A stretch of 39,905 bases of DNA from Flavobacteriales bacterium BRH_c54 (GTDB taxonomy: Bacteria > Bacteroidota > Bacteroidia > Flavobacteriales_E > Vicingaceae). Below the pieces are notes generated by a model. That model made no database searches, was not told the DNA's origin, and saw nothing but the letters and a program-made list of their open reading frames with translations. The stretch spans positions 1 through 39,905 of the forward strand of contig LADZ01000062.1 in NCBI GenBank assembly GCA_000961845.1, in the 5' to 3' direction. The position numbers and the translations under genes are program-made. Numbering within the stretch: position 1 is the stretch's first letter; the number at the start of each line of letters is the position of its first letter. This document shows positions 1 to 39,905 of the stretch, piece after piece.

Positions 1-1018
1 TTGATGGGTTTAACACTTGTGCTCCATTCGTAGAAACAATATACATCACATTTGGATCTGAAGGAGCAATTGCCCCAGAAATTCTAGAACCTCCTGTAAC
101 ATTTGTTATTGAAAACGAATTAGGAGAACCATCAGGGGAAGTATAAATTTTACCACTATAACAAACTAACATAGAACCATCAGAAGCAATGTCTATATCA
201 TTTACTAAGCTTGTTTCCGGAATATTAGGTCCCGGAATAACTACAGGATTTGTCCACCCTGACAAAGTTGATGGATAGTTTCCAGATCCATCAGGATCTG
301 CATAAACTAATCCTGTACCGCTTGTCATCCCTAAATAAAGTCTGTTTCCTCGTGCTCCTATTGCATTAACTATTGATAAACTAACACTAGGTAATGCAGG
401 AACATTTCCATTCACCATAATTGGCACCACTTGTCCTGTTGAAGGAACATATTCATATAATCCATTACCTGGAAATCCTGGAGAACCTAAACCAGTTCCT
501 GTAGGTGATTCAAATGCACTACCTGTACCAAAAAATATTCTTCCATTATCAGTTTGAGTAATACAAGAAACAGATAAATTATCTCCTAAAGGATGTACAT
601 TAGTCCATGTATTACCATTATTATAAGAAACGTGTAAACCTCCGGCAACACTACCTGCATAAATGATATTAGAATTAAATCTGTCAACCCAAATAGCTCT
701 ACCTCTACCACCAACATTGTCTGGACCCATTTGTTCCCAAACCATTCCTAAAGATTTGTTTTGTTTCATGGCAGCTAATTTCATCACCTGATTTCTTGCT
801 GCTTGATAATCACTGTACTCCACTTTACCTGTTTGAGGATTAGCTCTTAACATATTAAGATACTCATTTATTTTTTCAGGACCAGAAGAAGTTTCTGATT
901 TACCGTACTCTAGAGGGTTATACGAACTTTTAACCTCTTTATTAGAGTTAATATAAGTTAATCCAGCTGTAAGACCTACAACAGCCAATGATCCAACAAT
1001 AATAGTTTTAATATTCAT
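1..1018 (-). CDS. Partial secreted BNR/sortilin-type repeat protein (C-terminus outside window)
   Basis: An open frame begins with ATG at 1018 and runs off the left edge after 339 codons. The N-terminus (MNIKTIIVGSLAVVGLTAGL) is a hydrophobic signal or anchor. Around residue 95 comes a block with WEQMGPDNVGGRGRAI followed by IYAGSVAGGLHVSYNNGNTW, which is the Asp-box (BNR) motif of sialidase/sortilin-like beta-propellers. Later segments repeat the pattern of a readout followed by 'SPDG'. Proteins of this kind in Bacteroidota are large, exported, and usually end in a T9SS sorting domain; that end is missing here, so T9SS export is inferred. The ligand or substrate is unknown. The gene has its own promoter and a leader of about 65 bases. 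Confidence 0.75.
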   Translation of the reverse strand, partial: MNIKTIIVGSLAVVGLTAGLTYINSNKEVKSSYNPLEYGKSETSSGPEKINEYLNMLRANPQTGKVEYSDYQAARNQVMKLAAMKQNKSLGMVWEQMGPDNVGGRGRAIWVDRFNSNIIYAGSVAGGLHVSYNNGNTWTNVHPLGDNLSVSCITQTDNGRIFFGTGSAFESPTGTGLGSPGFPGNGLYEYVPSTGQVVPIMVNGNVPALPSVSLSIVNAIGARGNRLYLGMTSGTGLVYADPDGSGNYPSTLSGWTNPVVIPGPNIPETSLVNDIDIASDGSMLVCYSGKIYTSPDGSPNSFSITNVTGGSRISGAIAPSDPNVMYIVSTNGAQVLNPS

Positions 1019-1084
1019 CTGTAATCTATTTAGTTTAATTTTATTCTATCTGTATTATTCTATATTATATCTCAAAACGGCTCA

Positions 1085-1115
1085 CAAGATACGAATTTAT
1101 TTTAAATTTTCACAA
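1085..1115 (-). promoter_or_regulatory. Probable promoter of the BNR-type gene
   Basis: On the minus strand a TTG (complement of 1113-1115) is followed after 21 bases by TATCTTG (complement of 1085-1091). This is close to the Bacteroidota pattern TTG-N19-21-TAnnTTTG. It lies about 67 bases before the ATG at 1018. Confidence 0.4.
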
Positions 1116-1152
1116 GTCTATTTAGTATAAAATCATTGAAATTCTTTATTTC

Positions 1153-2028
1153 CTAAAACATGTGTTTTTCGGCATGATAAGAAGATCTAACCAAAGGACC
1201 GCTTTCTACATATCTAAACCCTAATTTCAACCCTATCTCTTTATATTCAGCAAATTGAGCTGGAGTAACAAACTCTTTAACAGGCAAATGTTTTGGCGTT
1301 GGCTGTAAATATTGTCCTAAAGTTAATATATCGCAACCTACATTTACTAAATCTTGCATTGTTTCTATCACCTCTTCTTTGGTCTCTCCTAAGCCTAACA
1401 TTACTCCAGATTTTGTTCTCATTCCACCTTCCTTTAATCTCTTAATTACTTCTAAACTTCTATCATACTTTGCTTGGATTCTTACTTCTCTTGTTAACCT
1501 TCTTACTGTTTCTAAATTATGTGAAACTATTTCTGGTGCTACATCTATTATTCTTTGTAAATTATCCCATTTCCCTTGAAAATCTGGTATTAAGGTTTCC
1601 ATTGTTGTTTGTGGACTAAATTCTCTAACCTTATTTACTGTCTCCACCCAAATAATAGAACCACCATCTTTCAAATCATCTCTATCTACAGATGTAATAA
1701 CGCAATGCTTTACGTTCATTAGTTTTACCGAATTGGCTACTCTTTCAGGCTCTTCAAAATCTGCAGGTAATGGTCGCCCAGTTTTTACAGCACAAAAACC
1801 ACAAGATCTAGTACATATGTTTCCTAAAATCATAAAAGTTGCCGTTCCTGCTCCCCAACACTCACCCATATTAGGGCAATTTCCACTTTCACAAATAGTG
1901 TGTAATTTATGTTCCGAAACAATTTGCCTTACTTTTGTATATTCTTGACCTGTAGGTAATTTAACTTTTAACCAGCTTGGTTTTTTTATTTTACTGTGTG
2001 TCACTGCTTTTTCTTCTTCTTTAATCAT
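1153..2028 (-). CDS. lipA: Lipoyl synthase LipA
   Basis: LipA is a radical-SAM enzyme that inserts two sulfur atoms into protein-bound octanoyl groups to make the lipoyl cofactor of pyruvate and 2-oxoglutarate dehydrogenases and the glycine cleavage system. Both cluster motifs are present: the auxiliary cluster [12 protein letters not shown] (Cys46, 51, 57) and the radical-SAM cluster CTRSCGFC (Cys72, 76, 79). Near the end RSSYHA supplies the Ser ligand of the auxiliary cluster. Length is 291 residues, normal for the family. The open frame extends 21 bases upstream to a TTG at 2049; I chose the ATG at 2028 because ATG is the usual start and the family needs no extra N-terminus. The gene follows the outer-membrane protein gene 2060..2815 by 31 bases on the same strand, so it is probably cotranscribed. 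Confidence 0.95.
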
Positions 2029-2059
2029 CTCTCCATTTAATATTTTCAATTCTTACTAA

Positions 2060-2815
2060 CTAATTTGTGCTTTTAGAGCCAAACGAAAACGTTACATATA
2101 AATTTATAAGCCAATTTCTATTTAATTCATTTGCCATCATTGGCAACTCTTGTAAAAACAAATCTGCTTTTGCTCCAACTTCTAGAGCATTTAAATTTTC
2201 TGCTTCCCTAGCAGATTCAAAATTTAATCCTGCTTTTAAAAATACACCCGGAATAATTTTTCCTCCAAACAATCCTTTCATCGCAGGACCTTTACCTACT
2301 ATATCATTCTGCGTGTGTTTCTCAGGATTATATCTTTCAAATCTTGTGTCTATCGTTTCCAATTCTTCATTATAAAATAATACTTCTAAGTAAATTGGTT
2401 TGGCATAAGCCAAAGTTATTCCTGTATTATAAATCATAGCTATTGCTATACCCCTAACACTTTGTTTACTAATAAAAGTTTTATGATTCCCTACACTTCC
2501 TCTAAACAAAAACATAGTATTTAACTTACCATATACATAGCCATTAGAGTTATCGAATAATGAAGTAAATGTTTTTATTTCTTTAGGATGTTTTAACCCA
2601 ACTATTTCTCCTTCAAAAGTTCTTCTTGTAAAACCTGAAGTGTACATTCCATATCTGTAATTAAATCCCCAACCTGTTGTATGAATAATTAAACCATAGG
2701 CTTGTTCACTTTTATATACCGTTCTTGCTTCTTCAAAAATTGTTTCTTGAGCAGCTACTTTTGAAATATTACAAAAAAACAAAGTAAGAATAATTATGTA
2801 TACTACTTTTTTCAT
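2060..2815 (-). CDS. Conserved exported protein, probable outer-membrane barrel
   Basis: The 251-residue product starts with a clear signal peptide (MKKVVYIIILTLFFCNISKVAAQ, cut probably after VAA near residue 22). The body alternates aromatic and polar residues (GWGFNYRYGMYTSGFTRRTFEGEIVG, and the end INLYVTFSFGSKSTN), as expected of a small outer-membrane beta-barrel. I recognise it only as a conserved Bacteroidota protein of unknown role. The frame is open to 2851, but the upstream 12 codons overlap the -7 promoter element at 2825-2832, so the ATG at 2815 is the real start. It is the first gene of a likely operon with lipA. Confidence 0.7.
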   Translation of the reverse strand: MKKVVYIIILTLFFCNISKVAAQETIFEEARTVYKSEQAYGLIIHTTGWGFNYRYGMYTSGFTRRTFEGEIVGLKHPKEIKTFTSLFDNSNGYVYGKLNTMFLFRGSVGNHKTFISKQSVRGIAIAMIYNTGITLAYAKPIYLEVLFYNEELETIDTRFERYNPEKHTQNDIVGKGPAMKGLFGGKIIPGVFLKAGLNFESAREAENLNALEVGAKADLFLQELPMMANELNRNWLINLYVTFSFGSKSTN

Positions 2816-2824
2816 ACGCAATAG

Positions 2825-2851
2825 CAAAAATAATAATAAATAATTTGTCAA
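2825..2851 (-). promoter_or_regulatory. Promoter of the outer-membrane protein/lipA operon
   Basis: On the minus strand TTGACA starts at 2851 and TATTTTTG (complement of 2825-2832) follows after 16 bases. The expected transcription start is only about 5 bases before the ATG at 2815, so the message would be nearly leaderless. Confidence 0.45.
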
Positions 2852-2874
2852 CTTTACAAGATGTAGTTATTTTG
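2845..2874 (+). promoter_or_regulatory. Probable promoter of the OsmC gene
   Basis: TTG at 2845-2847, a 20-base spacer, then TATTTTG at 2868-2874 (one base short of TAnnTTTG). The ATG is at 2893. The TTG is half of the palindrome TTGTCAA (2845-2851), whose other half is the -33 box of the divergent promoter. Confidence 0.45.
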
Positions 2875-2892
2875 CAAACACATTAATTCATT

Positions 2893-3297
2893 ATGCCAAC
2901 ATCTAAAGTTATATATAAAGGAGAATTAAGAACCGAGGCCGTTCATTTATACTCTAATACCAAAATTATTACTGACGCTCCTTTAGACAACCAAGGGAAA
3001 GCTGAAGCTTTTTCTCCTACAGACTTAGTTGCAACTGCTCTTGTTAGTTGTATGTTTACCATTATAGGAATTAAAGCTAGAGATAGCGGTTTTTCTATTG
3101 AAAATGCCTCAGCAACTGCAACAAAAATAATGGCTGATAAACCTAGAAAAATAAAAGAAGTTATTATCGAGTTTGATTTCACCAATCATCATTACTCTGA
3201 CAAAGAAAAGAAATTGATTGAAAACTCAGCAAAAACTTGTCCTGTAGCGTTAAGTTTAGCCAAAGACATAAAACAAACCTTAGTCTTTAATTTCTAA
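2893..3297 (+). CDS. OsmC/Ohr-family peroxidase-like protein
   Basis: OsmC-family proteins are small cytoplasmic thiol peroxidases that reduce organic hydroperoxides and help against oxidative stress. The 134-residue length fits. The two family cysteines are visible: one in LVSCMFTIIG (about residue 54) and one in KTCPVALSL (about residue 116), the reactive pair. The N-terminal strand region (KVIYKGELRTEAVH) and the TDLVATALVSC helix are typical of the YhfA-like OsmC branch rather than of Ohr. It is divergent from the lipA operon and its last 18 bases overlap the convergent YtxJ gene, so the two 3' ends share sequence. Confidence 0.88.
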   Translation: MPTSKVIYKGELRTEAVHLYSNTKIITDAPLDNQGKAEAFSPTDLVATALVSCMFTIIGIKARDSGFSIENASATATKIMADKPRKIKEVIIEFDFTNHHYSDKEKKLIENSAKTCPVALSLAKDIKQTLVFNF

Positions 3298-3633
3298 CAC
3301 TTCTTTAACTTTACTTACAGAAATTAATCCGTGAGAAGCATGGTAAACACACTTATTGTTTTTTATAACAAGCAATTGAGGAGATTCGTGTTGCACATCA
3401 AAATCTACTGCAATTTGATTAGAAATTTCTCTGTATTTAATTAAGTCTAAATAATAAAGCGGTAGTTTATTTTCATCAATATCCCATGTTGTTGACATTT
3501 TAAGTTTTGCCATCATACTCACAGGGCATCTGGTACTATGTTTAAACACAGCAACAGCAAAATAGCCTTCTTCGTTAGAAGAGGCTACCATATTGTTATA
3601 ATCAGAAAATGTTTCGAGTTTGAACCAGTTCAT
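3280..3633 (-). CDS. ytxJ: YtxJ-type monothiol bacilliredoxin
   Basis: This 117-residue thioredoxin-fold protein has FKHSTRCPVSMMAK with a single active Cys36 in the position of the CxxC motif, which is the signature of YtxJ (BrxC). That family reduces mixed disulfides between proteins and bacillithiol in the cytoplasm. The conserved cis-proline region is HESPQLLVIKNNK near residue 81. Its presence suggests the organism makes bacillithiol or a similar thiol; this is inference. The gene follows the small lipoprotein gene by 19 bases on the same strand and overlaps the 3' end of the OsmC gene by 18 bases. Confidence 0.82.
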   Translation of the reverse strand: MNWFKLETFSDYNNMVASSNEEGYFAVAVFKHSTRCPVSMMAKLKMSTTWDIDENKLPLYYLDLIKYREISNQIAVDFDVQHESPQLLVIKNNKCVYHASHGLISVSKVKEVLEIKD

Positions 3634-3652
3634 AGTTGGAACTAAACAAATA

Positions 3653-3781
3653 TTAAGCAGCTACTTTTGTAGTCTTAACGTCTGTTTTTCCATAAGCAGG
3701 ACAAGTACCATGACTTTTGCAAGAAGAATAAAGTAATGCTAATAGAAATAAAGAAGTTAGAGTTAATGCGATCTTTTTCAT
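3653..3781 (-). CDS. Small lipoprotein, 42 residues
   Basis: A short frame starting with ATG at 3781 encodes a positively charged start, a hydrophobic stretch and a lipobox-like end (LLYSSC, Cys21), followed by SHGTCPAYGKTDVKT. This is the architecture of a signal-peptidase II lipoprotein whose mature part is only 22 residues. I recall similar tiny lipoproteins with a 'CPAY' motif in Bacteroidota; no function is known to me. It lies 19 bases before ytxJ and has a clear -7 promoter element, so the two probably form an operon. The single mature-part Cys27 beside a thiol-redox gene is suggestive but unproven. Confidence 0.65.
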   Translation of the reverse strand: MKKIALTLTSLFLLALLYSSCKSHGTCPAYGKTDVKTTKVAA

Positions 3782-3805
3782 GCGAGTTTTCTTAATTTTG
3801 AGTTA

Positions 3806-3813
3806 CAAACATA
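3806..3813 (-). promoter_or_regulatory. -7 promoter element for the lipoprotein/ytxJ operon
   Basis: On the minus strand this reads TATGTTTG, an exact TAnnTTTG match, about 25 bases before the ATG at 3781. I see no convincing -33 TTG. Confidence 0.45.
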
Positions 3814-3899
3814 ATAAAAATATTTTTACTTAGTTTTCTTTTTTATTAACAATTTTCCAATTTGAAAATGTTCAAAACCTCTATAAACCAGAAAAATCA

Positions 3900-4565
3900 A
3901 TGATAAACATCCTATTAAGTGACTCGTGGAAAAAATTATTATCAAGTGAAATTAACGCTCCATATTTTACTGATTTACTGCAATTTTTAGCTGCTGAAAA
4001 GAAAAATCATCGTATTTTTCCTCCTGAAAAAGAAATATTTAACGCTTTTAACCTTACACCTCTAGAAAAAATAAAAGTAGTAATCATTGGTCAAGATCCA
4101 TATCATGGTATTGGTCAGGCTCACGGACTTTGTTTTTCAGTGAATGATGGTATAAAATTCCCTCCATCATTAAAAAATATTTTTAAAGAACTGCAAAATG
4201 ATTTAGACATTCCTATACCCATTTCAGGTAATTTAACTCATTGGGCAGAACAAGGTGTTTTTTTACTTAACAACACCCTTACTGTTAGAGAAAAAACACC
4301 TACTTCTCATCAAAAAAAAGGTTGGGAAGAATTTACTGATGCCGTTATAAAACTAATTTCCGAACAAAAATCAGGAGTAGTTTTTTTACTTTGGGGAAGT
4401 TTTGCTCAATCGAAAGAAAATTTAATTGATACCACTAAACACCATATTTTAAAAGCAGCTCATCCTTCTCCTTTTTCTGCCCATAGAGGTTTTTTAGGAT
4501 GCAAACATTTCTCTACAACCAACAAAATTTTAATAGAACAAGGTAAAACCCCTATTAACTTTTAA
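3900..4565 (+). CDS. ung: Uracil-DNA glycosylase
   Basis: Family 1 uracil-DNA glycosylase, which removes uracil from DNA and starts base-excision repair. The water-activating loop GQDPYHG has the catalytic Asp66, the uracil-binding strand is [10 protein letters not shown] (about 161-170), and the minor-groove loop is [11 protein letters not shown] with catalytic His188. Length (221 residues) is standard. It opens a plus-strand run; the Omp85-like gene starts 27 bases after its stop. Confidence 0.97.
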
Positions 4566-4592
4566 ATTTACACCTTCCTACAAAAACAACAA

Positions 4593-6383
4593 ATGCAACA
4601 CAATCATTCTAATAACAATGATTTCACTTTTACCCCCTCTGCCAAAAGATTGGTGGTTGTTTTTTGGGGTTGTTTATTACTTTTTACTTATTCAACTTCT
4701 TTTGCCCAAAATAAAAAAGTTAAAGTAATTTTTAATGATACTATCCTCTCATCAAAACAGCAAAAAGAACTTTTATCAACAAGTACAAATAGTAGCTTTA
4801 TCAATATAAACAATACTGTAAAAAATATAAACCAACAGCTTTATAAAAATGCTTATTTAACTGCTCATATTGATAGTATAATATCCGATTCCACAACATA
4901 CTTTCTTCACTACCATTTAGGAAAACAAATAAAATGGGTCAACCTTACTACCAAAACTATTGATGAAGGAATTTTAAGCAAAATTGGTTTTAGGGATAAA
5001 ATCTACAACAACAGACCTTTTAATCAAAATCAATTAAAACGTTTTTTTGACAAAGTAATTTCTTTTTATGAAAATCATGGATATCCATTTGCTTCTATCC
5101 AGTTGGATAGTGTACAAATAACTGACTATAATCTTTCTGCCAATTTATCCATCAACAAAAACCAACTGTATAAAATAGACAGTGTTGCCATAAAAGGAAA
5201 TGCAACTGTTTCTGATGATTATATTAAAAACTACATTCGTATTAATGATGAAGACATTTACAACGAAGAGTTAATAAAAAAAATTAACACCCGAATTAAA
5301 GAAATCCCTTTTGTGGAAGAGCAAAATCCCTCTAAAGTTATTTTTAATGAAGAAAGTGCCTACGTGTTGTTAGTACTAAAAAAAAAACAAGCCAACAGGT
5401 TTAATGGAATTTTGGGTATCGTACCTGACGAAACCGGAAAAGTTAGATTAAATGGAGATGTAAAACTAAACTTAATGAATTCATTTAAGCGTGGAGAAGA
5501 AATTTCATTCAATTGGAGAGCCATGCAAAACAATTCACAAGATTTAAAACTCAGTACAGCTTACCCTTTTTTATTTAACAGTCCTTTTGGAGCCGAATAC
5601 CAACTTAATCTATATAAAAGAGATAGCACTTATATTGACGTTTTCAATAAAATTGGGATAAGATATATTCTGAAAGGAAATAATTATTTTAATATATTCT
5701 ATCATAATAAAAGTTCTAGCCTACTATCTCAAAAAGGTTTTGAAACCCTTACTGTTTTACCCGATTTTGCTGATGTTTCTACTCAACTTTACGGAATTGG
5801 AATTGTTTATGACCAATTAGATTACATACATAACCCAAGAAGAGGTTTTAGTATCACTGCAAATGGTTCGCTGGGAAATAAAAAAATCACAAAAAACCCT
5901 CAACTCAACGAACAACTTTATAAAGATGTAAACTTAAAAACCAACCTATATACCGCTCAAGCAAATTTAGCACTATACATTCCAATAAAAAAGAGAAGTG
6001 TTATTAAATTAGGTACTCAAAACGGATATACTTACAATGAAAATTTATTCGATAATGAAATGCTAAGAATTGGAGGACTACATACCTTAAGAGGTGTTGA
6101 TGAAGAATCTATATTCGCATCTTTTTATAGTATACAAACAATAGAATATCGATTTATTTTAGAACAAAATTCATTTTTATATTTGTTTACAGATGGTGCA
6201 TTTTGGGAGAAAAGAACTGCCAATACTTATACCCTAGACAGACCTTATAGTTTTGGTGTAGGGATGAATTTTGAAACCAATGCCGGAATATTTTCTATAA
6301 GTTATGCTGTAGGCAAACAATTCGACAACCCTATTCAATTTAGATCAGCAAAAATTCACTTTGGTTTTATCAACTTTTTTTAA
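4593..6383 (+). CDS. Omp85-superfamily outer-membrane protein (BamA/TamA-like)
   Basis: A 596-residue protein with a signal peptide after an unusual 18-residue polar N-terminus (hydrophobic core VVVFWGCLLLFTYSTSFAQ, about residues 21-39). Residues ~40-270 hold POTRA-like modules (for example LYKIDSVAIKGNATVSDDYIKNYI). Residues ~270-596 form an Omp85 barrel, including the conserved LRIGGLHTLRGVDEES segment (the RGF-type loop-6 motif, here LRG) and a C-terminal aromatic end (FGFINFF). Omp85 proteins insert or secrete proteins across the outer membrane. It is much shorter than BamA (five POTRA domains) and closer to TamA or a lipid/patatin-linked Omp85, so I do not call it bamA. It sits between ung and the oxygenase gene. 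Confidence 0.8.
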   Translation: MQHNHSNNNDFTFTPSAKRLVVVFWGCLLLFTYSTSFAQNKKVKVIFNDTILSSKQQKELLSTSTNSSFININNTVKNINQQLYKNAYLTAHIDSIISDSTTYFLHYHLGKQIKWVNLTTKTIDEGILSKIGFRDKIYNNRPFNQNQLKRFFDKVISFYENHGYPFASIQLDSVQITDYNLSANLSINKNQLYKIDSVAIKGNATVSDDYIKNYIRINDEDIYNEELIKKINTRIKEIPFVEEQNPSKVIFNEESAYVLLVLKKKQANRFNGILGIVPDETGKVRLNGDVKLNLMNSFKRGEEISFNWRAMQNNSQDLKLSTAYPFLFNSPFGAEYQLNLYKRDSTYIDVFNKIGIRYILKGNNYFNIFYHNKSSSLLSQKGFETLTVLPDFADVSTQLYGIGIVYDQLDYIHNPRRGFSITANGSLGNKKITKNPQLNEQLYKDVNLKTNLYTAQANLALYIPIKKRSVIKLGTQNGYTYNENLFDNEMLRIGGLHTLRGVDEESIFASFYSIQTIEYRFILEQNSFLYLFTDGAFWEKRTANTYTLDRPYSFGVGMNFETNAGIFSISYAVGKQFDNPIQFRSAKIHFGFINFF

Positions 6384-6426
6384 TGATTAAATTGTTAATT
6401 TTGTTGTCCTAACTATTATAACTGTT

Positions 6427-7245
6427 ATGCAAAACATCATCAATCCAATCTATTTATCACAAGAAAAAATAGAACAATTAAAACAAGATTTTAATACTGC
6501 TAAACCTTGTAAATATATTGTTTTGCCTAATTTCTTAACGGAAGAATTAGCTACCACATTATATGAGAATTTTCCTAAAATTGATACCTTAAATGTAAAA
6601 AGAAAAAGTATAAACGAAAACAAATCGGAAGATTATCATTTTGATCGTTTCCACCCTGCTTTTAGCGATTTAAAAAAAGTAGTTGGTTCTCCTGAAATGT
6701 ATCAATTTATGGAAACCATTACAGGGATTGAAGGACTTAGAACTACCGATGATTCGTTGGGTTCAGGTGTTCATCAAGGACAAAATGGAAGTTATGTAGA
6801 TGTGCATATTGATGTGAATTATAATCCTGCAAAACATTTGTGGAGAAGAATTAATTTGTTGATTTACTTAAACAAAAATTGGAAACCGGAATATGGTGGA
6901 GATTTAGAATTGTGGAATAAAAAAATGACACAATGCGAAGCAAAAGTTCCATGCGATTTTAACAGAGCAGTTATTTTCTTAACCGATGAAAATTCACCTC
7001 ATGGTTACTCAAAAATAACTATTCCTGAAGGAGAAACAAGAAAATCCTTTTACACGTATTATTTCACCGAAGTAGGCGAAGGGTTTAATTATAGTGACTC
7101 TCGTTTCGTATCTCGCCCGGATGATTCCACAATGAAGAAATTGGCTACTTCCATAAAAGAGCCTTTAAAAATTACTGCTAAAAAAATATTAAATGCTATT
7201 GGCGTAAAATCATTAGATTTTCAAGATAAGAATAAGAAAAAATAA
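6427..7245 (+). CDS. 2-oxoglutarate/Fe(II)-dependent oxygenase (prolyl 4-hydroxylase type)
   Basis: The 272-residue protein has the metal-binding triad of 2OG-Fe(II) oxygenases: HID (His127, Asp129) and the distal His192 in SPHGYSK, with Arg205 (GETRKSFYTYYF) in the place that binds 2-oxoglutarate. The strand RRINLLIYLNKNWKPEYGGDLELW (about 140-163) is the typical P4H-family core. These enzymes hydroxylate proteins or small molecules; the substrate is not readable from the sequence. The following ABM gene starts two bases after the stop codon, which implies cotranscription. Confidence 0.85.
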   Translation: MQNIINPIYLSQEKIEQLKQDFNTAKPCKYIVLPNFLTEELATTLYENFPKIDTLNVKRKSINENKSEDYHFDRFHPAFSDLKKVVGSPEMYQFMETITGIEGLRTTDDSLGSGVHQGQNGSYVDVHIDVNYNPAKHLWRRINLLIYLNKNWKPEYGGDLELWNKKMTQCEAKVPCDFNRAVIFLTDENSPHGYSKITIPEGETRKSFYTYYFTEVGEGFNYSDSRFVSRPDDSTMKKLATSIKEPLKITAKKILNAIGVKSLDFQDKNKKK

Positions 7246-7247
7246 GC

Positions 7248-7571
7248 ATGATTGCAACAACTCCCCAACCACCTTATTACGCTGTTATTTTTACTTCTAC
7301 GAAAACAACTACAGACGAAGGATATAATGAAATGGCAGACAAAATGATTGCTCTAGCTGCTAAACAAGAAGGTTTTTTAGGGGTAGAAGCAGCAAGAAAT
7401 GAACTGGGAATTACGGTTTCTTACTGGAAAGATGTAGCATCAATAAAAAAATGGAAAGAAGTCTCCGAACATAAAATAGCACAAGAAAAGGGCAAGTCCA
7501 CTTGGTACAAATCCTTCAAAACCAGAATTGCTAAAGTAGAAAGAGATTACGAGTTTCATAAACATAAGTAA
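7248..7571 (+). CDS. ABM-domain (antibiotic biosynthesis monooxygenase-like) protein
   Basis: A 107-residue single-domain protein with the dimeric alpha/beta-barrel ABM fold: strand YYAVIFTSTKT, helix YNEMADKMIALAAKQEGFLGVEAAR, strand GITVSYWKDVASIKKWKE. Family members are cofactor-free monooxygenases, heme-degrading enzymes or proteins of unknown use; no heme or catalytic residue can be assigned here. The start is two bases after the oxygenase stop, and the ABC exporter begins 24 bases downstream. Confidence 0.8.
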   Translation: MIATTPQPPYYAVIFTSTKTTTDEGYNEMADKMIALAAKQEGFLGVEAARNELGITVSYWKDVASIKKWKEVSEHKIAQEKGKSTWYKSFKTRIAKVERDYEFHKHK

Positions 7572-7595
7572 AAGACTAAAAAGAAATTTAACCTA

Positions 7596-9356
7596 ATGGC
7601 AAAGAAAAAACGATTTTCAAAAGAATCTATCAAAAAAGCGATGCGTGTTTTTCGCTTTATAAAACCTTTTAAAATACCTTTTATAATTGGTCTTTTGGTG
7701 CTTTTTATTTCAAGTATTACTACAATGGTTTTTCCAAAAGTGTTGGGCGATTTAATCGATTCTGTAAATGCTGATGATGCAACTACTGTGAATACTTTCA
7801 CACTATTATTGGTTGGTATTTTCTTAGTTACTGCAATTCTATCTTTCCTAAGAGTATATTTATTTGGGTTAGTTACCTACAAAGCCCTTGCATTGCTAAG
7901 AATGACCACCTACAAACACTTAATTTCCTCACCAATGAGTTATTTCTCTAAAAGACGTGTGGGAGAATTAAGTAGTAGAATTACTTCGGACATTGCTTTA
8001 TTGCAAGATACATTTACAACCACCATTGCTGAATTTTTACGTCAGTTTATTACTATTCCTGTTGGAATGTTTTTTCTGTTGTTTATTTCCTTTCGACTAA
8101 CTGTTTTTATGATAGCAATTATTCCTGTAGTAGCAATTATTGGAATATTTTTCGGAAAATACATTAAAAAACTATCTAAAGAAGCTCAAGATGATATTGC
8201 AGATGCTAACACCGTTGTAGATGAAACTTTGCACGGAATAGCTAGTGTTAAAGCTTATGCCAACGAATTTTTTGAGATTCTTCGTTATAAAAAAAGTATA
8301 GATAGCTCAGTAAACACTTCTATAAAAAGAGCTTTGTGGAGAGGGGTTTTTATTGGCTTAATCATGTTTGCTGCGGGTGCTGCTATTGTTTCTATTATTT
8401 GGTACGGCTTACACATGGTTCAAAATGAAGTCATCACTTTAGGAGAATTACTTTCTTTTGCCATCTATTCTGCTTTATTAGGATTCTCTTTTGCCGGAGC
8501 AGCCGATTTGTTTTCTCAATTGCAAAAAGCCATTGGAGCAACAGAAAACTTAATGGATATTTTAGACGAAACAACTGAAAATGTTACGCTTGAAAAAACT
8601 CCTGAAATTAAAATTGAAGGAAATTTGGTGTTCAATAATGTTTGTTTTTCTTACCCTTCTCGTAGAGATATTCAAGTATTAAAAGGCATTACATTTAATG
8701 TGGAGCAAGGAAAACAAATTGCTATTGTTGGCCCTTCTGGTTCAGGAAAATCTACCATTGCTGGATTAATTTTTAGATTTTATGACCCTGAATCGGGTGA
8801 AATTTTTATAGATGGAAAAAACATTAATGATTATGAGTTATCTCAAATTAGGAATCAAATGGCAATTGTACCACAAGAAGTAATGCTTTTTGGAGGAACC
8901 ATTAAAGAAAATATAGAATATGGAAAGCCTGGTGCAACAGAAGAAGAAATTTTTGAAGCTGCTAAAAAAGCCAATGCCTTAGAGTTTATTGAAAGCTTCC
9001 CTGAAAAATTTGAAACCTTAGTTGGCGACAGAGGAATTCAATTATCCGGAGGACAAAAACAACGTATTGCCATTGCTAGAGCTATCCTTAAAGATCCTTC
9101 TATTTTAGTATTAGATGAAGCTACAAGTGCTTTAGATTCTGAAAGTGAAAGATTGGTACAAGAAGCATTAGAACGATTAATGGATGGAAGAACTTCTATT
9201 GTTATTGCTCACCGACTATCCACCATAAAAAAAGCGGATACCATTATTGTGCTAGACAATGGAAAAATAAAAGAAAAAGGCACCCACGAAGAATTAGTGA
9301 AAAAAGAAAATGGAATTTATAAAAATTTAAGTACTTTGCAACTAACAGCAGTTTAA
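7596..9356 (+). CDS. ABC exporter, fused membrane and ATPase domains (MsbA-like)
   Basis: A 586-residue half-transporter. Residues ~25-310 form the six-helix exporter domain (segments near 29-48, 70-92, 145-185, 250-270, 283-300). Residues ~340-586 form the ATPase: Walker A GPSGSGKS, signature LSGGQKQR, Walker B ILVLDEATSALD, and switch His in VIAHRLST. It would work as a homodimer in the inner membrane exporting lipid, peptide or drug. The domain order and size match MsbA/BmrA. The neighbourhood (oxygenase, ABM) gives no firm substrate. Confidence 0.9.
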   Translation: MAKKKRFSKESIKKAMRVFRFIKPFKIPFIIGLLVLFISSITTMVFPKVLGDLIDSVNADDATTVNTFTLLLVGIFLVTAILSFLRVYLFGLVTYKALALLRMTTYKHLISSPMSYFSKRRVGELSSRITSDIALLQDTFTTTIAEFLRQFITIPVGMFFLLFISFRLTVFMIAIIPVVAIIGIFFGKYIKKLSKEAQDDIADANTVVDETLHGIASVKAYANEFFEILRYKKSIDSSVNTSIKRALWRGVFIGLIMFAAGAAIVSIIWYGLHMVQNEVITLGELLSFAIYSALLGFSFAGAADLFSQLQKAIGATENLMDILDETTENVTLEKTPEIKIEGNLVFNNVCFSYPSRRDIQVLKGITFNVEQGKQIAIVGPSGSGKSTIAGLIFRFYDPESGEIFIDGKNINDYELSQIRNQMAIVPQEVMLFGGTIKENIEYGKPGATEEEIFEAAKKANALEFIESFPEKFETLVGDRGIQLSGGQKQRIAIARAILKDPSILVLDEATSALDSESERLVQEALERLMDGRTSIVIAHRLSTIKKADTIIVLDNGKIKEKGTHEELVKKENGIYKNLSTLQLTAV

Positions 9357-9397
9357 AAAAAGTGATAAATGTTGGGTTTTAAATAATCTTTAAACTG
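9349..9397. repeat. Inverted repeat at the end of the ABC exporter gene
   Basis: CAGTTTAAA (9349-9357) overlaps the stop codon and is matched perfectly by TTTAAACTG (9389-9397), with a 31-base loop. There is no U-tract, so it may shape the mRNA 3' end rather than act as a classical terminator. Confidence 0.35.
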
Positions 9398-9444
9398 AAA
9401 ACTAACTTTATACTTTATAAACTATACAAACTTTTAACTGTATT

Positions 9445-9834
9445 ATGAAATTAAAATCACTTACTCCCAACCTAATGGTAAACGATGTAGAAGAAACCAT
9501 TGAATACTATACAGATATATTAGGATTCACTTTGTTGAAAACTGTTCCTGAAAAAGGCGAGTTAGATTGGGCAATGGTTAAACGTGGCGATATTGTGTTA
9601 ATGTTTCAATCTAAAAAAAGTTTAGCCAGTGAGTTACCAAGATTAAAAAGTGAAAAGCCGGGGGGTGGATTAACACTATACATACAAGTAGATAGTATTA
9701 CCGAACTACACGAAGAATTATACCACAACGAAGTTGAGATAATCTCCGATTTAGAAAGCACTTTTTACGATACCATAGAATTTACCATAGTAGATGTGAA
9801 TGGCTATATTTTGACTTTTTCTGAGGAGAAATAA
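9445..9834 (+). CDS. VOC-superfamily protein (glyoxalase/bleomycin-resistance fold)
   Basis: A 129-residue protein with the paired beta-alpha-beta-beta-beta modules of the vicinal oxygen chelate fold: LTPNLMVNDVEETIEYYTDILGF in the first half, TLYIQVDSITELHEELYHNEVEI and the end FTIVDVNGYILTFSE in the second. Members include glyoxalase I, dioxygenases and antibiotic-binding proteins. The sequence does not tell which. It is followed 37 bases later by the enoyl-CoA hydratase-like gene. Confidence 0.8.
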   Translation: MKLKSLTPNLMVNDVEETIEYYTDILGFTLLKTVPEKGELDWAMVKRGDIVLMFQSKKSLASELPRLKSEKPGGGLTLYIQVDSITELHEELYHNEVEIISDLESTFYDTIEFTIVDVNGYILTFSEEK

Positions 9835-9871
9835 TTGAATTGAAAATTAGAAATTAAACTACTAATAAAAA

Positions 9872-10642
9872 ATGAACGCAACAGAACAAGGAAACGTAAC
9901 ATTTGAAATTAACGAAAAAGGTATTGCCACCATAGAGTTTTTTCACCCTATGAGTAATTCTTTACCCGGAAAAGTATTAAATAAGTTAGCCAATACCATT
10001 ACCGAATTAGGAAATAACAACCAAGTAAAAGTGATTATTCTCAAATCGAAAGGAGATAGAGCTTTTTGTGCAGGGGCTAGCTTTGACGAATTAATTTCCA
10101 TTGATGATATAGAAACCGGAAAAGTATTTTTCTCGGGTTTTGCCAATGTGATAAATGCTGCTAGAAAATGTCCTAAATTTATTATTGGAAGAGTGCAAGG
10201 AAAAGCTGTTGGCGGTGGCGTAGGTATGGCAAGTGCTGTTGATTATTGTTATGCTACTAAATTTGCTGCTGTTAAGTTAAGTGAACTAGCGGTTGGTATC
10301 GGTCCTTTTGTGGTTGGTCCTGCTGTTGAAAGAAAAATAGGTACTTCGGCAATGAGTATGTTAGCCATTAATGCTACCGAGTGGTATTCTGCCGAATGGG
10401 CTAAAGAAAAATCGCTTTATACCGAAATTTTTGATTCTATTGAAGAAATGGATGAAGCCATTGAAGTATTAGCAAATAAGTTAGCTCAATCTAATCCTGA
10501 AGCAATGAGTATGCTGAAAAAAGTATTTTGGGAAGGAACAGAACATTGGGACACCTTACTTAGTGAACGTGCAGCCATGAGTGGTAAATTAGTGCTTTCT
10601 GATTTTACCAGAAATGCGATTAATGCTTTTAAGAAGAAATAA
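9872..10642 (+). CDS. Enoyl-CoA hydratase/isomerase-family protein lacking one catalytic Glu
   Basis: A 256-residue crotonase-fold protein: CoA/oxyanion loop FCAGASFDELISI (65-77) and the second oxyanion helix GGGVGMASAVDY (114-125). Hydratases use two glutamates spaced 20 residues apart; here the second is kept (Glu138 in LSELAVGIG) but the first position is Gly118. A single Glu at this site, followed by a segment like GIGPFVVGPAVERK, fits enoyl-CoA isomerases or other crotonases better than a true hydratase. It is cytoplasmic and possibly acts in fatty-acid or amino-acid breakdown. It converges on the next gene with only 19 bases between stops and no visible terminator. Confidence 0.85.
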   Translation: MNATEQGNVTFEINEKGIATIEFFHPMSNSLPGKVLNKLANTITELGNNNQVKVIILKSKGDRAFCAGASFDELISIDDIETGKVFFSGFANVINAARKCPKFIIGRVQGKAVGGGVGMASAVDYCYATKFAAVKLSELAVGIGPFVVGPAVERKIGTSAMSMLAINATEWYSAEWAKEKSLYTEIFDSIEEMDEAIEVLANKLAQSNPEAMSMLKKVFWEGTEHWDTLLSERAAMSGKLVLSDFTRNAINAFKKK

Positions 10643-10661
10643 AATACTCCTTAATAGTTCG

Positions 10662-11159
10662 TTATTGACTAACAACATTTACCAACTGCTTGTGCCAGCT
10701 ATTTTTCAATGGCAGTTCCCAAGTAGTATCAAATTCTTTTTTTGTAGTAATGGTATTGTTGAACACGATGGTTTCATCGTTAATTTTATTATCGTTATAA
10801 AGTGTTTCAAAGTCGTTTAACTTAACTAGAACAGCTTTCTCATCTTCTTTGTAAGACTGATTCATTCTGTCTAACAAGCTCAATTCTAATTCTTGTTCTA
10901 ATTCCTTCATTAGTTTTACAGACGCATCTTGAGCTCTACCACACATAGTATCACCTTGTTCATCTACAAACAACACAACAAAAGCATCATATAAAATAGT
11001 AAACGTTCCTTTTACCATGTTTCCATGTGATTCCCAAGTATCAATAAAATCATCTATACGAATTTGAATGTGCTTTTTTTCGTCTTCATTAAAATGGCGG
11101 TCGCTTTGGTAAATCCAAACTTTAGCATTATCAGGATATTGAATATAATCGTTGTTCAT
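10662..11159 (-). CDS. Small conserved Bacteroidota protein (often mislabelled ABC transporter ATPase)
   Basis: A 165-residue protein with VWIYQSDRHFNEDEKKHIQ near the start, TWESHGNMVKGTF, and DASVKLMKELEQELELSLLDRMN in the middle. I recognise this as a family widespread in Flavobacteriia. It is often labelled 'ABC transporter ATPase', but there is no Walker A, Walker B or signature motif here, so that label is unsupported. No signal peptide or membrane segment is seen; it should be cytoplasmic. It is the last gene of the minus-strand amidase/MCE/Fe-S cluster. Function unknown. Confidence 0.75.
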   Translation of the reverse strand: MNNDYIQYPDNAKVWIYQSDRHFNEDEKKHIQIRIDDFIDTWESHGNMVKGTFTILYDAFVVLFVDEQGDTMCGRAQDASVKLMKELEQELELSLLDRMNQSYKEDEKAVLVKLNDFETLYNDNKINDETIVFNNTITTKKEFDTTWELPLKNSWHKQLVNVVSQ

Positions 11160-11206
11160 TATTTTAAGATTTTGAACTACAAAATTAAGCTAATTCTTAA
11201 TATATA

Positions 11207-11267
11207 GCCACTAATACACGAATAAAAACCCTTTGGAAAAAGTATAGAAATGTAAGAAGTATTAGTG
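11207..11267. repeat. Inverted-repeat element between minus-strand genes
   Basis: CACTAATAC (11209-11217) is matched by GTATTAGTG (11259-11267). The left part, GCCACTAATACACGAATAAA (from 11207), closely resembles GCCACAAATACACGAATAAA at 18544, so this looks like a dispersed repeat. Confidence 0.45.
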
Positions 11268-11285
11268 CACTCGTAATAATTGAAC

Positions 11286-12074
11286 TTACAAATCTTTAGC
11301 TTGAGCGATTAACTCTGCTAAATCGAAAACTTGTACTTCACTACTTTTTTCTTTGAGTTTTACTCCATCTGTCATCATGGTCATGCAAAACGGACAACCT
11401 GTGGCAATAATGTTGGGTTGTATTTCTAATGCTTCTTCAGTACGTTCAATGTTAACTTCCTTGTTTCCTTTTTCAGCTTCTTTAAACATTTGAGCTCCTC
11501 CTGCTCCACAACATAATCCGTTAGATTTACATCTTTTCATTTCCACCAACTCTGCATCTAATTTCTCAATTAAATTTCGTGGTGCTTCATAAACATCATT
11601 GGCTCTTCCCAAATAACATGGGTCGTGAAAAGTAATTTTTTTTCCTTTAAAAACGCCTCCCTCAACAGTTAATTTTCCTTGGTTTATTAATTCTTGCAAA
11701 AATTGAGAATGATGTTTCACCTCATAATTTCCACCTAATTCAGGATATTCATTTTTTAAGGTATTAAAACAATGCGGACAGGTAGTAACAATACTTTTAA
11801 CTTCATAAGCATTTAACACCTGAATATTTCCCATAGCCTGCATTTGAAACAAAAATTCATTTCCGGCACGCTTAGCAGGATCTCCTGTACAACTTTCTTC
11901 CGTTCCCAACACAGCAAAATTTACCCCAACATTGTTTAATATTTTTACAAAAGCACGTGTTATTTTTTTAGCTCTATCATCAAAACTTCCGGCACATCCC
12001 ACCCAAAACAACACATCTGGTTGCTGACCAAAAGCCATCATTTCTGCCATTGTTGGTACTTTTAATTCGCTCAT
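11286..12074 (-). CDS. HdrB-like CCG-domain (Fe-S) protein
   Basis: The 262-residue protein carries two cysteine-rich CCG domains as in heterodisulfide reductase subunit B, LutA and GlpC. The first has FWVGCAGSFD, EESCTGD and TCPHCFNTLK; the second has FHDPCYLGR, GLCCGAGGAQM and TGCPFCMTMM. In HdrB these bind unusual Fe-S clusters and cleave or form disulfides. Here the partner is almost certainly the membrane Fe-S protein encoded just upstream, giving an HdrDE/DsrMK-like quinone-linked module with an unknown disulfide or organic substrate. The start ATG lies 81 bases after the partner's stop, with a repeat element in the gap. Confidence 0.85.
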   Translation of the reverse strand: MSELKVPTMAEMMAFGQQPDVLFWVGCAGSFDDRAKKITRAFVKILNNVGVNFAVLGTEESCTGDPAKRAGNEFLFQMQAMGNIQVLNAYEVKSIVTTCPHCFNTLKNEYPELGGNYEVKHHSQFLQELINQGKLTVEGGVFKGKKITFHDPCYLGRANDVYEAPRNLIEKLDAELVEMKRCKSNGLCCGAGGAQMFKEAEKGNKEVNIERTEEALEIQPNIIATGCPFCMTMMTDGVKLKEKSSEVQVFDLAELIAQAKDL

Positions 12075-12088
12075 AAACTATAAGTTTG

Positions 12089-12151
12089 AGGTTTGAGGTT
12101 TGAGGTTCAATGTTTAGTAACTTCCAACATCGAACTTGAAACATCAAACCT
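12089..12151. repeat. 26-bp imperfect inverted repeat built on GTTTGAG units
   Basis: The left arm (12089-12114) contains tandem GGTTTGA units and pairs with 12126-12151; I count 22 of 26 positions matching, with an 11-base loop. A related element with the same unit lies at 30958-31000. Its position between two cotranscribed genes means it would form a hairpin in the mRNA. Confidence 0.7.
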
Positions 12152-12155
12152 ATTT

Positions 12156-13475
12156 TTAATTTTCGTTTTTCCAATTTAAACGGTCGGCTTGGGCAAACTG
12201 CCACGGAGCTCCGTTATTTTCTATATTGGTAAAGATACCCGTCCATTCAGCTGGTGCTTTCGATTCTTCCATAATCAAAAACCTTCTCAAATCTACAATA
12301 ATAGAAAGTTGATCAATATTTACCGGACAAGCTTGTACACAAGCATTACAACTTGTACAAGCCAATAATTCTTCCTCTGAAATATAATCTCTTAATAAGG
12401 ATTTATTATCATTAAAATCTTTACCGTTTTTATCAATTCCTTTGCCTACTTCCTCTAACCTATCTCTGGTATCCATCATTATTTTTCGTGGAGAAAGTAC
12501 TTTGCCTGTAATATTTGCCGGGCAAACATCTGTGCAACGTCCACATTCCGTACAAGTGTAAGCATCCATCAATTGTTTCCACGTTAAATCGGTTACATCT
12601 TTAGCTCCAAATCGTTGTGGTTCTCCTTCTGGTTCAGCAGGTGCAGCGTAAGGATCGGCACTTGGATCGAACATCATTTCTACTTCTTTTTTAACCGAAG
12701 CTAAATTATCTAACTGACCTTTTGGAGTTAATTTAGCGTAAAACACATTTGGGAAAGCCAATAAAATATGGAAGTGCTTAGAGTAAGGCAAGTAATTTAA
12801 GAAAGCAAAAATTCCAATAATATGAAACCACCAAGTTCCTCTTTCCAACATAATTAATGAAGACTCACTCATTCCTGCAAAAGCACCCATAAGTTGTCTA
12901 CTTATTGGAAATGACCCTACATTGGTGTAATGCTCACTACCTAACACTTGAAGTTGAGCATCGACTGCATTCATTATTAAGAAAGCACTCATCAACAATA
13001 TTTCGGTAATCAAAATTAGGTTAGCATCTGTTTTTGGCCAAGTGGTCATTTCTTTTCCGAAAAAACGTTTAATTCTCAATACATTTCTTCTAACTAAAAA
13101 GATAACACAAGCTACTAAAACCAATAATGCCAAGCCTTCAAAAGCAGCAATAAGGAAATGGTAAAAACTTCCCATAAATGCAAATAGACGGTGTGTTCCC
13201 AACATTCCATCAAGAACAATTTCTAACACTTCTATATTAATAATGATAAAACCAACATAAACAATAATATGTAGAAATCCTGCAAACGGACGAACTACCA
13301 TTTTAGATTGCCCCAACGCTACACGAGCCATTAAGCTGAAACGTTCTTTTTTTCTATCGTTTCTATCTAGGTCTTTCCCTAACTTAATGTTTCTAATAAT
13401 TGTGTTAAGGTTTTTAGCAAATAAGCCTCCTGCCACAATCAACAGTATTATAAAAATGATACTTGATATTTCCAT
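12156..13475 (-). CDS. Membrane-bound (Fe-S) protein, NarI/HdrE-like plus HdrC-like
   Basis: A 439-residue fusion. Residues ~1-260 contain five to six membrane segments with histidines in the places used for heme b in NarI/DsrM-type subunits (FLHIIVYVGF, GTHRLFAF, WWFHIIGIFAFLNYLPYSKHFHI). Residues ~310-400 carry two 4Fe-4S motifs, CTECGRCTDVCPANITG and CTSCNACVQACPVNI, as in HdrC. Such proteins pass electrons between menaquinone and a CCG-type partner, here the next gene. Often annotated simply as '(Fe-S)-binding protein'. The substrate is unknown. It follows the MCE gene by 55 bases. Confidence 0.85.
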   Translation of the reverse strand: MEISSIIFIILLIVAGGLFAKNLNTIIRNIKLGKDLDRNDRKKERFSLMARVALGQSKMVVRPFAGFLHIIVYVGFIIINIEVLEIVLDGMLGTHRLFAFMGSFYHFLIAAFEGLALLVLVACVIFLVRRNVLRIKRFFGKEMTTWPKTDANLILITEILLMSAFLIMNAVDAQLQVLGSEHYTNVGSFPISRQLMGAFAGMSESSLIMLERGTWWFHIIGIFAFLNYLPYSKHFHILLAFPNVFYAKLTPKGQLDNLASVKKEVEMMFDPSADPYAAPAEPEGEPQRFGAKDVTDLTWKQLMDAYTCTECGRCTDVCPANITGKVLSPRKIMMDTRDRLEEVGKGIDKNGKDFNDNKSLLRDYISEEELLACTSCNACVQACPVNIDQLSIIVDLRRFLIMEESKAPAEWTGIFTNIENNGAPWQFAQADRLNWKNEN

Positions 13476-13480
13476 ATATT

Positions 13481-13530
13481 GGTTAATCGTTACTTATTGT
13501 TAATTGTTTAATTTCTAATTTCTAATCCAA
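13481..13530. repeat. Low-complexity TTAATTGTTAATT-type intergenic repeat
   Basis: The gap holds GGTTAATCGTTA (13481-13492), then TTGTTAATTGTTTAA and a doubled AATTTCT. The same 12-mer opens a related element at 23951, so this is one family. Confidence 0.5.
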
Positions 13531-14448
13531 TCAATCCCGTTTATCTTTTCTTCCAAAAATTGAGAAATGAACATATCTTTTTGGATTAGCTTCCATGTCT
13601 ATCAACAACTTATCTAAATCTCGTGTTACACTTTCTAAGTTTTTGTATAAGGAATCGTTGGTCATTAATTGTCCCATAGTGCCTTCTCCATTGTTCATTT
13701 TCTGCATTACCGCAGTAATTTCTTCAAAGGTTTTATTAGCTTTTTCCAAGGTAGTTTTAATATCAACTTGTTTTAATGAATCTGCTAAATCACCATATTT
13801 TTTCACGGTAGGTTTCAAGGTATTCATGGTAGCGTTAGCATTATCTGCAAAAGTTTGAAATTTTTCCAGTGTTGTTTTAAGTGAAATCAAAGATAACTTT
13901 AAATTTCGTTGATTTTGTTCATCAAAAAGTTTGTTTAAGTTTTCTAAAGTAGTTTTTGAAACTATAATTGTGGAATCTAAAGAAATCATCAATTTTTCTG
14001 CTTTTTGTTTCATAGGTAACAGTTGCTCAGAAACATCATCCAACATTGATTTCTCAAAATGAGACTTGATAGTATCTCCATCAACTAATTCTACATTAGA
14101 ATCTCCCAACGTTAACCCAATACCTTTAGAACTTAGTAAATCTAAGCTTATAAGGTTGGCCACAGAGTTACTTGGAATTTTTAGATCTCTGTCTGTAATT
14201 ACCAACTCCACCATTAAGTTTCCGGATTGATCTTCTTTAAAGTAAACATCACTTACCAAACCTACTTGGAAACCATTTACAATAACCGGAGATGATTTTG
14301 CCAATCCTCCAATAAATGGATACTCTGTGTAAACTGTTTTATTAGAATTGAATAGATTAGTGCCTTTCAAATAATTATAGCCCCAAACTAATATAGCTAT
14401 TGCTACTATTGACACAAATCCAACCTTAACTTCTTTTGAAATTTTCAT
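13531..14448 (-). CDS. MCE/MlaD-domain lipid-transport protein
   Basis: A 305-residue protein with one N-terminal membrane anchor (VGFVSIVAIAILVWGYNYL, about 9-27), followed by an MCE domain (TEYPFIGGLAKSSPVIVNGFQVGLVSDVYF, about 40-70, and IPSNSVANLISLDLLSSKGIGLTLGD to ~120). The C-terminal ~180 residues are long helices (coiled-coil-like, with LKTTLEKFQTFADNANATMNTLKP). MCE proteins form hexameric tunnels that move phospholipids between inner and outer membrane. The partner MlaE/MlaF genes are not in the window. It lies between the amidase gene and the Fe-S genes. Confidence 0.88.
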   Translation of the reverse strand: MKISKEVKVGFVSIVAIAILVWGYNYLKGTNLFNSNKTVYTEYPFIGGLAKSSPVIVNGFQVGLVSDVYFKEDQSGNLMVELVITDRDLKIPSNSVANLISLDLLSSKGIGLTLGDSNVELVDGDTIKSHFEKSMLDDVSEQLLPMKQKAEKLMISLDSTIIVSKTTLENLNKLFDEQNQRNLKLSLISLKTTLEKFQTFADNANATMNTLKPTVKKYGDLADSLKQVDIKTTLEKANKTFEEITAVMQKMNNGEGTMGQLMTNDSLYKNLESVTRDLDKLLIDMEANPKRYVHFSIFGRKDKRD

Positions 14449-14553
14449 CTGTTTTTTCTTGTTTTTTCAATAGGTCAGATGTAACTCGCCAATAATCATT
14501 TTTTTTTGTATTAAAGGCATAACCATGACTCGTTTCATTTTAGTTATTATGTG

Positions 14554-14585
14554 CAAATATCGTGAAAGTGATTTTATATACCAAA
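14554..14585 (-). promoter_or_regulatory. Possible promoter of the MCE gene
   Basis: On the minus strand TTTG (complement of 14582-14585), 20 bases, then GATATTTG (complement of 14554-14561), one mismatch from TAnnTTTG. The leader to the ATG at 14448 would be about 100 bases. The -33 box lies inside a small hairpin (TATACCA 14577-14583 / TGGTATA 14595-14601) just after the amidase stop codon. Confidence 0.35.
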
Positions 14586-14612
14586 CATTATTAGTGGTAT
14601 AAATCATATTAT

Positions 14613-15776
14613 TTATTTCATGTTCAACGCCTCGCTAAGAGAGATTCTTTTTCCGTTATTGAACGCTACTATGAATGCATCTGTAAATCCTTTTTCTTTA
14701 AGCTTTAATTGCAAAATATTTGCTGCTTCAATACTTTTTTCATTTCCAACTGTATAACGATAAATTCCACCTGCTTCATAATAACTAACAGCTTCAATAC
14801 CATTAAAATTTTCCGGAATTAATTCTTTTTTTTGAGATGAAGTGGCTATTTGCACTTTAAAAATCAAGCCTGTTTCTTCTTTATTTTTTTTATCTTTTTT
14901 AGTTGATGAAACTTCTTTTTCAGGATTTTTTTCTTCTACAATTTGTTCTTTTTCCGGTTTTGGCTGTTCGGGTTTAACTTCTTTTTCATCAAACTCTTGC
15001 TTGTATTCTTTAAAAGCTCTGTAAATAGCAGATGCCATATAATCCTGATTAACAGCTGAATTTAAAAACTTCTCTTCTTCTTTGTTGGTTAAGAAACCTG
15101 TTTCTATTAAAACACTTGGCATATTGGTTTGGTGCAATACTAAAAATCCGGCTTGCTTCACACCTCTATCAATTCTACCGACTCTATCTTTAAACTGAGA
15201 TTGAACCTTGGCAGCAAAATTTAAACTTTGATCAAGAAAAGCACTTTGTCTTAAATTTAAAACAATGTAAGATTCAGGTAAGTTAGGGTCAAAATTTTCA
15301 TATCGAGTTTCATAATCATCTTCTAAAAGAATTGAAGAGTTTTCTCTTTTAGCAACATTAAGGTTCGATTCTGTTTTGTGTAAACCCATTACGTAAGTTT
15401 CTGTTCCCATAGCAGTTGATGGCCCTGAATTTACATGAATGCAAATAAACAAATCTGCATGAGCTTTATTGGCTATTTTAGCTCTTTCATCTAATTTCAC
15501 AAAAACATCTGTGGTTCGAGTGTAGATTACTTTTACATCTTTAAAATTTTCTTCTATATATTTTCCTAATTTTAGTGAAATTGCTAATGCAACATCTTTT
15601 TCGTTTGAGAAAGAACCTTGACAACCACCATCATGACCTCCATGCCCGGCATCTATAACCACTGTTTTTATGCCGTAGAAAGAATCTTCATCAAAATTTA
15701 TAGAAAATGATGTTGTTATAAAAAAAACAACAATTGCAAAAAACCAGAAAATCTTATTACTCACTATATCACGCAT
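14613..15776 (-). CDS. N-acetylmuramoyl-L-alanine amidase (AmiC type)
   Basis: Amidase_3-family zinc enzyme that cuts the bond between MurNAc and the stem peptide during cell-wall remodelling and division. A membrane/signal segment at ~8-25 exports it to the periplasm. Zinc and catalytic residues are visible: His45 in DAGHGGHDGG, Glu59 in NEKDVAL, His114 in FICIHVNSGPS and Glu225 in SVLIETGFL. Residues ~265-300 are a Lys/Glu/Pro-rich linker and the last ~80 residues (IFKVQIATSSQKK ... ALNMK) look like a SPOR-type peptidoglycan-binding domain. It is divergent from lptD and heads the minus-strand cluster. Confidence 0.93.
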   Translation of the reverse strand: MRDIVSNKIFWFFAIVVFFITTSFSINFDEDSFYGIKTVVIDAGHGGHDGGCQGSFSNEKDVALAISLKLGKYIEENFKDVKVIYTRTTDVFVKLDERAKIANKAHADLFICIHVNSGPSTAMGTETYVMGLHKTESNLNVAKRENSSILLEDDYETRYENFDPNLPESYIVLNLRQSAFLDQSLNFAAKVQSQFKDRVGRIDRGVKQAGFLVLHQTNMPSVLIETGFLTNKEEEKFLNSAVNQDYMASAIYRAFKEYKQEFDEKEVKPEQPKPEKEQIVEEKNPEKEVSSTKKDKKNKEETGLIFKVQIATSSQKKELIPENFNGIEAVSYYEAGGIYRYTVGNEKSIEAANILQLKLKEKGFTDAFIVAFNNGKRISLSEALNMK

Positions 15777-15935
15777 TTATAAAAATGTTAAAAACCTAGG
15801 TTTTATTAATGTCAAATTTATTTTTTTTAGCTTTGAAGCCTCATTAAAAAAGTTTTGTTTTATCACAACCTAAATGTTAATAATTATCAAGAATTAATTC
15901 ACTAAAAAACACCTCTTTAAGAAATCTATTTTTTT

Positions 15936-18476
15936 GTGCAAGCAACCAAGTTTCATACCAACAAAAAATTGACTGTTGTATTGTTTTTAATAACAATAGC
16001 ATTGTCTGGCGCAACCCCTTGTTTAGTAGCACAAGAAACAACAACGGATTCTACTACACATTTAGTACCCGACAGCTCTATTTCTAAAGATGCCTTATCA
16101 TCAAAACTCCATTACAAATCAACTGATTCCATTAGGTTTGATATGAAAAATAAGATGGTCTATTTATATGGAAACGTTGAAGTTTATTACGATGATATCG
16201 AATTAAAAGCCGAAGAAATTGAAATAAACATAGATTCTAATATTGTGATTGCCAGAGGAAAACAAGATTCTTTAGGGAAATTTTATGGCGAACCTGTAAT
16301 GAAAGAAGCTGGAAAAGTTTTTAATGCACATGAAATAAAATACAATTTTAAAACCAAAAAAGGCATTATTACCGAAGTGATGACACATGAAGGAGAAAGC
16401 TATATCCACGGCAAAAAAGTGTATAAAACCCCTGATAATATAATGTATATTAGACACGGAAAATATACCACTTGCAACGAAAAACATCCTCATTATTATT
16501 TTAGTGCTGCTAAATTAAAAATTATCCCAAAAGACAAAATTGTGACCGGACCCGCTAATTTGGTTATTGAAGGTGTTCCAACACCAATTGGTATTCCTTT
16601 TGGTTTTTTCCCAAATACCGACAAACAACAATCAGGTATTTTAATTCCTACTCCGGGAGAAAGCGGTCAGTACGGATTTTTCTTGCTAAATGGTGGTTAT
16701 TATTGGGGAGTTAGTGATAAACTTAACCTACAACTTACCGGAGATATTTATTCTAAAGGAAGTTGGGCAGGAAATTTCATTTCTAATTACAAAAACAGAT
16801 ATCGCTACAGTGGTAATTTAGATGTTAGGTTTTCTACCTTTAAAAATGGCATCGAAGGCTTATCCAATTATTCTGAAAAACAAGATTTCTTTTTTAGATG
16901 GAATCATGCCCAAGATCCAAAAGCCAGACCGACAAGTAATTTCTCTGCGAATGTAAATATTGGAACAAGTCAAAATTTTACCAATAACTTTAATAGTAGT
17001 GGGCAAGATTTCTTAAGTGCCTCTTTTAATTCTACTGTTTCATATAAAAAATCTTGGGATGGAAAACCTTTCAACTTAGCCTTAAATGGATTTCATAGTC
17101 AAAACGTACAAACCAAATCGGTAACTGTTCGTTTGCCCGATGTAGCGTTTAATGTTAGCCGACTTCAACCACTAAAATCCAACAAACCAGGAAAAAGAAA
17201 CGACCTCTTAGATAACTTCGGAGTTAGCTACTCCATGAACATGAAAAATGAAGTTACCGCAGGCGATTCACTTTTTACTTTTGACAACTTGGATGCATTA
17301 AGCAAACAATTTCGTACAGGAATGAGACACAGTATTCCTATTAGTACTTCTATGAAAATGTTTAAACACTTTACCGTAAACCCCGCTGCCAACTTTAGCG
17401 AAACATGGTACATAGAATCCTTAGAAAAAAGATGGGATAATAACACTAACGAGCTAGTTGTTGATACCGTAAATGGTTTTGTAAGAACAGGTGCTTACGA
17501 TTTGAATGTAAATGTTACCACTAAATTGTATGGAATGTATCAATACAAAAGTAAAGTGATTAAAGCTATCCGACATGTGGCAACGCCATCGGTTGGTTTT
17601 TCCTATATTCCTGAGAATACCCAAGGCATAGCAACCTATAGAGATTCTTTAAACAACGAATTTGAATATTCCATTTTTCAAAATGGTATTTATGGCAATA
17701 ATAACCGACAAGAAGCTGGAAATATAAACTTAGGCTTGCTTAATAATTTTGAGATGAAAGTGAGAAACCGTAAAGACAGTTTGGGCGAAGATAAAAAAAT
17801 AAAATTATTGGAAAACCTTGGCTTCCGAAGTAGTTACAACATGATTGCTGACTCTTTAAATTGGAGCAACATTAACATTGATGCCCGTACCAATATTTTT
17901 AGAGTAATTACTTTAAATTATAATGCTCAACTCGACCCTTATCAGTTGGATAGTATGGGTAGAAAAATCAATTTGTTTGAGTATAACAGAAGCGGAAAAG
18001 TGGGTAGATTAATCAGCTCCAATTTAGCTGTTGGATTCTCGCTGAGAAGTAAAACCAATACCGCCAACAAAGAAGAAAAAACCAGCAGTTACGGAACTGA
18101 AGAGGAATTGGCTTATATCAGATCAAATCCACAAGCATACATAGATTTTAATGTACCTTGGACAATTAATGTAAACTACAACATCCGTTATTCAAAACCA
18201 CAATTTGAAGCTACTACCGTGCAAACTCTTAATTTTTCAGGAGATTTTAGCTTAACTCAAAAATGGAAAGTTGGTTTTACCTCTGGTTATGATTTTGAAA
18301 CCAAAGAATTAACCTATACTACGGTAGATATTTACAGAGATTTACATTGTTGGGAAATGAGTTTTAACTGGATTCCTTTTGGCGTAAGACAAAGCTATTT
18401 GTTTACTATAAAAATTAAATCTGCCATTTTACAAGATTTAAAAATGACCCGAAGAAGTGTTCCTAATATTTTTTAG
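15936..18476 (+). CDS. lptD: LPS-assembly outer-membrane protein LptD-like
   Basis: An 846-residue protein starting at GTG with a signal peptide (LTVVLFLITIALSGATPCLVAQ, about 12-33). Residues ~60-190 form an OstA/LptA-like jellyroll (VYLYGNVEVYYDDIELKAEEIEIN), and the rest is a large beta-barrel with GVPTPIGIPFGFFPNTDKQ at its start, a segment typical of Bacteroidota LptD-like proteins. It would take lipopolysaccharide to the outer surface. The GTG at 15936 is the only plausible codon that includes the whole signal peptide, but it lies directly after a T-rich stretch that could be a -7 box, so the start is not certain. Divergent from the amidase gene. Confidence 0.85.
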   Translation: MQATKFHTNKKLTVVLFLITIALSGATPCLVAQETTTDSTTHLVPDSSISKDALSSKLHYKSTDSIRFDMKNKMVYLYGNVEVYYDDIELKAEEIEINIDSNIVIARGKQDSLGKFYGEPVMKEAGKVFNAHEIKYNFKTKKGIITEVMTHEGESYIHGKKVYKTPDNIMYIRHGKYTTCNEKHPHYYFSAAKLKIIPKDKIVTGPANLVIEGVPTPIGIPFGFFPNTDKQQSGILIPTPGESGQYGFFLLNGGYYWGVSDKLNLQLTGDIYSKGSWAGNFISNYKNRYRYSGNLDVRFSTFKNGIEGLSNYSEKQDFFFRWNHAQDPKARPTSNFSANVNIGTSQNFTNNFNSSGQDFLSASFNSTVSYKKSWDGKPFNLALNGFHSQNVQTKSVTVRLPDVAFNVSRLQPLKSNKPGKRNDLLDNFGVSYSMNMKNEVTAGDSLFTFDNLDALSKQFRTGMRHSIPISTSMKMFKHFTVNPAANFSETWYIESLEKRWDNNTNELVVDTVNGFVRTGAYDLNVNVTTKLYGMYQYKSKVIKAIRHVATPSVGFSYIPENTQGIATYRDSLNNEFEYSIFQNGIYGNNNRQEAGNINLGLLNNFEMKVRNRKDSLGEDKKIKLLENLGFRSSYNMIADSLNWSNINIDARTNIFRVITLNYNAQLDPYQLDSMGRKINLFEYNRSGKVGRLISSNLAVGFSLRSKTNTANKEEKTSSYGTEEELAYIRSNPQAYIDFNVPWTINVNYNIRYSKPQFEATTVQTLNFSGDFSLTQKWKVGFTSGYDFETKELTYTTVDIYRDLHCWEMSFNWIPFGVRQSYLFTIKIKSAILQDLKMTRRSVPNIF

Positions 18477-18479
18477 TCC

Positions 18480-18653
18480 CCTAAACCCCCTACTTCGGCT
18501 ACGCTCAGCATAAACTCCGAGGGACTTTGCCAACACACAAAATGCCACAAATACACGAATAAAATCTGTGAAAATCAGCGTAATCTGTGGCATAAAAACT
18601 AAGCACATTCTCTTTTGCCACTGATTACACAAATTAACACTGATTGATTCGCT
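18480..18653. repeat. Cluster of dispersed-repeat units downstream of lptD
   Basis: Three units lie head to tail. The first (18478-18524) has GTCCC near its start and GGGAC at its end and contains CTTCGGCTACGCTCAGCA. The second (18542-18593) is bounded by a perfect 8-bp inverted repeat, ATGCCACA/TGTGGCAT, and contains AATCTGTG twice. The third (18614-18652) has CACTGATTACACA and ACACTGATTG. No coding sense is seen. Confidence 0.6.
18525..18537. repeat. Left copy of 13-bp inverted repeat flanking the nuclease gene
   Basis: CTTTGCCAACACA here is the exact reverse complement of TGTGTTGGCAAAG at 19781-19793. The two enclose the PD-(D/E)XK gene and its promoter (about 1.27 kb in total). Confidence 0.6.
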
Positions 18654-18663
18654 GAAACTTTTC

Positions 18664-18693
18664 TTGTTTAACAAACTATTTTTTATACATTTG
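18664..18693 (+). promoter_or_regulatory. Promoter of the PD-(D/E)XK nuclease gene
   Basis: TTG at 18664-18666, a 19-base spacer and TACATTTG at 18686-18693 match the Bacteroidota consensus exactly. Transcription should start near 18699, giving a leader of about 57 bases that contains a 13-codon ATG frame (18706-18747). Confidence 0.6.
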
Positions 18694-18756
18694 GAGGAAA
18701 TAAGCATGGTAAAGTTAAATTGTCTAGTATTTGGACAAAAAAATTAACAAGCGATT

Positions 18757-19725
18757 ATGACAATCTTTGAAAATTTAGTTTATAACGAAAATACTTTTAC
18801 AGAGCTTTTTAAAAACATCATGAAATTCAAGGTGTTTAGAAGAGAATTTCTAAGTTTGATAGATTATGATTTTTCAGTTGAAGATATTGAATTTGAAAAT
18901 TTCTCAACTCAAAAGACTACTGATAATGGGCGACCTGATTTAATAATTTCAACACAGACTATAGAAATTTATATCGAAATTAAAGTTTGGAACACAATAC
19001 TAACCAGTAATCAACCAAGTGGATATCTTAAAGAACTTGAAGGAATACCTAAGAGTAAAAAGATGTTAATATTATTAACTCCTAAGAATTACAAATATTT
19101 AGATATTTATGACAAAAGAAAATCACAAGATAATTCCAACATTAAAACTCAAACGATATTTTGGTCAGAAATTATTTATAGAATTGAACAAGAAGAAATA
19201 TTTGAAGGCAATCCATTACTAAACGAATATCTTGAACTATTAAAAGAATGGTTCGAACCAAAACATGTAGAAATTGATAATAAATTTTTAGAAATTATGT
19301 ATAATATTGATACTCCAAGTTCTCTTGAAAAATTAACAGATTTAATTAATCAAGTAAAAACCGAACTTCAAAAAAGTGGGGTTGAAATTACCTCAAACAA
19401 AACAAACATTCTAAATGAGTATGGGTTTTATTGTGATTCAATCGATTCGTATAGTTTATATATTGGTGAGTGGTTTGATTACTGGAAAGAAACAGGAAAT
19501 CCTTTTTGCATTGCCATTCATACAAATAATGAGCAAATATTAAATCAATTTAATATAGAATGTAAACAACAAGGATTTACAAAACCTGAACTTTTCGAAA
19601 ATACTAATTGGTGGGTATGTAATATAAGTTTGAAAATTAATGAAAGTACAATCGAGATTATTACTGATAAAACAAAAAAAATAATAGATAAATTAAAAAA
19701 CACAACCTTACAACACATGTTATAA
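18757..19725 (+). CDS. PD-(D/E)XK-superfamily nuclease-like protein
   Basis: A 322-residue protein of the PD-(D/E)XK nuclease fold. The core motif is GRPDLIIS (Pro60-Asp61), then IYIEIKV (Glu74, Lys76), with Gln86 and Tyr90 (NQPSGYLKEL) in the helix that follows, as in the PDDEXK_4-type family. The N-terminus NENTFTELFKNIMK also matches that family. Residues ~180-322 are a separate alpha/beta region without a motif I know. Such standalone proteins are usually found among accessory or defence genes; the target is unknown. The gene is alone on its transcript, is more AT-rich to the eye than its neighbours, and lies between inverted repeats, all of which suggest acquisition. Confidence 0.72.
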   Translation: MTIFENLVYNENTFTELFKNIMKFKVFRREFLSLIDYDFSVEDIEFENFSTQKTTDNGRPDLIISTQTIEIYIEIKVWNTILTSNQPSGYLKELEGIPKSKKMLILLTPKNYKYLDIYDKRKSQDNSNIKTQTIFWSEIIYRIEQEEIFEGNPLLNEYLELLKEWFEPKHVEIDNKFLEIMYNIDTPSSLEKLTDLINQVKTELQKSGVEITSNKTNILNEYGFYCDSIDSYSLYIGEWFDYWKETGNPFCIAIHTNNEQILNQFNIECKQQGFTKPELFENTNWWVCNISLKINESTIEIITDKTKKIIDKLKNTTLQHML

Positions 19726-19750
19726 AATTGGGTATACGCCCCAAGTAAGT

Positions 19751-19809
19751 CCTAAGGCTATAAGCGTACGAGCTAAGTTTTGTGTTGGCAAAGAGGGTAG
19801 CTACTTAGG
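19751..19809. repeat. Fold-back element after the nuclease gene
   Basis: CCTAAGGCTA (19751-19760) pairs with TAGC-TA-CTTAGG (19798-19809), leaving a two-base TA bulge. Inside the loop, at 19781-19793, lies TGTGTTGGCAAAG, the right copy of the 13-bp inverted repeat whose left copy is at 18525. The long stem with extrahelical bases recalls integron attC sites, but the expected GTTRRRY core is not present in standard form. Confidence 0.5.
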
Positions 19810-19832
19810 TCGATAAAATACAAACACAAAAA

Positions 19833-19862
19833 AAAGACCTGACAAACATGTCAAGTCTTTTT
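19833..19862. terminator. Bidirectional terminator between the nuclease gene and dps
   Basis: AAAGACCTGACA (19833-19844) and TGTCAAGTCTTT (19849-19860) form a 12-bp stem with one C-A mismatch on the plus strand (a G-U pair on the minus strand) and a 4-base loop. Eight T follow on the minus strand and five on the plus strand, so it suits dps best. Confidence 0.75.
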
Positions 19863-19932
19863 GGGTAAATTAGAATAATAAAAAAAATACTCGAAAAAAA
19901 TTAATATTAAGCTTTCATAACAACTACAAATC

Positions 19933-19983
19933 TGGCTTTGTGCGATGGAAACCCCTCTCCTTTGGGGAGGTTGGGTGGGGCAT
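19933..19983. repeat. Direct-repeat element, copy 1 (downstream of dps)
   Basis: A 51-base segment beginning TGGCTTTGTGCG and ending GGTTGGGTGGGGCAT. About 42 positions match the copy at 20691-20740 in the same orientation. An internal CTCC-TTTG-GGGAG forms a short hairpin. Confidence 0.7.
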
Positions 19984-19985
19984 TT

Positions 19986-20453
19986 TTATTTCAAATAAGC
20001 ATTTAGCATCCAAAGTGTTTTTTCAGTTTGAGTAATGTAATCGCTCATTAGGCTCACTGTACCTTCATCATTTGCATCAGCTGCTAAGCTTAAAATTTCT
20101 CTTTCCTTAAGAATTAATACCCCAAAGTTTTTAATGATAATCTCCACTCCTTTTACTCCATCCGTAACACTTTTTTCTTCTTTAATTTCAGAAGCTTTTA
20201 AGTATGCCGAATACGTATGCAATGGCTCTCCTTCTAATGTTAAAATTCTCTCAGCAATTTCATCAATTTTTATAATGGCATCGTTGTAAAACTCTTCAAA
20301 CTTTACATGAAGTTCAAAAAATTCCTTCCCTTTAATGTTCCAGTGTAAACCTCTTAAATTCTGGTAAAACAACTGGTAGTCTGCTAATAAACCATTTAGT
20401 TTATCTCTTAAAACTAATGTTTTTTCTTTGTCTAATCCTATTAAATTTTTCAT
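19986..20453 (-). CDS. dps: Dps-family ferritin-like DNA-protection protein
   Basis: Dps forms a 12-subunit shell that oxidises Fe(II) with hydrogen peroxide and stores iron, protecting DNA. The 155-residue length is usual. The inter-subunit ferroxidase ligands are all visible with family spacing: His37 (LRGLHWNIKG), His49, Asp64 and Glu68 (KIDEIAERI). No long basic N-terminal tail is present, so direct DNA binding through a tail is unlikely. The gene is monocistronic, has a TATGTTTG box about 50 bases upstream, is followed by a strong terminator, and is flanked by two direct copies of a ~51-bp repeat. Confidence 0.93.
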   Translation of the reverse strand: MKNLIGLDKEKTLVLRDKLNGLLADYQLFYQNLRGLHWNIKGKEFFELHVKFEEFYNDAIIKIDEIAERILTLEGEPLHTYSAYLKASEIKEEKSVTDGVKGVEIIIKNFGVLILKEREILSLAADANDEGTVSLMSDYITQTEKTLWMLNAYLK

Positions 20454-20501
20454 GTGTTATAATTTGGTTTTAAGGTGAATAATAATGTTTAATTTGTTAT
20501 G

Positions 20502-20509
20502 CAAACATA
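20502..20509 (-). promoter_or_regulatory. -7 promoter element of dps
   Basis: On the minus strand this reads TATGTTTG, an exact TAnnTTTG match followed by C, about 49 bases before the ATG. It lies within a TTATG-CAAA-CATAA inverted repeat (20497-20510) that could bind a regulator. It does not match a PerR box. Confidence 0.5.
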
Positions 20510-20690
20510 ATAAATTTCAATCAGACATTCTTAATATCAAAGCATTCAAATCATAAAAAATATTAAAGGCTACCAATCATCCAACAATAAATTTTATCGA
20601 CATAAAATCTTTAATTTTACCATGTTTAAAATGAGAATTATACATCACATGCCATTACAAACCCATACGACACGCATAAATACGATTATT

Positions 20691-20740
20691 TGGCTTGTGC
20701 GTTAGAAACTCCTTCCCTTCGGGGAGGCTGGGAGGGGCAT
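20691..20740. repeat. Direct-repeat element, copy 2 (upstream of prolyl oligopeptidase)
   Basis: A 50-base copy of the element at 19933, beginning TGGCTTGTGCG and ending GGCTGGGAGGGGCAT, with the hairpin CTTCCC-TTC-GGGGAG inside. The oligopeptidase frame is open through it, which gives a false 21-residue N-terminal extension. The rest of the 304-base gap 20454-20757 shows the dps promoter and otherwise nothing recognisable. Confidence 0.7.
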
Positions 20741-20757
20741 ATAAAAAACATAAAAAA

Positions 20758-22872
20758 ATGAAACATCTATTTATATTACTTATAGCCGAATTATGTTTGT
20801 TAAACGTATTCGCTCAACAAAAAATAACTTATCCCGAAACAAGAACTGGTGAAGTGGAAGAAGATTATTTTGGCACTATGGTAAAAGATCCTTACAGATG
20901 GTTAGAAGATGATAATAGTGAAGAAACTATGAACTGGGTAACCATTCAAAATAAAACTACTGAACTCTATTTAAATGAAGTTCCTTACAGAAAGTACATT
21001 CACAAACAACTAACAAACTTATGGGATTATGAAACTAAAGGCATTCCTAGTCATTACAACAACTTTACTATTTCAACCAAAAACAATGGTAAACAAAATC
21101 ATAGTGTGTATTATATTACTGGAAATGAATCTGATGAAGAGGAAGTTTTACTCGACCCTAACACCCTATCAGAAGACGGCTCTATAGCGGTCAAATTTAC
21201 AAGTGTTTCCAAAGACGAAAAATATTTAGCCTATGGTATTTCTAAATCGGGCTCCGATTGGACAGCAATAAAAGTAATGGAAATTGCCACGAAAAAATTG
21301 CTTAGCGACCATATTCAATGGGTGAAATTTTCGGGAGTTTCTTGGTATAAAAACGGTTTTTATTATAGCGGTTATGCACCACCAAAAACGGGGAAAGAAT
21401 TGGCTGCCAAAAATGAATTTCATAAAGTATATTATCATGAATTAGGCACAGACCAAAAAAAGGATAAAATTATTTTTGAAAGTAAGGAACATCCTACCCG
21501 AAACGTTGGAGCTAGGGTTTCCGAAGATGAAAAGTATTTAATTGTTAGTGCTTCCGAAGGTACAAGTGGCAATATTATTTATGTTAAACATCTTGAAGAA
21601 CCAACAAGTGAATTTGTTCAGTTTGTTGAGAATTTTGATAACGAAACAAGTTTTATTGGCAATGAGGAAGAAAAACTATTTTTTATTACCAATTACAATG
21701 CTCCCAACAAAAAAATTGTATTTGCCACTTTAGAACAATCCTCACCAGAGCAATGGGAAGAACTTATTCCCGAAAAAGAATATGTTATTGAAAATGTAAG
21801 TATTGCTGGCGATAAACTATTTGTAAACTACCTTAAAGATGTTCAATCGAAAGTAGAAGCTTATTCTTTTGATGGTGAACTATTAAAAGAATTAGATTTA
21901 CCTGGTATTGGTATTGCCGGAAGAGTGAGTGGGAAAAGAACTCAACCTATCGCCTACTTTACTTTTAGCAGCTACATTTCGCCTACAAAAATCTATCAAG
22001 TAAATTTAGAAGAAGTACAAACAGACCTCTATTTTGAACCTAAAGTTGATTTTAAAACAGCCGAATATGTTACCAAACAAGTTTTTTACGAAAGTAAAGA
22101 CGGTACAAAAATCCCTATGTTTATTTCGCATAAAAAAGACATTGAATTAAATGGCAACAACCCTTGTATGATTTATGCTTATGGTGGATTTAACATTAGT
22201 GTAAAACCAACTTTTGATGTGAGCAAAGCAGTATTTATGCAAAACGGAGGCATTTATGCTGTTGCCAACATTAGAGGTGGTAGCGAGTATGGTGAAGAAT
22301 GGCACAAAGCAGGTATGCTAGAAAACAAACAGAATGTTTTTGATGATTTTATTGCTGCCGCTAATTTTTTAAAGAATAAAGAATATACTTCGACAGAAAA
22401 ACTAGCCATACACGGACGTTCCAATGGCGGATTGCTTATTGGTGCTGTAATGACTCAACAACCTGACATTGCAAAAGTAGCTATTCCAATGGTTGGTGTG
22501 TTGGATATGCTTCGCTATCATCAATTTACTATCGGTTGGGCTTGGGCGGTAGAATATGGAAGCAGCGAAAATGAAGAACAATTTAACTATTTGTACCAAT
22601 ACTCGCCATTGCACAATTTAAAAAAGGCAGCATATCCTGCTACTATGATTATTACTGGCGACCATGATGACAGGGTGGTTCCTGCTCATTCTTTTAAGTT
22701 TGGTGCTACTCTTCAGCAAGCAAATGCTGGAAAAAATCCAACACTTATTAGAATTGATACCCAAGGCGGACATGGAGCAGGAAAATCTAAAGCTAAATTG
22801 ATACAAGAATGGACAGATATCTGGTCTTTTGTTTTTTATAATTTAGATATGAAGCCTGTTAATTTTAAGTAG
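20758..22872 (+). CDS. Prolyl oligopeptidase, S9A family, exported
   Basis: A 704-residue serine peptidase that cuts short peptides after proline. A signal peptide (MKHLFILLIAELCLLNVFAQ) sends it to the periplasm. Residues ~25-420 form the seven-bladed propeller (opening with the family motif DPYRWLEDDNSEET), and the hydrolase domain follows with GRSNGGLL (nucleophile Ser), DDRVVPAHS (Asp) and GGHGAGKS (His672). I set the start at the ATG at 20758: the frame is open to 20695, but the extra residues are encoded by the dispersed repeat and would precede the signal peptide. Confidence 0.93.
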   Translation: MKHLFILLIAELCLLNVFAQQKITYPETRTGEVEEDYFGTMVKDPYRWLEDDNSEETMNWVTIQNKTTELYLNEVPYRKYIHKQLTNLWDYETKGIPSHYNNFTISTKNNGKQNHSVYYITGNESDEEEVLLDPNTLSEDGSIAVKFTSVSKDEKYLAYGISKSGSDWTAIKVMEIATKKLLSDHIQWVKFSGVSWYKNGFYYSGYAPPKTGKELAAKNEFHKVYYHELGTDQKKDKIIFESKEHPTRNVGARVSEDEKYLIVSASEGTSGNIIYVKHLEEPTSEFVQFVENFDNETSFIGNEEEKLFFITNYNAPNKKIVFATLEQSSPEQWEELIPEKEYVIENVSIAGDKLFVNYLKDVQSKVEAYSFDGELLKELDLPGIGIAGRVSGKRTQPIAYFTFSSYISPTKIYQVNLEEVQTDLYFEPKVDFKTAEYVTKQVFYESKDGTKIPMFISHKKDIELNGNNPCMIYAYGGFNISVKPTFDVSKAVFMQNGGIYAVANIRGGSEYGEEWHKAGMLENKQNVFDDFIAAANFLKNKEYTSTEKLAIHGRSNGGLLIGAVMTQQPDIAKVAIPMVGVLDMLRYHQFTIGWAWAVEYGSSENEEQFNYLYQYSPLHNLKKAAYPATMIITGDHDDRVVPAHSFKFGATLQQANAGKNPTLIRIDTQGGHGAGKSKAKLIQEWTDIWSFVFYNLDMKPVNFK

Positions 22873-23171
22873 TTCGAGAAGCATTCAATTAGCAGCACAT
22901 TCCCTCTAATGCCATTTAGAACAATATTTTTCGGTTGCTATAGCAAACAGAAAAATGCAGTCGAGAAATCTTCTTACTTTGAATCCAATATACACAATTA
23001 AGAATTCAAATTCTACGAAAATAGATTTAGCTTCACTGAACTTACGCTAATCTAGCTTTATTTCAAGCAATGTCGATCGCTACATTCATTCCACATCACA
23101 GCTTAAAACTTTTCAGAACTATTAACAAATTGAACACCTAAACCACCTCAACTATTTATCTAACTATTGCT
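22873..23171. other. Structured non-coding gap between the oligopeptidase gene and truA
   Basis: No gene is seen. A hairpin at 22926-22956 has arms ATTTTTC/GAAAAAT and an inner GTT..GC/GC..AAC part. AGAATTCAAATTCT (23001-23014) is a near-perfect small palindrome, and AGATTTAGC (23023-23031) pairs roughly with GCTAATCT (23046-23053). GCAGTCGAGAAATCTTCTT (from 22957) resembles a decayed dispersed repeat. Confidence 0.4.
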
Positions 23172-23179
23172 TACTTTTG
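23172..23179 (+). promoter_or_regulatory. -7 promoter element of truA
   Basis: TACTTTTG matches TAnnTTTG exactly and is followed by C, 24 bases before the ATG at 23204. It overlaps a TTG codon that extends the open frame, which argues for the ATG start. No -33 TTG at the usual spacing. Confidence 0.45.
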
Positions 23180-23203
23180 CAGAAATTTTTAACCCAATTT
23201 ACC

Positions 23204-23956
23204 ATGGCAAGATATTTTGTTGAACTCGCTTACAAAGGCACCAACTATCATGGTTGGCAAATTCAGCAAAATGCCCACAGTGTACAAGAGGAAATAAACA
23301 AAGCACTAAGCACCCTACTACAAGAAGAAATTATGATTACCGGAGCAGGAAGAACAGATACAGGCGTACATGCAGAACAGCTTTTTGCTCATTTTGATAG
23401 CATCCAACCTATTGATGCTGCACAACTGCTTTTTAAACTGAATAGCTTTTTGCCAACAGACATTGCTTGTAAGCAAATTTTTGAGGTAAAAGAAGATGAT
23501 CATGCTCGATTTAGTGCCACCTACCGAACTTACGAATACCGAATTTCAACCACTAAAAACCCTTTTACAACCGAGTTGGCTCATTATTTTCCGTATAAGT
23601 TGGACGTTGCAAAAATGAATGAGGCAGCCGAATTGCTTATTCAGGAAACCGATTTTTCTTGTTTCAGCAAAAGTAAAACCGATACCTTTACCAATATGTG
23701 CCACATTACTGAAGCGTATTGGAAAAACCATAACGAACAACTTATATTTACCATAACTGCCAATAGATTTTTAAGAAATATGGTACGAGCAATTGTAGGA
23801 ACACTGTTGGATGTTGGTCAGCAAAAAATTAAGGTGGAAGAACTAACCGAAATCATTGCTTCAAAAAACAGAAGTAATGCCGGAAAATCAGTTCCCGCCC
23901 ATGGCTTATTTTTAACTAAAATTGGATATCCGTTTTTGAAAGAAGTTAAAGGTTAA
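23204..23956 (+). CDS. truA: tRNA pseudouridine synthase TruA
   Basis: TruA converts uridines 38-40 of the tRNA anticodon arm to pseudouridine. The 250-residue protein starts MARYFVELAYKGTNYHGWQ, the usual beginning of this family, and has the catalytic Asp52 in GAGRTDTGVHA. The RNA-binding and C-terminal motifs FLRNMVRAIVGTLLDVG and RSNAGKSVPAHGLFL are intact. The frame is open to a TTG at 23177, inside the -7 promoter box, so I used the ATG at 23204. A low-complexity repeat begins in its stop codon and separates it from the ABC exporter gene. Confidence 0.95.
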   Translation: MARYFVELAYKGTNYHGWQIQQNAHSVQEEINKALSTLLQEEIMITGAGRTDTGVHAEQLFAHFDSIQPIDAAQLLFKLNSFLPTDIACKQIFEVKEDDHARFSATYRTYEYRISTTKNPFTTELAHYFPYKLDVAKMNEAAELLIQETDFSCFSKSKTDTFTNMCHITEAYWKNHNEQLIFTITANRFLRNMVRAIVGTLLDVGQQKIKVEELTEIIASKNRSNAGKSVPAHGLFLTKIGYPFLKEVKG

Positions 23957-24022
23957 TCGTTAATTGTTAATCGGATAACAAGGAACTATTAACCAATAAC
24001 AAATAACTATTAACTAATAAAA
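23951..24022. repeat. GTTAATTGTTAATC-type inverted repeat between truA and the ABC exporter
   Basis: Begins with GGTTAATCGTTA, identical to 13481-13492, and its GGTTAAT is matched by ATTAACC at 23988-23994. The right half repeats AATAACTATTAAC-like units. Same family as the 13481 element. Confidence 0.5.
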
Positions 24023-24024
24023 CC

Positions 24025-25779
24025 ATGAAAAGCGTATCTGGAAAGGCATTTGACTACAAACTTTTTAATCGAGTAATGCGATATGTTGCTCCTTATAAGG
24101 GTATGTTTTACCTTACTGCTTTTTTAAGTATTGTGTTGGCTGTAGTTTCTGTTGCTCGTCCGTTATTAATACAGGTTGCTGTAAATAAAAATATTGAAAC
24201 CAAAGATGAATTAGGCCTATTCCATATTACCATGTGGTTAATTGGTATCTTAATTTTAGAAACCATTTTGCAATATGTGTTTACTTATTACGGCAATTTG
24301 GTTGGTCAGAATATTATTAAAGATATTAGAAATGAAGTTTTTAAACATGTTGTTGATTTTAAATCGAAATATTTCGACCAAACCCCAATAGGCAGATTAG
24401 TTACTCGTACTGTTTCTGATATTGAAACCGTTGCGGAAATGTTCTCTGCGGGAATTTTAGTAATTCTTGGCGATTTACTTAAAATCATCTCTGCGGTTAT
24501 TTGTATGTTCTATATCAATTGGGATTTAGCACTCATTACGCTTATCCCCATCCCTATTTTATTGATTGGAACGAACATGTTTAAACGTGCCATTAAAGAT
24601 GCATTTCAGGAAGTAAGAAACCAAGTTTCTATACTAAACACCTTTGTGCAGGAGCATATTACAGGAATGTCTATTGTGCAAATTTTTAACAGAGAAAAAA
24701 TTGAAAGTGAAATTTTTGCCGACATTAATAAAAAACACCGAAATGCACACATTAAAAGTGTTTGGGCATATTCTATTTTCTTTCCTTTGGTTGAGATTTT
24801 ATCTGCTCTTTCTGTTGCGTTATTGGTGTGGTATGGTTTTAAAGAGGTTTCTTTAGAAGTTGCCGAGCCGGGAGAAATTTTTGCCTTCACTTTTTTTATT
24901 TACATGTTGTACCGCCCTATTCGTCAGTTAGCAGATAGGTTTAATTCTTTGCAAATGGGAATGGTAAGCTCCGAAAGAGTCTTTAAAGTGTTAGATACGG
25001 AAGACGCTATAAGTAACAAAGGAACACAAACCTTTAGCGAGCTAAAAGGCAACATCCGTTTTGAGAATGTGTGGTTTGCCTACAACAATGAAGAATGGGT
25101 ACTGAAAGACATTTCATTTACCATCAACAAAGGACAATCACTGGCGTTGGTTGGAGCAACAGGAGCAGGAAAATCGTCTATTATTAATTTATTGGGCAGG
25201 TATTACGAAATTAACAAAGGCAACATTTACATTGATGATATTAATATTAACGATATAGAACTCAACCACCTCAGAAAATCTATGGCTGTGGTGTTGCAAG
25301 ATGTTTTCCTATTTTCAGATTCTATTTTAAACAACATTACGCTTTACAGTGATGATATTAGCGAGGAGCGAGTAATTGATGCTGCCAAAAAAATTGGAGC
25401 ACACGATTTTATTTCCAGACTTCCCGGTGGTTATCATTACAATGTAAAAGAGCGTGGTGCTTTACTTTCTTCCGGGCAACGACAATTAATTTCGTTTATC
25501 CGGGCGTATGTACACGAGCCGCAAATATTAATTTTAGATGAAGCTACCTCTTCTATAGATAGTGAATCTGAAGCATTGATAAAACATGCTACCGAAGTGC
25601 TTACGCAAAACACCACCTCTATTATTGTAGCTCACCGTTTATCTACCATACAAAATGCCAACAAAATTTTAGTAATAGATAAAGGCACCGTAGTAGAAGA
25701 AGGTACTCACCACGAGCTGTTGCAAAAAGATGGCTACTACAAAAAACTCTACAGCTACCAGTTTGAAGAGGTGGTTTGA
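24025..25779 (+). CDS. ABC exporter, second half-transporter (MdlB/YheH-like)
   Basis: A 584-residue fusion of a six-helix membrane domain (about 20-320) and an ATPase. The ATPase has Walker A GATGAGKSS, Walker B ILILDEATSSID and switch His in VAHRLST, but the signature reads LSSGQRQL instead of LSGGQ. That variant is usual in the YheH/MdlB/LmrD branch, whose members often pair with a second half-transporter. The obvious candidate partner in this window is the exporter at 7596, but it is distant and has its own canonical signature, so homodimer or heterodimer is undecided. Substrate unknown. Confidence 0.88.
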   Translation: MKSVSGKAFDYKLFNRVMRYVAPYKGMFYLTAFLSIVLAVVSVARPLLIQVAVNKNIETKDELGLFHITMWLIGILILETILQYVFTYYGNLVGQNIIKDIRNEVFKHVVDFKSKYFDQTPIGRLVTRTVSDIETVAEMFSAGILVILGDLLKIISAVICMFYINWDLALITLIPIPILLIGTNMFKRAIKDAFQEVRNQVSILNTFVQEHITGMSIVQIFNREKIESEIFADINKKHRNAHIKSVWAYSIFFPLVEILSALSVALLVWYGFKEVSLEVAEPGEIFAFTFFIYMLYRPIRQLADRFNSLQMGMVSSERVFKVLDTEDAISNKGTQTFSELKGNIRFENVWFAYNNEEWVLKDISFTINKGQSLALVGATGAGKSSIINLLGRYYEINKGNIYIDDININDIELNHLRKSMAVVLQDVFLFSDSILNNITLYSDDISEERVIDAAKKIGAHDFISRLPGGYHYNVKERGALLSSGQRQLISFIRAYVHEPQILILDEATSSIDSESEALIKHATEVLTQNTTSIIVAHRLSTIQNANKILVIDKGTVVEEGTHHELLQKDGYYKKLYSYQFEEVV

Positions 25780-25829
25780 TTTGGGATTTTTTTTGTATGT
25801 TTGGAGGGAGTAATTAATACAAAATAGTG

Positions 25830-25837
25830 TATTTTTG
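25830..25837 (+). promoter_or_regulatory. -7 promoter element of the ietAS-like operon
   Basis: TATTTTTG matches TAnnTTTG exactly and ends seven bases before the ATG at 25844. Transcription would therefore start at or within a few bases of the start codon, giving a leaderless or nearly leaderless message. A good -33 TTG at the usual spacing is not evident. Confidence 0.45.
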
Positions 25838-25843
25838 TATGAA

Positions 25844-26827
25844 ATGGCAGCTGCTGATCAAATAAAATCGTTAATTAAATCCTTTGGACAAAGTGATGAT
25901 GCTAGATTTTTTTCTACTGCGTTACAAATTGCTGCTACTGAAGCCCAACAAGGACACACTACTTTTGCTCAAGAATTAAAAAAACTAATTGATGAGGCTA
26001 AAAATGGAAGAAGCTTAAATCAGATTGAGAAAAAAGCAATTCAAATCAATTTACCCAAAAGAGAACTTCAAGAATTAATAGAAGTTTTTCAGCCAAAAAT
26101 TTCATTAAAAGATATGGTGTTAGATAATAGCATCAAATTAAAATTAAATAGTGTCATAAAAGAACAAGAAAAATGGCAACTCTTAAAAGCACATAATTTA
26201 GAACCTAAACGAAAATTATTATTAACGGGTGCACCTGGCACGGGAAAAACGATGACGGCTCAAGCAATTGCTGGTGAGTTAGGTATAGCAGTTTATATTA
26301 TTAGATTGGATGGATTAATGTCTAAATTTTTAGGAGAGTCAATTGCTAAATTGAGATTAATTTTTGATGCGATGAATGACCATAGAGCAGTTTATCTCTT
26401 TGATGAATTCGATTCTATTGGCTCACACCGAAATCAACATCAAGATATTGGAGAAATAAAAAGAGTATTAAATTCATTTTTAATCAATATTGAAAAAGAT
26501 AAAAGTAATAGTATCATTATTGCTGCTACAAATTTGCCAGAATCATTAGACAAAGCATTATTTAGAAGATTTGATGAAATCTTAGAATATCCTTTGCCTG
26601 ATAAAGAACATATTATTGAAATAATTAAGAAGAATACTAAAGCGTTTTCGTTTTCAACTAAAGTCAATTACAAAGAACTGTCTGAAATTGCTAATGGACT
26701 TAACTATTCTGAAATTGTAAGAATTTGTGAAGAAACCATTAAAGAAATGATTTTAAATGGTGCCGATAAATTAGAAATTAAGACTTTAAAATCTCTTTTA
26801 AAATCTCGGAATATTGTAAATGGATAG
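25844..26827 (+). CDS. ietA: AAA+ ATPase, IetA-like
   Basis: A 327-residue single AAA+ ATPase. Residues ~1-95 are a helical N-terminal region (DQIKSLIKSFGQSDDARFFSTAL). The ATPase core has Walker A GAPGTGKT (129-136), Walker B YLFDEFD (Asp187-Glu188), sensor-1 Asn in AATNLPES and the arginine pair in LFRRFDE, like FtsH/katanin-type remodelers. It overlaps the next gene by eight bases (ATGGATAG), so the two are translationally coupled. A small AAA+ ATPase followed by a large subtilisin-like protease is the composition of IetAS, known from Agrobacterium plasmid exclusion and reported as antiphage. The open frame has a TTG nine bases upstream, but the ATG fits better. Confidence 0.8.
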   Translation: MAAADQIKSLIKSFGQSDDARFFSTALQIAATEAQQGHTTFAQELKKLIDEAKNGRSLNQIEKKAIQINLPKRELQELIEVFQPKISLKDMVLDNSIKLKLNSVIKEQEKWQLLKAHNLEPKRKLLLTGAPGTGKTMTAQAIAGELGIAVYIIRLDGLMSKFLGESIAKLRLIFDAMNDHRAVYLFDEFDSIGSHRNQHQDIGEIKRVLNSFLINIEKDKSNSIIIAATNLPESLDKALFRRFDEILEYPLPDKEHIIEIIKKNTKAFSFSTKVNYKELSEIANGLNYSEIVRICEETIKEMILNGADKLEIKTLKSLLKSRNIVNG

Positions 26828-29336
26828 TAAGAAGCATTTAAAAATTGAAGGTTATTCTACTTCTAACTCATACAAATCTCCACAAAGTGGTGGTGGTGAT
26901 GATAAATTTATAAAACAAGAAAGAGATAGAGCAATTCATGGTAATTTTTTACTTCAAAAAATAAATGCGATTAAGGATGAATTTGAAATTGAAGAAATTG
27001 ATAATTCTTCCTTAATTAAGGATGATGCGATTTATTTAGAGTTTGAATCAGAATGGGGTTATCCATTAATGTTTGATTCTTTTGATAAAAGTGGTTTTCA
27101 AATTTTAAATATTAAAGAAGAAGAAAGAAAGGTCAATGATAATATTGAATTTAAGTATTCCTTAGTTGTTGTTGTTAGAGAAGGTGATATTTCAAAGTTC
27201 ATTAAAAAAATCGAAGATTATCTCTCTGGAAACTTTGTCAAAACGGATAGACTTACGAAAGAAAAAATAGATACTGGAAATCCGTTAAATCAAAAATTAA
27301 TAGGGAATATTAATGATATCAAAAGAGCTACTTTAAAAGCTTTTTGGGTTGATGGTCAGTTCTATGATTTTCCAAATGAACATGAGAATGTGTGGTGGGA
27401 AGTTTGGTTTAGAAAAAACGATAATTATAAAGATAAATTAGTTGATGTCCAAAATAACCTTGAACTTATCAACTGTCAATTGGGTCAATCGGAAATTATA
27501 TTGGCTGACCATGTTGTAAAACTAGTAAAAGGAACAGCAAATCAACTTTCAAAATCATTACTTTTATTAGACAATCTTGCAGAACTTAGAAAGCCTCAAG
27601 AAATAGCTAATTTTATTTTACATAAAGATGTTTCTATTGAATCTAAAAATGAGTATTTGGCTGATCTACAAAGTCGAATAGAATCAAAATTTGATGAAAA
27701 TAGTGTGTTGATTTGTTTATTGGATACTGGCGTTAATAATCAACACCCTTTATTAAAACCATTCTTGCTCGATTCTCATTTATATGCTTATAATTATGCT
27801 TGGGGAACAAATGACAGTAATTCAAATGGAGGACACGGTACTGGAGTTGCTGGATTAGCACTGTACGGGGATTTGACTGATTCTTTAAGTTCAATTGAAA
27901 AAATTCAAATATACCATGGCTTAGAGTCTTTTAAAATATTTAATAATATTCAAGAAGATGAAAAATTTGATGCTCCAAAGTTTGAAGATGCAATAAGTAC
28001 TCCAATGATTTATAATCCAAATAATTTAAGGGTTTATTGTTTAACAATTTTAAGAAATAATGTATTTAAAGGAAGACCATCAGTAGGTTCTGCTACAATA
28101 GACAAAATTTGTTTTGGAAAAATATCAGACCAACAAATCTTTATAGTAAGTGGAGGTAATGTAAAAATCAATAAACACGATGATTATCCAACTTTAAACG
28201 AATTACAATGTATTAGTGATCCTGCTCAAGCTTATAATGCACTAACAGTTGGGACATTTACTAGAAAAGATAAAATTGATATTACTACAGGCTATAAATC
28301 ATTAGCAGAGTATGGCGCAATGGCTCCAAGTAATTCAACATCATTGTTATTTGATAAAAATTGGGCAAACAAACCTGATGTTGTATTTGAGGGAGGTAAT
28401 TTAGCTTACAATGATATAGAAGCACGAGGACATGAAAATTTAGATGTATTATCGCTTCATAAAGATTTTCGAAATAACATTTTCACTTATTTTGGAGACA
28501 CGAGTGGTGCTGCAGGATTAGCCTCTAAAATGGCTGCTGAATTAAGAACACTTTATCCCAAATTTTGGCCTGAAACTATAAGAGGTTTGATGATTCATTC
28601 TGCTGAATGGACAACAAAGATGCTAGGAGGTAGAGAAATCAACAAACTTAAAGAGCAAGAAAAAACAACTTTACTTCGAACAGTTGGATATGGCGTTCCA
28701 AATATTTCAAAAGCAAAATATTGTGCAAATAATAGTTTGACATTGATTGCTGAAAAAGAAATTCAACCATATAAATTAGAAAAATCAAAAGGTCAATATA
28801 ACCAATATCATTTATTTGAATTGCCATGGCCAAAAGAAGCTTTGGAGCAATTGGAAGATAAGAATGCAAAACTTATTGTTACGTTATCATATTACATTGA
28901 ACCAAATCCGGGTACAAGAAGATTAGCAACCCATTATGCATACCATTCGCACCAATTAGATTTTGAAATTATTAATAGACTTGAAACATTGCCTGAATTC
29001 AAAGTTCGAATTTCTAAACCTAAAGATGAAACTAAAGAAAATAGGACTAAAAGAACTGGTGTAAAATGGGCTATTGGAAAAGATTCAAATCTGAAAGGTT
29101 CAATAAGAAAAGATTTTATAACTGGAACTGGTAGAGAATTATCTGAGAGAAATGTTTTAGCAATAATACCTAAAAATGGATGGTATAAAAATCTAAAGAG
29201 ACAAAATAAATTTAATGAAAAAGTTCGTTATAGTTTAATTGTGAGCATTGAAACTGAGGAAACAGAAGTTGATTTATATACACCTGTATTCAATGTTTTA
29301 AACCCATTAAATCCATTAAATTCATTAACAGCTTAA
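26820..29336 (+). CDS. ietS: Subtilisin-like S8 serine protease, IetS-like
   Basis: An 838-residue protein without a signal peptide, so cytoplasmic, unlike most subtilisins. Residues ~1-290 are a non-catalytic region that includes RDRAIHGNFLLQKI, a segment I associate with this S8 group. The S8 domain has an intact triad: Asp302 (LLDTGVN), His339 (GGHGTGVAG) and Ser562 (GDTSGAAGLA), with Asn447 (VSGGN) for the oxyanion hole. About 200 residues follow the catalytic domain, ending in a low-complexity NPLNPLNSL tail. The model is that the ATPase controls or feeds this protease upon plasmid or phage entry. Active enzyme expected from the residues seen. Confidence 0.82.
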   Translation: MDSKKHLKIEGYSTSNSYKSPQSGGGDDKFIKQERDRAIHGNFLLQKINAIKDEFEIEEIDNSSLIKDDAIYLEFESEWGYPLMFDSFDKSGFQILNIKEEERKVNDNIEFKYSLVVVVREGDISKFIKKIEDYLSGNFVKTDRLTKEKIDTGNPLNQKLIGNINDIKRATLKAFWVDGQFYDFPNEHENVWWEVWFRKNDNYKDKLVDVQNNLELINCQLGQSEIILADHVVKLVKGTANQLSKSLLLLDNLAELRKPQEIANFILHKDVSIESKNEYLADLQSRIESKFDENSVLICLLDTGVNNQHPLLKPFLLDSHLYAYNYAWGTNDSNSNGGHGTGVAGLALYGDLTDSLSSIEKIQIYHGLESFKIFNNIQEDEKFDAPKFEDAISTPMIYNPNNLRVYCLTILRNNVFKGRPSVGSATIDKICFGKISDQQIFIVSGGNVKINKHDDYPTLNELQCISDPAQAYNALTVGTFTRKDKIDITTGYKSLAEYGAMAPSNSTSLLFDKNWANKPDVVFEGGNLAYNDIEARGHENLDVLSLHKDFRNNIFTYFGDTSGAAGLASKMAAELRTLYPKFWPETIRGLMIHSAEWTTKMLGGREINKLKEQEKTTLLRTVGYGVPNISKAKYCANNSLTLIAEKEIQPYKLEKSKGQYNQYHLFELPWPKEALEQLEDKNAKLIVTLSYYIEPNPGTRRLATHYAYHSHQLDFEIINRLETLPEFKVRISKPKDETKENRTKRTGVKWAIGKDSNLKGSIRKDFITGTGRELSERNVLAIIPKNGWYKNLKRQNKFNEKVRYSLIVSIETEETEVDLYTPVFNVLNPLNPLNSLTA

Positions 29337-29835
29337 AAGAAGTATAGGGCTTTCTTGCTTTGCTTCAGACTCATATCTTTAAAAATTATTAATTTTAATT
29401 GTTAAAACTGTCCCCCCGCTCCCGCCAGAGTCTTGCTGGTGGTTTATATATAAACTATAAATGAATAAAAGAAAAGCAAACGAAGGTTATAGTAACAGCA
29501 CATTACTGAAAGGAATTGGAATAGCTATACTGCCTTTTTTTCTTAAATAATTTAGTTTATTTTAATGAAAGCGACCAATCTCTTCTGAATCTAAAAAACG
29601 CTAAATTGTAAAATCTGTAACTCGTTCCATAATTTACATTACTTTAAAACGAGATTCCTGCCTTCGCAGGAATGACGGTAAGGGTAAGGGTAAAGGAATG
29701 ACGCACAGAATATAGTTCATCACTTAATAAATCCAATTGCATCAAACAATCTTCAATGCCATTCCTGAAATTTTTGAGGCACGAAAAAATTATCAGGAAT
29801 CTTAACAACTCTTAACAACTTTATAATAGAATGGC
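29337..29835. other. Repeat-rich gap between the ietAS-like operon and perR
   Basis: This stretch holds several non-coding structures. CCGCCAG/CTGGTGG forms a hairpin near 29423. A 29-codon frame (29461-29550, MNKRKANEGYSNSTLLKGIG) has no recognisable relative and may be chance. ATTCCTGC/GCAGGAAT (29654-29673) is a perfect 8-bp stem with a CTTC loop; GGAATGACG follows it and recurs at 29695 after three GGTAAG-like units. ATTCCTGA/TCAGGAAT (29761-29800) frames a second hairpin with AATTTTT/AAAAATT inside. CTTAACAACT is tandemly doubled at 29801-29820. Confidence 0.55.
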
Positions 29836-29866
29836 TTGAAATTTCATCAAAATCAATCTAAATTTG
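29836..29866 (+). promoter_or_regulatory. Promoter of perR
   Basis: TTG at 29836-29838, a 20-base spacer and TAAATTTG at 29859-29866 match the Bacteroidota promoter consensus exactly. The leader is about 25 bases. The -7 box overlaps the PerR-type operator. Confidence 0.75.
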
Positions 29867-29879
29867 TAATCATTACAAA
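29863..29879. promoter_or_regulatory. PerR-box-like operator
   Basis: TTTGTAAT-C-ATTACAAA is a perfect 17-bp palindrome with a one-base centre, the same 7-1-7 geometry as the PerR box (TTATAATNATTATAA). It starts inside the -7 box and covers the expected transcription start, so a bound regulator would block the perR promoter. Confidence 0.75.
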
Positions 29880-29895
29880 AATATATTTATAGCAA

Positions 29896-30297
29896 ATGAA
29901 TATTGCTCATCACCTTAGCGAACACGATATTAAACCTTCTTACCAAAGGATAAAAATTTATGAGTACCTATACAAGGAAATGAATCATCCTACGGTAGAT
30001 ACCATTTATAAAAAGTTGGTGGGAGAAATTCCTACTTTATCGAAAACAACAGTTTATAATACCTTAAAATTGTTTATTGATAAAGGTATTACATCAACAG
30101 TAACCATTGAAGATAATGAAGTAAGGTATGATGCTATTGTTGATGCTCATGGACATTTTAAATGTATCTCATGCGGAGCAATATATGACATTAAGTATGA
30201 TTTTAAAGATGTAGCCATGAACGAATTAAAAGGTTTTGAAGTAAAAGAAACCCAAGTTCATGTAAAAGGAAAATGTAATCAATGTTTAACCAAATAA
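29896..30297 (+). CDS. perR: Peroxide-sensing Fur-family repressor PerR
   Basis: A 133-residue winged-helix regulator of the Fur family. The helix-turn-helix is TLSKTTVYNTLKLFIDKG (47-64). All five residues that hold the regulatory Fe/Mn in PerR are in place by alignment with the Bacillus protein: His31, Asp79, His85, His87 and Asp98. The Asp at the last site is typical of PerR; Fur has Glu. Two CxxC pairs (Cys90/93 and Cys127/130) hold the structural zinc. In PerR, peroxide oxidises the metal-binding histidines and releases DNA. The palindrome on its own promoter suggests autoregulation, and the peroxiredoxin gene 11 bases downstream would be co-controlled. Confidence 0.88.
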   Translation: MNIAHHLSEHDIKPSYQRIKIYEYLYKEMNHPTVDTIYKKLVGEIPTLSKTTVYNTLKLFIDKGITSTVTIEDNEVRYDAIVDAHGHFKCISCGAIYDIKYDFKDVAMNELKGFEVKETQVHVKGKCNQCLTK

Positions 30298-30308
30298 AAA
30301 TAAAAAAA

Positions 30309-30938
30309 ATGGGCGTATTAGTCGGAAAAAAAGCTCCGGGGTTCTCAGCACAAGCTGTAATTAACGGAGGAGAAATTGTAGAAAATTTCACATTAGAACA
30401 ATTTAAAGGAAAATATGTAGTGTTATTCTTTTATCCAAAAGATTTCACCTTTGTTTGTCCAACAGAATTATTCGCTTTCCAAGAAAAATTAGATGAATTT
30501 AAAAGTAGAAACGTAGAAGTAGTTGCTGTATCAACAGATACAGAACAATCTCACTGGGGATGGTTACAAATGCCAAAGAATGCAGGAGGAATTCAAGGTG
30601 TAAAATACCCATTGGTAGCAGATACCAACAAAACTATTTCTATGAATTACGATGTATTAGCAGGCGATTTTGACTGGAATGAAGAAGGCGAAATGATTGC
30701 TACCGGTGAATTAATTGCTTACAGAGGCTTGTTCTTAATTGACAAAGAAGGTATTGTAAGACATCAATTAGTAAACGATTTGCCTTTGGGTAGAAATGTA
30801 GATGAAGCTATCAGAATGGTAGATGCACTACAGTTTAACGAAGAGCACGGAGAAGCTTGTCCGGCAAACTGGAACAAAGAAAAGCAAGGGTTAAAAGCAA
30901 CTCACGAAGGAATTGCTGAATATTTATCTGCAAATTAA
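30309..30938 (+). CDS. Typical 2-Cys peroxiredoxin (AhpC/Prx1 type)
   Basis: A 209-residue thiol peroxidase. The peroxidatic cysteine is Cys50 in FTFVCPTELFAF and the resolving cysteine is near residue 184 in EACPANWNKEKQG, the pattern of typical 2-Cys enzymes that work as dimers or decamers on hydrogen peroxide and alkyl peroxides. The C-terminal extension (THEGIAEYLSAN) is of Prx1 length rather than AhpC length. The start is the ATG at 30309, 11 bases after the perR stop; the frame is open back to 30282, but that would overlap perR. No promoter is seen in between, so it should be expressed with perR. Confidence 0.92.
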   Translation: MGVLVGKKAPGFSAQAVINGGEIVENFTLEQFKGKYVVLFFYPKDFTFVCPTELFAFQEKLDEFKSRNVEVVAVSTDTEQSHWGWLQMPKNAGGIQGVKYPLVADTNKTISMNYDVLAGDFDWNEEGEMIATGELIAYRGLFLIDKEGIVRHQLVNDLPLGRNVDEAIRMVDALQFNEEHGEACPANWNKEKQGLKATHEGIAEYLSAN

Positions 30939-30957
30939 AAAAATGGTAACAGGTTAC

Positions 30958-31000
30958 AGGTTTGAAGTTTGAGGTTGACTTAACTTCAAACCTCAAACCT
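30958..31000. repeat. 19-bp inverted repeat of GTTTGAG units between peroxiredoxin and sod genes
   Basis: Arms 30958-30976 and 30982-31000 match at 17 of 19 positions with a 5-base loop, and a further run of AAACCT/AAACTT units follows to 31020. Same family as 12089-12151. Confidence 0.7.
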
Positions 31001-31052
31001 CAAACCTTAAACTTGAAACTTTATTATTATTAACACTTAAAAACAATTTATT

Positions 31053-31652
31053 ATGGCTTTTGAATTACCACAATTACCTTATGCACACGATGCATTAGAA
31101 CCGCATATTGATGCGAGAACAATGGAAATCCACCATGGAAAACACCATGCTGGTTATACTAACAATTTAAACGCTGCTATTGAGGGTACTGATTTAGCAG
31201 GGAAATCTATTGAAGATATCCTAAAAAACTTAGACATGAATAATGCTGCTGTTAGAAACAATGGTGGCGGGTACTACAACCACGATTTATTCTGGAAAGT
31301 AATGTCGCCAAACGGTGGCGGACAACCAACAGGTGCTTTAGCTGAGGCTATTAACGCTGCTTTTGGTTCTTTCGAAGGATTTAAAGATGCTTTTGCTAAA
31401 GCTGCTGCAACCAGATTTGGTTCAGGTTGGGCTTGGCTATGTAAAAAATCAGATGGAAAATTAGAAGTATGTTCTTCACCAAACCAAGATAATCCATTAA
31501 TGCCGGGTGTTGGCTGTGAAGGAACCCCTATTTTAGCATTAGATGTTTGGGAACACGCTTATTACTTAAACTACCAAAACAGAAGACCAGATTACATTAA
31601 TGCATTTTTTAATGTGATTAATTGGGAGGAGGTAGCAAAAAGATTTGCATAA
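31053..31652 (+). CDS. sodA: Superoxide dismutase, Mn-type of the Fe/Mn family
   Basis: Converts superoxide to oxygen and hydrogen peroxide in the cytoplasm. The 199-residue length is standard. Metal ligands are His27, His77 (YYNHDLFW), Asp164 and His168 ([10 protein letters not shown]). The outer-sphere residues that tell the metal point to manganese: Gly73 at the place where Fe enzymes have Gln, and Gln145 (SPNQDNPLM) as in Mn enzymes; cambialistic use cannot be excluded. It follows the peroxiredoxin gene after a 114-base gap that contains a hairpin repeat, and is followed by a strong terminator, so it may be read through from perR or have its own weak promoter. Confidence 0.93.
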
Positions 31653-31691
31653 TTAAAGTCTGCCTTTCTATTTACATCAATAGAAAGATTA

Positions 31692-31732
31692 AAAAAACCT
31701 GACAGGTTTCAGAAACCTGTCAGTTTTTTTTT
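31692..31732 (+). terminator. Terminator of the sod gene
   Basis: CTGACAGGTTTC (31699-31710) and GAAACCTGTCAG (31712-31723) form a near-perfect stem followed by nine T. The CCTGACA core is shared with the dps terminator at 19833. Confidence 0.88.
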
Positions 31733-31747
31733 GTTTTAGTGTGAAAC

Positions 31748-31777
31748 AAAAAAAGCAGCTATTTAGCTGCTTTTTTT
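31748..31777 (-). terminator. Terminator of the thioredoxin-like gene
   Basis: The symmetrical AAAAAAAGCAGCTA-TT-TAGCTGCTTTTTTT gives a GCAGCT stem with a T-run on both strands. It lies 19 bases beyond the stop of the minus-strand gene at 31796. Confidence 0.85.
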
Positions 31778-31795
31778 ATAGATTAAGATAATCAA

Positions 31796-32347
31796 TTATT
31801 TTTCTTTGTGTTGTTTAATCATGGCGTCAACTCCTTCTTGAAATTTTGCAGGTCCACCAGCAACATAACCTGTTTTACCAATAGCATCAATATTAAACTG
31901 ACCTGAATCTGATTTGCTTAGGTTAAATACCCAAATGGTTGGGTAACCTGTTACAGCAAAAGCTTTTTGCATGCCATAGTTTTGTTGTTTTATTTCTTCA
32001 GGAATTTGTTTTTTTCTTGGAAAATCTAACTCTAATAGAATTACATTTTTCTTCGCCCAAGCTTTAAACTCCGGCTTAACAAAAACTTCATTCTTTAGTT
32101 TAATACACCACCCACACCAATCGCTACCGGTAAAATTTGCCATAATGGGTTTTCCTGATTTTTTAGATAACTCATAAGCTACATTTACATCCACTTCCCA
32201 ACCTTCCATGGTGGCTTTATATTCTGTTTCAGCTTGGGTATTATCCTGTTTATTATTCTTGTCGGTATTATTAACAAACGACATAACTACTAAACCACCA
32301 ACAATTACTGAAGACACTATAATTGTTTTATTAAATATTTTTTTCAT
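31796..32347 (-). CDS. Membrane-anchored or exported thioredoxin-like protein
   Basis: A 183-residue protein with an N-terminal hydrophobic segment (TIIVSSVIVGGLVVMSFV, about 8-25) and a thioredoxin domain with the active motif FTGSDWCGWCIKLK (Cys78, Cys81) and cis-proline in VTGYPTIWVF. This is the thioredoxin_7 type seen in periplasmic thiol-disulfide proteins of Bacteroidota. The substrate is unknown. It lies 75 bases after the peptide transporter gene on the same strand, so it may be the last gene of that operon. Confidence 0.85.
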   Translation of the reverse strand: MKKIFNKTIIVSSVIVGGLVVMSFVNNTDKNNKQDNTQAETEYKATMEGWEVDVNVAYELSKKSGKPIMANFTGSDWCGWCIKLKNEVFVKPEFKAWAKKNVILLELDFPRKKQIPEEIKQQNYGMQKAFAVTGYPTIWVFNLSKSDSGQFNIDAIGKTGYVAGGPAKFQEGVDAMIKQHKEK

Positions 32348-32422
32348 GTTACAGTTTTTTATAATTCTAGAAAACTCATTACAAAAGTGATACCACTTTA
32401 TTTAACTCAAAGTTAAACATAA

Positions 32423-34021
32423 TTATTTTATTCCATGCATCATCTTTGTTAGCTTACTATTGAATAATAAAAGTATTAATGCAATGAAAATAGGCAATGC
32501 AGCTATTATTAAGAAGAAAATTGACATGGAATAAGTTTGTGAAATTTTATCAATATACGAACCGGTATATCCTGCCAATAAATTAGCAATAAACGAAGCG
32601 GTAAACCATAATCCGAAAATTAAGCCTACAAATTTTGCCGGTGATAATTTTGAAACATAAGACAAACCTACCGGAGATAAACAAAGTTCTCCTGTTGTAT
32701 GAAAAAAGTAAGCTAAAATTAACCAAACCATACTTACAGCAGCCGTTTCTGCTCCTTGCGGAATTTCACTTGCTCCATAAGCTAATGCTATAAATCCAAC
32801 ACCTACCAATATTAATCCCATAGCAAATTTAACAGGTCCTGATGGATTCCATATTTTCTCCCATAATTTAGAGAATGATGATGCTAATGTGATGATAAAA
32901 AAGGAGTTTAATATTTGAAACCAAGAAACCGTAACTTCTGTTGCTTCGATAGAAAACTCTCTATTCACTTTCCAAATACATAATATCCAAATAATCACAA
33001 AAGAAAGCGAGGTAAATAATATAGTAATGGGATATCTTTTGTAAATCTTTACTGCTAATGAATACAGTACCCATGTAACAATGGCAACAGGGAAAATAGT
33101 TAAAATAGCATCAATCCATTTAAAAATCAATCCTGAATTTCCATCTAACACACGTTGAGTATAATTTTTCGCAAAAATGGTCATTGAACCACCAGCTTGT
33201 TCAAACGCAAAAAAGAAGAAAATACTTGAAACTATTAACACAGAAACAACAACAAGCCTATCTCTAACAACATTAGCAGGTAATTCTTCTTCTATTTCTT
33301 CATCTTTTTTGTTTCCCTCTTTTGCCTCTGCATTATAGTTAATAAGGTTTTTTGGAGACAATCCAATTTTACCAAATATTTTTTGTCCGAAATAAAACTG
33401 AAGCATACCGAAAAGCATAAATACTCCTGCTAATCCGAAACCATAATGCCAATTATATTTTTCTCCAATATAACCACACAACAACATACCTAAAAATGCT
33501 CCTGCATTAATTCCCATATAAAAGATAGTATAACCGGCATCTTTTTTATTACTGTTGTTTGGATATAACTGTCCTACAATTGAGGAAATATTTGGTTTAA
33601 ACATACCATTACCCATAATCATTAAACCCAATCCTGCAAAAAAGAAAGCATCACTTATTCCTTCCAATGCCATAGAAGCGTGTCCCATAGTCATTATTAC
33701 TGCTCCAATAGTAACTGCTTTTCTGTAACCTGTTAATTTATCAGCTATTAATCCACCAATTAATGGCGTTAAATAAACCAACCCTGTGTACCAAGCATAA
33801 AGTTGCATAGCATCTTCATTAGACCATCCCCAACCGCCTTTAGCAATTTCAGAAATTAAGAAAACGGTAAGTAAGGCACGCATGCCATAGTAACTAAAAC
33901 GTTCCCACATTTCTGTGAAAAACAATACAAACAATCCTGCCGGATGTCCCATTACCATACTGCTGTCTATACCTTTATTAGTAAGATGCTTTGCTAATTG
34001 ATTATCTTGTTGTTGATTCAT
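32423..34021 (-). CDS. POT/PTR-family di- and tripeptide transporter
   Basis: A 532-residue inner-membrane protein of the major facilitator superfamily, proton-coupled oligopeptide group. Typical POT motifs are present: FFTEMWERFSYYGMRALL in helix 1 (the ExxERFxYY proton-coupling motif), GGLIADKLTGYRKAVTIGAV between helices 2 and 3, and FYMGINAGAFLG in helix 5. About 12-14 membrane segments are seen, with a charged loop of KEGNKKDEEIEEELP near the middle. It takes up dipeptides and tripeptides. It lies 24 bases after the DPP IV-type gene, so the pair forms a peptide-use operon. Confidence 0.92.
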   Translation of the reverse strand: MNQQQDNQLAKHLTNKGIDSSMVMGHPAGLFVLFFTEMWERFSYYGMRALLTVFLISEIAKGGWGWSNEDAMQLYAWYTGLVYLTPLIGGLIADKLTGYRKAVTIGAVIMTMGHASMALEGISDAFFFAGLGLMIMGNGMFKPNISSIVGQLYPNNSNKKDAGYTIFYMGINAGAFLGMLLCGYIGEKYNWHYGFGLAGVFMLFGMLQFYFGQKIFGKIGLSPKNLINYNAEAKEGNKKDEEIEEELPANVVRDRLVVVSVLIVSSIFFFFAFEQAGGSMTIFAKNYTQRVLDGNSGLIFKWIDAILTIFPVAIVTWVLYSLAVKIYKRYPITILFTSLSFVIIWILCIWKVNREFSIEATEVTVSWFQILNSFFIITLASSFSKLWEKIWNPSGPVKFAMGLILVGVGFIALAYGASEIPQGAETAAVSMVWLILAYFFHTTGELCLSPVGLSYVSKLSPAKFVGLIFGLWFTASFIANLLAGYTGSYIDKISQTYSMSIFFLIIAALPIFIALILLLFNSKLTKMMHGIK

Positions 34022-34045
34022 AAGTTTAATGTGTTATATTAATTT

Positions 34046-36214
34046 TTATAAATTTTCTAAAATAAAATTGGTCATTAATGTGTATAAATGCAATCTTGTA
34101 TTACCACCAAAAATACCATGATTTTTGTTAGGATAAGCCATTTGTGTAAATTGTTTGTTGGCATTTACCAAAGAAATAGTCATTTCAGTAGTGTTTTGGT
34201 AGTGTACGTTATCATCTGCTATTCCATGAACCAACAGATAGTTACCTTTTAATTTCTCTACATGGTTAATAGGAGAGTTATCATCATAACCATCTTCATT
34301 TTCCTGTGGCGTTTGCATATATCTTTCAGTATAAATACTATCGTAAAAACGCCAATTCGTAACAGGTGCAACTGCTATAGCTGTTTTAAAAATATCTGCT
34401 CCTTTGGTAATACACAATGACGACATATAACCTCCATAACTCCATCCAAAAATTCCTATTCTGCTTCCATCAACATACGGTAATGTAGCTAAATATTTTG
34501 CAGCTGCTAGTTGATCTTCTAATTCATATTTCCCTAGTTGTTTATAGGTAACTTTTTTAAAGTCTGCTCCTCTAGCTCCTGTCCCTCTGTTATCTACGGA
34601 AACCACAACATATCCTTTGTTGGCTAACATTTGAAACCAAAAATAGTTGGAACTCCCCCAATTATCTTCTACTGTTTGAGAACCTGGCCCTCCATACACA
34701 AACATCAACACAGGATATTTTATGGTTTCATCAAAATCGGTTGGTTTAATTGACCACGCATTTAATTTTTGATCATTTACGGCTACCGTAAAAAATTCTT
34801 TTTTAGCCAATTTGGTGGACTTCATTCTTTCTTTTAAATCGGCATTATCCTGAAGAACAGTTTTTACTTTTCCATTTCTATCGTTAACCGTAATATAATA
34901 AGGTGAGTTAGCATCCGAATGCTTGTTAATGAAATAATCAAATGTTGCACTAAAATCAGCTTCATTCTCACCACTTTTTTCGGTTAATTGCTTTTTGCCA
35001 CTTCCATTTAGTTTAACACCATAAATATGTCTTTCTAATGGAGATTTTTCTGCCGACTGATAATATACCAATCCTTTTTTCTCATCAACACCATAATAAG
35101 CTGTAACATCCCAATTTCCTTTGGTAAGTTGAGTAATTAAACTTCCATTAATATCATATAAATACAAATGGTTAAAACCATCTTTTTCACTGGTAATGAT
35201 AAATTGATTCTTGGTAGTTAAAAATTCTGTTGTTGGAACTTCTACATATTTTTCATCTTTTTCATTAAAAATTACTTTTCCTTTGCCAGAAAAAACATCG
35301 GTAAGTTGAATATTCAAATCATTTTGATGTCTGTTAAAAGTTTGAATTGCCAGTTGTTTAGAATCGTTTGTCCAATTAATTCTTGAAATATACTCATACG
35401 CATTTTCAATACTCATATCTACAATACTATTGTCTTCTAAATGATAAACCTGAATGCTTACGTCTGAATTTTCTTCTCCGGCTTTTGGATATTTAAAACG
35501 CACTTCTTCCGGATACAAATCATTATACATTTTCATATTCCACTCTTTCACATTGCTTTCATCAAAACGGAAAAAAGCAATTTTATTACCATCGGGAGAC
35601 CATTCAAAAGCTCTTACTAACTCCAATTCTTCTTCATAAACCCAATCGGAAGCTCCATTAATAATTTCATTTTTCTTTCCATCAAATGTAATCTGAATTT
35701 CTTGTCCGTTAGATAAGTCTGTATAGTACAAATTATTATTTTTAACGTAAGCTACCTTACTTGCTTGAGGAGAAAAGGTAGCGTGCATTACTTTTTCTTT
35801 AGTGTTTAAAGGGGTAAGTTTTTTAGTAGCCACATCATATATATAGTTATATGCTTTTGATGAATACCTATAAATAGCTTCTACTTCGGTTGCTATTAAA
35901 ATCTTTTTTTCATCTGCACTAAATTCATAGTCTTCTAGTACAATTTTATTTCCATCAAAAACCAAATCGGCTGCATTAACCAGTATAGAAGTGTTATCTA
36001 CATCTACATACGATTGTTTTACTAAATTTACTCCCTCATCACCTCTTTCTTGAGTTGTAAAATTTACGCCATTATTCATAGAACGAATACCATAAACCGA
36101 CTGAGCATAAAATTTATAGTTTTTCCAAATATCTTCTAAGGTAATATCTTGTTTTGTTTGTGCACCAACAGTAGTAACAACTAATAGCAACAACACTAAT
36201 TTAAATAATTTCAT
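34046..36214 (-). CDS. Dipeptidyl peptidase IV (S9B family), exported
   Basis: A 722-residue enzyme that removes N-terminal dipeptides, mostly with Pro or Ala second. A signal peptide (MKLFKLVLLLLVVTTVGAQ) targets the periplasm. The propeller carries the family's double-Glu motif WVYEEE (Glu194-196) that grips the free N-terminus. The hydrolase domain has Ser592 (GWSYGGY), Asp667 (GIADDNVH) and His699 (NKNHGIFGG), with the 32-residue Asp-His spacing of human DPP IV. The start is the ATG at 36214; the frame extends to a TTG at 36223, which I reject. Products would feed the POT transporter gene just downstream. Confidence 0.94.
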   Translation of the reverse strand: MKLFKLVLLLLVVTTVGAQTKQDITLEDIWKNYKFYAQSVYGIRSMNNGVNFTTQERGDEGVNLVKQSYVDVDNTSILVNAADLVFDGNKIVLEDYEFSADEKKILIATEVEAIYRYSSKAYNYIYDVATKKLTPLNTKEKVMHATFSPQASKVAYVKNNNLYYTDLSNGQEIQITFDGKKNEIINGASDWVYEEELELVRAFEWSPDGNKIAFFRFDESNVKEWNMKMYNDLYPEEVRFKYPKAGEENSDVSIQVYHLEDNSIVDMSIENAYEYISRINWTNDSKQLAIQTFNRHQNDLNIQLTDVFSGKGKVIFNEKDEKYVEVPTTEFLTTKNQFIITSEKDGFNHLYLYDINGSLITQLTKGNWDVTAYYGVDEKKGLVYYQSAEKSPLERHIYGVKLNGSGKKQLTEKSGENEADFSATFDYFINKHSDANSPYYITVNDRNGKVKTVLQDNADLKERMKSTKLAKKEFFTVAVNDQKLNAWSIKPTDFDETIKYPVLMFVYGGPGSQTVEDNWGSSNYFWFQMLANKGYVVVSVDNRGTGARGADFKKVTYKQLGKYELEDQLAAAKYLATLPYVDGSRIGIFGWSYGGYMSSLCITKGADIFKTAIAVAPVTNWRFYDSIYTERYMQTPQENEDGYDDNSPINHVEKLKGNYLLVHGIADDNVHYQNTTEMTISLVNANKQFTQMAYPNKNHGIFGGNTRLHLYTLMTNFILENL

Positions 36215-36422
36215 TTTATTCAATTAAATTTTAAGCCCACGAATTTAAAGAAATTGTTGGACAAAAATTGTCTTGAGCAGAATTATGTTGTTTTTACATC
36301 CCATAGAATTACTATTTTGAATAAATAAATTATTTGAACACGTAAGAAATAAAAAACATTAGCTTTTAAAACCTGTATTTGATTAGCAACTTTGAGTCAT
36401 TATTCACCAAAACTTATGAATT

Positions 36423-38111
36423 ATGAAAACAATCGCTACTATTAAAAAAATCAGCAAACAAATAGCACTAATAATGCTTTTTAGTTTTGCTTCATTAACA
36501 ACGTATGCACAATGTACTGCCGCGTTTACCATAACCGATAACGGCAATGGAAATTATACATTTACCAACACATCTACAGGAACAGGTATAATGACACATT
36601 ATAACTGGAGTATAATTAGTAATCAGTATATTTATTTAGGTAACTCTTCAAGTTCTGTATCACATACATTTACCAATGGTAACCATACTATCAGATTAAT
36701 GATTTTAGATTCGAGTTCTAATTGCACCGACTCTATATCTCAAACCATAAACGTTACTTCAGGTCAAAATTGCAATATAAATGCTGGTTTTACCTATACG
36801 CACGGAACCACAATAAATGGTTCTGTAAACTTTCAATCTACAACTACAGGAAATGTTTTCTCAGAATTTTGGGATTACGGAGATCTTTCATCAGGCTATA
36901 ATCCTTACCATAATTACTGGAATAATGGCACATATACAGTAACTTTAATTGCCAGTGATTCTAATCAAACTTGTTTTGACACCACACAACAAACAATAAC
37001 TATTTCAAACATTTCAAGTACATGTAATCCAAATTTAAATTTTTCTTATGTAGATAACGGAAATGGAAATTTTTCTTTTACAAATACTTCTTCTGGATAT
37101 AATCCCGTAACAATTTTTGAATGGAACTTTGGTGATGGAAACACATCTTGGAACACTAACCCATCACACACTTATACTACAAACGGAACCTACACTGTTA
37201 ATTTAATATCTATTGACTCTCTAATGCCTTGTTATGATACGTTAACCCAGCAAATTACAGTAACAGGAATTACTCCTCCGTGTACTGCTATAGCTGACTT
37301 CACTTATACTGATAATGGAAACGGAAACTTTTCTTTCACATCTACTTCAACCGGTGGGTTAAATCATTACTGGCAATTTGGAGATGGGAATAACGCTATA
37401 TATGTGAACAATCCAAACCATACTTTCGCTGCTAATGGAACATATAATGTGGTTTTACATATTTTCGATTCATTATATACTTGTTATAAATGGAAAAGTT
37501 ATTCAGTAATCGTTAATGGCGTTAATGGAACTTCTATATGTAATGCCGGTTATACCATGTATTTAGACTCCATAACTAACAACATTATTGTTACCAATAG
37601 CTCAACAGGTGCTAATTTATCTTATTTCTGGGATTTTGGTGATGGAAATACTTCAACACAAGCCTATCCATCATACACCTACTCTACTCCTGGTCCTTTT
37701 TTATTATGTTTAACTGTATCTGATAGTATTAACAGTTGTACAAGTACTTATTGTGATTCAATAGGATCTAATGGAGTGGTATTAAGACAAACAGGGTTCA
37801 CTATAAATGTTCAACCTGCAAATATAGTAGGTATAGAAGAGCACAAAGATGAAGTTAATGAGTTAACGGTTTATCCAAATCCGTTTAAAGAAACTATGTT
37901 TATAGATATTAATATAAATGACGAAACCAACGTAGAAATTTTTGTTACTGATTTAGTTGGAAATACTGTTGACATTATTAGCAACAAGTTTATGAATGCC
38001 GGTTCTCACAAAATTCAATGGAATCCGGAAAATTTATCTAATGGAATTTACTTATTAAATGTAAAAACAAATAATGCTTTAAACGTTAAAAAGCTAGTCC
38101 TTAACAAATAG
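36423..38111 (+). CDS. Secreted PKD-repeat protein with T9SS sorting domain
   Basis: A 562-residue protein with a signal peptide (IALIMLFSFASLTTYA, to about residue 29) and five PKD-like modules that begin near residues 30, 117, 203, 287 and 375. Each starts with Cys and has a DNGNGN-type turn or the WxFGDGN motif; the first two are degenerate. The end (VYPNPFKETMFIDI ... GIYLLNVKTNNALNVKKLVLNK) is a type A T9SS sorting sequence, so it should be exported through the outer membrane and anchored or released. The role is likely adhesion or matrix; no enzyme domain is seen. Paired cysteines in the repeats suggest disulfides. It has a terminator directly after it. Confidence 0.9.
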   Translation: MKTIATIKKISKQIALIMLFSFASLTTYAQCTAAFTITDNGNGNYTFTNTSTGTGIMTHYNWSIISNQYIYLGNSSSSVSHTFTNGNHTIRLMILDSSSNCTDSISQTINVTSGQNCNINAGFTYTHGTTINGSVNFQSTTTGNVFSEFWDYGDLSSGYNPYHNYWNNGTYTVTLIASDSNQTCFDTTQQTITISNISSTCNPNLNFSYVDNGNGNFSFTNTSSGYNPVTIFEWNFGDGNTSWNTNPSHTYTTNGTYTVNLISIDSLMPCYDTLTQQITVTGITPPCTAIADFTYTDNGNGNFSFTSTSTGGLNHYWQFGDGNNAIYVNNPNHTFAANGTYNVVLHIFDSLYTCYKWKSYSVIVNGVNGTSICNAGYTMYLDSITNNIIVTNSSTGANLSYFWDFGDGNTSTQAYPSYTYSTPGPFLLCLTVSDSINSCTSTYCDSIGSNGVVLRQTGFTINVQPANIVGIEEHKDEVNELTVYPNPFKETMFIDININDETNVEIFVTDLVGNTVDIISNKFMNAGSHKIQWNPENLSNGIYLLNVKTNNALNVKKLVLNK

Positions 38112-38137
38112 TTCATTAATGAGTTTTTCTTAATAGG

Positions 38138-38172
38138 AAAGAGGGGTGATATTTATTTCACTCCTCTTTTTT
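38138..38172 (+). terminator. Terminator overlapping the end of the next gene
   Basis: AAAGAGGGGTGA (38138-38149) pairs with TCACTCCTCTTT (38158-38169) over 12 positions with one G-T pair, followed by T-run to 38172. The right arm is inside the last codons of the minus-strand gene 38153-39601. Confidence 0.75.
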
Positions 38173-39601
38173 GTTTACTCATCAACCAATGGTTATAATT
38201 AATTATATCTGCATCATCCTCACTATTTTTATATTTCTCAATAAAAAATATAATAGCCTCTTTTAATTCTTTACCACTAAACAATTGCATTTTTTCAAGT
38301 AGATTAACAAAATCTATATCTCTATCAATATCAACCTGCTTCAAGGTAAAAAAATCTTTCTTCAAGTTTTTAAGCTGATAGTCAAATAAATCAATGTCGT
38401 TTAATTCATGGATGATCATTAACTCCACTATACAAATTTTAAACTGTAGGACAATATCCAAATTCTTAAAATTGTCTTGTTGTTTTAATTTAACAAGGCT
38501 TGATTTTGCTTGATTGAATTTTCCTAAATCAAAATACAAAACAGCCAAGTTTAGGTAAATAAACAAGCTATATATTGGTAGAACTTGTATTTCTTTTTTC
38601 GATTTTGCTTCATTTAAAATATCAATTGCCTTTTGTTTATCTGTTACCTGGTAATTAATTACCAAAGAGTTATAATAATAGAACAAATATTTTTCATATA
38701 AGTATTTATCAAACTCTAGCATTGCATCGTGAAGCTTTTCAGTATATAACAGCGATTCTTCAATTTTATCATTCTTAAACAGAGAATTTACAATATAAGT
38801 CAACATTTGAAGCTTAGTTTCGTGGTTTGATTTAGTAAACAACTTATTTTTAGAAAACTGAAGATAGGTTTTCTTTAAGTAAGCTTCTAAAGTAATAAAA
38901 TCGTGCTCTTGTAATAAAATTCTGCTAATTGAATGGTAAACTTTAAACTGTAACTGCTTACTCTGCTTTATTTTTTTATCCTCAATAAGTGAATAAAAAT
39001 CCTCTTGAAGCAGTTTATTTGATTCTCCTCTATTATAGTTTTGTGTTGTTTTTATTTTATAAGTTAAAGACGCTAAAATATTATCTACTTCTTGTATTAC
39101 ATTAAGTAACGCTCTATTTTCTTTACGTTTATCAATAAATGGAGACGGGTTAAACCTTACTGTATCAATAGAAAGAATTATTAAATCATTATAGATTAAA
39201 TCTAGCAAGTCAAAAAATTCATTTTTTATGGCTTTTTTCTCCGCTTGAAGCAGATAGTCAAAAGTAAGCTGAAAGTTTGATTTCTCATTAAACAGCTTTG
39301 AAAGCATGATATAATTAAGTGTAGCAAAATAATCATTAGAATTATAATGTAAAAACAACAAACTCTTATTAATATCTTGCAACAACCTGTTTTTTAGTCG
39401 ATAAAATGCATTTCTATCATTCGGGTAAAACTTTTTAAGAAAAATATCTTCATCAACTGAACTACCTGAATATTTTCTGGCATAATCAAACAATGCCACA
39501 TCTTTTCTCTCAGCTGAATCATTGGTTCTTTTCAATAGAATTTTAAAATTTCTACATTCTTCTTTTGATAACGTTGCTATAAGTTTATATACTTGATTCA
39601 T
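38153..39601 (-). CDS. Helical repeat protein of unknown function
   Basis: A 482-residue protein with no signal peptide, no membrane segment and no motif I recognise. The first ~90 residues (MNQVYKLIATLSKEECRNFKIL ... FYRLKNRLLQDINKSLLFLHY) look like a helical module, and the rest is a chain of paired helices of about 35-40 residues, the spacing of TPR-like repeats (for example PIYSLFIYLNLAVLYFDLGKFNQAKSSLVKL). I recall proteins of this shape in Bacteroidota near secreted-protein genes, without known role. It is convergent with the PKD gene and divergent from the secreted protein gene at 39684. Cytoplasmic scaffold or regulator is a guess. Confidence 0.7.
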   Translation of the reverse strand: MNQVYKLIATLSKEECRNFKILLKRTNDSAERKDVALFDYARKYSGSSVDEDIFLKKFYPNDRNAFYRLKNRLLQDINKSLLFLHYNSNDYFATLNYIMLSKLFNEKSNFQLTFDYLLQAEKKAIKNEFFDLLDLIYNDLIILSIDTVRFNPSPFIDKRKENRALLNVIQEVDNILASLTYKIKTTQNYNRGESNKLLQEDFYSLIEDKKIKQSKQLQFKVYHSISRILLQEHDFITLEAYLKKTYLQFSKNKLFTKSNHETKLQMLTYIVNSLFKNDKIEESLLYTEKLHDAMLEFDKYLYEKYLFYYYNSLVINYQVTDKQKAIDILNEAKSKKEIQVLPIYSLFIYLNLAVLYFDLGKFNQAKSSLVKLKQQDNFKNLDIVLQFKICIVELMIIHELNDIDLFDYQLKNLKKDFFTLKQVDIDRDIDFVNLLEKMQLFSGKELKEAIIFFIEKYKNSEDDADIINYNHWLMSKQKRGVK

Positions 39602-39683
39602 TTTTTTTTTAAACGAGTAAGATTTTAGTAAAATTAATTATAAAAATCTATTTAACTTAGTTAACTTAGCACAAATAAAAAAT

Positions 39684-39905
39684 ATGATGAAAAAATTTCT
39701 TCTAATATTATTTGTAACACTTCTACTCCCATTATTAGGGAAGTCTCAATTAACTATTGATTCATTAACTACAGGAGCAAACATAATACAGGACACTGTA
39801 AATGTGGGGGATGCTATAAGTTTTGATGTCGTAATCTCCTACACTAGCAGCACACCTTATTCAGGAAATATATATTTAGTAGGCGGAGTAGATAGCTCTG
39901 CCGGA
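39684..39905 (+). CDS. Partial exported protein (continues past right edge)
   Basis: The frame starts with ATG at 39684 (a second ATG follows at once) and stays open to the end for 74 codons. The product has a signal peptide (MMKKFLLILFVTLLLPLLGKSQ) and then strand-rich sequence (INVGDAIS-like NVGDAISFDVVISYTSS, then YSGNIYLVGGVDSSAG) that looks like an immunoglobulin-like or CARDB-type module of a surface protein. Probably another T9SS substrate; the C-terminus needed to prove this is outside the window. Confidence 0.65.
   Translation, partial: MMKKFLLILFVTLLLPLLGKSQLTIDSLTTGANIIQDTVNVGDAISFDVVISYTSSTPYSGNIYLVGGVDSSAG

Follow-up and report, generated by a model that had tools for sequence, protein, structure and literature searches.

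A divergent IetAS-family ATPase–protease pair in a chromosomal slot of changing content in Flavobacteriales bacterium BRH_c54

The window analysed here, a stretch of 39,905 nucleotides at the start of contig LADZ01000062.1 of Flavobacteriales bacterium BRH_c54, carries two overlapping genes between an ABC exporter and a perR-like gene, which raises the question of what this pair is, how it came to occupy the site and what it may do for the cell. A sequence-only reading had described it as an IetAS-like defence pair, with an AAA+ ATPase of 327 residues overlapping by eight bases an S8 protease of 838 residues. Both reading frames and their overlap were confirmed:

25844..26827, + strand: ietA, AAA+ ATPase, 327 aa (PADLOC IetA profile PDLC04232, E 2.4e-74; Pfam AAA, E 2.2e-29)
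26820..29336, + strand: ietS, S8 (subtilase) protease starting with ATG, 838 aa (PADLOC IetS profile PDLC02198, E 2.7e-40; Pfam Peptidase_S8, E 4.4e-50)

The ATG of IetS lies at 26820 and the TAG stop of IetA at 26825-26827, giving the overlap of 8 nt. An alternative TTG start at 25835 would yield an ORF of 330 aa (25835-26827, + strand); the ATG at 25844 gives the 327-aa protein beginning MAAADQIKSLIKSF, and the same start is found in many relatives. The promoter and terminator scans returned 30 and 2, against 24.6 (sd 4.4) and 1.4 (sd 1.4) in shuffles, which is hardly above background. In profile searches (PADLOC, NCBI) the best matches of the respective proteins were the IetA and IetS models, so that the identity proposed earlier is retained at family level. 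PDLC04232 aligns over positions 1-314 of 330 with IetA residues 1-320 of 327, and PDLC02198 over positions 230-777 of 795 with IetS residues 271-825, this best stretch excluding the N-terminal 270 residues. The cut-offs of the narrow NCBI equivalogs were missed for both IteA (193.6 vs 510 bits) and IteS (69 vs 900 bits), and the pair is therefore placed within the IetAS family, outside the narrow equivalog.

The pairing is equally plain among relatives. An IetA homologue is located upstream of IetS, on the same strand, at 98 of 104 loci, the remaining 6 being cut by contig ends; as two long ORFs match curated families and their order is kept across phyla, the pair is far beyond chance. The spacing in the 98 loci, which was measured to the earliest ATG in every IetS frame and therefore includes some certainly wrong starts, was an overlap in 18 cases, 0-30 nt in 66, 31-150 nt in 7 and more than 150 nt in 7. 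Over 90 pairs, the pairwise distances among the IetA and among the IetS sequences are correlated at r = 0.895, against 0.097 for the best of 999 permutations. The nearest named relatives of the window pair belong to the Bacteroidota, at 64-65% identity.

Order (AAA+ ATPase, then S8 protease), coupling and lack of a signal peptide are shared with the known IetAS systems (IetA/IetS of pTiC58, IetAS in PADLOC, the antiphage IteA/IteS of NCBI), the likeness being drawn through family profiles; the pTiC58 genes lie on the Ti plasmid, whereas the window pair is in a chromosomal slot. Two further systems can be likened to it by description, from the parts of the sources used here. SgiAT of Salmonella genomic island 1 is the same kind of pair, with the protease as toxin and the ATPase as antitoxin in E. 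coli, and sits on a mobilisable island, unlike the window pair (PMC5006074). TA132/3 of mycoplasma is chromosomal and joins an AAA-ATPase of 353 aa to a subtilisin-like protease of 757 aa, with the antitoxin genes upstream; it acts as toxin and antitoxin in E. coli, and loss of the ATPase alone is cited as lethal (PMC8562856). As regards protease toxicity and the active site, the terms "catalytic" and "triad" are absent from the main text of that paper. The toxin-antitoxin picture is not simple, since SgiAT gave no post-segregational killing from its own promoter, according to the consulted part of PMC5006074. Relatives are also described, in the source parts used, as stabilising pTiC58 and SGI1, and an IetS relative occurs in 488 of 72,556 plasmid records (371 cover at least 80% of the query), 340 of the 488 being typed as conjugative. 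These observations would suit a pair that is chiefly an addiction module stabilising mobile elements, here a chromosomal left-over, and this reading can be weighed against the site itself:

24025..25779, + strand: left border of the slot, ABC exporter (PF00664/PF00005), matched at E <= 1e-60 in 46/46 family genomes
25780..29895, no strand: exporter-perR gap, replacement slot in the genus, with limits from DNA shared with genomes G012 and G008
29896..30297, + strand: right border, FUR-family regulator, perR-like (PF01475, Pfam)

The flanks are those named in the sequence-only reading, and the FUR-family gene is followed on its 3' side by genes for a peroxiredoxin and then an Fe/Mn superoxide dismutase. 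The gap between exporter and perR is a replacement slot whose occupants change between close relatives. G012 and G008 match the window DNA only to ~25806-25808 and again from ~29602-29617, which leaves about 25807-29601 not shared with sister species. Comparison of the relatives' loci bears out that ietAS does not belong to the core genes of this site: it is present in 1 of 6 genus genomes, and in a related species 142 bp separate the exporter match from the perR match. By species, one has an empty slot, another carries KAP/PifA-like genes there and a third encodes an unknown protein; two further species, whose contigs end early, likewise have other genes downstream of the exporter. Several occupants match PADLOC models, while three slot proteins, of 238, 193 and 168 aa, are unmatched in both Pfam and PADLOC at E 0.01, so that defence may not be the only use of the slot. 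The PADLOC matches of the several other occupants are to defence models and not to addiction modules (three are unmatched), and no integrase, relaxase or replication protein was found among the nine flanking proteins scanned. Both points speak against the addiction module, which we consider quite unlikely as the chief role of the window copy.

The inheritance of the pair is patchy in the family too. IetS was found in 3 of 46 family genomes, and all 3 remain when the set is restricted to the 32 genomes with completeness of 90% or more and contamination of 5% or less; the tally is not 4 since a weak S8 match in G012 (27% identity, query 292-496, E 3.2e-4) was counted as unrelated. The three copies fall into three separate clades of a quick tree, which makes repeated gain of ietAS in the family probable. 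Genome G259 shows its IetAS pair in a defence setting, with type I methylase/specificity genes and KwaB on one side and TmtA-like genes on the other. Taken as a whole, the evidence makes the window pair a divergent, Bacteroidota-type member of IetAS that was probably acquired by horizontal transfer and sits in a chromosomal slot of changing content. Its location upstream of a peroxide-stress cluster could also suggest a housekeeping pair for cytoplasmic proteolysis, for example oxidative-stress turnover beside perR, the peroxiredoxin gene and sod, but a distribution over so few family genomes in separate clades and a slot content varying among close relatives make such a role highly improbable. 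Family and site together would rather point to an antiphage activity of the window copy.

The question of how such a pair could act was approached through the conserved parts of the two proteins, beginning with the ATPase (97 of 99 aligned rows, those shorter than 290 aa being dropped):

25844..25993, + strand: IetA residues 1-50, conserved segment ahead of the AAA module, candidate docking part (alignment entropy)
26228..26251, + strand: Walker A GAPGTGKT, residues 129-136 (G129, G132, G134 and K135 in 97/97 rows)
26321..26341, + strand: pore-loop-1-like SKFLGES, residues 160-166 (aromatic residue 162 and G164 in 97/97 rows)
26393..26413, + strand: Walker B YLFDEFD, residues 184-190 (D187 and E188 in 97/97 rows)
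26564..26569, + strand: candidate arginine fingers R241-R242 (both in 97/97 rows)

By sequence, the nearest solved AAA modules are those of p97/CDC48. We take SKFLGES to be pore loop 1, with Y at residue 162 in 49 rows and F in 48, and R241-R242 presumably act as arginine fingers. An aromatic pore-loop residue together with the key residues of the ATPase is typical of threading unfoldases, and the intact threading-type loop would fit active protein unfolding, beyond merely passive inhibition. The first 50 residues have a mean entropy of 0.99-1.67 per ten-residue block, vs ~2.8 in the linker (residues 51-70), from which we infer a candidate docking part. The same invariant residues would be expected if IetAS were a two-part AAA+ protease, in which IetA recognises a phage replication protein, unfolds it and passes it to IetS for destruction, and the cell survives; the part of PMC10732053 used here names components of phage replication as activators, and a target of the pair could surface like a trigger. 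This direct attack is possible if somewhat unlikely, given that in relatives the protease behaves as a toxin and the ATPase as its antitoxin in the absence of phage (PMC5006074 and PMC8562856, in the parts used), whereas IetS alone would be expected to be harmless if IetA were a mere feeder. For ietA, a metagenome study describes, in the part consulted, a domain of the FtsH-extracellular type as well as signs of positive selection (PMC10924106); the domain is absent from the best 25 of 37 Pfam rows for the window IetA.

The protease was compared in an alignment of 94 of 105 rows (those shorter than 700 aa dropped, the window sequence counted) and in a structure model built from an 82-row alignment (pLDDT 89), the single-sequence prediction being useless (pLDDT 29.3):

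27699..28694, + strand: catalytic S8 domain, IetS residues 294-625 (PF00082, E 4.4e-50; subtilisins at Z ~24-25)
27723..27725, + strand: catalytic Asp302 in LLDTGV (94/94 rows)
27834..27836, + strand: catalytic His339 in GGHGT (94/94 rows)
28158..28160, + strand: Asn447, presumed oxyanion-hole residue (94/94 rows)
28503..28505, + strand: catalytic Ser562 in GDTSGA (94/94 rows)
28695..29294, + strand: conserved strand-rich C-terminal part, residues 626-825 (structural alignment to the corresponding part of KP-43-type subtilases)

The Asp302/His339/Ser562 triad is intact, as had been claimed, and Asn447 presumably belongs to the oxyanion hole. The protease had also been described as lacking a signal peptide, which agrees with the 19-residue hydropathy, the sole measure used: neither a signal peptide nor a transmembrane segment is indicated (maximum 0.03 within the first 60 residues, 0.83 over the whole protein). 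The model aligns with 1wmd (KP-43) at Z 26.6, with an rmsd of 2.8 over 375 residues and 20% identity, the aligned span (model residues 295-810, chain 23-434) running from the catalytic domain through the C-terminal part. The top ranks of Foldseek were other subtilases (pro-Tk-SP, Vpr, Kex2, furin, PCSK9), and KP-43 was absent among the 50 matches listed. KP-43, a secreted alkaline protease, shares with the IetS model the S8 domain and the C-terminal part behind it, whereas IetS has no signal peptide, carries ~290 extra N-terminal residues and has an ATPase partner. The stretch of ~200 residues that follows the protease domain, earlier offered as a possible sensor, is unlikely to be a variable one, since it has the lowest mean entropy of the three large parts (1.78, against 1.89 for S8 and 2.40 for residues 1-290) and aligns with KP-43; alignment and model suggest that it is structural.

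The more variable N-terminal part is the likeliest regulatory or recognition region, and in the model it looks like two ferredoxin-like modules, a fold name assigned from the order of the elements:

27027..27284, + strand: first ferredoxin-like (beta-alpha-beta-beta-alpha-beta) module, IetS residues 70-155 (model secondary structure)
27390..27590, + strand: second beta-alpha-beta-beta-alpha-beta module, residues 191-257, ahead of the protease domain (model secondary structure)

The first has strands at 70-77, 93-105, 108-120, 138-142 and 149-155 and helices at 85-90 and 121-136, the second strands at 191-198, 220-227, 231-238 and 253-257 and helices at 203-216 and 240-249. The modelled element order of residues 191-257 fits that of the subtilisin (I9) propeptide; Pfam Inhibitor_I9 has no match in IetS, the order in the model being compatible. 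I9 matches occur in just 2 of the 46 family genomes, too few for an I9 profile comparison. An internal duplication was considered for the two modules and found no support, as their profile comparison (E 0.5) lies within ten controls from other IetS parts (E 0.1-0.73). A fold search of viral structures returned S8 proteases and, weakly, RNA-recognition-motif proteins (E 8.8e-4 and 1.7e-3), which indicates a ferredoxin-like fold and nothing beyond it; no nucleic-acid role is claimed.

On balance we lean towards IetA holding IetS in check, with an event of phage replication freeing the protease and leading to abortive infection. The p97-like ring ATPase would bind IetS via its conserved N-terminal segment and keep the cytoplasmic subtilase harmless; phage DNA replication proteins would then appear or disturb the complex, upon which IetA would release or open IetS. 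The freed protease would cut essential host, and possibly also phage, proteins, and the infected cell would halt before phage release. For the window copy, we infer the trigger step, the physical contact of IetA and IetS and the cleavage targets. In the parts consulted, ietAS is counted among the systems activated by core components of phage replication, on the strength of other cited work (PMC10732053), and a review table files it under phage proteins, polymerase and helicase among them (PMC10286901). A fuller version of this restraint model is tentative and rather unlikely to hold in all its parts: IetS would be a cytoplasmic zymogen whose two ferredoxin-like modules latch a KP-43-type protease in the manner of a propeptide, and IetA, as a p97-like unfoldase, would turn this latch on meeting a phage replication protein, being guard and switch at once; the exporter-perR gap would be a slot, seemingly lacking a recombinase, where the genus exchanges small defence cassettes.

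A paper from 2023 states, in the part consulted, that ietAS still lacks a described mechanism (PMC9958689), and none is announced in titles or abstract openings among the matches listed. Alignment and model together single out testable parts, namely the pore loop, the triad, the N-terminus of the ATPase and the C-terminal and N-terminal parts of IetS. The window pair itself is of known type, and the exporter-perR slot is the freshest part of the locus: sister species differ by one cassette in near-identical surroundings, which makes it useful for finding small defence genes. The short repeats near the pair, direct as well as inverted, look attributable to chance, as judged by eye, and towards perR the slot contains a perfect palindrome:

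29654..29673, no strand: perfect palindrome ATTCCTGCCTTCGCAGGAAT (exact matching)

We regard it as REP-like. Exact copies occur at 3 places in its own genome and once apiece in the occupied slots of G000, G008 and G012. In G010, a genome 87% complete and with an empty slot, no exact copy was found.

The open reading frames of the pair were re-derived from the sequence, and the protein lengths, gene overlap and triad positions of the sequence-only reading, which had proposed an IetAS-like defence pair, are correct. The pair and its neighbours are laid out as follows:

24025-25779, ABC exporter gene, left neighbour of the pair
25844-26827, + strand, AAA+ ATPase (IetA), 327 residues
26820-29336, + strand, subtilase (S8 protease, IetS), 838 residues, overlapping the IetA gene by 8 bases
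29896-30297, FUR-family regulator gene (perR), right neighbour of the pair

That reading had also described a protease without a signal peptide, and there is no sign of one in IetS. The proposed identity is borne out by profile search, the best PADLOC matches being the IetA model for the ATPase (E 2.4e-74, nearly full length) and the IetS model for the protease (E 2.7e-40, residues 271-825). The best NCBIfam families are the antiphage IteA and IteS, yet both scores are far below the equivalog cut-offs (193.6 of 510 bits and 69 of 900 bits, respectively), which places the pair, as judged from its sequence, in the IetAS family but divergent from the narrow set named by NCBI. Its G+C content is 29.5%, below that of the window (31.9%), the exporter (35.5%) and the perR-to-sod stretch (34.8%). 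Elsewhere in the window, an ORF encoding 322 residues (18757-19725) has no Pfam match at E 1e-5.

Relatives were collected as the best 80 of at least 579 confirmed candidates from named genomes, to which 24 loci from viral contigs were added, for a total of 104. In 98 of them IetS is preceded, on the same strand, by an IetA homologue, and in the remaining 6 the IetS frame starts at most 336 bases from a contig end. The pairwise distances of the two proteins are correlated (r = 0.895 over 90 pairs; highest of 999 permutations 0.097), and the sequences thus indicate that ietA and ietS travel together. One of the 98, from a Rhodobacteraceae bin (L117:4954-5986), has its ATPase split across two frames while the protease frame is open, the result of either faulty sequencing or a disrupted antitoxin.

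The key residues of Walker A and Walker B are kept in all 97 aligned IetA rows, as is a double arginine, and the pore-loop position is always aromatic (Y in 49, F in 48) with a glycine two positions later; we take these motifs to have their functional roles here. Among the best 60 of 270 sequence matches to solved structures, the closest AAA modules are those of p97/CDC48. With these motifs intact, IetA looks like a working threading-type ATPase and not a degenerate antitoxin, and the retention of the pore loop in every row examined goes beyond what had been noticed from the sequence alone.

In IetS, Asp302, His339, Asn447 and Ser562 are invariant in all 94 aligned rows (including that of the window, after removal of 11 short rows). 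A structure model built from an 82-row alignment (mean pLDDT 89.0, pTM 0.83) has as its top match in a second look with VIA-align the subtilase KP-43 (1wmd; Z 26.6, rmsd 2.8 over 375 residues), aligned from 295 to 810 of the model and from 23 to 434 of the 1wmd chain. It is followed by SubHal (5fax; Z 26.4), which is similar to KP-43, and then mostly by subtilisins over the catalytic domain. Foldseek ranked other subtilases on top, including pro-Tk-SP, Vpr, Kex2, furin and PCSK9; the query TM-scores are low (0.25-0.33 for the leading rows), and KP-43 is absent among the 50 matches listed. In subtilases of the KP-43 type the catalytic domain is followed by a beta-barrel. Given the extent of the KP-43 match, the C-terminal ~200 residues of IetS, which the sequence-only reading had left among its least explained portions, would most simply be this domain. 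Among the three large parts of the protein, conservation is also highest here, with a mean entropy of 1.78 as against 1.89 in the S8 part and 2.40 in residues 1-290. The N-terminal part is predicted to contain two modules in a row (70-155 and 191-257), each with the element order beta-alpha-beta-beta-alpha-beta of the subtilisin propeptide. Since Pfam gives no I9 match to IetS and the two modules have no detectable sequence likeness to each other, a propeptide-like latch on IetS is offered as an idea and not as a result.

The pair belongs to the already known IetAS kind, and its mode of action may be considered from work on relatives. Induction of the SGI1 protease SgiT in E. coli is reported to have lowered transformation 100- to 1000-fold, an effect that the ATPase SgiA abolished, yet post-segregational killing was not seen when the operon was driven by its native promoter (PMC5006074). 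In mycoplasma, a pair with this composition is described as having toxicity in E. coli that its ATPase neutralises, loss of the ATPase alone being cited as lethal (PMC8562856), and core components of phage replication are named as activators of a group of systems that includes ietAS (PMC10732053). The main rival is that the two proteins form a two-part AAA+ protease which directly destroys a phage protein. Taken together with the intact active sites found here, the work on relatives makes restraint the best reading, in which IetA would hold IetS in check and infection would release it.

Comparison among relatives shows that the pair is not core, as IetS is present in 3 of the 46 family genomes (G000, the window's own genome, G028 and G007), all three among the 32 better ones (≥90% complete, ≤5% contaminated). 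A weak match in G012, of the same genus (205 residues, 27% identity), was taken as an unrelated S8 protein. At class level, 13 of 395 genomes have an IetS match at E ≤ 1e-10. An IetS relative is carried by 488 of 72,556 plasmid records and by 6 of 50,697 phage records; in a single one of these 6 the match extends over 80% or more of the query. In a quick tree (LG+G4, SH-aLRT support only), which drew program warnings on the unusual composition of the window row and on long branches in other places, the window IetS clusters with Flavobacterium geliluteum and Lacihabitans (support 100), that of G028 with Zobellia and a Dojkabacteria bin (99) and that of G007 with an Acidobacteria bin (100). These three different clades suggest repeated horizontal gain in the family. 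The relatives also make it probable that the window is from Bacteroidota. Contamination is about 4% in each of G028 and G007, but in G007 the pair and the exporter homologue are on one contig. The Dojkabacteria sequence (L075) groups with Bacteroidota copies, and a binning error is likely.

The exporter itself has a homologue (E ≤ 1e-60) in 46 of 46 family genomes. Exporter and perR are close together on one contig in four of the six genus genomes, and the content of the gap is different in each: IetAS in the window (25780-29895), 142 bp between the exporter and perR matches in G010 (empty), a 616-residue KAP NTPase (Pfam E 2.7e-39; PADLOC PifA E 1.1e-57) with a 238-residue protein in G012, and a 193-residue protein in G008. 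In G009 and G011 the contig stops short of perR. On the downstream side of the exporter, G009 has the start of a RhuM gene (PDC-S05; PADLOC uses PDC for candidate defence families) and a DUF4011/helicase-type protein (PDC-S37, E 3.8e-29), and G011 has a T5orf172/MUG113 protein and a 168-residue one, with an AAA_14/DUF4143 protein (PDC-S01, E 1.7e-147) about 3 kb on that may or may not be inside the slot. The sequence after the exporter thus differs in all six species (the window, L048, L049, L050, L051 and L053). DNA shared by the window with G012 and G008 ends ~27-29 bases past the exporter stop and resumes ~280-294 bases before perR, despite exporter proteins that are 98-99% identical; G008 and G012 have some further non-coding pieces in common. 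The gap is a small replacement slot with changing occupants, although six genomes, of which two are broken there, make a small sample; the slot adds to the sequence-only reading. A scan of nine proteins of the slot region from the other species found no integrase. A perfect palindrome at 29654-29673, with three exact sites in its own genome, is found in all three slots that hold genes and have both borders on the contig (G000, G008 and G012). It has no exact copy in G010 (empty slot; genome 87% complete), and its copies in G009 and G011 are only elsewhere than the slot. As the three filled-slot species are close kin, it may simply be inherited.

At E 0.01, neither Pfam nor PADLOC gives a match to three slot-region proteins, which are candidates for unknown defence genes: those of 238 aa (L048:4523-5236), 193 aa (L049:3540-4118, minus strand) and 168 aa (L053:4503-5006). 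By eye, G011 has a RhuM-like fragment (L053:5199-5483) where G009 has the RhuM start, as if RhuM had once been an occupant there too.

Three chosen loci, which do not constitute a count, illustrate the neighbourhoods of other pairs. In G259, one flank of ietAS has type I methylase and specificity genes together with KwaB, and the opposite flank has TmtA-like genes; G028 has two SoFic-like Fic genes within 6 kb, and G007 a transposase-domain gene nearby. In Zhongshania marina (L110:10259-13241), a second IetA-like ATPase (E 1.5e-34) adjoins the IetAS pair, and after this ATPase comes an unassigned protein of 625 aa.
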